Shown piece by piece: positions 1-64,000 of a stretch of 64,000 nt of DNA. The translations under genes were made by a program, and so were the position numbers. The notes beneath the pieces are model-generated. The model was not told where the DNA came from, did no database searches, and saw nothing but the letters and a program-made list of their open reading frames with translations. Source of the DNA: Portulaca oleracea (Eukaryota > Streptophyta > Magnoliopsida > Caryophyllales > Portulacaceae); assembly GCA_029582165.1 (NCBI GenBank), contig CM055883.1:15842501-15906500 (forward strand). The letters are read 5' to 3'. Within the stretch, counting starts at the first letter, position 1. Each line of letters begins with the position of its first letter.

Positions 1-213
1 GCTTTTTATATTCGAAATTCCGTATTTTTACGTCAATTTCTATGATTTATACACTTGTTCGTGAGATTGACGAGTTTTGCAAGAATTAGTGGAATTATAT
101 CAAAAAGTGGGAAAAATCAAAGAAAATAAAAAAAAAGAGTTGATGAAGAAGAAAGGAAAGAAGTGGAAACGGCCCAAAATGTGCCACGACCCAACCCAGC
201 TGAGGCGAAGAAA

Positions 214-366
214 CAAGGCGCAACCAGCGCCTTGTCCAGAAACTTCAAGAGCCGAGAAAAAACAAAACGCAGCCAGCGTTTCTTCAGTTGCAGCCAGCGC
301 CCATTCGCGGAAGATTCTCACTTTTCGGACAAAATGCAGCCAACGTTTCTAAAACGCAGCCAACGT
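214..366 (+). promoter_or_regulatory. U3 dyad cluster upstream of the Athila TATA box
   Basis: A perfect inverted repeat CAAGGCGC / GCGCCTTG with loop AACCA lies at 214-234. AAACGC / GCGTTT with loop AGCCA lies at 265-281. Degenerate half-sites of the form GCAGCCA(G/A)CG continue to about 366. They stop just before the TATA box, the position expected of promoter elements. The role is inferred. Confidence 0.5.
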
Positions 367-386
367 TCTGTGCTCTATCCCAGCCC

Positions 387-393
387 TATAAAA
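387..393 (+). promoter_or_regulatory. TATA box of element A 5' LTR
   Basis: TATAAAA in the context CCCTATAAAAGGG, just downstream of the dyad cluster and about 930 bp before the LTR end. The matching site in the 3' LTR (about 7962) reads TGTAAAA, so that copy has lost the canonical box. Elements at 40114 and 48560 retain TATAAAA at the same place. Confidence 0.6.
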
Positions 394-1327
394 GGGATTT
401 ATATCCGCCGTTTGAAGGCATTCGGAAATTATACTATTTTCTTCTACACGCCATTTAGTCATAGGTTTTCTCTGTAATTCCTCCCTTCGGGGAGCCGTTC
501 TAGTAGATTAGGAACGAAAGAGGAGAAGAAGGAGATCGAATCGAGTGACACGAAGAGATCGAATTCGACGACTTGAACGTTCGGTTTAATTTCTATTTCC
601 TTTATGCTTCGTTATTTAGTTTTTATTATCGCTTTATTAAATTTTATTATGAGCAGCTAAATTCCCTTTGTTTTGGGGGATAAACTTGATGTCAATTGAT
701 TGAATTTGAATATAGTTTCGGTGTTAGGTTATCTTTTTATTCGTTTAATCTGCCTGCAATGTATGTCATGGTAATTTGACAATAGAACGACAATTTGAGT
801 CTGTACTTGGTTTTAGATTCTCGACAACAGAGCGACAGTTTGAGTCTTGAATCGGATTGCGTAGATTGAATAGGTTTAGAAAATAGTTAGACATAATGAT
901 TCTTGCCTAGGGTCAACTTCTAATATGTTCTTATCTTTGATTAGATTAAATAGTTAGAAATAATGTTTAGTCTAATCACTGTAACTTACCTAGGATCGAA
1001 AGATCGAAGTGATAAGGCCTAGAAAGATTATAGACCTCGAATTATCTTGTTACCTGCACCGGGATTGTTGATAATTTCATTAATTGACTATATTGGACTC
1101 CCCTAAACACTTTTAATTACTTGGTTAATTCCTTTAATTTCCTGCTTTAGTAGTTAATTATCTGAACCGTTACAACAACCTTTCGATCGACCTAGCATCA
1201 TTTGTAGTGAACTAGTTTAGTGCGTAGTTAAACACAAGTCCCTGAGAGAGAACGATATTTTATTACTACACAGACCCGTACACTTGCGGTACACAGACAC
1301 CTATATGTTTTAGGTCTGTCAAGTTTT

Positions 1328-1345
1328 TGGTGCCGTTGCCGGGGA
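1328..1345 (+). other. Primer-binding site, tRNA-Asp type
   Basis: TGGTGCCGTTGCCGGGGA lies 6 bases after the LTR end. It differs by one base from TGGCGCCGTTGCCGGGGA, which from memory is the complement of the 3' end of plant tRNA-Asp and is used by Athila-type elements. Confidence 0.8.
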
Positions 1346-1459
1346 CTTGTTTCCCCAACCGCCATTAGACGAACGCACTCTGGTTGACTAGGTTTTCATT
1401 GCTTTTCTTTAAACCCTAAAAATCAAATAAAAATTAAAAAATTTTAAAAATCCAAAAAT

Positions 1460-3553
1460 ATGGCAATTCTTGATTTTTTTGATTTACCCTAATATATTTT
1501 CTTTATCTTCTTTATTATCACTTTTGATTACGCTTGGTATTCTTGTTTTTGTTCTTTTTCAGGTTTACATAAAAAGATTTCTTATTTGGATTCGATCCCG
1601 AGACTGGACGAACCCTACAAGAAAGAAGTGAAACGCAAAGAACTGGAGAAAGAACAAGAAGAAGAAGCTAGGTGCGAAGCGAAAGAGATGACGAATCAAC
1701 CGCAAACACTGGGCCAGTTCATGACACCCACTAAACCCCAGTACGTAATCGCAGGCCCCGCCATTGTAGTTGATGACTTCAAACTGTGGGAATCGCTAAT
1801 CAATTTAGTATCCAAGGAACCTTTCCATGGACATCCAATCGAAGATCCAAACCTCCACCTGCACCTCTTCCATCAAGCTTGTGATACCTTCAAGGCCAAC
1901 AATGTCTCTGAAGATGCAATTAAACTGAGGCTCTTCCTATTCTCTTTGGAAGGTAAAGTATGGGAGTGGCTTGACTCGTTCCCTCCCAACTCAATCACCA
2001 CGTTCAACGAACTCGCCAGCATGTTCTTGGCAATATGTTTTCCTCCTAGCAAGCTTACTAGCTTGAGGAACTGGATTTCGACGTTCGCCCAAGAACCTTA
2101 CGAGCCATTCTATGAAGTTTGAGATAGATTCAAGGACCTTCTCCGCCAATGTCCTCAAGACGGATTCGAACCTTGGGTTCCAATCCAGTCATTCTTTGAG
2201 GAAGCAAACAAGTTGACAAGAGAGAGCATTCTCTCAGAAGCTGGAGGCGATATCATGAACAAGACTATACCTGAGATCACGAACTTGATCAAAAATTTGG
2301 CGAACAGTTCACGTCAATGGTCAGAACCCCGCCATAGTGCGGGAGGTAAGCAAAATATTGATGCGATTTCTTTATTAACTGCTAAACTTGATACTTTGGT
2401 GAAAACAATAGACTTTCAAGACTCACATGTACCATCACCTTCACCACGTAACTCGACTAAGCAAGAGATTTCAACATGTCCAACGAAAATAGCCTGTAAC
2501 GACCAACCCCAACAAGTCCACTCCGTTGACCGAAACCCGAACTTAGAATCTATAGTGAAAAGTCTTGTGTCAATCTAGCAAGAACAAAAAGAGACTATTA
2601 AGAATATTTCGGAAAAGATAGAGGTCCTGACCCATCTAAATAAAAATCTAAAGAGTCAATTAACTGACCAGGACACCTCCCCTAGCTCTTCTACTGTGAA
2701 TACAATGGAATACTGTTATGCTTTGAATCTTAGGAGCGGAAAACAATTAGATAAACCCAAAAGAAGCCAACCTGAGAGTAAAAAGCCTGAACCAGAAAAA
2801 GAACCTACAGTAGATGTTGCTATCCACGGGGATAAGATAGAACAAGGTGAACCACCGGTAACTAACCAAAGAGTTTATATACCACCCATACAATTTCCTC
2901 AAAGGCTAGTCAAGGCACATCTAGCCAAAGAAAAACTCAACTTTATGACGGAGTATGAGGTGAGTGATCCTATAGGGTTAGATACTAGGTAGAAAGATGA
3001 TTTTCATTATGAGTCAATTTATTTTGTTCATGAGGAATCTAGCGATGAAATTATTGATGAGGTAAATTTTCCAAACGAGAATCTTGCTTACCTTTTACCC
3101 TTTGAATCCGATGATTTATTTGATTATTTTCTCGATGACCCTATTCCTTGTTTACCACCTTCGGTTTCACCTGAAATCCTTGAGAAACCCATACCTGATC
3201 AAAAGACCTTAGATGATCATGTTAACATAGGATATGAGGTTAATTTTTGTTAAACCTATGATATTGTTAATAAGTTATCCTTAGGTAAGTCTAAAAATCA
3301 TGAGCCCTACCTTGATCCTTATCATATATACCTAGAGGACTATCCTAGAAAAATTCTGTGGACCAAATACTTTGAATCTTTTGATTTTTCTAGTGAATTT
3401 GATTTATTACTGAGAACTTTACTAACGTTTAATTCTATGAGTTTTCAGTTAATTTCTAACCTGTCAACTTGCAAACCGCATGGAGGAGAGTTTGACAAGC
3501 TACTAAGGGCCCTGACGTCATCCGGAACGGAGACCCCGATCCTAACTCACTAA
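1460..3553 (+). pseudogene. gag: Athila-type gag-like ORF1 (element A), interrupted by stops
   Basis: One reading frame runs from an ATG at 1460 (or, more likely functional, 1688) to TAA at 3551. In-frame stops lie near 1490, at 2120, 2576, 2990 and 3251. At the four internal positions element E has a sense codon, so they are point mutations. The 1688-2320 part reads as Athila/retrotransposon gag (motifs LRLFLFSLEGK, FPPSKLTSLRNW, MNKTIPEITNLI). A charged linker and the motif PPIQFPQRLVKA follow, which in Athila elements lies between gag and protease. Where protease should begin, the frame enters an acidic tail (about 2950-3550) that I do not recognise but which E shares. No zinc knuckle is visible. 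Confidence 0.8.
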
Positions 3554-5129
3554 CTGAGTTTATTTTAAATTTCCTAGAATCTCTAATTTTCGTCCGTTCT
3601 TCCAAAATTTTTAATCCTAATTTTTTATCTCAATTTACTTGTCTGAAAATTTGATCATTAAAATTATAAACTTACCCTCATTGTTATACTTTAGGAAACC
3701 AAGATAAAAAGGAAACGGAAGGGAGAAAACAAAAGCGAGCAAACATCAGGTAGCTTAAACGCTGGCAGCGTTTCATAAAACGCTAGCCGCGTCAACAACA
3801 GAAGCAAAATATTTTCGGGGAAACAAAAGCGCTGGTAGCGCTTAATAAACGCGCCCAACGTTTAACCCCCTTCTCGTTTTATTTTGACTCTCGACTCTCT
3901 CTTTTCTTTTCAAAAAAATTTTGGAAGCCATAATTTTTTTTCAGTGAAACGCCCAACGCTGCTCACACCCGCCCAGTGCCTTGCTTCTTCTCCTTCTCAA
4001 CCGCGACCACGACGCTACTCCCTCCTCTTTCTCTTCTCCTCCTTCATCCTTCTTCTTCTTTCACCTCTTTTTCTTCTTCGCTTGACCTCCCCGAACCACC
4101 CAAGCTCATTGCTTTACTTCCAGTCGCCCAAATTTCAATTTCCGGATCTGAAATTTGAAAAATCGTCTTTATTTGCAATTCTCGATTTTTACTTGCATTC
4201 AACAGATTCAAGGTACGATTTTCACTTATATCTCACCTCCATTGTTGTTGGCTAGTATTTCTTGGTAAGTTTATGCAAATTTCATGAGTTTTACTTGTAA
4301 ATTTTGTTTGAATTCACCATTGTTCATGCTTAGCTATGGTGCACTACTTGAGTAATTTTTGATACTAGCTAGTAATTTTAGGTTGTTTGATTTGGAAAAT
4401 TTGGTATCTTTGTTGATTGTTATACAATGTGGAAGGAATGTTGTTAAATTTGGAGGTGAATGATATGAATTTTGGGAGTTGGACGTTTGATTATGTGAAC
4501 CTCTGCTTTAGGGAATTTGATGTTCTATTTTGGAGCAGTAGAGTAAGAGCATTGAGTTGGGAATTTTTGAATCTTGGATACTACTGATGGGAAGCATGAC
4601 TGTTTTGATTTGTCATAAATTTTGCTGTGTAAAAATTTCAGACTTGAACACATTGACATTGGTGGTAGTTCTTGTTGAGATTTCACCATGAACTCGTTTC
4701 TACTTTGTTATAATTTTCACTTCACCTCTCATAGTCAATCACTAGTATTTTGTGGTGTCATTATGCATAATTTCTCAAGCTACTTATTGAATTTATTCAG
4801 CAAACCACAATTCTTGCTCGAGGAAGTCGCGATACTTGATTTTGTTTTTGATACTAGTTGCTTGTCTAGAGTGAGTAACCTTGATTGAAAATCACAATCT
4901 TGTTGCTTTGGTGCTTGAAATCTATGAAATAGTTTGTAATGAGCTTAAAGAGTTGAAATTTGGGTCTAATTTTGAGTTATATGTGGTTCTTGAGTGAATT
5001 TGACTACTCTGCTTAACTTTTGTGCTTGCTTGATCTTGATTTGGTACCCTCTAAGTATCAAGCAAGCATGGGGGTATTTAAGTACGTGCGATTACTATGG
5101 TTGAACACTCACATTTAATTGATATTTAG
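3554..5129 (+). other. Spacer, putative leader and intron upstream of ORF2 (element A)
   Basis: Non-coding. 3757-3843 holds dyads AAACGCTG-G-CAGCGTTT and AAGCGCT-GGT-AGCGCTT like those in U3. A pyrimidine-rich stretch (about 3885-4080) follows. A donor-like AG|GTACGA at 4213 and an acceptor-like TTTAG at 5125-5129, directly before the ORF2 ATG, could bound a 917-bp intron. Element E keeps the donor (GTATGA at 43874) but not the acceptor. Splicing is an inference. AAGCATGGGGG at 5064-5074 resembles the polypurine tract. Confidence 0.45.
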
Positions 5130-5409
5130 ATGGTAAGAACGAAGAACCCAAGTTTCACGACTGGAGATCATGGCAATGATGGAGCTCGGGGAAACCGAAA
5201 AAGAAAAGCTACAACTGCGGAGAAGGGAAAACAAAATGCTACCCCATCCCGGGATTCTAGGAGCTCCAACCCTTTCAATTTCGAAGGGGATGTCAAAGCG
5301 AGGCATGATTCTCTTTCTAAAAGAGCTTTGATACCTACTAAATATTCGAGTGAGAATTTCTTGAGGAATTGTGGTATGCTTGATGATGTTTTGTGGTTGT
5401 TGGGACGTG
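5130..5409 (+). pseudogene. Athila ORF-1-like ORF2, truncated (element A)
   Basis: ATG at 5130 opens a basic N-terminus (KRKATTAEKGK, possibly a nuclear-localisation-like patch) and continues LSKRALIPTKY and GMLDDVLWLL, matching the first ~90 residues of ORF2 in element E at 44779. At about 5409 it jumps to sequence that in E lies beyond the end of ORF2 (about 46105). About 1 kb, some three quarters of the gene, is therefore deleted. The open frame to 5579 is not part of the protein. In E the full product resembles the Athila ORF-1 family of plant retrotransposons, whose function is unknown. Confidence 0.7.
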
Positions 5410-7467
5410 CGCAAATAACTCTTTCCACCGTCGTCTTCTGCATTGAGGACAATGCAACGTTTAAGCATGGGGGGGTTGAATATTCTGTGAATATTTTTAT
5501 TGTTTCTCTATCTTTCATTAATTTTTCTTTTATTTTCGTCTTTCTTTTTCTAGTTTCATGCTTATTTTTCAGTTTTTAGTGTGATTTTATTGTTTTGGGT
5601 GTGTTTCTTTTATTTGCTTTTTCTTAGTTTAGCATGCTTTCTAGATTTAGCTTGTTTGTTTTCTTTATTTGAACTTTTAGTTGAGTGTTTTCCTTAGTTT
5701 TTCTTCTGTTTTTCTTTCTAGTTCTCTTGGGTTTTTCTTATAAATTGCACCCACCTAGATTGCATTAGTTAGTAGCATATAGATTTTTCTTTTCCTATAT
5801 TTTTTTCTTTTTCTTTCTTTTGCATCCACATATTCAAAAATCCAAAAAAAATTCAGAAAAATTGGAAAAAGACCAAAACAAATTAGAAAGACAAAAACCA
5901 AAAAATATATAGGATAGGATTAGGATTTAAAACTGGAAACACCTTCAGTGATGATTTGTAAACCTTTCTTACTTTCAGTTTAGCTTGCTTCACCTAGAAA
6001 AGTCTGGATTAGATCTCAAAAATATTTGAAACATTTTCTTTCAAATCTTCTGATTTTGAGACAAGTTATGAAAGTTGTATCTTACTGCTTTGACTATCTT
6101 AGAAAGTATAAATGTGCGTGCCACAAATCTTTAGGCTAAGTTTAGTTGATTGAGCCTTGTCCCGTGAGTCTACATTGCCTAAATTTTCGAATTGATCACT
6201 TTTATCAATTCCATATTCCCTGAGTGACTCACCCATTAGTTGCATATCTAAAACTTGCCTTGCATCTTGCTTGAGACTACATACTTGCATTACACGCTGT
6301 GACAAAGTGATTAAGGCATTCGTTTTATTTTGCTAAACTACATAGCCAAATAGCCTACCCTACACTATATTTAACCATTCTTTTTGCCCCGCCTAGCCTT
6401 TGTTTACCCTTCTTTCATGATTAACCCCGACAATGCAAGCCTTAGCCTTTGATATCCAGTATCCCTTTGCCTTGCTTGGTTGAATGAGAGTTTGTTGTTT
6501 TTTCGGAAGGAACCGTTGGTTAGGTGTGTTTGGACAAAAATGTGAAGTTAGGGAGAAATTAAAGTCCCACCTTGTGAATAATTTGTATTTGGTTATGTTG
6601 TTCATGCTTTATCGAAGTCGAACTTGTAATTTTGTAACTTTCTTCTTCCCGATCACCCGCCAAAAAAAGAAAAAAAAAGAGAGAGAGACATAAAAAATAA
6701 AAATAAAAAAGAGAAAAAGAGTTCGAAAAGAAAAGGGTGTTTAGGGAGATTCAATTTAAATTTGTAATCTTTGACTTGGTTGTATTCAGTTGAGGTGATT
6801 AATATCGTAGAGGGTGAAAGGTGAAATTCCTTGCATACACTAAGCAGGAAGTAGAGTTTAGAGTGTTATATTCATTGAAATTCAATCCAAGCATGGCTCT
6901 TAACTCCTTAATCCCAAATTTTACCGCTCCTTACCCCTATCCTAAGCCCCGTTACAACCCGATAAAGTCCTTTTGATCGTCACTTGTGCATTGCATACAA
7001 GTAGTGGAGAGCGAGGATCTTACCAAGCTTATGGTAGTTGTTTCTATTGATTTGAGTATGAGAAAACCCACATACACATTGAAATTTGAGTGATTGAGTG
7101 ATTCTTTTCTATGTGAGTTTTGCTCTTTTTGACTAACTTACGTCCATAACTAACCGCGCATATTTGCATTATTCTTAAGACTGTCGATGGATTTATACTT
7201 CTGAAGTACTTGTTCTCTCCTTTTTGGTTTCGAAAATTACTTCCTTTCTCTTTTGAACTGAGTTTTGATCTTGTCCAGACTGATCTTTGTGCTTGCTTGT
7301 TGAATTGATGTGTTAGAATGGTTAGCCTAAGGGGTTGTTAAGATTTTATTTTTGTATTCCTATCGAAAACTCTGTCCCCTTCTTTTTCTTCTTGGATTCT
7401 GTTTTTCCTGTTTGAACTCTAATCCTCCTGTTTTCAATTCTGACTTGCTTGGGGACAAGCAAGAGCT
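5410..7467 (+). other. Non-coding 3' region of element A
   Basis: T-rich and A-rich sequence without a convincing ORF, colinear with 46105-48073 in element E. It contains a second polypurine-like motif AAGCATGGGGGGG at 5463-5475, an A/G-rich low-complexity run at about 6660-6730, and short ORFs not conserved in E. Conservation across both copies suggests it is carried for replication or packaging rather than coding. Confidence 0.6.
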
Positions 7468-7482
7468 AAGCATGGGGGGATT
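7468..7482 (+). other. Polypurine tract of element A
   Basis: AAGCATGGGGGGA lies directly against the 3' LTR start, preceded by GACAAGCAAGAGCT. The same motif abuts the 3' LTR of element E at 48074-48086. This is the expected priming site for plus-strand DNA synthesis. Confidence 0.75.
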
Positions 7483-8896
7483 TGATAAGTCATTTTTATA
7501 TAGAGTTTTTAAGGCTCAAAACGCGTTTATTTCATGCTTTTTATATCCGAAATTCCGTATTTTTATGTCAATTTCTATGATTTCTACACTTGTTCGGGAG
7601 ATTGATGAGTTTTATTGGAATTAGTGGAATTATATCAAAAAGCATGAAGAATTGAAGGAAAAGTGGGAAAAATCAAAGATAATAAAAAAAGAGTTGAAGA
7701 AGAAGAAAGGAAAGAAGAGGAAACGGCCCAAAACGTGCCACGACCAAACCAAGCTGAGGCGGAGAAACAAGGCGCAACCAACGTTTTTGAAAACGCAGCC
7801 AGCGCCTTGTCCTGAAACATCAAGAGCCGAGAAAAAGCAAAACGTAGCCAGCGTTTTGAAAATGCAGCCAGCGTTTCTTCAGCTGCATCCAGCGCCCATT
7901 CGCGGAAGATTCTCACTTATTGGACAAAATACAGCCAACGTTTTGTGCCCTAGCTCAGCCCTGTAAAAGGGATTTATATCCGCCGTTTGAAGGCATTCGG
8001 AAATTATTCTATTTTCTTCTACACGCCATTTAGTCATAGGTTTTCTCTGTAATTCCTCCCTTCGGGGAGCCGTTTTAGTAGATTAGGAACGAAAGAGCAG
8101 AAGAAGGAGATCGAATCGAGTGACACGAAGAGATCGAATTCGACGACTCGAACGTTCGGTTTAATTTCTATTTACTTTATGCTTCGTTATTTAGTTTTAA
8201 TTATCGCTTTCTTAATTTTTATTATGAGCAGCTAAATTCTCTTTGTTTGGGGCATAAACTCGATGTCAATTTATTGAATTTGAATATAGTTTCGGTGTTA
8301 GGTTATCTTTTTATTCGTTTAATCTGTGTGCAATGTATGTCATGGTAATTTGACAATAGAACAACATTTTTGAGTTTGTACCTGGTTTTAGATTCTCGAC
8401 AATAGAGCTACAGTTTTAGTTATGAATCGGATTGCGTAGATTGAATAGATTTTGAAAATAGTTAGACATAATGATTCTTGCCTAGGGACAACTTATAATC
8501 TGTTCTTATCTTTGATTAGATTAAATAGTTAGAAATAATGTTTAGTCTAATTATTGTAACTCACCTAGGATCGAAAGGTCGAAGTGATAAGGCCTAGAAA
8601 GATTATAGACCCCGAATTATCTTGTTACCTGCACCGGGATTGTTGATAATTTGATTAATTGACTTGAGTGGACTCCCCTGAACACTTTTAATTACTTTGT
8701 TAAATCCTTTAATTTCCTGCTTTAGTATTTAATTATCTAAACCGTTACAACAACCTTTCGATCGACCTAGCATCCTTTGTAGTGAACTAGTTTAGTGCGT
8801 GGTTGAACACAAGTCCCTAAGAGACAACGATATTTTATTACTACACAGACCTGTACACTTACGACACACAAATAACTATATGTTTTAGGTCTGTCT
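7483..8896 (+). repeat. 3' LTR of element A
   Basis: Starts TGATAAGT and ends CTGTC followed by T in place of A. The length, 1414 bp, matches the 1406-bp LTR of element E. The TATA position is mutated to TGTAAAA at about 7962. U3 dyads persist (CAAAACGT / GCGTTTTG around AGCCA near 7838-7860). The last ~385 bp (8511-8896) are the first copy of the Athila part of the tandem unit that continues rightward. Confidence 0.88.
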
Positions 8897-9529
8897 TGGA
8901 GTTAGAAGAACAACAAGAAGATCTAAGAGAGGCCAATGTTCATCAAATCGAGAGCATTCAAGTGACCAGAAGATGTTTGTTGCAATCGCCCTATAATATG
9001 CTGTGAAATTGTACCTATAGATGCTTACAACGTCTTACATCACAGAACATGGATGTTTGATCAATTCATCCAACCGAGTTTAAGGGCAAAGTCTTTGCAA
9101 CAAGGGGAGAATAATGGAGAACAGCCGCGCTCACCTAATATGGAGGTCCAATTCATTCAACCGAGTTTGAAGACAAACTCTTTGCGACAAGGGGAGAATG
9201 ATGGAGATTCGCCTATCCTTGGTCTCACTTTTCGGGACTCAAGGTTCATGAAGGATGATGGAGATTTTCTTAGCCTTATTCTCACATTTGGGGACCCAAG
9301 ATTCATGGCGGGTGATGGAGATCCGTCCAACTCACCCCTTAAGGAGTCCCAATTCATACACATTGTAGAGGAGAAGGCCTTCAAAGAGCAGTCCACTAAG
9401 GCCCTACGACCAGCCATGTATTAAGCCCTACATTTGAAGATCATGTCCAAGCCCAAAAGAGAACGTTCAATTCAAGCCAACTAAAGGGGACATCAAAGTC
9501 ACGTGAAAGAGACAAGCTTTAGGAGAATT
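8897..9529 (+). pseudogene. Element X coding remnant alpha, unit 1
   Basis: Begins directly after the Athila LTR end. The readable frame at 9053-9424 holds imperfect repeats of QFIQPSL...(K/L)SLQQGENNG and LTFGDPRFM. The form LRTNSLQQGEND resembles the post-integrase tail of gypsy elements (compare LRTNSFLLGGND in element B). Upstream, a CLLQ...-type remnant resembles the region just before a retropepsin, but the catalytic part is absent. It is followed by PPT-like purines and the X LTR. Confidence 0.5.
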
Positions 9530-10183
9530 TGTGTCTTTCCTTATTATTAGATAAGTTTGTCACAGTAGTATTTGTGTTTTCCTTATTATTATTAGTAGTT
9601 ATGTTTGTTATATGGCATAATGCCAAAGTAGGAGTTTGTGTGTGTGGACGTCAATTAGGAGGGAATCCTAGTCTTGGATGGCTAATTTTGTAACTAATCC
9701 AACTAGGGTTAGGAAAGCCAAATCTTAGAAGGATTTAGGCTTCTTAGGCATCAAGTTATTAATCCTAGTAGGATTTTGACTTAGTCTAGTACAAATAGGG
9801 AGGCTTGTAGTCATTTTAAACACACAGCTTTGAATTACGAATACAAATCGAGTTCTACTCATCTTTGAGAGTCTTTCTCTTTTCTTTTCTACTATTGTAT
9901 AGTGAATTGGCTATTCAAGTGATGAGGTAGAGCTCGTTCCTATACTTAGAAGGTGTTTCTGTAACTAAGTAGAAGAGCAAGAAGCCCTAAGGATTCAAAT
10001 TGTGGTGTCTCTGTATCAAGTTTTATTCCCTTGAACTATCCCAAATTATCCATGTTTATTGAGTTTTTCATTTGTAAACCCTATGCTTTTCGTGAGCTAC
10101 CCTATACCCTATGCTTGTTCACGTCACCCCACTTTGATGTGTAATTGATCAAACCTTAGATTTGCGTCAGGTATACGTCCAAA
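9530..10183 (+). repeat. LTR of element X, unit 1
   Basis: About 654 bp. The left end is set at TGTGTCTTTCC after a purine-rich AGGAGAAT; the right end is ...ACGTCCA, three bases before an iMet-like PBS. The AT-rich 5' half with TTATTATTAG repeats, a possible TATA-like ACAAATAGG near 9789, and the downstream PBS support an LTR. Only one LTR exists per unit, so the ends are inferred, not proven by a matching pair. Confidence 0.55.
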
Positions 10184-10186
10184 TTG

Positions 10187-10200
10187 GTATTAGTGCCAGC
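10187..10200 (+). other. iMet-like primer-binding site of element X, unit 1
   Basis: TGGTATTAGTGCCA resembles TGGTATCAGAGCC, complementary to initiator tRNA-Met and used by chromovirus-like elements including B in this window (25620-25631). Two mismatches show decay. The same site is at 12811-12824 and 15409-15422. Confidence 0.6.
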
Positions 10201-10284
10201 CTACCCTCCTTGTGGGTTAATCCTTGATTCCATCTCAGCCCAAACACAATCCATTTTTATTCCCCCCACAAAAGAATCTTAGTT

Positions 10285-11094
10285 ATGTTGTCCAGCAAGA
10301 AGGAAGGAAAGGAGATTGAGGAGAATATTCTATGAAGTCACGTGAACCACCCTTGGTTCATTAGGAGGAACATCAAGTTCAAGAGGAACTAGAGATTAAT
10401 CTTAATCTCCCCCTAGAAGTTGATGATGCTGCAGAAGTTAGTTAGGTCCTTTTTAAGCCTTTTGAAGATCAATGTTTAAAAGATGAGCAAGAGTTCGGTT
10501 TAATCTTTGATCAATATGATGTCCTGGAAAATCTTGTGGAGTTTGAAGAACAACAAGAATATCCAAGATAGGCCATTGTTCATCAAAGCGAGGGCATTCT
10601 AGTGACCAGAAGATGTTTGGTGCAATCCACTATAAGTCACATGTATCATGATTCAATCTGCTGTGAAATTGTATCTGTAGATGCTTGCAACATCTGACAT
10701 GACAGACCATGGAAGTTTTACTAATTCATCCAACCGAGTTAAAGGGAAAACTCTTTGCAACAAGGGAAAAATGATGGAGATCAGCCCCTCTCACTCAATA
10801 AGGACGTCCAATTCATTCAACCGAGTCTGAGGATAAACTCTTTGCAACAAGGGGAAAATGATAGAGATTCGCCTAGCCCTGGTCTCACTTTTGGGGACCC
10901 AAGGTTCATAGAGGATGATAGAGATTTTCATAGCCTTGTTCTCACATTTGGAGACCCAAGATTCATGGAGGGTGATGGAGGTCAGTCCAGCTCACCCCTT
11001 AAGGAGGCCAAATTCATACACATTGGAGGTCTGCTGCCCTCTTTGCTAACCATGGGGATAATATTTCCATGACCTGGTATCGGAACCTCCTCAA
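10285..11094 (+). pseudogene. Element X coding remnant beta, unit 1
   Basis: Degenerate frames start at an ATG at 10285 (MLSSKKEGKEIEEN, then stop). 10500-10720 reads as the region before a retropepsin joined to its end (RRCLVQST..., ICCEIVSVDACN, RPWKF), with the catalytic D-x-G segment missing. 10755-11072 then repeats LQQGEND-type units and ends LLPSLLTMGIIFP. This looks like a gag-pol relic with most of pol deleted. It is joined abruptly to the Athila LTR at 11095. A TGGTATCGGAACC string near 11075 resembles a second PBS, but I would not rely on it. Confidence 0.45.
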
Positions 11095-11095
11095 C

Positions 11096-11481
11096 TTTGA
11101 TTAGATTAAATAGTTAGAAATAATGTTTAGTCTAATCATTGTAACTCACCTAGGATAGAAAGGTCGAAGTGATAAGGCCTAGAAAGATTATAGACCCTAA
11201 ATTCTCTTGTTACCCTCACCGGGATTGTTGATAATTTTATTAATTGACTAGAGTGGACTCCCCTGAACACTTTTAATTACTTTGTTAAATCCTTAAATTT
11301 CCTGCTTTAGTAGTTAATTATCTAAACCGTTACAACAACCTATCGATCGACCTAGCATCCTATGTAGTGAACTAGTTTAGTGCGTAGTTGAACACAAGTC
11401 CGTGAGAGACAACGATATTTTATTACTACACAGACCCGTACACTTGCGGCACACAGATACCTATATGTTTTAGGCCTGTCA
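11096..11481 (+). repeat. Athila LTR 3' fragment, unit 2
   Basis: Matches 8511-8896 and 936-1321 (R/U5 end of the Athila LTR) and ends GCCTGTCA. It has no PBS after it; X sequence follows directly. Confidence 0.85.
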
Positions 11482-12135
11482 TGGAGTTAGAAGAACAACA
11501 GGAAGATACAAGAGAGGCCAATTTTCATCTAGTTGAGGGGATTCAAGTGACCAGAAGATGTTTGTTGTAATCCCCCTATAAGTAACCTGTATCATGATTC
11601 AATATGCTGTGAAATTGTACCTATAGATGGTTACAATGTCTTACATCACAGAACATTGATGTTTGACCAATTCATCCAACCGAGTTTGAGGGCAAAGTCT
11701 TTGCAACAAGGGGAGAATAATGGAGAACAGCCCCGCTCACCAAATATGGAGGTCCAATTCATTCAACTGAGTTCGAGGACAAACTCTTTGCGACAAGGGG
11801 AGAATGATTGAGATTCGCCTAGCCTAGGTCCCACTTTTGGGGACTCAAGGTTCATGAAGGATGATGGAGATTTGCATAGCCTTATTCTCACATTTGGGGA
11901 CCCAAGATTCATGGCGGGTGATGGAGATCAGTCCAACTCACCCCTTAAGGAGTCCCAATTCATACACATTGCAGAGGAGAAGGCCTTCAAAGAGCAGTCC
12001 ACTAATGCCCTACAACCAGCCATGTATTAAGCCCTATATCTGAAGATCACGTCAATGCCCAAAAGAGAACGTTCAATTCAAGCAAACTAAAGGGGTTATC
12101 AAAGTCACGTGAAAGAGACAAGCTTTAGGAGAATT
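11482..12135 (+). pseudogene. Element X coding remnant alpha, unit 2
   Basis: Same composition as 8897-9529 with more damage: a stop interrupts the repeat region near 11810 (GATTGAGATT in place of GATGGAGATT), so only 11861-12043 stays open, and that in a different frame. Not a functional gene. Confidence 0.45.
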
Positions 12136-12807
12136 TGTGTTTTTCCTTATTATTAGATAAGTTTGTTATAGTAGTATTTGTGTTTTCCTTATTATTATTA
12201 GTAGTTAAGTTTGTTATACGGCATAATGCTAAAGTAGGATTTTGTGTGTGTGGACGTCAATTAGAAGGGATAGACGTCAATTAGGAGGGAATCCTAGTCT
12301 TGGATGGCTAATTTTGTAACTAATCCAACTAGGGTTAGGAAAGCCAAATCTTAGAAGGATTTAGGCTTCTTAGGCATCAAGTTATTAATCCTAGTAGGAT
12401 TTTGACTTAGTCTAGTACAAATAGGGAGGCTTGTAGTCATTTTAAACACACAGCTTTGAATTACGAATACAAATCGAGTTCTACTCATCTTTGAGAGTCT
12501 TTCTCTTTTCTTTTCTACTATTGTATAGTGAATTGGCCATTCAAGTGATGAGGTAGAGCTCGTTCCTATACTTAGAAGGTGTTTCTGTAACTAAGTAGAA
12601 GAGCAAGAAGCCCTAAGGATTCAACTTGTGGTGTCTCTTTATCAAGTTTTATTCCCTTGAACTATCCCAAATTATCCATGTTTATTGAGTTTTTCATTTG
12701 TAAACCCTATGCTTTTCGTGAGCTACCCTATACCCTATGCTTGTTCACGTCGCCCCACTTTGATGTGTAATTGATCAAACCTTAGATTTGCGTCAGGTAT
12801 ACGTCCA
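12136..12807 (+). repeat. LTR of element X, unit 2
   Basis: Near-identical to 9530-10183 apart from a short duplication (GACGTCAATTAGAAGGGATA) near 12255. Followed by the PBS-like TGGTATTAGTGCCA at 12811-12824. Confidence 0.55.
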
Positions 12808-12908
12808 AATTGGTATTAGTGCCAGCCTACCCTCCTTGTGGGTTAATCCTTGATTCCATCTCAGCCCAAACACAATCCATTTTTATTCCCCCCACAAAAG
12901 AATCTTAG

Positions 12909-13692
12909 ACATGCTGTCTAGCAAGAAGGAAGGAAAGGAGATTGAGGAGAATATTCTATGAAGTCACGTGAACCACCCTTGGTTCATTAGGAGGAACATC
13001 AAGTTCAAGAGGAACTAGAGATTAATCTTAATCTCCCCCTAGAAGTTGATGATGCTGCAGAAGTTAGTTAGGTCCTTTTTAAGCCTTTTGAAGATCAATG
13101 TTTAAAAGATGAGCAAGAGTTCGGTTTTAATCTTTGATCAGTATGATGTCCTGGAAAATCTTGTGGAGTTTGAAAAACAACAAGAATATCCAAGAGAGGC
13201 CATTTTTCATCAAAGCGTGGGCATTCTAGTGACCAGAAGGTGTTTGGTGCAATCCACTATAAGTCACATGTATCATGATTCAATCTGCTGTGAAATTGTA
13301 TCTGTAGATGCTTGCAACATCTGACATGACAGACCATGGAAGTTTGACTAATTCATCCAACCGAGTTAAAGGGAAAACTCTTTGCAACAAGGGAAAAATG
13401 ATGGAGATCAGCCCCGCTCACTCAATAAGGATAAACTCTTTGCAACAAGGGGAAAATGATAGAGATTCGCCTAGCCCTGGTCTCACTTTTGGGGACCCAA
13501 GGTTCATAGAGGATGATAGAGATTTTCATAGCCTTGTTCTCACATTTGGAGACCCAAGATTCATGGAGGGTGATGGAGGTCAGTCCAGCTCACCCCTTAA
13601 GGAGGCCAAATTCATACACATTGGAGGTCTGCTGCCCTCTTTGCCAACCATGGGGATAATATTTCCATGACCTGGTATCGGAACCTCCTCAA
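12909..13692 (+). pseudogene. Element X coding remnant beta, unit 2
   Basis: Colinear with 10285-11094. The frame at 13109-13324 keeps RRCLVQST and ICCEIVSVDACNI. Relative to unit 1, about 70 bp around 13430 (the first QFIQPSL repeat) are missing, consistent with recombination between the internal repeats. Confidence 0.45.
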
Positions 13693-13693
13693 C

Positions 13694-14079
13694 TTTGATT
13701 AGATTAAATAGTTAGAAATAATGTTTAGTCTAATCATTGTAACTCACCTAGGATAGAAAGGTCGAAGTGATAAGGCCTAGAAAGATTATAGACCCCGAAT
13801 TATCTTGTTACCTTCACCGGAATTGTTGATAATTTTATTAATTGACTAGAGTGGACTCCCCTGAACACTTTTAATTACTTTGTTAAATCCTTAAATTTCC
13901 TGCTTTAGTAGTTAATTATCTAAACCGTTACAACAACCTTTCGATCGACCTAGCATCCTATGTAGTGAACTAGTTTAGTGCGTAGTTGAACACAAGTCCG
14001 TGAGAGACAACGATATTTTATTACTACACAGACCCGTACACTTGCGGCACACAGATACCTATATGTTTTAGGTCTGTCA
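13694..14079 (+). repeat. Athila LTR 3' fragment, unit 3
   Basis: Third copy of the LTR end, closing with GGTCTGTCA, then X sequence with no PBS. Confidence 0.85.
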
Positions 14080-14733
14080 TAGAGTTAGAAGAAAAACAAG
14101 AAGATACAAGAGAGGCCAATTTTCATCAAGTTGAGGGGATTCAAGTGACCAGAAGATGTTTGTTGCAATCCCCCTATAAGTAACCTGTATCATGATTCAA
14201 TATGCTGTGAAATTGTACCTATAGATGGTTACAACGTCTTACATCACAGAACATTGATGTTTGACCAATTCATCCAACCGAGTTTGAGCGCAAAGTCTTT
14301 GCAACAAGGGGAGAATAATGGAGAACAGCCCCGCTCACCTAATATGGAGGTCCAATTCATTCAACTGAGTTCGAGGACAAACTCTTTGCGACAATGGGAG
14401 AATGATTGAGATTCGCCTAGCCTAGGTCCCACTTTTGGGGACTCAAGGCTCATGAAGGATGATGGAGATTTGCATAGCCTTATTCTCACATTTGGGGACC
14501 CAAGATTCATGGCGGGTGATGGAGATCAGTCCAACTCACCCCTTAAGGAGTCCCAATTCATACACATTGCAGAGGAGAAGGCCTTCAAAGAGCAGTCTAC
14601 TAATGCCCTACAACCAGCCATGAATTAAGCTCTATATCTGAAGATCACGTCAATACCCAAAATAGAACGTTCAATTCAAGCCAACTAAAGGGGACATCAA
14701 AGTCACGTGAAAGAGACAAGCTTTAGGAGTATT
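14080..14733 (+). pseudogene. Element X coding remnant alpha, unit 3
   Basis: Same content as units 1 and 2. It shares the GATTGAGATT stop with unit 2, so units 2 and 3 are more closely related to each other than to unit 1. Confidence 0.45.
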
Positions 14734-15405
14734 TGTGTTTTTCCTTATTATTAGATAAGTTTGTTATAGTAGTATTTGTGTTTTCCTTATTATTATTAGT
14801 AGTTAAGTTTGTTATACGGCATAATGCTAAAGTAGGATTTTGTGTGTGTGGACGTCAATTAGAAGGGATAGACGTCAATTAGGAGGGAATCCTAGTCTTG
14901 GATGGCTAATTTTGTAACTAATCCAACTAGGATTAGGAAAGCCAAATCTTAGAAGGATTTAGGCTTCTTAGGCATCAAGTTATTAATCCTAGTAGGATTT
15001 TGACTTAGTCTAGTACAAATAGGGAGGCTTGTAGTCATTTTAAACACACAGCTTTGAATTACGAATACAAATCGAGTTCTACTCATCTTTGAGAGTCTTT
15101 CTCTTTTCTTTTCTACTATTGTATCTTGAATTGGCTATTCAAGTGATGAGGTAGAGCTCGTTCCTATACTTAGAAGGTGTTTCTGTAACTAAGTAGAAGA
15201 GCAAGAAGCCCTAAGGATTCAACTTGTGGTGTCTCTGTATCAAGTTTTAGTCCCTTGAACTATCCCAAATTATCCATGTTTATTGAGTTTTTCATTTGTA
15301 AACCCTATGCTTTTCGTGAGCTACCCTATACCCTATGCTTGTTCACGTCACCCCACTTTGATGTGTAATTGATCAAACCTTAGCTTTGCGTCAGGTATAC
15401 ATCCA
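14734..15405 (+). repeat. LTR of element X, unit 3
   Basis: Matches the two preceding X LTRs including the GACGTCAATTAG duplication of unit 2. PBS-like TGGTATTACTGCCA follows at 15409-15422. Only ~230 bp of beta remnant remain before the array ends at about 15655. Confidence 0.55.
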
Positions 15406-15655
15406 AATTGGTATTACTGCCAGCCTACCCTCCTTGTGGGTTAATCCTTGATTCCATCTCAGCCCAAACACAATCCATTTTTATTCCCCCCACAAATGAA
15501 TCTTAGTTATGTTGTCCAGCAAGAAGGAAGGAAAGGAGATTGAGGAGAATATTCTATGAAGTCACGTGAACCACCCTTGGTTCATTAGGAGGAACATCAA
15601 GTTCAAGAGGAACTAGAGATTAATCTTAATCTCCCCCTAGAAGTTGATGATGGGA

Positions 15656-16123
15656 ATTCCAAGTGAGTGCTTGGAGGTTTCTGTGATGGTGAAGCAGCCA
15701 GAAAATCTGAAACAACCCGCCCTTTAATTGATTTCTAGGGTAAGTATTGAAGGTTGAACTCAGAAAGCATGACTACCCATCGAGCGATGCGATTATTGAT
15801 GGTGGGTTGCTCCATGACGAATTTGATGGGATTGTTCTCGACTATTATATACGCTGTGTGTGAGAGCATGTAGTGTCTTAACTTCTTAGTGGCCCAAACT
15901 AATGCGAGGGTCATTTTCTCTATGTCTGCGTATCGACTTTCGTAGTCTAAGGAACTTCTTGCTCAAGTAGTAGATGACGCTCTCTTAACCTTTTACCTAT
16001 TGAGCTAGCATATCGATATCCCCCATTGCTAAGCTTGTCATTGTAAGGTAGAAGAGTAGAGGCTCATCTGGTACTGGCGGCATGAGAACTGGAGGATGTT
16101 GCAAATATTCCTTGATTTTCTCA
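15656..16123 (-). pseudogene. Tat-type RNase H remnant (D1), array-side end
   Basis: Minus-strand sequence colinear with 50121-50580, the C-terminal half of the RT-linked RNase H. By eye about 14% of positions differ between the two copies. Stops and indels prevent a continuous frame. The sequence ends abruptly at the junction with unit 3 of the X array; the archaeal-type RNase H and integrase that should follow are absent here. Confidence 0.7.
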
Positions 16124-17516
16124 AAAGCAGCTTGGCATTGATTGTCCCATTCTACTTTGCTTCCTTTCTTTGGCATTGATCATGGTGAGCTTTGATATGA
16201 ACCTACTGATGTACTGGATTCGTCGCAAAAAACCTCTTATCTCCTTTTCTGTCTTAGGTGGTTGTAACTGTTGGATAGCCTTGATCTTTGAAGGATCAAC
16301 TTCAATGCCCCGTTGGCTGACCGCATAGCCTAGCAGCTTCCCAGAGGTAACACCGAAGGTGCACTTTGCTGGGTTGAGTCGCATCTTGTATTTGCGAAGT
16401 CATAGAAAGAACTTTCGGAGGTTAGGAATATGGCCCTCCCTTGTCTTGGACTTAACAATCATGTCATCAACATAAACTTCTACTTCGACGTGCATTATGT
16501 CATGAAGTTGGGTATTGGCAGTTCGTTGTTACGTTGCCCCGGCATTTTTGAGACCGAAAGGCATGACGACATAACGGTACGTTCCCCATGGTGTGGTAAA
16601 GGAAGTCTTCTTCTGCCTTTTTTATTTGGTTGTAACCAACATATCCGTCCATAAAAGATAGAAGCTCATGTCCGCAAGTGTTATCCACTAATACATCGAT
16701 GTGAGGTAGAGGGAAACTATCCTTGGGACTAGCTTTGTTAAGGTATCGGAAGTCCACACACGTGCGCACTTTTCCGTCTTTCTTAGGAACTAGGACAATG
16801 TTAGCAATCCATTCAGGGTATTGGACTGCTTTGATAAACTTAGCGTTAAGCTGCTTGATCACCTCTTCTTCAATTTTCTTAGCCCATTCAGGTTTTATCC
16901 TCCTAGCCTTTTGTCGCACCGGTTTTGCATCGGGGAGCAAAGGTATGGTGTGCTCTGCGATTTCCCTGTCAATCCCTGACATGTCCTCGTAAGACCATGC
17001 CAATACATCCACAAACTCCGGGAGAAGCTCTGTAAGTGCCACCCGTTCTTCCGCTGTGAGCGAACTACCTAACTTCAACTTCCGAGGTTGTTCTTCCGTG
17101 CCCAAATTAGAAAATTCTTTTAAGGGTTCATTAAATTCCAGATTATTAGTAGCGTAGCAGTTCAGGGAAGAGGGGAAAGAAGAATCAGAGTAAGCAGAAA
17201 GGTTCATCTTATTGAATGCAGAAACGAGTACATTGCCAACAGACTCAACACCAGACTCACTAAACTCTAGACTCTTAGGACCAAACCCTATGTCCATAGG
17301 AACAGACTCTCCTACAGATAAAACAAAGCTATTTTCCTCAGCATCGACCCATGAGATTGCCTTAACTTCTTCATCTTCAGTGATCATGAGACTTGGATCA
17401 AAGCTTGGGTTGGATAATGCAGCAATAACAGCGCCAGCTTCAGGTTCTTCCTTAGCAGCGTCTTGTCCAAACAACATGCCAAATATGTTGCTTCCAGCAA
17501 GATGAATCCATTCCAA
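16121..17516 (-). pseudogene. Tat/Ogre-type reverse transcriptase (D1)
   Basis: Two main frames. The N-terminal part (16600-17516) shows AEHTIPLLPDAKPVRQKARR, IANIVLVPKKDGKVRTCVDF, LNKASPKDSFPLPHID and FMDGYVGYNQI, typical of Tat-lineage RT. A frameshift falls near 16560-16620. The catalytic YVDD is encoded at 16463-16474. 16121-16384 continues with FGVTSGKLLGY and GIEVDPSKIKAIQ. The catalytic motifs survive but the frame is broken. A long acidic linker joins it to the protease frame upstream. Confidence 0.82.
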
Positions 17517-18796
17517 TGGTGGCTGTTGTTCCGAGCGGGGATAAAAACAGTAGCCAATTTAATGGTGCAGTCATTGAAAACTTCTAGCCCAACAACTTGA
17601 ACTCCCTTGTTCTTCAGGTAGTACGGTTCAGGGAACCCATAGTAAGGGAAGTCATCACCTTCCCTAACGAACTGTCCATTCAGAGTGAGTGGATAGGGCT
17701 TCATTTGGAACAAGGTAGGTGGGTTGTCCACCCTCTTCTGCTCAACTATGGCTATCTTGGCGAGCCTAACTTCCTTCTCAGTTGGTCTGTATCCTAAGCC
17801 GAACCTTCCCTTCTGTTTAAATATCTTGAACACCGGAGGAATCATATTCTTCGGATTCCTTCCTAGCGGCATCCCAGGGAAGTGTCCTTGTTTCCTGAGT
17901 ATTGCATGCACTTTGGGATTTGAGTAGGCATCGAAGTCAAAGGAAGCTTCATCCTGCCTCAAAGTTGCTACAAGTTCAAAGTTATGAAGTTCTTCATCCA
18001 TAGAACTGTGTTCCACTTCAAGGGTTGCTTGCTTGGGAGTGAAGACAGCATTGATAGATTCTCCTGAGATGGTGATGACTTGTCCTTGGACCACCATCTT
18101 TACCTTCTGGTGTAAGGTACATGCTATAGCATTGCATTCATGAAGCCATGGCCTCCCTAGTAACAAATTGAAGGAGGTTGGAATATCTAGCACTACGAAC
18201 TCCACGTTCCGAGTGATATTGCCTGTAGTGATGGGCAATATTATGGACCCAACCGACTTTCGAGGAGAATTATCATAAGCCCTAAGTTGTACACCATTTT
18301 GAGCCAAGTGTTGTTGTTGGACTCCCAATTTGTGTGCCGTCCTCCAAGGGCACACATTCACAGCTGAGCCATTATCGACCAAAACTAGAGGGATAGTCTT
18401 GTTGGAACATTGCACTGTGAGGTATAATGCTTTGTTGTGGGATGCCCTTCCCTGAGGCAGGTCTTCAATCCCAAAGGTGATAGATTCTTGCTGGGTAGTC
18501 ACATGAGCAATTAGAGATTCAGGAGTTGTCGTGGGAGATACTGTGGATGCAGTAAGAGCGTCCATCATCTTTTGTCTATGTGCTTGTGAGGTACAAATAA
18601 ATTGCCAGATGGTAACTTCAGCCTTGGTCTTCTTGAGTTGTCTAAGGAGAGGATCGTAAGGTGGGACATGATTGTCGTTGGTAACCATTGGTGTAGGACT
18701 AGAAACAGCCACTGGAGTGGTGGTGTTCCTGTTGTTATGGCGGCCTGATCGAGTCAGAAATGCTACATCATCGGATGTTGGCTCATCCGACTCCAT
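17384..18796 (-). pseudogene. Tat/Ogre-type aspartic protease region (D1)
   Basis: A 470-residue frame. The active-site motif reads VLVDNGSAVNV (about 18360-18390); a DNGS form is usual in Tat proteases. Flap and C-terminal motifs follow (FNLLLGRPWLHE, VKMVVQGQVITISG). A glycine-rich segment typical of Tat, FGLGYRPTEKEVRLAK, follows. The frame shifts near 17500 before RT. The catalytic Asp is intact, so the defects are positional rather than at the active site. Confidence 0.8.
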
Positions 18797-18811
18797 CCAT
18801 TCAGTCTTGGT

Positions 18812-20220
18812 TTATTCATGTTGCTCATCGTCATCACTATCCCAAATACCATGAATGGGTAGGTCTTCATGAAAGCCGAGCACCTCGGGGATAGATTGAC
18901 CTGTTCCAACAATCAAAGTGGAAGGATCAAAGCTACAAACTCCATGAAAGATAGCGTTGGTATGCTCGGGCATACGGTTGCTTTGATTGTTAGGCTTTTG
19001 AGCAGCTTTCGGCATAGGTAGTGTTCCATCCTTATCATGTCTTCTATTTTGTTCTTGAGAGACCAGCATTTCTCAGTATCGTGTCCTCGGCAATGATGGT
19101 GGCGACATAATTGATCCATGTTCTTCCCTCTTGTGACTAATTCCTCCCTTGGCAAAGGTAGGACCAAAAAACCCTTCTTGGCCAGTCGATCAAGAGCTTG
19201 TGAGTAAGAGACATCCAATGGTGTGTAAGTCTCATACTTTGGTATGAAAGGCCCCTTGCGCTGGATAGAGTTAGTTTCTATGATCTTAGGAGGGTGGCTA
19301 GACGCACTAGTGGCCCTCCTGTTGGAACTAGACCCCTTCCATCTAGGCGAAGTAGTCTTATCATTATGCATCTCCTCTAGTTGGACACAAATGTCCTTCA
19401 AGTAGTCAAAGTCTTTGATGACGTGGTATCCCAAGTGCTTGGATAAACTGCCTTTTAGCCCTTGCTTGAAAGTAGACAACTGTAGGCGAAGAGGGATTGT
19501 CTCATTGATGTGAGACAGCTTGGTATGCCATAGCTCAAAGTAATCCAAGAAGGATTCGTCATCTCGTTGCTTCATGGTGGTCAAGTCATCCACCGTAGCC
19601 TGCTTCCTTTGAATGCAACTGTAGTGATTAATGAAGGCTTTGAACAGTTCATTCAAATCGCCCTTAGTTTGAGGTGGTAAAGCGTGGTACCACACCTTGG
19701 CTTCGCCATCTAGAGTGGATGGGAAAACGGTAGAGTATAAGCCGACATCAATTCGGTTTAATGGTGTTAGCCTCATGAACTATTCGATGTGATAAACTGG
19801 GTTCTCAGAGGGTTTGTACCTGATGTTTGGTACCTCAACTTTATCAGCATTCTTCAGAATTGGCTTAACAGACAATAGCACTTAACAGCAGGATCCTTCA
19901 TTGCTTTGGTAAGGCTTTCAAATTTCTGTTCGAGGGCCTTAACAGCAGGATCCTTCATGAGTTTAGATGCCTCAGGAGTAGTGACCTTTGTCTTGAATAC
20001 CCCAATTCCTCCATAATCTGAGGATGTCTTGATGATTTCAGGTTCAGACTCATATCCCTGCATTTCTTCATCGTCTTCCTCAACATTCAACCCCAGTTTC
20101 GTATTGATTTTAGTAATGGCTTGCAGTATACCATCCATCACTTGTTGCTGCTCATTCAGCCTTTTGCCCACCTTTTGCTCTTGTTCTAAAGTATTGGCAA
20201 ATACCAGACCTTGCATTTTG
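18812..20220 (-). pseudogene. gag: Tat/Ogre-type gag, main part (D1)
   Basis: Two frames (18913-19776 and 19854-20216) joined by a frameshift near 19860 and a TAG near 19782. The retrotransposon gag domain reads FPSTLDGEAKVWYHALPP, FKAFINHYSCIQRKQ and DDESFLDYFELWHTKL. A CCHC-like knuckle RHHHCRGHDTEKCW follows near 19080. A further frame change near 18950-19070 precedes the protease. The N-terminal ~80 residues are displaced to 26563-26810 by insertion of element B, whose target duplication ATTTTG is at 20215-20220. Confidence 0.82.
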
Positions 20221-21139
20221 ATGTATAATGGATCAAGGAATGATCACATTACACTAGAATCTAGGATCTTTAAAAACCAAGATAAGAATCTTCAACTCTT
20301 AGTTCTCAAAGTTCAACTAAATTCAATGAAAGAGGATGAATGATAAACGAAAAGATGATGAATCGTTTACCAAGATGATGATGGACGAATTGTTGTTGAC
20401 GAATGTAAGATGAACGATTGATGTTTGGATGATTCTATGTTGATCAACACTTGAAAGATCAAACAAAGATGGTTGATTGATGTTTGACGTATGGAATGAA
20501 TGAACGAACAAATGGAATGATATGAATGATATGAATGGCACTTGAAGAATCTTGGAGGATATAGGCACACCACCTTCAAGAATGCTTCAATCTCTTCCTA
20601 TCACCACCAAGGACACCACCCTAGGCTAGAAGAAGACAATAGGGACGAATCTCCCTCAAGAGAATTCGAGAATACTAGCAAAAGCTAGAGAAAAACAACT
20701 TCATGTTGTGTTTGATTGTATTTTGTATTGAATAATGTGTGTTTACAAAGCACCCTAAGGGGATATTTATAGTAATGAGGCCCCCCTTTAGGCATGTACA
20801 AAACTAGATTAAGGCCTCTTGGAGCTTACATCATCCAACACATTTATTACATCATAAAAGCTCTAAAATACAACTCTATAAAGAAAACACTATAACTCCT
20901 TCAATACTTGTCTAATCTTCAAGATTCAAAAATCCATGTGTAGCTTCTTTGATGTAGATTATTTGGTACTTGGATGACTTCTTCAATATCTTCAAGGATC
21001 TTGTGATATAGAACAAATGACCGATCCACCCTTGAAGAATTCACTTGGACGTGTGAATGTTGTGAGTGTTTCAAGCTCCCTTTGAATGAATTCAAGCACT
21101 TGGTTCCCATGATGAAGATTTGGGACCAAATCTACATCA
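20221..21139 (-). repeat. 3' LTR of element B
   Basis: 919 bp, reading TGATGTAG...TTATACAT on the minus strand. It matches 25638-26556 with about 30 scattered differences. TATAAATA on the minus strand lies at 20764-20771. The pol frame enters it at 21139 (GGND|V). Confidence 0.92.
20764..20771 (-). promoter_or_regulatory. TATA box in element B 3' LTR
   Basis: TATAAATA on the minus strand. The same motif is at 26181-26188 in the 5' LTR, the copy that would drive transcription of B. Confidence 0.5.
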
Positions 21140-22330
21140 TTCCCCCCTAGTAGAAAAGAGTTTGTCCTTAAACTAGGAAGGTGTTCTTTATCACCATAAT
21201 AAGGCTTGAGATCACTCATATTAAAAGTGCAACTCCCTTCATAATCATCTCCAAGTTGTAACTTATAAGCATTGTCACCAATCCTTTTCAAAACCTCATA
21301 TGGACCATCTCCTCTTGGCGCAAGTTTACCTTTCCTCTTAGAAGGAAATCTTTCTTTCTTCAAGTGAATCCAAACAAGATGTCCAGGTTCAAACACAACC
21401 TTCTTCCTTGCTTTGTTCACTCTACTAGCTACATCTTGAGTGTACTTCACAATTTTCTCATGAACCTCCTCATGTAGCTTCTTAATCTCTTCCACCCTTT
21501 TGTTAGCTTCAAAACTAAACTTTGTTGATGTGGAAATGGGTGTGAGATCCATTGGTTGGAGAGGGTTCCTTCCATATACCACTTGAAAAGGTGACAACCC
21601 CGCGGCTTTACTTGGACTTCAATTGAAGGCAAATTCAGCATGACATAGAAGAGTATCCAACCCTTTCTTGTCTTTACTCACCAAGATTCGAAATAAAGCT
21701 CCCAAAGTACGATTAGTTACTTTGGTTTGTCCATCCGTTTGTGGATGACAAGTGGTGCTAAACTTCAAAGTAGTTCCTATCACTTACCATGGTCTTGGGG
21801 ATGTCATGTAACTTCACCACTTCCTCAAAATAGAGATTTGCAACCTTGGTAGCATCATATGTAGTATGACATGGATTGAAATGAGCCATCTTGGAAAGTC
21901 TATCAACGACCACCATGATGGAATCCTTACCCCTTTGCGTTCTTGGTAGACCCACTACAAAGTCTAAACTTACATCTTCCTATGGATGATGTGGAATGGG
22001 CAAAGGAGTATACAACCCTTGTGATAAAGCGTGAGCCTTGGAAATATTACAAGTATCACACCTCTTCACTATATGCTCAACGTCTTTAATCATGCTTGGC
22101 CAAAAATAATGCTCCTTCATCATAAGATATGTCTTCTCAATTCCAAAGTGACCCGCCAAAGATCCTCCACGGACCTCCATGTTTAACAACTCACGTATGC
22201 TACTCTTGGGAATACAAAGTTGATTTCCTTTGAAAAGAAATCCATTCTCAATGTAATAGAGTTGGTGGGGATGCTTCTTACAAAGCTCATATACTTCCTC
22301 AAAATCCTCATCATTTACATACAATTCTTT
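21140..22330 (-). pseudogene. Integrase of element B, catalytically dead
   Basis: The zinc-binding N-terminus reads HFGIEKTYLMM...CDTC (near 22070-22160). A TAG at 21980-21982 replaces Trp before the core. The core keeps the first catalytic Asp (SLDFVVGLP). After MVSDR a deletion of about 50 bp removes the second conserved Asp and shifts the frame. The DGQTE motif reads DGQTK, so the third catalytic residue is Lys instead of Glu. Another stop lies near 21619. The C-terminus (GRNPLQPMDLTP, LKPYYGD, LRTNSF) reads through to the LTR. Confidence 0.85.
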
Positions 22331-23696
22331 AATGTGCTCAAACCAAAGGACTCTTGAATCTAAAACATGAGTGGGTAGATACCTTCTTGATAATGCATCC
22401 GCTCCTTTGTTTAGATGACTCGCTTGATGTTTGATCACAAAATGAAACGCTTGCATATACTCCACCCATTTGACGTGCCTTGGATTCAACTTGTGTTGCC
22501 CTTGAATGAATTTAAGAGCCTCGTGATCACTATGCAAGATGAACTCACCACTTAGAAGATAGTGTCGCCAATGTTCAAGAGCTCTTATAATAGCATAGAA
22601 CTCCTTGTCGTTTGTACTATACTTCCGTTTGGCGTCATTCAACTTTTCACTAAAGAAGGCAAGAGGTCGGCCTTCTTGAGATAACACGGCTCCTATTCCA
22701 ATTCCACTTGCACCCACCTCAACTTCAAAGACTTTATCAAAACAAGGTAATGCAAGAATAGGTGCATGACATAATTTATCTTTAATCATGTCAAAAGCTT
22801 CGTTAGCACTCTTACTCCATGAAAACTCTTTCTTCTTCAATAATTCGGTCATGGGTGCAAGGATGGTGCTAAAATTCCTTATAAACCTCTGATAAAAAGA
22901 TGCTAAACCATGAAAACTTCGTACCTCATGGATTGACGTGGGTGTAGGCCACTCTTGAATGGCTTTTACTTTCTCCTTATCCACTTGAATGCCATCTTTC
23001 GTAAGGACATACCCAAGGAACACGATCTTGGGTAAGAAAAAGTGGCACTTCTCCATGTTGGCATAGAGTTGTTCTTTCTCCAAAATATGCATAACCAACT
23101 CTAAGTGCTTCACATGCTCCTTTTCGCTTCTACTATACACAAGAATATCATCAAAGTAAACTACAACACATTTTCCAATAAGAGGCTTCAAAACATGATT
23201 CATTAAACGCATAAAAGTGGGGGGGGGCATTTGTAAGACAAAATCGCATCACAAGCCACTCATATAACCCTTCCTTCATTTTAAATGTCGTTTGCCACTC
23301 GTCACGTTCATGAATCCTTGTTTGATGATATCCACTTCGTAAATCCACTTTAGAGAACACAACACTCCCATGAAGCTGATCAAGTATATCCTCAAGACAT
23401 GGGATTGGAAATCTATACTTGATTTTGATCTTGTTTATTGCTCGGCAATCCATACGCATTCTTTGGGACCCATCTTTCTTAGGCACAAGTAAAACCGGGA
23501 TAAGACATAGGCTCATACTCTCACGTATCAAACCCTTGGACAAAAGATCATCCACTTGCCTTTGAACTTCTTGTGCTTCTTTGGGATTCATTTGATAGGC
23601 CGGCTTGTTTGGAAGCATAGAACCCGGAACAAGATCAATCTTGTGTTCAATTTCCCTTCTTGGAGGCAACCCATTCGGCATTTCTTTTAGAAACAA
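22331..23696 (-). pseudogene. Reverse transcriptase-RNase H of element B
   Basis: The first frame (23151-23696) has [38 protein letters not shown] and [13 protein letters not shown] frameshift near 23230, at a run of seven Gs, leads to the second frame, with the catalytic YFDDILVYS near 23130-23156, FLGYVLTKDGI and the RNase H segment (FFSEKLNDAKRKYST, HSDHEALKFI, GADALSRR). The polymerase aspartates are present. A stop (TGA near 23707) separates RT from protease. Confidence 0.88.
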
Positions 23697-23705
23697 GTGT
23701 TTGAA

Positions 23706-24440
23706 TCATTCCAAAAGTGGTCGAAGACGTGCATGCTCAAATGTTGGGGACGCTTCTTCCTCCTCCAAATTAGCCAAAATTAGCTCCCTATGCTCTTGAA
23801 ACTCATGGTATTCGGCCTTCATGAAACTCACAAGATTGGTTTCCTCCTTTTGTTGGTGTGGTTGGGGACGAATAATCGATGATGGTGGGAGAGGAGCCAA
23901 GGTGATCTTTCTCTTGTTGAGAACGAACGAGTAGGTGTTCATTCTTCCATCATATGTGACATGCCTATCAAAAAGCCAAGGTCTCCCAAGCAAAACATGA
24001 CAAACATCCATAGGAATTACATCACACCAAATAGAATCTTTGTTATTTTTCCCAATAGAAAGACTTACAAGAACTCGGTGAACCACACGTATGCCCTTCC
24101 CATGACTCAACCATTGAATTGTGTAGGGATATGGGTGGGGACTAACCTCTAATTGTAGTTTGTTCACCATAGTTGTTGATGCGGCGTTTGTGCAACTACC
24201 TCCATCAACGATCAAAGAACACACATTGCCTTGAATTGTACATCTCGTATGAAAGATGTTTTCCCTTTGTTCAAGCTCATTTGGAACACAAGCAACGCTC
24301 AAGGCCCTTCTTACAACAAGCATTTCACCTTCATCCGCTTCCTCTACTTCCTCTTCATTCACGTCAACTCCTACTTCCTCTTCTTCATTCTCAACTTCAT
24401 GATACTCCGGTTCCACATATAAAGCACTTTGATATTCCAC
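23706..24440 (-). pseudogene. Aspartic protease region of element B
   Basis: The active site reads CSLIVDGGSCTNAAST (D-G-G-S form). Later motifs are VLVSLSIGKNNKDSIWCDV and CHVLLGRPWLFDR. An acidic linker (EEEEVGVDVNEEEVEE) separates it from the gag zinc knuckle. The frame is open over 244 residues and ends in a TGA before RT. The short interval between ICCEIV-type and LLGRPW motifs matches relics in element X. Confidence 0.82.
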
Positions 24441-24449
24441 CCAAGATAC

Positions 24450-25441
24450 TACCCTCTTGTTTGGACACTCCGAAGCATAATGTCCTAAACCTTGACAAGG
24501 GAAACACCTCCTTGGGGCTAAGGGCTTCGATTCTTGGACGTGGGGTTTGGGAATGGATGGGGGTTGATTTTGTGGTGCTTTTGTGTTTGGTTGTTTTGTG
24601 AGAAATGGGGGTTTTTGTTGTGGGGTGTATGGGCGTGTGTTTTGTGAGGGTTTATATGATGTTTGGTACTTGGATATGGTTTCTTATCCCCTTTCTTTCC
24701 TTTGCCTCTCTACTTTCAAGGCCAAAGAACTTAACTCGTACAAAGATTGGTAAGGATGTAATTCAACAATATTACGAATCTAATCATTTAAACCATATAG
24801 AAAACGTACCAAAGTTTGTGGCTCATCTTCTTGGAGATCACAACGCCAAAGAAGATATTCGAATTCCTTTGTGTATTCCTCAACACTTTTGCTCCCTTGT
24901 ACCAAATGTTGCAACTTGTAATAGTTACCTTTGAGATAACTAGGTGGTAGGAACTTTTCTTGCAACTTCTTCTTCATCTTAATCCACGTTTTGATCTTGT
25001 CCTTCCCCTTGGTTTGCCTCTTCTTTTGCAAATTAGTCCACCAAATGGACGCATGTTTTCGCAATTTAGGGGCCACATATTTCACCTTCTTCTCATCATG
25101 GACTTCTTTAAGATAAAAAACACGTTCAACAGTTTGCATTCAATCTAGAAAGTTTTCGGGATCAAGATTACCATCAAACTTGGGGATTTCCACTTTGAAG
25201 TCAAAACGATCCTCCCTTTTAGGACGTCCACTTTTTTTTCACTTTGTACCTCCTCTTCATCATCATTTCCTCCACGATTCACTCTATGTTGCAAATGCAT
25301 GTAACATTTCAATTGCTCCGAGAGAAAAGCGATTCTTTGCTTCATGAATTCCACATCTTCTTGAGAATTCGTGGGTTGTGTCGTGGGTGTGCTTGTACTT
25401 TCCATGAATCTTGACATAAAAAGATAACAAGAAACTTGCAA
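24450..25441 (-). pseudogene. gag: gag of element B
   Basis: The N-terminal frame (25145-25441) contains a coiled-coil-like segment (EFMKQRIAFLSEQLK). The gag domain (24780-25139) has APKLRKHASIWWTNLQKK, FLPPSYLKGNYYKLQHL and SVEEYTKEFEYLLWRCDL. A CCHC knuckle (CFPCQGLGHYASEC) is encoded near 24466-24507. Stops and a frameshift separate the three parts. The start codon cannot be fixed with certainty. Confidence 0.82.
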
Positions 25442-25619
25442 ATATGGGGTTAGCGTATTGGGGACGAGATGGGATTGTGTTTTTATTCGATTGTGTTTGG
25501 GCTATGGGGTTCTTTGTGGAGCTAATGGAAGAAGTGAGATGGAGAGAAGATGGGGAATGGATTTGTGATGGAAAGATGGTAAAAAGATGGTTCAACAACT
25601 AAGAGAATCAAACTCCTAA

Positions 25620-25631
25620 GCTCTGATACCA
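25620..25631 (-). other. Primer-binding site of element B (tRNA-iMet type)
   Basis: On the minus strand TGGTATCAGAGC, six bases inside the 5' LTR end. It matches the usual initiator tRNA-Met complement of chromovirus-like elements. Confidence 0.85.
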
Positions 25632-25637
25632 ATTTTA

Positions 25638-26556
25638 ATGTATAAAGGATCAAGGAATGATCATATTACACTAGAATCTAGGATCTTTAAAAACCAAGAT
25701 AAGAATCTTCAACTCTTAGTTCTCAAAGTTCAACTAAACTCAATGAAAAAGGATGAATGATAAACGAAAAGATGATGAATCGTTTACCAAGATGATGATG
25801 GACGATTTGTTGTTGACGAATGTAAGATGAACAATTGATGTTTGGATGATTCTATGTTGATCAACACTTGAAAGATCAAACAAAGATGGTTGATTGATGT
25901 TTGACGTATGGAATGAAGGAACGAACGAATGGAATGATATGAATGATATGAATGGCACTTGAAGAATCTTGGAGGATATAGGCACACCACCTTCAAGAAT
26001 GCTTCAATATCTTCCTATCACCACCAAGGACGCCACCCTAGGCTAGAAGAAGACAATAGGGACGAATCTCCCTCAAGAGAATTCGAGAATACTGGCAAAA
26101 GCTAGAGAGAAACAACTTCATGTTGTGTTTGAATGTATTTTGTATTGAATAATGTGTGTGTACAAAGCACCCTAAGGGGGTATTTATAGTAATGAGGCCC
26201 CTTTTTAGGCGTGTACAAAACAAGATTAAGGCCTCCTGGGGCTTACATCATCCTACACATTTATTACATCATAAAAGCTCTAAAATACAACTCTATAAAG
26301 AAAACACTATAACTCCTTCAATACTTGTCTAATCTTCAAGATTCAAAAACCCATGTGTAGCTTCTTTGATGTAGATTATTTGGTACTTGGATGACTACTT
26401 CAATATCTTCAAGGATCTTGTGATATAGAACAAATGACCGATCCAACCTTGAAGAATTCACTTGGACGTGTGAAAGGTGTGAGTGTTTCAAGCTCCCTTT
26501 GAATGAATTCAAGCATTTGGTTCCCATGATGAAGATTTGGGACCAAATCTACATCA
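25638..26556 (-). repeat. 5' LTR of element B
   Basis: 919 bp pair of 20221-21139. TATA box TATAAATA (minus) at 26181-26188. Right flank ATTTTG at 26557-26562 is the target duplication. Confidence 0.92.
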
Positions 26557-26562
26557 ATTTTG

Positions 26563-26810
26563 GTGTAGAGGTCATCCAAGTGCTTCGTGATGTTGGCTTC
26601 GGTGCTCTGGACTAGGATCTCTTGGAATTTTTCTCCAGAGATGGTGCTGTTATTGGTTGCAGACGGATCGTAGCGAGCGTTCGAAATTAAACGACCGGTT
26701 CGTGGATCTCGAATGCGGGATCGGAGTCGATCACCAATGATGCCTGCATGGAAATTCAAAATTAAGACACTCGATGACATTCTCCGACATGCTCTACCCG
26801 ATACATGCAT
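26563..26810 (-). pseudogene. gag: Tat/Ogre-type gag N-terminus (D1), displaced by element B
   Basis: On the minus strand the frame reads through IIGDRLRSRIRDPRTGRLI, ARYDPSATNNSTISGEKF and LDDLYTKI to the ATTTTG target site, where B interrupts it. The same protein resumes at 20214 with LVFANTLEQEQKVGKRL. The ATG at 26810 is one possible start; a later Met nearby is also possible. Confidence 0.7.
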
Positions 26811-28047
26811 GTCCTAGATGACCTATATGATCCTAGACAACATGACACATGTATGCTGACACAGTGGACTCACCCACTTTTTGGGAGTGCATGGCCTAAC
26901 TCAATATGGACCTAAAAAACATAACACTTTAAAGGGCCGAATAAAGTCAACATAGCGAGCGGGTCATAAGTTGGCAGACTATAGTCAGTGTTTCTCAATT
27001 CAGATGGGCCAATCCACTGGCCGACCGTTTTAAGGAGAATCCGTAACCTGGCCTAACAACTCAGACAGCTCAAGCCGTATTGGCTATTATGCGGACTAGA
27101 ATAATGTTTAACAAGACCGACAACCCACTTTTTTTTTTTTCTTTTTAACCTTTTTTCGTTTTATACCCCTCTTTTTTAAAATCAGGGAAAATGGATATTG
27201 TAAAGGACTGGATAAAGTCAACAATAAGCGAGCATAATTAATTTATGGGCTTAATTGATAAATCCAATATGGTTAGGCCTAACTACGGGCTGACCATAAA
27301 CGCGACAGATTTATGCAGTCTAAGACACTATCCATTAACTTTGTTAGCCTTTTAATTAATTTTTGGGACCTTTGCTAAGAATTTCATAAAGGGTCATATA
27401 ATATCATCAAAGGTAAGTCAATTTTTTTTTTATTAATTAAGATAATCAACTTTCAATCATAGATGGGCCCTTCCACTTGGGCTAAGCAAAATGCTTTTGA
27501 GTTTATTATATTAATTAATAAATAATCCTTTTCTCAACCCAATGAATTTTATATGGACTAGAACAAAACCTCCTAACTAGGGTCGACTCTTTACAAAAGA
27601 CAAGAGAAGGGGAGGGATACACATAGCACATAGCATACACATGAAGGGGTACCCTAAACTAAGGCTCTAAATTCATGGACTTTCATGGTTGGGTATATAG
27701 CCTACCGCATGCCTTCGCCCTGGTTCTTCATACCATCACGTAAGCAGTTAGGGTATTTCTTAAAGAACTTCAAGGAAGCTCTCGGAGTGTGACATCGGGA
27801 GAGGAGCGACCAAATGCTTAGAGATGTAGAGTTCATCCCCATAGTAGTGGCCTCCCGCTCTTAAGGGAAATCCTAGGTAACTTAAACCATCGCCTTTGTG
27901 CTAACGTGTCAAAAGACCCGATTAGTGGCCCAGTATGCAAGGGATGTCTAAAAGAATAATAAAAACGCGAAATAAATTAATTTCTTCCTTTTACACTTTC
28001 AAATCAATTTGATTTTTTCAAGTTTTACCCTCTTTTTAAAGTTTAAG
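26811..28047 (-). other. 5' untranslated region of D1 (Tat)
   Basis: Non-coding and AT-rich. It matches, inverted, the region after the 5' LTR of element C (55583-56770), including the block around GTTGACTTTATCCAGTCC and the stretch near 27000 with TTGAGAAACACTGACT. This shows D1 and C are the same family in opposite orientation. Confidence 0.75.
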
Positions 28048-28065
28048 TCCCCAGTGGAGTCGCTA
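28048..28065 (-). other. Primer-binding site of D1 (tRNA-Arg type)
   Basis: Minus strand TAGCGACTCCACTGGGGA, one change from TGGCGACTCCACTGGGGA at 55565-55582. I recall a tRNA-Arg PBS for Ogre/Tat elements; the tRNA itself was not checked. Confidence 0.7.
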
Positions 28066-28368
28066 ATCTGTAGGACCCGGAAAAATTCCCGTTCAGGAAA
28101 ATGTTTCCTCGGATGCGCTACATTTGTTATCAGGAGCCGACTAAGGTTTCTTAATCCTTAAATAAGGATATTTTTATTTTTCGAAATTCATTTCGGGGTG
28201 ATGAAACTTTATTTATTTACAAACTCGTTTTTTATTATTTAAATTATCCGTAATTACACAAATTAATTTAACAATAATTTAGTCCCGACCCAATTAATAA
28301 ATCCAGGCCCAAAAGAGAACCAGTGGACCACTGGTTTCCTCGGCCCAAAAAGAAATTGGGTTGAAACT

Positions 28369-28392
28369 GATAAAACACGCCTAGGTTTTATC
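28369..28392 (-). promoter_or_regulatory. U5 hairpin motif in the D1 LTR
   Basis: GATAAAAC / GTTTTATC arms (8 bp, perfect) around ACGCCTAG, which on the element strand presents TAGGCG. The arms differ from those of the C copy at 55290-55313 (GTCAAAACC / GGTTTTGAC), yet both pair fully. Confidence 0.55.
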
Positions 28393-29181
28393 ATTTTCTG
28401 GCCCATTTCTCTCGGGACCCTCCTTGAATAAATATTAGACATGAATTATATTATTTTCTTAAATTAATTTTGTGTAAGAAATCGAATATTTTAAACAATT
28501 AAACGCATTTGTAAAATTGTTTAAAGAGTCGTCATTCGATTTAAACAAATCGACAAACCATAAAAAAAGAAAGACTCCGGTCTACGAACCCGATTTCTAG
28601 ATTCGGGGGTAAGGTTACGAATTTGAGAGTTATAAGAACTCTCGGATCCGCCTGTTTATAAAAACAGACTCTACTAAAATCAACATTGAAAAGAAAGAGA
28701 ACGTTGTGAAGTTTGATTAATTTCGCGGAATTATTATTCAAATCATGCAATATAAAAACAATGCGGCTTTATTTTATAAAATATGTACAAGCACGGAATT
28801 AAATAAAGGATTACATGATTAAACGCAATAATTTTAATAAAAGAACCGAACATTGCTTGAGATGTAGCGACAACGGATTTGATCCCTTGAGTTGCCCCTT
28901 GACTTGAAACCCGGCTAAGATGACGTGGGTGGTGTAATAAAAAGAATGGTATGAGGATGGTTACGAAGTGGTGGTGAATATGGTATGGATGATAAAAATA
29001 AGCATAATATGGATGTGGTGTAGGGAGGTGATTTTGTGATAGAAGGATGATGGAAGTATAGTATGGAGGTGATAGGAGGATAGAATAATGATAGGTGATA
29101 GAGAGAATTTGAGAGAGTGAAAGAGTAGAATAAGTGTATTAGATGATGATTGTTGGTGAAATGAAGGTAGAATGGAGGGGG

Positions 29182-29189
29182 TATTTATA
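29182..29189 (-). promoter_or_regulatory. TATA box of the D1 LTR
   Basis: TATAAATA on the minus strand, in the same relation to the U3 hairpins as TATAAAAA at 54466-54473 in element C. Duplicated at 34215-34222. Confidence 0.55.
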
Positions 29190-29256
29190 GGTGAGGGAGT
29201 ATACGTTTTGGAGGGAAAAGGTGGGGGACATACCCTAAAAATCACGTCATCAGAGA

Positions 29257-29458
29257 CCAAAGCCTAGGCGGGTTTTGGGGTGGTCAAGGGAAGTCAAATC
29301 ACGTGGGCAAAAATCAGGGGATTGCATGCATGCAGAAATTTTTGGCGCAATAATCATCAAAGCCTACGCGGGCATTGATAATATTTTCACACGGATCGCT
29401 GAAATGGCACCAAACGACGTCACGTGCTACCTCCCTTCAAACCCTAGGCGGGGTTTGA
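29257..29458 (-). promoter_or_regulatory. U3 hairpin cluster in the D1 LTR
   Basis: Three inverted repeats: 29257-29278 (CCAAAGCC / GGTTTTGG, one G-T), 29356-29379 (ATCAAAGCC / GGCATTGAT, one mismatch) and 29437-29458 (TCAAACCC / GGGTTTGA, perfect). All have TAGGCG or TACGCG loops on the plus strand, i.e. CGCCTA on the element strand. A decayed fourth is near 29475. Confidence 0.55.
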
Positions 29459-29650
29459 TGTTTCCTGGGCCGGATCAAACCCTAGGCGGGTATTATTTGC
29501 TCTGGGCCGGGGCGCGCGACATGCCTGCTTTGTGTGTGGGCTGATAAATAAAATTAAAACCCCTATGGGTTTTATTAATTATCCACGACCTGTTTTATTT
29601 TTGTTGGCCTCGATTTGTTGATCTTTTGGGCCCGTTGACCCGTTTCACTC

Positions 29651-31735
29651 ATCTTTCACAGAGTCAATCAATCTCAAGCCTGATTTATACTTTCACAGTG
29701 TTGAATTAGTGAATGTGGAATGGACACTTATTTCAAAGTTTGTAAGGGTCGTATACCATACTACAAGAAATAGACAATAGCTTACCAAGACATTTTCCTT
29801 CAGTCCAGTATAAGTATAATCCAGTGCGGAAAAACCTCATGCAACTAAACTGCCAGTATCTTTTAGAACTAGAAAATTTTAGCATATAACAAATGCATTT
29901 GACATAGCAGTCATTGGACTAACAACCTATAATGAAGTACCAACTACAACTCAGCAGAGAAATCAAGGACAGAGCATGTTTAATCAACTAACTAAATAGG
30001 ACATGAGTCAAATTGTTCGACATGGATTATAGACAAACCTAAACAAGACCCCTGTGGTGACAATCTTTAGATTGCCCATGATCTGATATGTAAATGTATC
30101 CACGTAGGTGAGGTTAGCAAACAGTCCTAAAATAATATTCTCGTAAATAAGTATTTTAATTAAACGTGCCTGAATGTATAGAAAGAAACTACCATTCATA
30201 TTATGATAATGAAATATTATTGGGATATATCCCATTTGATACAATCTATTATTCTCTTGTTTCTCTGGTATAAAGAGATCCTTTGTCTTTATTTGAAATG
30301 CCTTTATGTTGCTGTAAATCATAAATATTACTCAAAAGCAATGGTATGATACTCTTGGCTTAATGTTAGGCCAAATGAAAACAATTTACACAGCAAGACC
30401 CCAAATAAATTTCTAGTGAAGAGACCAGCAACCAGGTATGATCCCACTATAATTCAAAAGATCTTATTATAGAGGACATTGAGTCCAATAATTTTAATCA
30501 TCGACACCCAAGAGTCCCATACACTTTGGTTCTTACATCCTAGATTAATAAACCACCAAGAGGAAGTCTTTCCTCGGAATGGAAGCAAAGATAGTTGATC
30601 ATTCTATTTCAAATTTTCAATGACATATAATTCAAGCTAAAGGTTATCAAGTACACCAAAGTTGCATTCTTCATGCAATAATTTCAATGGCAGCCCAAAC
30701 AAAACAGCTATATCGACTATCAAACAAGCATATTAAGCAATCATGTTAAAACTTGTGTAGGAGGCTGTCTTTTAGAGAAATAATAGTTTGTGACATTTTC
30801 ATCAATCTAAATCCAATAATCCCAATCCTCATAGTGTCGCGGAAATTGAAATTAAGGACAGGCTAGAAAGATGATAACTGCAAGCTGGGATACCTGAGTT
30901 TCTACACTAGTCATCTTTGCACTGGCATCCACTGCGGTACCCCTTGAGGCTCCTGCCTGAGCTGCAAAGAAGCTAGCTGAAATTGAAATTAAGGATAAGC
31001 TAGAAAGATTGTGCAAGAAAATACTACATAGAAAACATTGTATGGAGCAATAAGAACCCCAAGTTGAAAGATTCCACAATATACCTTGTCCTACAGGCTA
31101 CGACCTAGTTTTTCTTTCCCTAACTTCCTCTATAGTCCATGAGGAAGCGAATTTAAATGTTAAATTAGTTCAAAATCTAGTTGAAACACATCGAATTCCA
31201 GATACTTCTATCTAAAATGAACGCAATGAGTTCAAAGATGGCAATGACGGCAAATTCGAGACAGAGAAAGTTAGTAGCTACCGATAATGCAAACAACTCT
31301 TTCATTAGACATTCAATTACTTCAAAATCCAGATAAAACACACCGAATTCCAGATAATTCAAACTGAATTCAACGCAACGAGTTGAAAACTTGCAATGAC
31401 GACAAAATCGAGAGATAGAGAAAGTAGCTACCGAGAATGCAAACAACGCCAGCACTGTGAAGCTCCGACGACCATGGCGAAGAAGAACGAACATCAACGG
31501 AGTGAACCTCGACGGCGCTACGGCGAAGGAGCTCTAGAGAACCATAGTTGGTGTGGATGAGAGAGAAACTTAGACATAAGGCAAAGGGAGAGAGAGAGAG
31601 AATCGTACATAATGAGAGGAAATATTAGCTTTGGGCTTAGAGTATCTAACTTATTTGGGCCAGCTCAACATGAATAAAAGCCACTGGCATTTATGTACAA
31701 ATGTTGTTGTAGGGTGTTTGTTAGTGGACTTTAGC
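29651..31735. other. 2-kb segment with captured gene fragments, copy 1
   Basis: No retrotransposon protein is readable. It contains an exon-like piece of a CMP-sialic-acid-transporter-type gene (30039-30126, minus), another exon-like minus-strand piece near 30891-30965 with flanking AG and GT, and an ATG-containing piece near 31440-31497. A CACTA-terminus-like string (ACTACAAGAAATAG) occurs at about 29760, and subterminal-like repeats (TAGCAGCATTTGTAT, GCCACTAAGCAAATGTTG) near 31733-31770. It may be a gene-capturing DNA transposon, but no clean inverted termini or target duplication were found. Confidence 0.45.
30039..30126 (-). pseudogene. Exon fragment of a nucleotide-sugar (CMP-sialic acid type) transporter, copy 1
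   Basis: The minus strand reads FANLTYVDTFTYQIMGNLK followed by IVTTGVLFR, close to my memory of the conserved segment of plant CMP-sialic acid transporter 1-type Golgi/ER nucleotide-sugar antiporters (FATLTYVDTSTYQIMGNLK). It is bounded by an acceptor-like TTTTAG and a donor-like GTTTGT, so an exon with intron edges was carried. Other exons of that gene were not found. It is a fragment with no likely function. Confidence 0.7.
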
Positions 31736-31890
31736 AGCATTTGTATATATGCCACTAAGCAAATGTTGTTAAAGGCCCGTTATGTTGTGGTGAAATACCT
31801 CATTTGGTGCATACGATCATTACTCCTCACCATCATCTCACAGTCTTCATCACATATTCTCCAAAACCAACCAAAAACCTTTCAATTCAC

Positions 31891-33328
31891 ATGGCTTTTG
31901 AGAAGAAACTTGCTACTTGGATGAGCACCTTTTCCAAGGAAGAGAAGAAAGAGCTCGGAAGATACAAGTTAACAAGCTTGTTGAGTCTTCGACAAGTGAC
32001 AGTCAATAACGACTTTCTCCGTGCGGCGGAGACATTTTGGGATTCGAAGATGCATGTTTTCTGATTCTCTTGGGAAGAGTTATGTCCGCGGAGGAATGGT
32101 CCTCAATCCTAGGGACAAATCACTTTGCTCGACCGACGTCGCCTCCTACACCAACTGACATCCCCAAACAATACAAGCAGCTCTTATGTCTTCCTTCTCG
32201 AGTCATCGGAAGTGCAATATTTTGCGAAAAGGTACACTTCCAAACCATAGTTGAATAATTTCTACATCCCGATACCTTGGAATACTGTCCCGTGATACGA
32301 GTGCGAGCACTCGTATTATGTCTCCTCGGCGAGTTTTGCTTCTACCATGGCGGCAAAAGAACTGGACCGACAAATTTGATCCAAATCGTCGAAGACATGT
32401 CACGAGGCTACAACCCCATACCTCTAATGTTAGCGGAAACCATGATGGGTTTCGATGATCCGAATCAAGAACATGATTTTCAAGGAAGCCCCTTGCTACT
32501 TCAGGTATTTCATTCTTCCTTCTCTATTCTGCTGACTTTCTACCACTATTGCCTGTAAAACCCGCGCGAGTTTTGCCCCTTTTCTTTTTTTTTTAGTTTG
32601 GGATAATTGGCATGCAATCTAACCCTGGCTAACTTTTGGACAGGTCTGGTTAATGGAACACTTGGGTCTCATCGAAGAACCCCGGACTTCATCGGCGATG
32701 GCAAACTATTGTCACAGAAAGAGGAAGTACACCAACCTTCACTCGGTAACAGAATGGATCGCATCTTAAAGGAGCCTCGTGATATCACATTTATGAGTAT
32801 GTGACCCATGATTTCCGCAATGCCTATGTGTGTCTCGCGCGGCTTGACCACATGACCTTTTATTTTCCGGCGCGAGTGAAACGACAAATGGATCGCAGGC
32901 AAGATATTCCCGAGCTACTATGTGAAACTCCCGAACAATTGAAGCTTCGAAGCTCAGTGATAGTGTCGTGGCTAAAATACTACGAAAGAAGGCCAACTCT
33001 TCAAGCCCCTCTGAAGATACACGTGTCTCATATCGCCGATGCTGATTACCATGGATGGTTAATTGCGGGTATTAAATCTCGCCGTGCTGGGGAAGCAAGA
33101 TGAAGGCAAGCATCTGCAAAGGAAAGATTGGGTCCCCGTGCATCGGTAAAGGACCGCCTTAGCGCAAGAGACTCGGTGAAAGATAGACTATGTCCTAGAG
33201 TAGAGACAACAAAACCAAGTTGGCGGGTCTATAAGCCCAAAGACAAAGAGAAAGCCCTCATTGGACCTAGAGACATGGAGATTGACCATGAGACTACTAG
33301 AGAAGTAGAGAATGTGAAGCAAGATTAG
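31891..33328 (+). pseudogene. Antisense spliced ORF of plant-mobile-domain/DUF7745 type, copy 1
   Basis: Runs opposite to the Tat element, between its integrase and LTR. ATG at 31891 opens MAFEKKLATWMSTFSKEEKK. A nonsense codon and frameshift fall near 32060, then RVRALVLCLLGEFCFYHG, LIQIVEDMSRGYNPIPLML and GSPLLLQ. A 139-bp intron is predicted at 32505-32643 (CAG|GTATTT ... GGACAG|GTC), after which the frame reads VWLMEHLGLIEEP. Later motifs: HDFRNAYVCLARLDHMTFYF, RQDIPELL, and a basic C-terminus with SVKDRL repeats. A 22-bp deletion near 32790 and a stop at 33101 damage it further. Family name from memory; function unknown. Confidence 0.6.
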
Positions 33329-33339
33329 AAGATAGATGG

Positions 33340-33565
33340 GAGAGAAGGAATTGAAACTGTCTTGCCAAAACAATCTTTTACTAAATTAAGCCTTTTTTTG
33401 AATTTTCTTATTTACAAGCAATGTACTTACATTATCAATTAATAACGAAGAAATATTGTTCACAATTATTGTATTCTTGCAAACTTTATTTTTTCTTATA
33501 TACATGAGAATTTATTGAATGTATCCCAAGTGTCTGAAAATTGGTTTTCTAGCTGCTTGGTTATA
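33340..33565 (+). other. AT-rich intergenic stretch, copy 1
   Basis: AT-rich sequence between the converging antisense ORF and the integrase, repeated at 38292-38517. It probably holds both 3' ends; no terminator motif can be claimed. Confidence 0.4.
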
Positions 33566-34013
33566 TTAGGCATAATATCGCTGGAGCTGATCCAAATTCG
33601 TTGGCAGAATTACATCTTCTTCATCCATAGTAACAAGCCGGGCGGCTCCTCCTAGCAAAATATCCTTAATCATATAAGGACCCTTCCAATTAGGTGCAAA
33701 TTTTCCCCTTGGGTCTTGTATAGGTGCCCTCATCACCTTAAGCACCAAATCGCCTAGTTGAAGTGAACGGCTTTTCACGTTCTTATTGAAAGCACGAGTG
33801 ATCCTGCTTTGGTACACTTGCACTTTATGCAATGCCTTCGATCACCTTTCATCCATCAACATTAACTCCTCAAACCTTTCTCTAGCCCATTCTGCTTCTG
33901 ACAATTGACTTTCGGCCAATATCCGTAACGAAGGGATTGCTACTTCAATTGGTAGGACTACTTCCATCCCATATACCAAAGAATATGGTGTTGCACTTGT
34001 AGCTATTCGTATA
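33566..34013 (-). pseudogene. Tat integrase C-terminus, copy 1 (truncated by duplication join)
   Basis: Minus-strand frame 33566-33832 reads VQVYQSRITRAFNK, GDLVLKVMRAPIQDPRGK and GKFAPNWKGPYMI, the GPY/F-type integrase tail of Tat elements; upstream sequence to 34013 encodes EWARERFEELM-type residues. It is cut at 34013, where LTR sequence of copy 2 begins. A stop near 33840 separates the two parts. Confidence 0.75.
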
Positions 34014-34680
34014 TGATATGGATGATAAAAATAAGTATAATATGGATGTGGTGTAGGGAGGTGATTTTGTGATAGAAGGATGATGAAAGTATAGTATGGA
34101 GGTGATAGGAGGATAGAATAATGATAGGTGATGGAGAGAATTTGAGAGAGTGGAAGAGTAGAATAAGTGTATTACATGATGATTGTTGGTGAAATGAAGG
34201 TGGAATGGAGGGGGTATTTATAGGTGAGGGAGTATACGTTTTGGAGGGAAAAGGTGGGGGACATACCCCAAAAATCACGTCATCAGAGACCAAAGCCTAG
34301 GCGGGTTTTGGGGTGGTCAAGGGAAGTCAAGTCACGTGGGCAAAAATCAGAGGATTGCATGCATGCAGAAACTTTTGGCGCCATAATCATCAAAGCCTAG
34401 GCGGGCTTTACGATATTTTCACACGCATCGCTGAAATGGCACCAAACAACGTCGCGTGCTACCTCCCTTCAAACCCTAGGCGGGGTTTGATGTTTTTTGG
34501 GCCGGATCAAACCCTAGAAGGGTTTTATTTTCTCTAGGCCGGGGCGCGCGACAGGCCCGCTTTCTGTGTGGGCTGATGAATAAAGTTAAAACCCCTATGG
34601 GTTTTATTAATTATCCACGACCTGTTTTATTTTTGTTGGCATCGGTTTTTTGATCTTTTGGGCCCGTTGACCCGTTTCAC
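34014..34680 (-). repeat. Partial Tat LTR (U3 part), copy 2
   Basis: Matches 28981-29650. It contains TATAAATA (minus) at 34215-34222 and hairpins at about 34289-34312, 34392-34409 (AAAGCC / GGCTTT) and 34469-34490 (TCAAACCC / GGGTTTGA). The U5 part and PBS are missing because the duplication starts inside the LTR. Confidence 0.75.
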
Positions 34681-36660
34681 TCATCTTTCACAGAGTCAAT
34701 CAATCTCAAGCCTGATTTATACTTTCACAGTGTTGAATTAGTGAATGTGGAATGGACACTTATTTCAAAGTTTGTAAGGGTTGTCTACCATACTACAAGA
34801 AATAGACAATAGCTTACCAAGACATTTTCCTTCAGTCCAGTATAAGTATAATCCAGTGCGGAAAAACCTCATGCAACTAAACTACCAGTATCTTTTAGAA
34901 CTAGAAAATTTTAGCATATAACAAATGCATTTGACATAGCAGTCATTGGACTAACAACCTATAATGAAGTACCAACTACAACTCAGCAGAGAAATCAAGG
35001 ACAGAGCATGTTTAATCAACTAACTAAATAGGACATGAGTCAAATTGTTCGACATAGATTATAGACAAACCTAAACAAGACCCCTGTGGTGACAATCTTT
35101 AGATTGCCCATGATCTGATATGTAAATGTATCCACGTAGGTGAGGTTAGCAAACAATCCTAAAATAATATTCTCGTAAATAAGTATTTTAATTAAACGTG
35201 CCAGAATGTATAGAAAGAAACTACCATTCATATTATGATAATGAAATATTATTGGGATATATCCCATTTGATACAATCTATTATTCTCTTGTTTCTCTGG
35301 TATAAAGAGATCCTTTGTCTTTATTTGAAATGCCTTTATGTTGCTGTAAATCATAAATATTACTCAAAAGCAATGGTATGATACTCTTGGCTTAATGTTA
35401 GGCCAAATGAAAACAATTTACACAGCAAGACCCCAAATAAATTTCTAGTGAAGAGACCAGCAACCAGGTATGATCCCACAATAATTCAAAAGATCTTATT
35501 ACAGAGGACATTGAGTCCAATAATTTTAATCATCGACACCCAAGAGTCCCATACACTTTGGTTCTTACATCCTAGATTAAGAAACCACCAAGAGGCAGTC
35601 TTTCCTCGGAATGGAAGTAGAGATAGTTGATTATTCTATTTCAAATTTTCAATGACGTATAATTCAAGCTAAAGGTTATCAAGTACACCAAAGTTGCATT
35701 CTTCATGCAATATTTTCAATGGCAGCCCAAACAAAACAGCTATATCGACTATCAAACAAGCATATTAAGCAATCATGTTAAAACTTGTGTAGGAGGCTCT
35801 CTTTTAGAGAAATAACAGTTTGTGACATTTTCTTCAATCTAAATCCAATCATCTCAATCCTCATAGTGTCGCGAAAATTAAAATTAAGGACATGCTAGAA
35901 AGATGATAACTGCAAGCTGGGATACCTGAGTTTCTACACTAGTCATCTTTGCACTTGCATCCACTGCGGTAACCCTTGAGGCTCCTGCCTAAGCTGCAAA
36001 GAAGCTAGCTGAAATTGTAATTAAGGACAGGCTTGAAAGATAGTGCAAGAAAATGCTACATAGAAAACATTGTATTAAGCAATAAGAACCCCAAGTTCAA
36101 AGATTCCACAGTATACCTTGTCCTACAGGCAACGACCTAGTTTTTCTTTCCCTAACTTCCTCTATAGTCCATAAGGAAGCGAATTTAAATGTTAAATTAA
36201 TTCAAAATCTAGTTGAAACACATCGAATTCCAGATACTTCTAGCTAAAATAAACGCAACGAGTTGAAAGATGGTAATGACGGAAAAATCGAGACAGAGAA
36301 TGTTAGTAGCTACCGATAATGCAAACAACTCTGTCATTAGACATTCAGTTACTTCAAAATCCAGATGAAACACACCGAATTCCAGATAATTCAAACTGAA
36401 TTGAACGCAACGAGTTCAAAACTTGCAATGACGACAAAATCGAGAGATAGAGAAAGTAGCTACCGAGAATGCAAACAACGCCAGCACTGTGAAGCTCCGA
36501 CGACAATGGCGAAGAAGAACGAACATCGACGGAGCGAACCTCGACGGCGCTACGGTGAAGGAGCTCCAGAGCACCATGGTTGGGGTGGATGAGAGAGAAA
36601 CTTAGACCGGAGGCAGAGGGAGAGAGAGAGAAAATCGTGAGGAGTAATGATTGTATTGTT
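34681..36660. other. 2-kb segment with captured gene fragments, copy 2
   Basis: Copy of 29651-31735 with small differences, including loss of about 100 bp near 36650 relative to copy 1 (31620-31730). Contains the same transporter exon and the same exon-like pieces. Confidence 0.45.
35071..35158 (-). pseudogene. Exon fragment of a nucleotide-sugar transporter, copy 2
   Basis: Same 88-nt exon as 30039-30126 with one nucleotide change near its 5' end (ACAGTC versus ACAATC on the plus strand). The TYVDTFTYQIMGNLK reading is unchanged. Confidence 0.7.
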
Positions 36661-36819
36661 TAGCAGCATTTGTATACATGCCACTAAGCAAATGTTGTTA
36701 AAGGCCCGTTATGTTGTGGTGAAATACCTCATTTGGTGCATACGATCATTACTCCTTACCATCATCTCAAAGTCTTCATCACATATTCTCCAAAAACAAC
36801 CAAAAACCTTTCAATTCAC

Positions 36820-38280
36820 ATGGCTTTTAAGAAGAAACTTGCTACTTGGATGAGCACCTTTTCCAAGGAAGAGAAGAAAGAGCTCGGAAGATACAAGTTA
36901 ACAAGCTTGTTGAGTCTTCGACAAGTGAGAGTCAATCACAACTTTCTCCGTGCGGCGGAGACATTTTGGGATCCGAAGATGCATGTCTTCTGATTCTCTT
37001 GGGAAAAGTTATGTCCGCGAAGGAATGGTCCTCAATCCTAGGGACAAATCACTTTGCTCGACCGACTTCGCCTCCAACGCCAACTGACATCCCCAAACAA
37101 TACAAGCAGCTCTTAAGTCTTCCTTCTCAAGTCATCGAAAGTGCAATATTTAGCGAAAAGGTACACTTCCAAACCATAGTTGAATATTTTCTATCTCCCG
37201 ATACCCTTGAATACGGTCCCGTGATACGAGTGCGAGCACTCGTATTATGTCTCCTTGGCGAGTTTTGCTTCTACCATGGCGACAAAAGAACCGAACCGAC
37301 GAATTTGATCCAAATCGTCGAAGACATGTCGCGAGGCTACAACCCCATACCTCTAATGTTAGCGGAAACCATGATGGGTTTCGATGATCTGAATCCAGAA
37401 CATGATTTTAAAGGAAGCCCTCTGCTACTTCAAGTATTTCATTCTTCCTTCTCTATTCTGCTGACTTTCCACCACTATTGCCTGTAAAACCCGCGAGACT
37501 TTTGCCCCTTTTCTTTTTTTTTTTAGTTTGGGATAATTGGCATGCAATCTAACCCTGACAAACTTTTGGAGAGGTCTGGTTAATGGAACACTTGGGTCTC
37601 ATCGAAGTACCCTGGACTTCATCGGCGATGGCAAACTATTGTCAGAGAAAGAGGAAGTACACCAACCTTCACTCGGTAACGGAATGGATCGCATCTTAAA
37701 GGAGCCTCGTGATATCACATGGTGGATCGAATGGTGGCACATTTATGAGTATGTGACCCATGATTTCCGCAATGCCTATGTGTGTCTCGCGCGGCTTGAC
37801 CACATGACCTTTTATTTTCCGGCGCGAGTGAAACGACAAATGGATCGCAGGCAAGATATTCCCGAGCTACTATGTGAAACTCCCGAACAATTGAAGCTTC
37901 GAAGCTCAGTGATAGTGTCGTGGCTAAAATACTACGAAAGAAGGCCAATTCTTCAAGCCCCTCTGAAGATACACGTGTCTCATATCGCCGATGCTGATTA
38001 CCATGGATGGTTAATTGCGGGTATTAAATCTCGCCGTGCTGGGGAAGCAAGATGAAGGCAAGCATCTGCAAAGGAAAGATTGGGTCCCCCTTCGTCGGTA
38101 AAGGACCGCCTTGGCGCAAGAGACTCGGTGAAAGATACACTATGTCCTAGAGTGGAGACAACAAAACCAAGTTGGCGGGTCTATAAGCCCAAAGACAAAG
38201 AGAAAGCCCTCATTGGACCTAGAGACATGGAGATTGACCATGAGACTACTAGAGAAGTAGAGAATGTGAAGCAAGATTAG
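36820..38280 (+). pseudogene. Antisense spliced ORF of plant-mobile-domain/DUF7745 type, copy 2
   Basis: Better preserved than copy 1. ATG at 36820 (MAFKKKLATWMSTFSKEEKK), frameshift near 36990, then open to the predicted intron at 37434-37573 (CAA|GTATTT ... GGAGAG|GTC). Exon 2 keeps ITWWIEWWHIYEYVTHDFRN, missing from copy 1, and shows a one-base loss near 37697. The stop at 38053 and the downstream basic tail to 38280 match copy 1. It opposes the integrase at 38518-39659, so transcripts would converge. An extra antisense ORF between integrase and 3' LTR is reported for some Tat-lineage elements (general knowledge, not checked). Confidence 0.62.
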
Positions 38281-38517
38281 AAGATAGATGGGAGAGAAGG
38301 AATTGAAACTGTCTTGCCAAAACAATCTTTTACTAAATTAAGCCTTTTTTTGAATTTTCTTATTTACAAGCAATGTACTTACATTATCAATTAATAAAGA
38401 AGAAATATTGTTCACAATTATTGTATTCTTACAAACTTTATTTTTTCTTATATACATGAGAATTTATTGAATGTATCCCAAGTGTCTGAAAATTGGTTTT
38501 CTAGCTGCTTGGTTATA

Positions 38518-39659
38518 TTAGGCATAATATCGCTGGAGCTGATCCAAATTCGTTGGCAGAATTACATCTTCTTCATCCATAGTAACAAGCCGGGCGGCTC
38601 CTCCTGGCAAAATAACCTTAATCATATAAGGACCCTTCCAATTAGGTGCAAATTTTCCCCTTGGGTCTTGTATAGGTGCCCTCATCACCTTAAGCACCAA
38701 ATCGCCTACTTGAACTGAACGGCTTTTCACCTTCTTATTGAAAGTACGAATGATCCTGCTTTGGTACACTTGCACTTTATGCAATGCCTTCGATCACCTT
38801 TCATCCATCAACATTAACTCCTCAAACCTTTCTCTAGCCCATTCTGCTTCTGACAATTGACTTTCGGCCAATATCCGTAACGAAGGGATTGCTACTTCAA
38901 TTGGTAGGACTACTTCCATCCCATATACCAAAGAATATGGTGTTGCACTTGTAGCAATTCGTATAGAGGTTCGATATCCCCACAAGGAAAATGCCAGTTT
39001 ATCATGCCAATCTTTGTAAGTGAAAAAATTTTTCTTGATGATTCCACCCACTATTTTATTGGCTGCTTCTACAGCTCCATTAGTTTGAGGTCGGTATGGC
39101 GAAGACCGGTGATGTGAATTTTGTAAGTGGCGAGTAAAGGTTGTACTTCCTTCCGAAAATGACTTCCATTATCACTGATGATCTCATGAGGCACTCCATA
39201 TCGACATATGATGTTTTGGAGAATGAACTTGGCCACTTGCTTGGATGTGAGTTTGGCGAAAGAAGCCGCTTCTACCCACTTAGTGAAGTAACTGATGGCG
39301 ACCAAGATGTACTCATGCCCTCCTATTCCAATTGGGTGTATCTTGCCAATGATGTCAATAGCCAATATCGAGAAAGCCAACGGAGACATTAAAGTAGTTA
39401 GATATGATGGGGGTTGATGTTGTAGGTTAGCATACTATTGGGAGTTGTGGCACTTCCAAACGAACTCTAAGCATTCGGCCTCCATAGTAGACCAATAGTA
39501 ACCAGCTCTTTGAATCTTCTTTACCAGGATGCGTCCATTCATGTGGGGACCACACTCTCCTCCATGTGCAGTAGCCATGACCTCCTTGGCGCTCTTAGCA
39601 TTGATGCACAACAAATTGATGCCTGTAGGTGATTTCTTGTAAAGTCTATCTTGGATCAA
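38518..39659 (-). pseudogene. Tat integrase (D2), main copy
   Basis: Three frames. 39435-39659: zinc-binding region with HGGECGPHMNG and CLEFVWKCHNSQ (the last Cys of CxxC is Ser). 39069-39389: core with AIDIIGKI (first Asp), YFTKWVEAASFAKLTSKQVA and EIISDNGSHF (second Asp); after a frameshift the catalytic Glu codon survives in GAVEAANK. 38794-39051: YGMEVVLPIEVAIPS. 38518-38784: C-terminal GPY-type domain. Frameshifts near 39100 and 39050 and a stop near 38790 inactivate it. Its upstream partner (RNase H) lies beyond element E at 49495. Confidence 0.82.
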
Positions 39660-39662
39660 GCA
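39658..39662 (+). other. Target-site duplication of element E (left)
   Basis: AAGCA directly before the LTR start; AAGCC at 49495-49499 follows the other LTR (one mismatch). Tat pol coding resumes across the insertion, supporting this as the site. Confidence 0.7.
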
Positions 39663-40995
39663 TGATAAGTGATTTTTATATAGTATTTTTAGGGCTCAAA
39701 ACACATATATTTCATGCTTTTTATACCTGAAATTCCATTTTTTATACCAATTTCTATGATATTCTTCACTTGTTCGAGAATTGGTATGTCTTGTAGGATT
39801 TGATGAAACTTCACCAAAAAGCATAAGAAATTAGAAGAAAAGTGGAAAAACTGAGAAGAGTTGAAGTGAGGAATAAAAGAAAAACAAATTTGAAGAAATA
39901 ATTCCTAGAAGAGTAAAAGAGGAAAAGAAAAGCATGGCCCAACTCCATACCTCGGCCCATAACACGCTAAGGAAGACCCCCCGCCAGCGTGAATTTACCC
40001 CCCACCAGGGCCCAAACACACCCCAGCAGCGTCTAGGGCAGGAAGTTTGGACGGAAGGAAAATTTGAGACGCTGGTGGTGCTTTTTGGACGCTGCCAGCG
40101 TCTTGTGTTTCCGTATAAAAGAAATACACGCCGCATACATTAGGGCATCCAAAAAGTTTACTGTTTTATTTCACACGCCGTTTAGTCATAGGTTTTCTCT
40201 GTAATTCCTTCCTTCGGGGAGCCGTTCTAGTAGATTAGGAACGAAAGAGGAGAAGAAGGAGATCGAATTGAGTGACACGAAGAGATCGAATTCGACGACT
40301 TGAACGTTCAGTTTAATTTCTATTTACTTTATGCTTCGTTATTCAGTTTCTATTATCGCTTTCTTAGTTTTTATTATGAGTAGCTAAATTCCCTTTGTTT
40401 GGGGGATAAACTCGATGTCTTTTGATTGAATTTGAATACAGCTTCGGTGTTAGGTTATCCTTTAATTCGTTTAATCTTCGTGCAATGTATGTCATGGTAA
40501 TTTGACAATAGAACGACAGTTTGAGTCTGTACCGGGTTTTAGATTCTCGACAACTGAGCGACAGTTTGAGTCTTGAATTAGAATGCGTAGGTTGAATAGG
40601 TTTAGAAAATAGTTAGACATAATGATTCTTGCTTAGGGTCAATTTATAATCAGTACTTATCTTTGATTAAATTAAATAGTTAGAAATAATGTTAAGTTTA
40701 ATCACTGTAACTCACCTAGGATCGAAAGATCGAAGTGATAAGGCCTAGAAAGATTAATTGACTAGAGTGGGCTTCCCTGAACGCCTTTAATTACTTGGTT
40801 AAATCCTTTAATTTCCTGCTTTTGTAGTTAATTATCTGAACCGTTACCACAACCTTTTGATCGACCTAGCATCCTTTGTAGTGAACTAGTTTAGTGCGTA
40901 GTTGAACACAAGTCCCTGAGAGAGAACGATATTTTATTACTACACAGACCCGTACACTTGCGGTACACAGACACCTATACGTTTTAGGTCTGTCA
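39663..40995 (+). repeat. 5' LTR of element E
   Basis: TGATAAGT...GTCTGTCA, 1333 bp. Compared with the 3' LTR it lacks 52 bp near 40755, a deletion between direct repeats GATTA. U3 dyads include the near-perfect palindrome GACGCTG-C-CAGCGTC at 40088-40102, and the TATA box is at 40114-40120. Confidence 0.92.
40088..40120 (+). promoter_or_regulatory. U3 palindrome and TATA box of element E
   Basis: GACGCTG / CAGCGTC with a one-base centre at 40088-40102, then TATAAAA at 40114-40120. The same arrangement is at 48534-48566 in the 3' LTR. Half-sites (CGCCAGCGTG, CAGCAGCGTC, GAGACGCTGG) lie upstream. Confidence 0.55.
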
Positions 40996-41001
40996 AGTTT
41001 T

Positions 41002-41019
41002 TGGCGCCTTTGCCGGGGA
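41002..41019 (+). other. Primer-binding site of element E (tRNA-Asp type)
   Basis: TGGCGCCTTTGCCGGGGA, one mismatch to the tRNA-Asp complement; the mismatch is at a different place from that in element A, so each copy mutated independently. Confidence 0.82.
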
Positions 41020-41133
41020 CTTGTTTCCCCAACCGCCATTAAACGAACGCGCTCTGGTTGACTAGGTTTTTATTGCTTTCTTTAAACCCTAAAAAAATCA
41101 AATAAAAATTAAATAAATTTCAAAATCCAAAAA

Positions 41134-43229
41134 ATGGCAATTCTTGATTTTCTTGATTTACCTCAATATATTTTCTTTATCTTCTTTATTATTACTTTTG
41201 ATTACACTTGGTATTCTTGTTTTTGTCGTTTTTCAGGTTTACATAAAAAGATTTCTTATTCGGATTTGATCCTAATACTGGACGAACCCTACGAGAAAGA
41301 AGTAAAAAGCAAAGAACTGGAGAAAGAACAAGAACAAGAAGAACAAGCTAGGTGCGAAGTGGAAGAGATGACCGATCAACTACGAACAGGGGGCCAATAT
41401 ATGACACTCAATAACCCCTAGTTCACAATCGCAGTCCTCGATATTGCAGCTGATGACTTCGAACTACGACAATCGTTAATTGACTTAGTGTCCAAGGAGC
41501 CTTTCCATGGACATCCAAGCGAAGATCCAAACCGCCACCTACGCCTCTTCCACCAAGCCTGTGATACCTTCAAGGCCAACAACGTCTCGGAAGATGCAAT
41601 CAAGCTGAGGCTCTTCCCATTCTCTTTAGAAGGTAAAGCATGGGAGTGGCTTGACTCGCTCCCTCCCAACTAAATCACCACGTTCAGCGAACTCACCAGC
41701 ACGTTCTTGGCATGATATTTTCTTCCTAGCAAGCTTACTAGCTTAAGGAACCGGATTTTGACATTCACCCAAGAGCCTGACGAGCCGCTCTATGAAGTTT
41801 GGGATAGATTCAAGGACCTTCTCCGCCAATGTGCTCAACACGGATTCGAACCTTGGGTTCCAATCCAGTCCTTCTTTGACGGAATAAACACGTTGACAAG
41901 AGAAAGCATTCTCTCAGCAGCTGGAGGCGATATCATGAACAAGAGTATACCTGAGATCACGAACTTGATCGAAAATTTAGTGAACAATTCACGTCAATGG
42001 TCGGAACCCCGCCATAGTGCGGAAGGTAAGCAAAATATTGATGCGATTTCTTTATTAACTGCTAAACTGGATACTTTGGTGAAAAGAATAGACCGTCAGG
42101 ACTCACCTGTATCCTCACTTTCACCACGTAACTCGACCAAGAAAGAGATTTCAGCATGTCCTACGAAAATAGCATGTAACGACCAAACCCAACAAGTCCA
42201 CTCTGTTGACCGAAATCTGAACTTAGAATCTATAGTGAAAAGTCTTGTGTCAATCCAACAAGAACAAAAAAAGACTATTAAGAATCTTTTGGTAAAGATA
42301 GAGGTCTTGACCCATCTAAGTAAAAATCTAGAGACTAAATTAATTGACCAAGACACCTCCCCTAACTCTTCTACTGCGAATACAATGGAATACTGTAATG
42401 CTTTGACTCTTAGGAGCGGAAAACAATTAGATGAACCCAAAAGAAGCCAACCTGAGAGTAGAGAGCCTGAACCAGAAAAAGAACCTACAGTAGATGTTGC
42501 TATCCACGGGGATATGATAGAACAAGGTGACCCACCGGTAACTAACCAAAGAGTCTATATACAGCCCATATCGTTTCTTCAAAGGCTAGTCAAAGCTTGT
42601 CTAGCCAAAGCAAAACTCGATGATACGACGAAGTGTAAGGTGAGTGAACCTATTGGGTTAGATACTAGGTACGAAGATGATTTTTATGAGTCACTTGATT
42701 TTGTTCATGAGGAATCTAGCGATGAAATTAGTAGTGAGGTTAATCTTCCAAACGAGAATGTTGCTTACCTTGTACCCTTTGAATCCGATGATTTATTTGA
42801 TTATTTTCTCGATGATCCTATTCCTTGTCTACCACCTTCGATTCCACCTGAAATCCTTGAGAAACCCATACCTGATCAAAAGACCTTAGATGATCATGTT
42901 AACATAGGATATGAGGTTAATTTTTGTGAAACCTATGATATTTTTAATAAGTTGTCCTTAGGTAAGTCTAGAAGTCATGAGCCCTACCTTGATCCTTATC
43001 ATATATACCTAGAGGACCATCCCAGAAAAATTCCGTGGACCAAATACTTGGAATCTTTTATTTTTCTAGTGAATTTGATTTATTACTGAGAACTTTACTA
43101 ACGTTTAATTTTATGAGTTTTCAGTTAATTTCTAACGTGTCAGCTTGCAAACCGCATGGAGGAGAGTTTGACATGCTACTAAGGGCCTTGACGTCATCCG
43201 GAACGGAGACCCCGATCCTAACTAACTAA
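41134..43229 (+). pseudogene. gag: Athila-type gag-like ORF1 (element E)
   Basis: A single frame from ATG 41134 to about 43060, then a one-base deletion near 43055 moves the end (to the stop at 43227) into another frame. Stops at 41419, 41671 and near 41713 correspond to sense codons in A. Motifs: LFHQACDTFKANNVSEDAIK, LRLFPFSLEGKAWEWLDSLP, GFEPWVPIQSFFDGI, MNKSIPEITNLIENLV. After PPVTNQRVYIQPI comes the acidic tail (DDLFDYFLDDPIPCLPPSI). The first ~35 residues from 41134 are hydrophobic, and a TTTTTCAG acceptor-like site near 41235 offers another reading. A start at the later ATG (about 41368) fits Athila gag better. Confidence 0.8.
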
Positions 43230-44778
43230 CTGAGTTTATTTTAATTTTCTAGAATCTCTAATTTTCGTTCGTTCTTCCTAAATTTTTAATCCTAATTTTT
43301 TATCTCAATTTACTTATCTGATAATTTGATCATTAAAATTATAAACATACCCTTATTGTTGTACTTTATGAAACCAAGATAAAAAGGAAACAGAAGGGAG
43401 AAAACAAAAGCGAGCAAACATCAGGTAACTTAAATGCTGGCAGTGTTTCCTAAAACGATAGCTGCGTAAGCAACAAAAACAAAACATTGTAAGAAAAGCA
43501 AAAGCGCTAGTAGAGCTTAATAAACGCGCCCAACGTTTTTCCCCCTTCTCATTTAATTTTGACTCCCGACTCTCTCTTTTCTTTTCAAAAAAATTTTGGA
43601 AGGCCTAATTTCTTTCAGTAAAAGGCCCGACGCTGCTCACCCTCTCCCCAGCGCCACTCTCTTCCTCTCCCAACCGCGACCACACCGCTACTCCCTCCCC
43701 TTTCTCTTCTCCTCCTTCATCCTTCTTCTTCTTTCACCTCTTTTCTTCTTCCTTTAATCTCCCCGAACCTGCCAAGCTCACTACCCTGTTCTCAATTACC
43801 CGATTTCGACTTCCAGATTTGAAAATCGTTTTTACTTGCAATTTTGCTTCTTCTTGCATTCAACGGATTAAAGGTATGATTCTTACTTATCTCTCACTTC
43901 CATTGTTATTAGCTAGTATTTCTTGGTATATTTATGCAAATTTCATGAGTTATGCTTGGAAATTTAGTTTAAATTCACCATAGTTCATGCTTAGGTTTGG
44001 TGTACTACATGAGTAATTTTTTGATACTAGTTAGTAATTTTAGGTTGTTTGATTTGGAAAATTTGGTATCTTTGTTGATTGTTATGCAAATTGGAAGTAA
44101 TATGGTTGTATTTGGAAGTGAATGCTATGAATTTTGGGAGTTGGATATTTGAATATGTGAACCTCTGTTCTTGGAATGTGATGTTTTATCCTAAAGCAGT
44201 TGGGTGAGAGTTTGAGTCGAGAACTTTGAATCTTGTGGAATAATGCATAAATAGGGAGGATTATGGACTGTTTTAGATTTGTCATAAATTTTCTGTGTGA
44301 AAATTTCAGGTTTTTGAATATATTGTCATAGGAGGTAATTTTTGTTGAGATCTCACCTTGAACTAATCTCTACTTTGTTATAAATATCACCTCGCCCTTT
44401 ATAGTCAATCACTAGTATTTTGTGGTGTCATTATGCATGAATTCTCAAGCAATTTGTTGGATTTATTTGATACACCATGTCCTTGCTTAAGGATGTCGCG
44501 ATACTTGAGTTTGTTTTTGATACTAGTTGCTTGTGTAGAGTTAGTAACCTTGATTGAAAATCATATTTGTTGCTTTGGTGTGTGAAATTTTATGACATAG
44601 TTTGAAATAAGCTTAAGATGTTGAAATTTGGGTTATATATGGATTGTTGAGTGGATTTGACTATTATACGTTGCTTTAGTACTTGCTTGATCTAGTGTTG
44701 GAACCCTCTAAGTATCAAGCAAGCATGGAGGTGTCTAAGTACGTATGATTATTATGCTCACATTCCATTGATGTTTAT
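43230..44778 (+). other. Spacer and putative intron upstream of ORF2 (element E)
   Basis: Non-coding, colinear with 3554-5129. Dyads persist in weaker form near 43432-43450 (AAATGCTG / CAGTGTTT, with G-T pairs) and 43503-43519. Donor-like AAG|GTATGA at 43873-43874. The acceptor AG expected just before the ATG is absent (TTTAT). AAGCATGGAGG at 44721 is a decayed polypurine-like motif. Confidence 0.45.
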
Positions 44779-46079
44779 ATGGTTAGAACGAAGAACCCAA
44801 GTTTCACGGCTGGAGATCCTGGTGATGATGGAGCCAGGGGAAGCCGGAAAAGAAAAGCTACAACTGCGAAAAAAGGCAAAGCAAAAGCAACCACTTCGAT
44901 GGGGACGCGATCTGGTAACCCCTTCAATTTTGAAGGAGCGACAAAGGAGAGGTATGACTCCTTATCCAAACGCAACCTTATCCCGACTAGATATTTACAT
45001 AAACGCTTCCTAAGTGACTATGGTATGCTTGATGATGTTATGTGGCTTTTGAACCGTGGCCGTATGTCTAGGGTAGCTCAGCTTGATGAACTCACCTTTA
45101 AGTCTTTGACTCTAGAATTCCTGAGCACCGTAGATGTCACCCTTGAAGGTCAAGATGGGCTGGTTAAATTTCAATAGCTAGGAGAAATCCGTCATATGAC
45201 CCTGAATAGATTTGCTAAGACCTTTGGATTCCCTGAAAAAACCAACCGTAGTGGACCGACTATCCCTCATAACTGGGACGGGAAGGGTTTCTTTAGGGAT
45301 ATATCTGGTTTTGATAATTAGGACCCCAGTAACACCCCTTCTAAACTTATTCACAGCCCTGGTTTGAGGTATGCACACCGCATCCTCTCTTGCGGCATCT
45401 TTGGGAGACCGGGTAGTTCCAACAAGGCCACTAAGGCCGATTGTTATATGTTGCATGCTATGCTGTACAACGATGACCAAGCCGATCCAGCTGCCCTCTT
45501 TGCCAACCACATTTCTCGTATCCCGAGCTCGTCCACTGCAGGGATAGCCATAGGTGGCTATGTCACCCACCTTGCCCGCCAGTTTGGCTTTAGGCCGAAC
45601 CCTAATGACCCAGACTATGTCCCGGGAAACATATACCTGGACGGTAACCAATGCCGCTCTTTCGAGATGTGTGCGTCTCACGGCGATCATCGTTTTTTAT
45701 GGATTTATCCTAACAATGTCCGTGTCCCTCTACCCCACGAACACCTCTCTGTTAGGGACCAACCAAACCTTCTTTGGCTCCCTCCCATACCTCACGCACC
45801 CGCTGCACCTTAACCCAACCACCCTTTGACCATGAAGCGGGTTTCAACGCCGTCGAAGAGCTAGGTCGCGACCTCCAACTAGTTGTTGGTAGGAGTGAGC
45901 GCCGGCTGGATGACATGCAGACTTACCTTATCGAGTGGCGAGAAACCTCCGATGTGCGGTTCACACGTTTGGAAGAATCTATATCACAGCTTTCTGGCCT
46001 TATTCAGATTATGTACCATCACCCTCGTCCACCTCCTAACAACCAAACCAACCCTTACCCACCGAGCGAGGATCCTTGA
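44779..46079 (+). pseudogene. Athila ORF-1-like ORF2 (element E)
   Basis: About 430 codons. A basic N-terminus (SRKRKATTAKKGKAKA) is followed by YDSLSKRNLIPTRYLHKRF, GMLDDVMWLLNRG and LTLEFLSTVDV. After a TAG at 45175 and another near 45319 it continues GLRYAHRILSCGIFGR, KADCYMLHAMLYN, and GGYVTHLARQFGF. These fit the Athila ORF-1 family of plant retrotransposon proteins as I remember it. A frameshift near 45780-45815 leads to an amphipathic, probably coiled-coil tail (LGRDLQLVVGRSERRLDDMQ) and a Pro/Asn-rich end at 46079. Its position after gag, in place of pol, is unusual. Biochemical role unknown. Confidence 0.72.
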
Positions 46080-48073
46080 TCCTTTGCTCCGACCTTACCC
46101 TTCTCACCATTGTCTTCTGCATTGAGGATAATTCAACGTTCAAGCATGGGGGGGGTTGAATATTTCACTTCTGTGAATACTTTTCTTGTTTCTCTATTTT
46201 TCGTTTTATTTTTCTTTTATTTTTGTCTCTCTTTTTCTGGTTTCATGCTTATTTTCCAATTTTTAGTGTTCTCTTTGTGTTTTATTTTAATCGAGTTTCT
46301 TAGTTGTGTGATTTTCTTTGCTTGTTTTTAGTTTTTCCTTTCTAAGTTTTCTTTTTAGTTTTTCTTCTAGTTTTAGAATTGCATTCACCTAGATTGCATT
46401 AGGTATAGATTTTTCTTTTCTTTCTTTTGCATCAACCTTTTCAAAAGACCAAAAAAATTAGAAAAGATAAGAAAGAAAAACCAAAAATATAATATAGGAT
46501 TAGGATTAGCCTGTCCGAAACACCTTCAGTGATGATTTGTAAACCGATTAGACTTTTAGTTTGTCTTGCTTTACCTAGAGAAGTTTGGTTGAGAACTTAA
46601 AAGTTTTTGAAACTGATTTCTTTAAATCTTCTGAATTTTGAGTCAAGTTATGAAAAGTGTGCTTAACTGCTTTGACTATCTTAGTATTTGTAAATATGCG
46701 TACCGCAAATCTTTTGGCTAGGTTTAGTTGACTGAGCCCTAACCCGTGAGTCCACATAGCCTAAAAGTATGGAATTGATCAATTTTATCAATTCTTTTAT
46801 TCCTTAAGAGACTCCACCATTAGTTGCACCTCTAGAACTTGTTTTGCATCTTGTTTGAAATTGCATTTTTGCATTTCATATTGTGACAATATGATTGAGG
46901 CATTCTTTTCTATATTAATTAACTACATAGCCAAATAGCCTCCCTAACAATATTATTACCATTCTTTAGCCCCGCCTAGCCTTTGATTACCTTTCTTTTT
47001 GTGATGAAACCTTGACAATACAAGCCTTGGCCTTTATTAATTCCTACCCTTTGCCTTGCTTGGATATGTGAGAGTTCATTGTTCCAGGAGCAAAAATTGG
47101 CTTGGTGTTGCTATGAATTGGAATGGAGATGTTGGGGTGTGAATTTTGATTTTAATTAAATTGGGACACATTACATATCCTAATTAATTATGAGTTAGCC
47201 AATTGGTTATGATGTTCTTTTGATATATTGAGGTTGAAGCTATATTTTTATATTTCTTCTCCCTTGATCGCCCACCAAAAATAGAAGCAGAAAACAAAAA
47301 AAAAATTAAAAAAAGTGAAAAAAAGAAATTCAAGAGAAAAAGGGTGATTAGGGAGATTTGTTTGAGATTTCTAAAAGTTTTTGACCTGGTTGTAAAGATT
47401 AGTTGAGGTGTTTGATATTTATGAGGGAGAAAAGTGAGTTCCTTGCATACATTAAGCAAGAAGGTGAGATTGAGAGCAACCTTTTATTGAATATCAATCC
47501 AAGCATGGCTCTTTAACTCCTCGTACCCAAATATTACAACTCCTTTCCCCTAACCTAAGCCTCGTTACAACCCTAAAAGTCCTCTTGTTGTCGCTTGTGT
47601 ATTTGCATATTTGCAGTGGAGAGCAAGATTCTTACCAAGCCTATGGTAGGTTGTTTCTTTTGGTCTGAGTATGAGAAAAACCCACATTCATTCAAATTTG
47701 AGTGTTTGAGCGTTCAATTTTTATCCTAAAGTGAGGTTTGCTCTTTTAACTGGCCTACGTCCATAACCAACTGCGCATATTTACATTTATCTTAAGATTG
47801 TTGGCGATTTTTCACATTTGAAGTACTTGTTCTCTCTACTTAGTTTCGAAAACTTCATTCTATCTGTTTCTCACTGGTTTTGTTCTCTTCCAAACCAATC
47901 TTGGTGTTTGCTTGATGGATTGATGTGTCTGATTGGTTAGTCTGAGGGGGTGTTCAATTTTGTTTTTAACCTTAAGTTAACCTTTATCAATCCTCTTCCT
48001 TTCAGTCCCTTTTTCTTGTTTGAGCCCTTTCTCCTGTTTTTCATTCTGACTTGCTTGAGGACAAGCAAGAGCT
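46080..48073 (+). other. Non-coding 3' region of element E
   Basis: T-rich and A-rich sequence colinear with element A. Contains AAGCATGGGGGGGG at 46142-46155 and A-rich low complexity at about 47280-47340. No conserved ORF. Confidence 0.6.
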
Positions 48074-48088
48074 AAGCATGGGGGGATT
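48074..48088 (+). other. Polypurine tract of element E
   Basis: AAGCATGGGGGGA followed by TT and the LTR; preceded by GACAAGCAAGAGCT as in element A. Confidence 0.75.
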
Positions 48089-49494
48089 TTATAAGTGATT
48101 TTTATATAGTATTTTTAGGGCTCAAAACACATATATTTCATGCTTTTTATACCCGAAATTCCATGTTTTTATACCAATTTCTATGATATTCTTCACTTGT
48201 TCGAGAATTGGTATGTCTTGCAGGATTTGATGAAATTTCACCAAAAAGCATAAGAAATTAGAAGAAAAGTGGGAAAATTGAGAAGAGTTGAAGTGATGAA
48301 TAAAAAAAAAAGAAATTTGAAGAAATAATTCCTAGAAGAGTAAAAGAGGAAAAGAAAAGCACGGCCCAACTCCATACCTTGGCATATAACACGCCAAGGA
48401 AGACCCCCCGCCAGCGTGAATTTACCCCCCACAGTGCCTATCACCCCCCACCAGGGCCCAAACACACCCCAGCAACGTCTAGGGAAGGAAGTTTGGACGG
48501 AAGGAAAATTTGAGACGCTGGTGGTGCTTTTTGGACGCTGCCAGCGTCTTATGTTTCCGTATAAAAGAAATACACGCCGCATACATTAGGGCATCCAAAA
48601 CGTTTACAGTTTTATTTCACACGTTGTTTAGTCATTGGTTTTCTCTGTAATTCCTCCGTTCGGGGAGCCGTTCTGGTAGATTAGGAACGAAAGAGGAGAA
48701 GAAGGAGATTGAATTGAGTGACACGAAGAGATCGAATTCGACGACTTGAACGTTCGGTTTAATTTCTATTTACGTTATACTTCGTTATTCAGTTTCTATT
48801 ATCGCTTTCTTAGTTTTTATTATGAGTGGCTAAATTCCCTTTGTTTGGGGGGATAAACTCGATGTCTTTTGATTGAATTTGAATACAGTTTCGGTGTTAG
48901 GTTATCCTTTTATTCGTTTAATCTGCGTGCAATATATGTCATGGTAATTTGACAATAGAACGACAGTTTCAGTCTGTACCTGGTTTTAGATTCTTGACAA
49001 CAGAGCGACAGTTTGTGTCTTGAATTGGAATGCGTAGGTTGAATAGGTTTAGAAAATAGTTAGACATAATGATTCTTGCCTAGGGTCAATTTATAATCAG
49101 TACTTATCTTTGATTAAATTAAATAGTTAGAAATAATGTTTAGTTTAATCACTGTAACTCACCTAGGATCGAAAGATCGAAGTGATAAGGCCTAGAAAGA
49201 TTATAGACCCCGAATTATCTTGTTACCTGCATCGGGATTGTTGATAATTTGATTAATTGACTAGAGTGGGCTTCCCTGAACGCCTTTAATTACTTGGTCA
49301 AATCCTTTAATTTCCTGTTTTCGTAGTTAATTATCTGAACCGTTACCACAACCTTTTGATCGACCTAGCATCCTTTGTAGTGAACTAGTTTAGTGCGTAG
49401 TTGAACACAAGTCCCTGAGAGAGAACGATATTTTATTACTACGCAGACCCGTACACTTGCAGTACACAGACACCTAGATGTTTTAGGTCTGCCA
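48089..49494 (+). repeat. 3' LTR of element E
   Basis: 1406 bp. The first dinucleotide reads TT where TG is expected, and the end reads GTCTGCCA. TATA box at 48560-48566. It keeps the 52 bp missing from the 5' LTR. Confidence 0.9.
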
Positions 49495-50580
49495 AAGCCG
49501 TATTGTGCTGCTAGAGATCTGATCGCTCGCTGTCCTCGAGTATCTAACTCATCTGCATATTCTCCTTTCCGAAGAAAATTGTATATGTCATGGAACCATT
49601 CCTCGGTTCCTTCTTCTTGCGCCTCCATATTGCAGACATATGCAAGTTCAGACTGTCGCTCTGCAACTAATGGTAGTTGGAGCGTGCTTGACGGGATTGA
49701 TACCATTGAAGACAATTTGGCCAGAGCATCGGCCAGTTCATTGTGATCCCTTGAGAGGTACTGAAAGCTGATTTGCTCAAATTGGTTAGCGAGTCCCAAG
49801 AGCTTATGTTGGTATGCCATAAGACATTCATTCCGGACCTTCCATGTATTTTTAGCCTGATTAATGATGAGGCTAGAGTCTCCAAAGACTTTTATATGGC
49901 GTATGCCTAGAGCCAAGGCAGCTTGTAAACCCTTGATGCATGCATCATATTTTGCAGCGTTATTAGTAGCATTACAATCCAACTTTACAGATACTGGGAC
50001 GTGTGCCCTTTCTAGAGAGATCAGTAGTACTCCTACTCCACACCCCATTTGATTAGAAGCTCCGTCAAAATACATTTCCCATGTTATTTCGTCAGTGAAG
50101 AATACATCCTCATCTGGGAAATCCAAGTGAGTGCTTGGAGGTTCCTGTGATAGTGAAGCAGTTAGGAAATCTGAGACAACCCGTCCTTTGATGGATTTCT
50201 GAGGTAGGTACTGAAGATTGAACTCTAAAAGCATGACCACCCATCGAGCGATTCGGTTGTTGATTGTAGGTTGCTCCATGATGAATTTAATGGTATTATT
50301 CTCAGCTATGACATATACTGTATGTGACAGCATGTAATGCCTTAACTTCTGGGTGGCCCATACTAATGCGAGAGCCATTTTCTCTATGTCTGCTTATCGA
50401 CTTTCATTGTCCAGGAATTTCTTGCTCAAGTAGTTGATGGTGCTCCCTTGACCTTTAACCTTTTGAGCTAGCATAGCCCCCATTGCAGAGCTAGTCACGG
50501 TGATGTAAAGGAGTAGAGGCTCATCTGGTACTGGCGGCATGAGAACCAGAGGATGTTGCAAGTATTCCTTGATTTTGTCA
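49495..50580 (-). pseudogene. Tat RNase H and archaeal-type RNase H (D2)
   Basis: Minus-strand frame 50378 to 49495. The RT-linked RNase H end reads MALALVWATQKLRHYMLSHT and PQKSIKGRVVSDFL. The second, archaeal-type RNase H, a hallmark of the Tat lineage, begins WEMYFDGASNQMGCG (first Asp), has NNAAKYDACIKGLQAAL where the usual Glu is Lys, and KVFGDSSLIIN (Asp). It ends at the insertion site of E with RGQRAIRSLAAQYGF; integrase resumes at 39659. At 50580 the pol sequence stops and LTR-like sequence of F begins. Confidence 0.82.
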
Positions 50581-51700
50581 GGATCATGGGATGAGAGTAT
50601 AGATTAGGGAATTGAAGAAGGTGGAGGAATGGAGATTATGACGAAAAGAATATGGTGGAAAGATGATAGAAAAGGTGTAGGAAGAAAAGGCTTTTTTGTT
50701 GGTTTTTAGTGGTGTTTTAGGATGCTTTTGTGAGGGTTTTATGTAAGAATGGTGGGATAGTATGAGAGTATGGATTAAAGGGTTTACGAGAGGATAGGGA
50801 GGTTAGGATAGTAAGAGAATGGTAGAAAGGTGATGAGAAAAGAGATGTAGAATGATGATATTAGAATGGAGATTAGTTAGGAGTGATGAGAGGAATGAGA
50901 GAATGGATGAATGAGAGTTGAGGGGGAAGGATGAGTGAATGATTGAGTGAGTTTGGATTTGAGGGAGGTAGTATTTATAGGCTTAGAAGAGGCTTAGGAT
51001 ACATGCATACATGCACATTCATCCACTCTTGCAAGTCGTAGTCAAATGCACAAGTCACTAGGCAGCAAAGGGGGGTGTTTTGGAGTGGACGGCAACACGT
51101 GGGTGAATGTATTTGGTGTAAGCAACCCCAAGGCTAACCAGCCTTCAATCGAGAGAGGATGAACCTTGCTCACATTCGTGTATTCTTGGATGGTGAGGGT
51201 TTGAAGGAAATGCCTTCGAAGTCAGCTTATTCACACTGGACGGTGGGAGCTTATTTGCAAGCTTTATGCATGTTCTTGTGAGGTCTTGAACTTGAGACCT
51301 CTTGTAGGCTTTTGCATGTGATCTTTACTTAGCTTTTGCATGTCTTTCAAGGCTTCATGAAGCTTAGTTCATTATGTAAAGATTGTGCATGCAATAGGTG
51401 AGATCATCCGCTTGTAATGATGCATGCATTTTTATCCGAACTGGTGCATGTAGAGTCCATGCGAGCAAGTGTCCCGCGTTATCCTTGGCTTGGCTTGGCT
51501 TCCCTAATTTCCTAATTCTAACTAAACTACATAACTAAAAGTAAATAAAGAGGAAATAATAAAAATTACACGAACGGTATATAAAATAATGCTAAAATCC
51601 AGAAGTCTAAACTGGCTTATCGATCGGCCTCCCCTTCTTTATTTTTGCTTTGTTTATGTAGATTTCTATATATTTATGTTCCAAAATCTGGTTTTTATAG
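50581..51700 (-). repeat. Partial Tat-like LTR (element F)
   Basis: On the minus strand the start (CTATAAAAACCAGATTTTGG) aligns with TGTAGACACCAGATTTG of the C 3' LTR, and the 3' UTR before it also aligns. TATAAATA (minus) at 50972-50979 and low-complexity GATGAG/GAATGG repeats resemble the D1 LTR in style but not in sequence. The 3' end is lost at 50580, where D2 pol begins. Confidence 0.55.
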
Positions 51701-53800
51701 AGAGCCCTCACTTTGATTGTGTCCGAGGATTGGATGAAAATCAAAGTAGTCTTGATTTAATGGACACAGGTCGACATATGACTTTGGAGTGCAAAGCCTG
51801 AGGATATGACTTTGGAATGTAAAGCCTAGCATGATGCTTGGAGGCTGACTCATGCATCGCAGTTTTGGGCGGTCTGCGCCTCTGTAGAGGTTGATCTCGA
51901 GCAAGGATGATGCTCTACTTGAGATGATCTCGGACGTTTGATTACGTCCTACTTGATATGATCGCTGACGTTTGATGACGTCCTACTTGAAAGTGTGGGC
52001 TGACACTTGGAAGCTAAGTCCTGTGTCGCGATTGGCGAACTTGCGCCGATAGGTGATTTCAGGTGAGAATGACGCCTTACATGTTGGAGAGATTTTGCCG
52101 AACCTGATGTCGACGGCTCGTGGATGTTGATGTCGATTTTCTAATCTTTCCTAGTGTCGTTTCCAGTCTTTCATGAGGTCAATGTTGATGATTGTTGGCA
52201 TGTTCAATGCCGAGGGACTTCATCGATCGCGATGTCGATGGCTCTGGGGTTAAGACATCACGGAAACTCTGCCGGTGGCTCAGGATTGGGACTGTATCGA
52301 AACTCCACCGATGGCCCTGGTTGTTGAGACTTCACCGAAACTCTGCCGATGGCTGTGATGCTGATAGGGACTTATGCCGATAGGCTACCCTGTTTTTTGG
52401 ATTTTTTGACGATGATGATGACAAACTGGACGCGAGGCCATATGCCGAGACTAACCAGACGCGAGGCTGGAAGCCGTTGATGATGATAATAATGATGATA
52501 ATCATCATCATGATCATGATGACAAACTTGACAAGAGGCCACATGCCAGACTAACCAGACGCGAGGCTGGAAGCCGTAGATGATGATGATGATGATGGCA
52601 ATTCAATGCCGAGGAACCTCACTAATCGCGATGTCGATGGCCTTGGGGTAGAGACTTCATCGGGCACAATGCCGATGGCTTTGATGTTGGGGACTTGTAC
52701 CGATTGGCGACCTTGGTTTTGATCTTTCTAACGGTTGATTGTATTTTTGATGCCGATGAGACTTCATTGGACGCGATGCTAGTGGCTCTTATTCCTAAGG
52801 CTTCATTGAAGCTGATGTGACGACTCTTACTGGTGAGACTACACCGATCTGTGCCCGTGGCTCTGATTTTGATTTTCGGTGGCAATTCAATGTGTGGAGA
52901 CTTCATCGATCGCGATGTCAATGACTCTTATTTTCCTCAAATTATGTCAGCATGATCATTGGGAGAATACTCTTATCTTGGGGACTTGATGCACCACTCT
53001 TGAAAAGACAACCACTCCTTATTGGGCACACTTAGCCGTGCTCCTCCTTTAAAATGTACAAGCTCGAGCCCTTAGAAACAAGCACAGAGAAAAGATAAAG
53101 GCTCCTTCTTTCCCTAGGCCGGCCGGACACAAGAGAGAAGAGAGGAAACTTTGCATTCACTCCAGCTTTTGCAGGCCATGCAGGAGACAAATCTTATCAC
53201 AATTATTATAGATAGCCCCAAGGTCGATCTGACTTGAGCCTAGGCAAATGAGAGCATGATATGTGGTTGTATGAACCAAACTCTTGTGATTATCAATTGG
53301 AGCTTCTTCTTGGCCTTCTTGTTTTCTAGATTTTCTTCTTTTTTGTGTTCTCGGCTTTGAAAAGTGATGGCTTCTTCCGCTCTCATTCCTCAGTATGCTT
53401 TACTTCTTCTACAAGCTTCTTTTTATAGCATGTTATCGTTGAAATGACTTGCATGCTACTGCTTGATTTAGCACTTTAAGTTGAATTTAAAGTAGGTGAT
53501 ACTTCAAATTTTGATTCAAGCGTATAGGTGTTAGCATCTTCTATGCTCATGGTTGCATGAGTTTCGAATTCCACTAGGGGAACATAGATTCTTGAATTTC
53601 GCCCGGTCGCCGACCTGTATCAGTCATGTGAAGGATATGTCCTTCGTGTCGGACATGTGCCATTCGAGTCTAGCAGATAAGGAATATGTCCTTCGTGTCT
53701 GGAAGATGATGAAGATTTTGTCCTTCGTATCAGACAATCGCCATTCGTGTCTTGCAAATGATGAGTCTGTCCTTCGTGTTGGACAATCGCCATTCGTGTC
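51701..53800 (-). repeat. 3' UTR of element F with minisatellites
   Basis: Inverted counterpart of about 61900-63697 in element C. Blocks with CGATGGC and GACTTCATCG repeats (52080-52930) correspond to 62340-63000; 51790-52070 (CTCGAGCAAGGATGATGCTC-type) to 63375-63650; the 53637-53800 repeats to 62215-62260. A ~110-bp unit (GACGCGAGGCTGGAAGCCG plus GATGAT runs) is duplicated at 52420-52590, including a GATGATAAT/ATCATCATC dyad. 53000-53560 has no recognised feature. Confidence 0.6.
53637..53800 (+). repeat. ~50-bp minisatellite abutting the C 5' LTR
   Basis: About 3.5 units around GTCCTTCGTGTCGGACA and CGCCATTCGTGTCT. Unit lengths vary (about 31-50 bp). The last unit runs straight into the LTR start TATAGACACC, itself similar to the repeat end, so the exact LTR boundary is uncertain by a few bases. 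Confidence 0.65.
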
Positions 53801-54192
53801 TATAGACACCGGATTTTGTACTGGGACAAGTGTACAAATCAAGCATAACAAGAAAAGAGGCTAGCATGAAAGAAAATCTAAAGGGCGTTCCTCAATCAAA
53901 AGCTATGGGGCCAACCCACAACAAAAATCTTTCATTTTCCACCCTTTCCACATACATATGCCAACCATTTCAAATCCCATTTTTCCACAAGTCTTGTTGG
54001 CCTCTTTCTTTTGATGAGAGTAAAGTACACATCATAAGCTTTCCAATGCCTTTTGAATTGCCTTAATCGGAGTCCGGATTAAAGAGTTATGGTCGTTCGA
54101 AGTTGCACTTAAGCAGTTTTAAAACTCAAGCGGGTTTTAACATTTTCCAGGACCAGAAATCTTGCCCAGCAAAGCGTTCCCCGGTCCGTAGA

Positions 54193-54397
54193 GCTCAAAA
54201 CCCGCCTAGGTTTTGAGCGGAATAGCGGATGTTGTCGTTTGGTGCCATGTCAGCGATCCGCGTAATAATCAAATCAAAACCCGCCTAGGTTTTGAGTAAT
54301 CTGGCGCCAAAATCTGCAAGCATGCACGTAATCCCCTAATTTTTTCCCCACGTGTTTGACCTTGCGCTTGACCTCCCAAAACACGCCTAGGTTTTGG
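54193..54397 (+). promoter_or_regulatory. U3 hairpin cluster with CGCCTA loops (element C)
   Basis: 54193-54218: arms GCTCAAAACC / GGTTTTGAGC (10 bp, perfect), loop CGCCTA. 54274-54295: TCAAAACC / GGTTTTGA, loop CGCCTA. 54376-54397: CCAAAAC / GTTTTGG around ACGCCTAG. All lie 70-280 bp upstream of the TATA box. Confidence 0.6.
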
Positions 54398-54465
54398 TCT
54401 TTGGATGACATGATTTGTGGGATATGATCTCTCCATTTTCCCTCCAAATCTCTCACTCCCTCACC

Positions 54466-54473
54466 TATAAAAA
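54466..54473 (+). promoter_or_regulatory. TATA box of element C
   Basis: TATAAAAA in CTCACCTATAAAAACCGCC, the same context (CTCACCTATAAATACCCCC) as in D1. Confidence 0.6.
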
Positions 54474-55289
54474 CCGCCTCCATTTCACCTTCACTCCCAC
54501 CTACTACTATCATCAAAATACCCTTACTCTACTCTCATTTTCATCATCTATTCTCATCAACTACCTCCATACTAGCTATACTCCAATTCTCTCAAAACTT
54601 CATCATCCATATTCATCTCTAATCCCCTCACAATCACATTCATCACATCCATATGATCACCTATATACCACTCTTTACTCACATCACTTTATCCATGCTC
54701 CAAGTCAAGGCCAAGTCAAGAGATCAAGTCCATCAATTCTACCACCTTAAGCAAGGTTTGATTTCATTATTCGTTTTGTTAAAATTAATCATGTAATTTG
54801 TTCTTTGATTCCATTACTTGTACATATTTTGTAAAGCAAAAACCATGTTTTATATTGGATGTTTTGAATAATAACTTCGCGAAATTAATTAAACTTCTTC
54901 CCGCTCTCTTTCTTTCAATGTCGATTTTAGTAGAGTCTGTTTTATAACAGGCGGATTCGAGAGTTCTTTTTACTCTCGAATTCGTAACCTTACCCCCGAA
55001 TCTAGAAATCAGGTTCGTAGATCGGAGTCTTTCATTTCTTATTCTATGGTTTGTCGGTTTCCTTAAATCGGCTAGGAACTCTTTTATAATTTATAAATTC
55101 GTTTAATTATTTAAAATATATGTTTCTGCATAAAATAATTTAAATAAATAATTTAATTCATTTCTTTCGCTAATTTGATGTTTGGGCCCGAGGGAAATAT
55201 GCCAGAAATCAATATAACCCAGACGGGTTTTATTAATTTTAACCCATCTACTTCTGGCCCGAAGATGCAAGCGGCACAACCCAAGAGAT

Positions 55290-55313
55290 GTCAAAACCTA
55301 GGCGGGTTTTGAC
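55290..55313 (+). promoter_or_regulatory. U5 hairpin with TAGGCG loop (element C)
   Basis: Arms GTCAAAACC / GGTTTTGAC (9 bp, perfect) around TAGGCG, the exact complement of the U3 loop CGCCTA. D1 has an equivalent at 28369-28392. Confidence 0.6.
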
Positions 55314-55564
55314 AGTCTCTGGTTGCCTGTTTGTTCCTTGTTGGGCCTGAACTTAGTGATTGGGCCGGGATTATGCAATTTCGGATAATTTAAATAATAA
55401 AAAACGGGTTTGTAAATAAATAAAGTTTCATCACCCAAAAACAAAATTCGAAAATTAAAAACATCCTTATGTAAGGATTAAGCAACCTTAGTCGGCTCTC
55501 GATCATTTAAGTAGCGCATCCGAAACAATTTCCTAAACGGAGGTTTTTTCCGAGACCTACAGAT

Positions 55565-55582
55565 TGGCGACTCCACTGGGGA
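55565..55582 (+). other. Primer-binding site of element C (tRNA-Arg type)
   Basis: TGGCGACTCCACTGGGGA, three bases after the LTR end; matches the D1 site except one base. Confidence 0.75.
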
Positions 55583-56780
55583 CTTAAACTAAAAAAGAAG
55601 GTAAAACTTGAAAAAATCGAATTGATTTGAAAGTGTAAAAAAGAGAAGTTTATTTATTTCGTGACTTTATTATTCTTTTAGGCATCCTTTGCATACCGGG
55701 CCACTAATCGGGTCTTTTGACACGTTAGCACAAAGGTGACGGTTTAAGATAACTAGGTTTTCCCTTGAAAGCGGGAGGCCACTACCATAGGGATGCACTC
55801 CACATCACTAAGCATTACCTCTTCCCGTGTTACACTCAAAGGGCTTCCTTGAAGTTCTTTGAGCCATACCTCACACATCTTACTTTTGGGTATGATGAAC
55901 CGGGGTGAGAACATGCGGTAGGCCATGTAACCCAACCATAGAAATCAATGAATTTAGAGCCTTGGTTTAAGTATCCCTTCATGTGTATGCTATGTGATAT
56001 GTGTACCCCTTCCCCTTTTCTTTTCTTTTTGTAAAGAGTCAACCTTAGTTTGCAGGTTCTTGTTCAGGTCCATATAAAATTCATTGAGTTGAGAAAACGA
56101 TTATTCATTAATTAATATAATTAACTCAAAAGCATTATGGTTAGCCCAAGTGGAAGGGCCTATTTATGTTTGAAAGTTGATTATCTTAATCAACAAATAC
56201 AAATTGACTCACCTTTGATGATATTATATGGCCCTTTACGAAATTCTCTTAACAAAGGGCCCAAAAAAGAATTAATTAAAAAGTCCAACAAAGTTAATGG
56301 ATAGCGTCTTAGACTGCATAATAGTCACTAGGCTTCAGTAAATTAATTCATCCATTTAATTAATAAATCCATCATATTTATGGTCAACCCGTTGTTTGGC
56401 CCAACCATATTGGATTTGTCAACTAAGCCTGTAAATTAATTAGGACTCGCTTATTGTTGACTTTATCCAGTCCTTTACAATACCCATTTTCCTCGAGTAA
56501 AAAAATAGAGTATAAAAAGGTTAAAGAAAAATAGGTCGTCAGTCTTGTCGAGCATTATTCCAGTCCGCATAATAGCCAATATAGTTTGAGCTGTCTGAGT
56601 TGTTGGGCCAAGTTACGGATTCTCCATAAAACAGTCGGCCTGTGGATTGGGCCCATCCGAATTGAGAAACACTGACTGAAGCTTGTCAACTCAAGATCCG
56701 CTCGCTATGTATGAGTTTATTCGGCCCTTTATGATGTTCTGTTTTTAGGTCCATATAGAGTTAGGTCATGCACTTCTACA
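55583..56780 (+). other. 5' untranslated region of element C
   Basis: Non-coding, homologous (inverted) to 26811-28047. No gag follows. Confidence 0.7.
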
Positions 56781-56784
56781 AGTG

Positions 56785-57520
56785 GATGAAGTATTTGTTT
56801 CAAAGTCTATATGTGAACGTCTTTTAGTCTTTAGAAACTCTCTTATAAGGTCGTGTCATATGTGAGTCTTTTCTTAAGTCAATATGTGTGTTTTAAAGTC
56901 TAAACCCGGGTCATGGGTGAGTCTTTGTTTTAGAGTCAGGATGTGAGTGTCTTTTTCTTTAGAAAGTATCATATAAGGTCTAGGATGAGTCTTCGTGCTA
57001 GTGTCTACATGTAAGTGTCTTGCATTCCTTAGAAAGTATCATATATGGTCCAGGATAAATCTTTGTGTTAGTGTCTACATGTAAGTGTCTTGCATTCTTT
57101 AGAGAGTATCATATAAGGTCTAGGATTAGTCTCTGTGTTAGTGTCTGCATGTAAGTGTCTTGCATTCTTTAGAGAGTCTCACATAGGTTCATAGGTCATG
57201 AAAACCTATATCGTGGGTGAGTCTGTGTCTAGAGTTGTCATGTAAATATTTGTCTTTTTTTAGGAAGTCTAATGTAAACCCATGTCCTAGGTTAGTCTTT
57301 TCGGGTCAGCATATAGGCATTTGCACTTTAGGAGGTCTCATATGGAATTTAGGACATATAGACCCATCTCGTGGGCAAGTCTTTTCCTTAAGTCAGCATG
57401 TAGAGGTCTTGCATCCTAGGAAGTCTCATGTAGGGTAGTTAGTACTTTTAAACCCATGTCCTGGGTGAGTCTCTCCCGCGTCAGCATATAGGCGTTTTTC
57501 ATCTTAGGAAGTCCATATAG
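56785..57520 (+). repeat. ~70-bp tandem repeat in element C 5' region
   Basis: Clean 70-bp units near 56976-57180 (GTCTAGGAT, GTGTCTACATGTAAGTGTC, TTGCATTC, TTAGAGAGTATCATATA), flanked by degenerate units with AGTCT, CATGTCCTGGGTGAGTCT and TTAGGAAGTCT. About ten units in all, most diverged at the edges. Confidence 0.75.
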
Positions 57521-58300
57521 GCTATTTAGGTCATGCATGCATTGGGATGGGTGTTTCTTGATTTGTCTAGTGTCAAGGTCAAGGCCTGAGCTAACTATAA
57601 AAGGAATATTTGGGATGATGGGAAATTCTGTTGCTACCATAGATTCCGAAGGAATAACATGAAGAATTGTTAGACTTTGGATTCCCCATACGACGATAAT
57701 GAGGGCACATCATCAAAGGAGCTTTAGAAGTAGCTACAGTCCTGGTTGTCAAGCATTTCATTCTCAAAGTCTGTTAGAGTCAGTTCTTCATTGATTTCTT
57801 GAATTTGGTTGCACTTGTTGCTATTTGATCAAACCGAATTTCGTGCTTGTGTTTTTTACTTGAGTTGAGAAATTCTCACATCTATCCATCATCCATATAA
57901 ACCAAGTTTGACAAATTCATCTTCTCTTATCCTTCTATCTTGGTCATATACCTCGTTTTCATCCTTCAGTTTTCTTGAATAGGGTTAGAGAGATAAAGAG
58001 AGATAGTAAAAAAAAAAAAGTGAAAAACTATAGAGTGGCTGGTTTGGAAACCTAGTTGAGGTAAACTGGGAAAAAGGAAAGAAGACCAAAATCATCAGTC
58101 ACATGAAAATGGACATCTTTATGCTCCTAGACCAGCAGCTTTACCAAATGTGCAAAGGACAGAGGACTTGAACTCAACCTTCATTTCACCACCCACATTA
58201 CCCTCATCTTTTCATCCAATCTCGACTTACCACCTACCATTCACATCGTTGACCTCTCCAAACCCTTAAGCCAATCCAAAACGTGTGCTATGACCAGAGG
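57521..58300 (+). other. Unassigned stretch of element C
   Basis: No ORF, repeat or motif I recognise. It occupies the place where gag, protease and RT should be and probably includes deletion scars. Confidence 0.3.
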
Positions 58301-58321
58301 AGATAAGGGGCATGTGAACCT

Positions 58322-58640
58322 TTGTTCAAGAAGTTGAAGAAGGGAAATAAAATAGAATGGGGCGATCAATGTCAAGTTGCTTTTGCAAAAAAAAAAATCA
58401 AGGAGTATTTGCAACATCCACTAGTCCTTATGCCTCCAGTACTAAATGAGTCTCTACTCCTTTATCTTAAAGTAACTAGCGCCGCAATGGGCGCTATGCT
58501 AGCCCAAAAGATAATAGGTCAAGAGAGCGCCATCTATTACTTAAGCAACTCTAGGTTTTACCAAAGGGCGGGTTGTTTTAGATTTCTTGGCCACTTCACC
58601 ATCACAGGAACCTCCAAGCACTCACTTAGAATTCCGAGAT
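58322..58640 (+). pseudogene. RT end / RNase H remnant (element C)
   Basis: Frame with EWGDQCQVAFAKKKIKEYLQ, HPLVLMPPVLNESLLLYL and SAAMGAMLAQ, the start of the gypsy RNase H domain; IYYLSNSRFYQ follows. A run of nine A residues near 58388 may be a frameshift site. Continues into deleted or shifted sequence at about 58600. Confidence 0.72.
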
Positions 58641-58676
58641 GAAGTCATTTTCCTTACAGATGAAGATACGTAGGGA

Positions 58677-59060
58677 ATGTATTTTGACAGAGCTTCCAAT
58701 CAAATGGATTGTGGAATAAGAGTACTACTAATCTCTCCAGAAGGGATACATGTTCCTGTATCTGTGAAGCTGGATTTTCACGTCACAAACAATGCTGCCG
58801 AATATGAAGCCTACATCAAGGGTTTACAAGCTGCTTTGGCCTCACGTATACACCATATAAAGGTCTTTGGAGATTCTAGCCTTATCATCAATCAGGCTAA
58901 GAACACGTGGAAAGTTCATAATGAATGCCTTATGGCATACCAATAGAAGCTTTTGGGACTTGCTGATCAATTTGAGAAGATTAGCTTCCAATACCTTTCT
59001 AGGGATCACAATGAATTGCTTGATGCTCTAGCCATATTCAATGATATCGTTCCCATTAGG
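58677..59060 (+). pseudogene. Archaeal-type RNase H remnant (element C)
   Basis: YFDRASNQMDCGIRVLLI (Asp present), NNAAEYEAYIKGLQAAL (the catalytic Glu, mutated to Lys in D2, is intact here) and KVFGDSSLIIN (Asp present). A TAG at 58945 ends the frame (CATACCAATAG, D2 has CATAAGCT-type coding); FEKISFQYLSRDHNEL-like sequence follows. Diagnostic of the Tat lineage. Confidence 0.75.
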
Positions 59061-59129
59061 CACGCTCCAACGACCAGTAAAAGTAGAGCGGCAGTCTAAA
59101 CCAGCATATGTCTGCAATATAGAGACACA

Positions 59130-59775
59130 AGAAGAAGAAACTTTCTTCGCAAAGGAGAATATCCAACCGATCTAGAGGACAACGGGCAATCAGATCTTTA
59201 GCAGCACAATACTGTTTGATCCAAGATCGCTTGTACAAGAAATCGCCTACAAACATCAATTTGTTGTGCATCGATGCTAAAAGTGCAATGGAGGAGAATG
59301 TAGACCTCACATGAATGGGCACATGGTAGTGAAGAAGATTCAAAGGGCTGGTTGTTATTGGTCTACTATGAAGGCAGATAGCTGGGATTTTATTCGAAGA
59401 CGTCACCAATGCCGGGATTATGCCAATTTGTAATATCAACCTCCCTTGTATTTGACTACTTTGACATCCCATGGCCATTTTCGGTATGGGGTAACGACAT
59501 CATTGGCAAGATACACCCAACAGGAACAGGAGAAGATGAATACACCTTGGTTGCCATTGATTATTTTACTAAGTGGGTAGAGGCAGCCTCTTATGCCAAA
59601 CTCACATCCAAACAAATGGCCGAACTCATCCTTTAGGACATCATATGCCTTGTGGGATCATCAGTGACAATGGAAGCAACTTTCGGAAAGAAGTAGAGAC
59701 TTTGCTCGTTGCTTACCATATTCAGCACCACCAGTCTTCACCATATCTACCCCAAAGCCAAAAGGTGTTGTAACT
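59130..59775 (+). pseudogene. Integrase remnant (element C)
   Basis: Remnants of the zinc-binding region (59220-59430, out of frame, including CRPHMNGHMVVKKIQRAG). The core shows DIIGKIHPTGTGEDEYTLV (first Asp), YFTKWVEAASYAKLTSKQM and IISDNGSNF (second Asp). A TAG at 59634 and a frameshift interrupt it. The segment with the Glu and the C-terminal domain are missing after about 59770. Confidence 0.75.
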
Positions 59776-60215
59776 ATTGTCATCAGAAAGCCGAATAGGA
59801 GTCCATCCCATGGAGAAGAAAGTCGAAAAAAGAGAAGGAAGCAAAGAAAAAACAAAGAGAAAAGAAAGAAGTTGAGAAGGAAATGAGAATTGAGAACACG
59901 AAAATAAGAGTCATGCACACCTCAGAAAATCTCGTTTCAAACCTTCACCTCATCATCCATACACCTGAGCCTTCTATAACCTTCACAAACCTTTCATCCA
60001 TCCATAACTTACACATGAACCCTCAAACCTTCATAACCATCTTTTCGAACCGTTAAGCCTTCCCCGAGGCATTATCCATCAAAGTTGAACTTAAAGAACT
60101 ACGACTGGCTTGATTCCACCTTGGATACGTAGGAAAACCTCTTTAAGGCCCGATCGTTACAAGGAGCATCCTTTGTCCTCAAAATGTTGGTTTTTGAGAG
60201 AAGAAAAAAAAAACA
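59776..60215 (+). other. Start of element C 3' UTR
   Basis: A/G-rich stretch at 59810-59900, then C/T/A-rich sequence without coding signal. In D2 this position holds the antisense ORF; here no trace of it is readable. Confidence 0.4.
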
Positions 60216-60218
60216 ACA

Positions 60219-60384
60219 AGAGAGGCTAGCTTGGAATCCCAGCTGGTTAGCCAAAAGGAGAGTGAGAGAATAAGAGAGGATATCCTGAAAACCCATCAAC
60301 GCAGGGTAGGCAAAAGGAGAGTGAGAGAATAAGAGAGGCTAGCTTGAAAACCCGTCAGGGCAGGATAGGCAAAAGGAGAGTAAA
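60219..60384 (+). repeat. ~59-bp tandem repeat
   Basis: Nearly three units of CAAAAGGAGAGTGAGAGAAT plus AAGAGAGGCTAGCTTGAAAA plus CCCGTCAGGGCAGGATAGG-type sequence. A lone diverged unit recurs at about 61215-61268. Confidence 0.75.
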
Positions 60385-60469
60385 CCCTGGATTTCATCAT
60401 CATCAACCCTCCATCTTCCTTACATCAGACTTGGACATCATTCCATAACCATGTTCCAAGCTTTTCCCA

Positions 60470-60800
60470 AGAGATGATGTCTATCCCATTTGACAATCTC
60501 TTCAAGACACAATCATTCTTGAGTGTCTCCCTATATCATTCATCAATAAAGTCTCATCTAAAATTCCTTTCAACCCTTTCTCAAGAGACGATGTCTATCC
60601 CATTTGACCATCTCTTCAAGATACGATCATTCTTGAGTGTCTCCCTATCTCATTCATCAATAAAGTTTCATCTACCTACCCTTTTCACCTTTTCTCAAGA
60701 GATGATGTCTATCCCATTTGACCATCTCTCCTCCCGATCTAGACACAATCATTCTTAAGTGTCTCCACATCCCATTCATTAATAAACCCATCGTCCACTG
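60470..60800 (+). repeat. 114-bp tandem repeat
   Basis: AGAGATGATGTCTATCCC recurs at 60470, 60584 and 60698, exact 114-bp spacing. Because 114 is divisible by three a frame stays open (MSIPFDHLFK repeats), but nothing else suggests translation. Confidence 0.85.
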
Positions 60801-61129
60801 TCTCCTTCCCCAAACACTTCCTAACCAACCCTTTCTTCCCATCTCACCCTTTAAGGACTTTTTCAGTTCAGTCATTAATGCAAGTATGAGGCTCTGTGTG
60901 GCTTACTTCTCAACAAGAGTGAAAACCGTCTACATCAGATAAGCGGCTAATTGGCAACCACATGATCATGAACAGACTCATAAACAAGCTACTCTAAACT
61001 GGGGGCTCGCACTACCTTTGTGACATCGTTCAAGACATTTATCATAGATAGCTTCAAAGAGGGACACTTACTCCCTATCCTACAAGGTCCTGCATCTTCA
61101 ATCTCATAGACGTCCTAATAATGGTCTCA

Positions 61130-61220
61130 TCAAGAAAAACAAAGGGAAAGAAAAAGAAAAGAAGAAAAAAGAAAAAAAAAGAAGAAAAAAAAGGGAAAAG
61201 AAAAAGAAAAAGAAAAGAGG
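61130..61220 (+). repeat. Purine-rich low-complexity tract
   Basis: About 90 bp of almost only A and G (AAAGAAAAAG patterns). Lies too far from the 3' LTR to be the polypurine primer. Confidence 0.7.
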
Positions 61221-61539
61221 GGCTAACTTGAAAACCCTTCGGGCAAGTTAGGCAAACGGAGAGTTTGAGACTCACTACTAAGGACTATGCCTTCTCCTAT
61301 TTTATGGTCCCCATGCATCATCTCGTCCATCTCCAAGGTGCTCTCCAAAGTAGGACAGTGTCATCAAGAGTCTACGCCAAACCGGGGGCTTGTCATGCAT
61401 CAGCATACATTTGGAAGCAATCAAGGTCATCTACATGATCAGCCTTCAGGCCTGTTGCCTCCATCATTGTTCCCTGGATCGAAACATTGCTCATCCTGAA
61501 TTTTCCTGAAATTTTCCACGAGTGGCCATTATCCTTAGA

Positions 61540-61630
61540 AAGCATTGTCTTAGGGAATCATGGTTTTAGGAAAGCATTGTCTTAGAAAAGCATTGTCTTA
61601 GAAAATCTTTGTCCAAGAAAATCTTTGTCG
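61540..61630 (+). repeat. ~17-bp tandem repeat
   Basis: Units of the form GCATTGTCTTAGAAAA, last two drifting to TCTTTGTCCAAGAAAA; followed by TCGGGGGG. Confidence 0.65.
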
Positions 61631-61739
61631 GGGGGTTGCATTCATTGCATGTAGAATCGCATGTGTAAAGCATGATGTGTCTATCCTGTCTAAACATAAT
61701 AGGTTTGCATTACATCTATAAGTCATGTCAAGGCCTCAT

Positions 61740-61925
61740 AGAGTCAGTGGTCATACGTTGAGTCAGTTGGTTATGCATCAAGTCAGTCTGTCATGCATTG
61801 AGTCAGTCTGTTGTGCATTGAGTTAGTCTGTCATGCATTGATTCAGTCCGTCGTGCATCAAGTCAACCTGTCATGTATCAAGTCAGTTTATTGTACATAA
61901 AGTCGATAGTCATTCATAAATGCAT
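61740..61925 (+). repeat. 20-bp tandem repeat
   Basis: About nine units of CAGTCTGTCATGCATTGAGT with CATCAAGT and GTTGTGC variants. Confidence 0.8.
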
Positions 61926-62339
61926 AAATGCATGAATGCTTTTGTCAAAAACAAAACAAAATTGCATTGTTTGCGCACGAGTTTAATAGACTAGTTGCAC
62001 GCATACCTACATATCTGAAAATAAAAAAGAGAAGAAGCAGGGAAGTGCCACATCGTTGCTCCAGAACGCAACACTAGGGGTTGTTTAAGCCCATATGCTA
62101 TCAGACCGGTCGACATGGTTTGCAATCATTGAGAGCAAGATTAGAGTAAATCTCTAATCCAACTCTTGCTGGATAAGTTAGCATTCAGTCAAGTCATGCA
62201 TCATCAGCCACACACGAGTGGCACATGTCTGACACGAAGAACAAAATCTTCACTTGACTAAAACGGATCAACAATTGGGAAAATTCAAGAATTAATTTCC
62301 CACGGTGAAATTTTGGCACCTATGCGCCTGAAGTAAAAT

Positions 62340-62620
62340 TTATGGAAAATAAGGGCCATCGGCAGAGTTTTGGCGAAGTTCCTCAGCATCAAATTGCCAT
62401 TATCGAGAGCCGCAAGCAGAGCTCGGCACAATCGCAACAATAAGAGTCATCGACATCAGGAAAATCTGATCCGCCTCGGGAAAATCCCTTGGGCACCACC
62501 ATCAACCTCGGGAAAATCTAATCTGCCTCGAGAAAATCTGTTGGCCACCATCAATTGCTTCGGGAAAATCCGATCTGCCTTGGGAAAATTCGTTGGTCAT
62601 CGTCATCAATTTGCCAGACA
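62340..62620 (+). repeat. Degenerate repeat of CCTCGGGAAAATC blocks
   Basis: GCCTCGGGAAAATC or close variants recur about six times at uneven spacing, mixed with CACCATCAA. Confidence 0.6.
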
Positions 62621-63017
62621 GGTAATTTTTCTATATCTCCATCCTCTGTTCAAAATGATCTCACATTTTGCTTTGGTTTCTGTGCAGGGAGTCATCACAG
62701 ACACCAGGTCGTCGCTAAAAGGCGCAACCATCATCCAATTGCCGCATAAAAAGTCGCCAGCTCTTCGGTCACCGACAAAGGGACCACCACCATCCAGCTA
62801 TCACATAAAAGGTCGCTGGCACCATCATCACCCAGGGCCATCGGCAGAGTTTGGATGCAATCCCAATCCTGAGCCACCGACATCGCGCCGATGAAGTCTC
62901 AATCTTCGAGCCATCCTCATCGTGCCCGATGAAGTCTCGACCACCAAAGCCATCAGCATCGCGTCTGGTGAAGTCCTTCGGCATTGAAAATGCTAATAAT
63001 CATCAACACCGACACCG

Positions 63018-63296
63018 AGAAAGACTGGAACTGACACCAAGAAAGATTGGAATCGACACCTGGAAAGACTAGAGCCGACACCGGGAAAGACTAGAGTCGA
63101 CACCGGGAAAAACTGAAATCGACACCGGGAAAGACTGGAGCCGACACTGGGAAAGACTGGAACTGACACCGGGAAAGACTAGAGCCGACACCAGGAAAGA
63201 TTGGAACCGACACCGAAAAAGACTGGAATAGACACTGGGAAAGACTGGAGTCGACACCGGGAAAGATCGGAACCGAAGCCGAGAAAGACTGGAAAA
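63018..63296 (+). repeat. 22-bp tandem repeat
   Basis: About 12-13 units of AAAGACTGGAGTCGACACCGG plus G with scattered changes. Long ORFs on either strand here are a by-product of this repeat. Confidence 0.88.
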
Positions 63297-63697
63297 CTCC
63301 ATGAACCATCGGCATCATGTCTGATAACAAGTAAGGCGTCATTCTCTCCTGAGATCAACAACGACACATTAACAGTCAGGTCGAGCATCATTCTTGCTCG
63401 AGATCATCCCCAAAGAGGCGCATGCTGCCCGCAACTGCGACACAGGACGATTCTTTCAAGTGTCAACCCACACCTTCAAGTAAGGCGTCATTCTCGCCCG
63501 AGATCAACAACGACTCATCGACAGTCAGGTAGAGCATCATTCTTACTCGAGATCATCTCAAAGGAGGCGCATGTCGCCGGCAATCGCGATGCAGAACTCA
63601 GCTTCCAAGCGTCACCCCAGGCTTTGCAATCCAAAGTCACATCCTCAAACTACTTTGAACTTCGTCCTATTCGGACTCGATCAGAGTCAGGGCTCTT

Positions 63698-64000
63698 TGT
63701 AGACACCAGATTTGTAGCAGGACAAATGTACAAATCAAGCATAACAAGAAAAAAGGCTAGCATGAAAGAAAATCCAAAGGGCCTTCCTCAATCAAAAGCT
63801 ATCGGGCCAACCCACCACAAAAAGCCTTCATTTTCCACCCTTTCCACATACATATGCCCACCGTTTCAAATCCCATTTTTTCCACAAGTCTCGCTGGCCC
63901 CATTTCTTTTGATGAGAGTAAAGTACACATCATAAGCTTTCCAACGCCTTTTAAATTGCCTCAATCGGAGTCTGAATGAGAGAGTTATGGTCGTTCGAAG
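63698..64000 (+). repeat. 3' LTR of element C (start only)
   Basis: TGTAGACACCAGATTTG..., colinear with 53801 onward (shared ATCAAGCATAACAAGAAAA and GCTAGCATGAAAGAAAATC). Runs off the window before the hairpin cluster. No clear polypurine tract is seen directly before it. Confidence 0.85.

Follow-up and report, generated by a model that had tools for sequence, protein, structure and literature searches.

What does a short dyad-symmetric motif do when an LTR carries it in one orientation in U3 and as its reverse complement further downstream? This question is raised by retrotransposon copies in a 64,000-nt stretch of Portulaca oleracea DNA (hereafter the window). The initial annotation had described inverted repeats with a CGCCTA core in U3 and a TAGGCG core in U5 of element C and of D1, an element on the other strand. 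It had read differing but still pairing arms as compensatory change under selection on structure, and proposed that the complementary loops kiss, joining the ends of genomic RNA.

The start of the element C 5' LTR was inferred from that of the 3' LTR (TGTAGACACC, at 63698), a repeat cut by the window edge, and its 5' counterpart is TATAGACACC. The LTR and its parts are as follows.

53801..55561, + strand: 5' LTR of element C (53803-54102 self-aligns with 63700-64000 at 91%; ends with CCTACA ahead of the PBS)
54193..54218, + strand: U3 site A, CGCCTA-core dyad with 10 bp arms and no mismatch
54274..54295, + strand: U3 site B, CGCCTA-core dyad with 8 bp perfect arms
54376..54397, + strand: U3 site C, CGCCTA-core dyad with an A.G mismatch at pair 1 in the element C copy
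54466..54473, + strand: TATA box TATAAAAA, identified by sequence, 3' of all three U3 dyads
55178..55266, + strand: hairpin E, a rod in R/U5, with a decayed apical dyad at 55211-55234 and loop CAGACG at 55220-55225; homolog of D1 28368-28393
55267..55334, + strand: hairpin F, a rod in R/U5, with a 10 bp perfect apical dyad at 55289-55314 and loop TAGGCG at 55299-55304
55415..55424, + strand: AATAAATAAA, conserved candidate poly(A) signal, from sequence and alignment
55565..55583, + strand: PBS TGGCGACTCCACTGGGGAC, beginning 3 nt past the LTR end

The TAGGCG inverted repeat and the U3 stems at 54193 and 54274 were thus as the initial annotation had them, but the third U3 stem is imperfect. Of the 40 first-set pieces (element C and L017-L055, see below), 35 have the TATA box CACCTATAAA. 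Because the conserved AATAAA at 55415-55424 lies downstream of them, the "U5" dyads may belong to R; hairpins E and F may then sit at both RNA ends, if this candidate signal is used. The PBS is presumably complementary to tRNA-Arg. Another leader hairpin, with arms ATTCGAGAGT/ACTCTCGAAT, lies at 54952-54984 and is kept in part in D1, and an array of 22-bp tandem repeats (62965-63338) precedes the 3' LTR. Rfam models at gathering thresholds gave no match in the LTRs. Matches to snoR71 at 2060-2166 and 41740-41846 (45 bits, cut-off 40) overlap retrotransposon gag stretches and are perhaps spurious.

We retain the name Tat from the initial annotation as a putative label; features of Tat/Ogre/Retand elements, a clade of Ty3/gypsy, are an extra RNase H of archaeal type in the polyprotein, an additional ORF with TRP28 or PMD (in Retand antisense and lying between pol and the 3' LTR) and a tRNA-complementary PBS. 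An RVT_3 match (58674-58943, E 1.4e-10) falls inside the span of element C. ORFs antisense to the D elements (36831-38055) gave a PMD match with an E value of 0.0075, under the curated cut-off, and their domain matches included no TRP28; the one homolog found matched DUF7745 just over the cut-off and PMD under it. The corresponding features of the D elements are listed below.

28368..28393, - strand: hairpin E of D1, loop core TAGGCG on the element strand
29257..29278, - strand: U3 site C of D1, with an A.C mismatch at pair 3
29357..29378, - strand: U3 site B of D1, core reading CGCGTA
29437..29458, - strand: U3 site A of D1, arms AAACCC/GGGTTT
29475..29496, - strand: extra U3 dyad P1 of D1, with a mismatch at pair 3 when the loop is 6 nt, but able to pair after a register shift that leaves a 5-nt loop
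29555..29574, - strand: extra dyad P0 of D1, loop ATAG
36831..38055, + strand: ORFs antisense to the D elements, weakly plant-mobile-domain-like

The polarity reported for C and D1 was borne out by D1 and by the aligned sites in the genome copies analysed below. The statement that the U3 arms of D1 still pair is right for site A but not for site C (29257). The two "U5" dyads that had been compared as counterparts are not homologous, the D1 dyad at 28368-28393 corresponding to 55211-55234 of element C and not to 55289, so that comparing their arms is not comparing like with like. In the LTR alignment, D1 is without the approximately 51 nt that contain hairpin F in element C; a short perfect hairpin of D1 (AACCAGTG-GTC-CACTGGTT, 28318-28336) adjoins the junction where hairpin F is absent. 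Self-alignment revealed a 5-kb tandem duplication (28978-34010 and 34011-38965, 96% identical) that joins LTR parts to the pol-3' region of the D elements; hence, the second D LTR copy is without R/U5, and D2, as the second unit, is no independent element. The dyad at 34392-34409, offered as an additional arm example, lies inside this duplicate of the D1 stretch and represents no independent element either.

Counting stems of 8 bp or more with loops of 3-8 nt, the window has 24 hairpins, several of them repeat copies of one another; 20 dinucleotide shuffles gave a mean of 6.8 and a maximum of 11. CGCCTA occurs at 25 sites, partly repeat copies, against 9.4 expected, and all arm-bearing sites fall within the C or D LTRs. 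The exact CGCCTAGG core was absent from 60 kb around the window, and among the matches listed by a literature text search for it, none was titled on LTRs. A telobox reading (AAACCCTA) was discarded: the sequence is found in D-type arms yet is missing from C-type sites. Hits from scans of viral contigs (PBS plus dyad, 3 loci) and genome contigs (PBS, 5 loci) were set aside as prokaryotic or phage chance matches, judged by the sequence of three of them and by G+C.

Two sequence searches of the same 1.13-Gb Portulaca oleracea assembly supplied further LTR copies. The first gave 41 rows (the window copy, 39 further places, all of which were used, and one fragment of a listed place), and the second gave 40 places including D1 and D2, of whose 38 others 20 were used. 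As each search returned the best 40 of more than 2600 first-look candidates, the copy sample is small and ranked by similarity. Seven copies with no usable R/U5 match were left out there (L022, L032, L033, L048, L051, L054 and D2), the D-type copies L062, L071 and L074 had no R/U5 match, and L025, which exits the LTR after hairpin E, was excluded from R/U5 counts; L050, which is without site A, was omitted from U3 trees. The final alignments comprise 61 rows for U3 (including C, D1 and D2) and 51 for R/U5 (including C and D1). Among 183 aligned U3 sites of the 61 copies, 131 have an exact CGCCTA and none TAGGCG; among 102 aligned R/U5 sites of the 51 copies, 68 have TAGGCG and none CGCCTA, the remainder being changed or gapped. 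Sites at the same position are homologous by descent, so the lack of inverted cores indicates stable maintenance rather than many independent events. Away from the aligned sites, L040 carries an extra TAGGCG-oriented dyad 5' of site A (around position 363), the sole one so placed in the 40 first-set pieces, and L022, which is rearranged, carries downstream CGCCTA dyads resembling D-type U3 sites.

In R/U5 the evidence for structure is strong. Folded jointly, 28 copies form two adjacent rods at -89.1 kcal/mol, compared with a mean of -36.0 kcal/mol (sd 4.5, best -50.1) for 60 column-shuffled R/U5 alignments; the fold of a two-row rod alignment was uninformative. Single-copy folding z scores are -6.0 for C 55170-55340 and -4.6 for D1 28340-28420, the minimum-energy fold of D1 in a 171-nt context being different from hairpin E. 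The outer arms switch in matched sets, in hairpin E between AAATTAAT/ATTAATTT, AAAGTGAT/ATCACTTT and AAAATGAT/ATCATTTT, and in hairpin F between GTC/GAC, GCT/AGC, GTT/AAC and CTCGTC/GACGAG. In 34 copies, the 59 pairs gave 26 double changes, whereas random majority-paired column pairs gave 0.105 each. The 18-mers at the tips reach a conservation of 0.946 and 0.956 in these copies, compared with 0.864 for the background and 0.826/0.628 for the outer arms.

A covariation test of the stems, as suggested in the initial annotation, was carried out on 51 copies, using 51 pairs recovered on both strands and a null of 100 independent-column simulations. The trees were computed without the hairpin columns, and recombination between copies may blur them. 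On internal branches, 24 matched double changes occurred at 17 arm pairs (null mean 2.0, maximum 7) and 20 at 23 basal pairs (null mean 1.9, maximum 6), that is, 44 against about 4 under the tree-aware null, in counts where the stem pairs were picked from the very alignment used for counting and where parsimony fuses successive single changes on the same branch. On terminal branches, matched changes numbered 4 in the arms (null mean 2.0, maximum 7) and 5 in basal pairs (null mean 2.3, maximum 8). Apical pairs showed no matched change on either class of branch (null means 0.02 internal and 0.06 terminal); they are hardly variable and have no say for or against pairing. Total branch length is 2.14 terminal against 0.94 internal, and A.C or other breaks at arm and basal pairs number 88 against 23. 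Matched changes at the null level together with frequent breaks on terminal branches are as expected if selection acts while an element is active and decay follows insertion; the contrast between branch classes is a simple way to split the two. Cumulatively, these patterns support selection on the R/U5 hairpin, at pairs other than those on which selection on structure had originally been argued.

The folded strand is likely the sense RNA. With 43 copies the sense fold is the better one (-105.9 versus -92.1 antisense), with 28 copies the two are equal (-89.1 and -90.0), and pair 3 of hairpin F is G.T, a G-U wobble in the sense strand, in 11 of 44 copies. Single changes on internal branches gave no clear excess of G.U over A.C (6:8 in arms, 10:6 in basal pairs). 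Hairpin F, about 80 nt past hairpin E, is present in 28 of the 34 first-set R/U5 copies. D1 and several other copies lack it or have it truncated, and in D1, L034 and L046 it is absent at one common place. In L018, a relative, AGTGGCCCA direct repeats flank the stretch missing elsewhere, which is consistent with a jump across the hairpin.

U3 behaves differently. CAAAACCCGCCTAGGTTTTG prevails at all three sites of C-type copies, and the outer arms there (pairs 7-10) drift without compensation. In the U3 counts, Watson-Crick cells at pairs 7-10 are 0.69, 0.74 and 0.43, with no double change. Among the inner pairs (1-6), two matched changes separate C-type from D-type copies, A-T to C-G at pair 3 of site A and A-T to G-C at pair 3 of site B (null mean 0.03 each, 60 simulations); about 0.08 would be expected over the 18 inner pairs, and both changes belong to a single branch and a single position. 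The compensatory arm change originally claimed, all of it at pair 3, is present to this extent, but the same pair 3 is A.C, a one-sided change, at site C in nearly all 22 D-type rows. In the extra D-type site P1 it is A.G (6-nt-loop register); eight E sites have T.T or C.T there, and sixteen F sites have G.T, C.T or T.T. Because a register shift may restore pairing in P1 and in the C.T states, A.C and T.T alone count as clear mismatches. Pair 3 therefore looks tolerant of change and sometimes complementary, and with C-G and G-C joined by A.C and A.G in U3 and by T.T, C.T and G.T in R/U5, we abandoned U3 pair-3 compensation as main evidence; compensatory change inferred from two copies can be thin evidence. 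Conservation of the U3 18-mers (0.964-0.969, surroundings 0.928) is a modest gain, and since 21% of background 18-bp windows reach at least 0.95, this measure does not establish a special conservation of U3. Folds of the U3 stretches are slightly more stable than those of shuffled sequences (z -2.3 and -1.6). Taken as a whole, AAANCC-CGCCTA-GGNTTT in U3 reads as a sequence motif that shows a hint of structure.

The reading that we favour, with a probability of roughly 0.55, is that one LTR module is used twice, as the tips of twin RNA hairpins in R/U5 and as Sirevirus-like promoter DNA dyads in U3. The LTR of this putative Tat-type family would carry the 18-nt quasi-palindrome and employ it in two ways. 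Copies in U3, 5' of the TATA box, would be DNA cis-elements whose dyad is bound by a host or an element-encoded factor. In R/U5 the reverse complement would cap two long neighbouring hairpins within the 5' leader of the genomic RNA, and the twin hairpins would recur at the RNA 3' end provided that the downstream AATAAA is used. These hairpins probably function at the RNA level, and their likeliest role is that of a packaging or dimerisation element which Gag recognises and whose tip is sequence-specific; control of reverse transcription is an alternative leader role for the rods. The use of one sequence in both U3 and R/U5 may reflect a common ligand or U3:R/U5 pairing. The modest conservation of U3 and the shifted-register caveat take strength from the U3 half of this reading.

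Would the two halves instead pair with each other, as first proposed? In that case a kissing contact of the R/U5 loop or loops, near the 5' end of genomic RNA, with the U3 loops, near the 3' end, would circularise the RNA or join two RNAs. We regard this as possible but unlikely on the sequence evidence. At least one exact U3/R-U5 loop match exists in 44 of 50 copies, with 6 lacking one, and no core is inverted. Model energies favour both a loop-loop contact (-7.9 kcal/mol) and full pairing, which for three combinations of U3 and R/U5 sites is 12.6-17.8 kcal/mol better than two hairpins; the R/U5 tip is also conserved in sequence while its outer stem varies. However, loop complementarity comes with any reverse-complement copy and is the same fact as polarity. 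Two copies from different places, L044 and L047, have CAGTGG in both the E and F loops while their U3 sites are at or near CGCCTA, and L037 has CAGGCG in both R/U5 loops and no exact U3 match; if L044 and L047 represent a subfamily that is active, end pairing is dispensable. Scattered loop changes leave L023, L027 and L055 without an exact match. Among the compared copies we found none whose U3 and R/U5 loops had changed in concert, so that kissing is no more than permitted. Stems of the U3 outer arms are not maintained by compensation, and if hairpins E and F lie in R, TAGGCG loops would be at the 3' end itself. The sharing of CAGTGG by both hairpins of L044 and L047 suggests an exchange between hairpins or a common constraint. 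A combined form, in which the ends are joined by pairing of the U3 18-mer with its reverse complement on the twin covarying leader hairpins, with redundant partners on both sides, and the U3 sequence doubles as a promoter element, is doubtful. If true, one module would tie transcription control to genome circularisation or dimerisation.

Similarly doubtful is the proposal that all sites are DNA-level dyads for a single protein and the hairpins a by-product. It would account for the recurrence of the 18-mer in U3 and R/U5 even where the stem is broken, and the U3 position matches that of the repeated motifs of Sireviruses (PMC2829016). Antisense ORFs of such elements have been proposed as DNA-binding (PMC11963269), and D has a weakly PMD-like antisense ORF. 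It leaves without explanation, however, the 44 matched changes counted in outer and basal stems of R/U5.

An improbable source of these changes is mutation itself, template switching in quasi-palindromes during replication or reverse transcription matching the stems without selection. Such switching is able to build and repair hairpins and to flip loops (PMC8794818), and the direct double changes that it would yield resemble those counted. Terminal branches, along which inserted copies accumulate mutations as DNA, nevertheless stay within the null for matched changes, no core is inverted in 285 aligned sites, and the outer arms of U3 go unmended. Switching by reverse transcriptase while elements are active could still be compatible with this pattern. 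It is very improbable that the hairpins serve chiefly to trigger host small RNAs and that their conservation is incidental: palindrome clusters of Sireviruses do draw small RNAs (Bousios 2016, as described in PMC10760457), but this role would predict selection to lose the stems, not to keep them.

A covarying leader structure recovered from genomic copies is a concrete candidate for packaging, dimerisation or the control of reverse transcription, and we found none described for a plant Ty3/gypsy element in the open-licence literature. In retroviral genomic RNA, the R-U5 and DIS hairpins of the 5' leader have conserved loops. The twin hairpins resemble the DIS as leader hairpins with conserved loops and differ in that their loop is not self-complementary and their function is putative. 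With template-switch hairpins (PMC8794818) they share matched stem changes and loop-reversed copies, but here the matched excess is confined to internal branches and aligned sites show no inverted core. The Ty1 pairings CYC5:CYC3 and SL1a:SL3a likewise involve complementary sequences at the ends of or within a retrotransposon RNA, and leader hairpins; those pairings rest on experiments (PMC5454406), whereas here there is sequence complementarity, with structural selection in U3 at most a hint. Sireviruses are Ty1/copia elements, and the accessible part of PMC2829016 describes in them no inverted-polarity copies on covarying R/U5 hairpins. Their palindromic repeats, suggested there to be DNA elements, lie in U3 5' of the TATA box in 3-14 copies per 3' LTR, and 12 of the 13 listed motifs have a CGG-CCG core rather than CGCCTA flanked by CC/GG (PMC2829016, same part). 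The likeness to the U3 dyads studied here is that of a short dyad motif in several U3 copies 5' of the TATA box (three in C-type LTRs; four with the core, and P0, in D-type LTRs) that are highly alike within an element.
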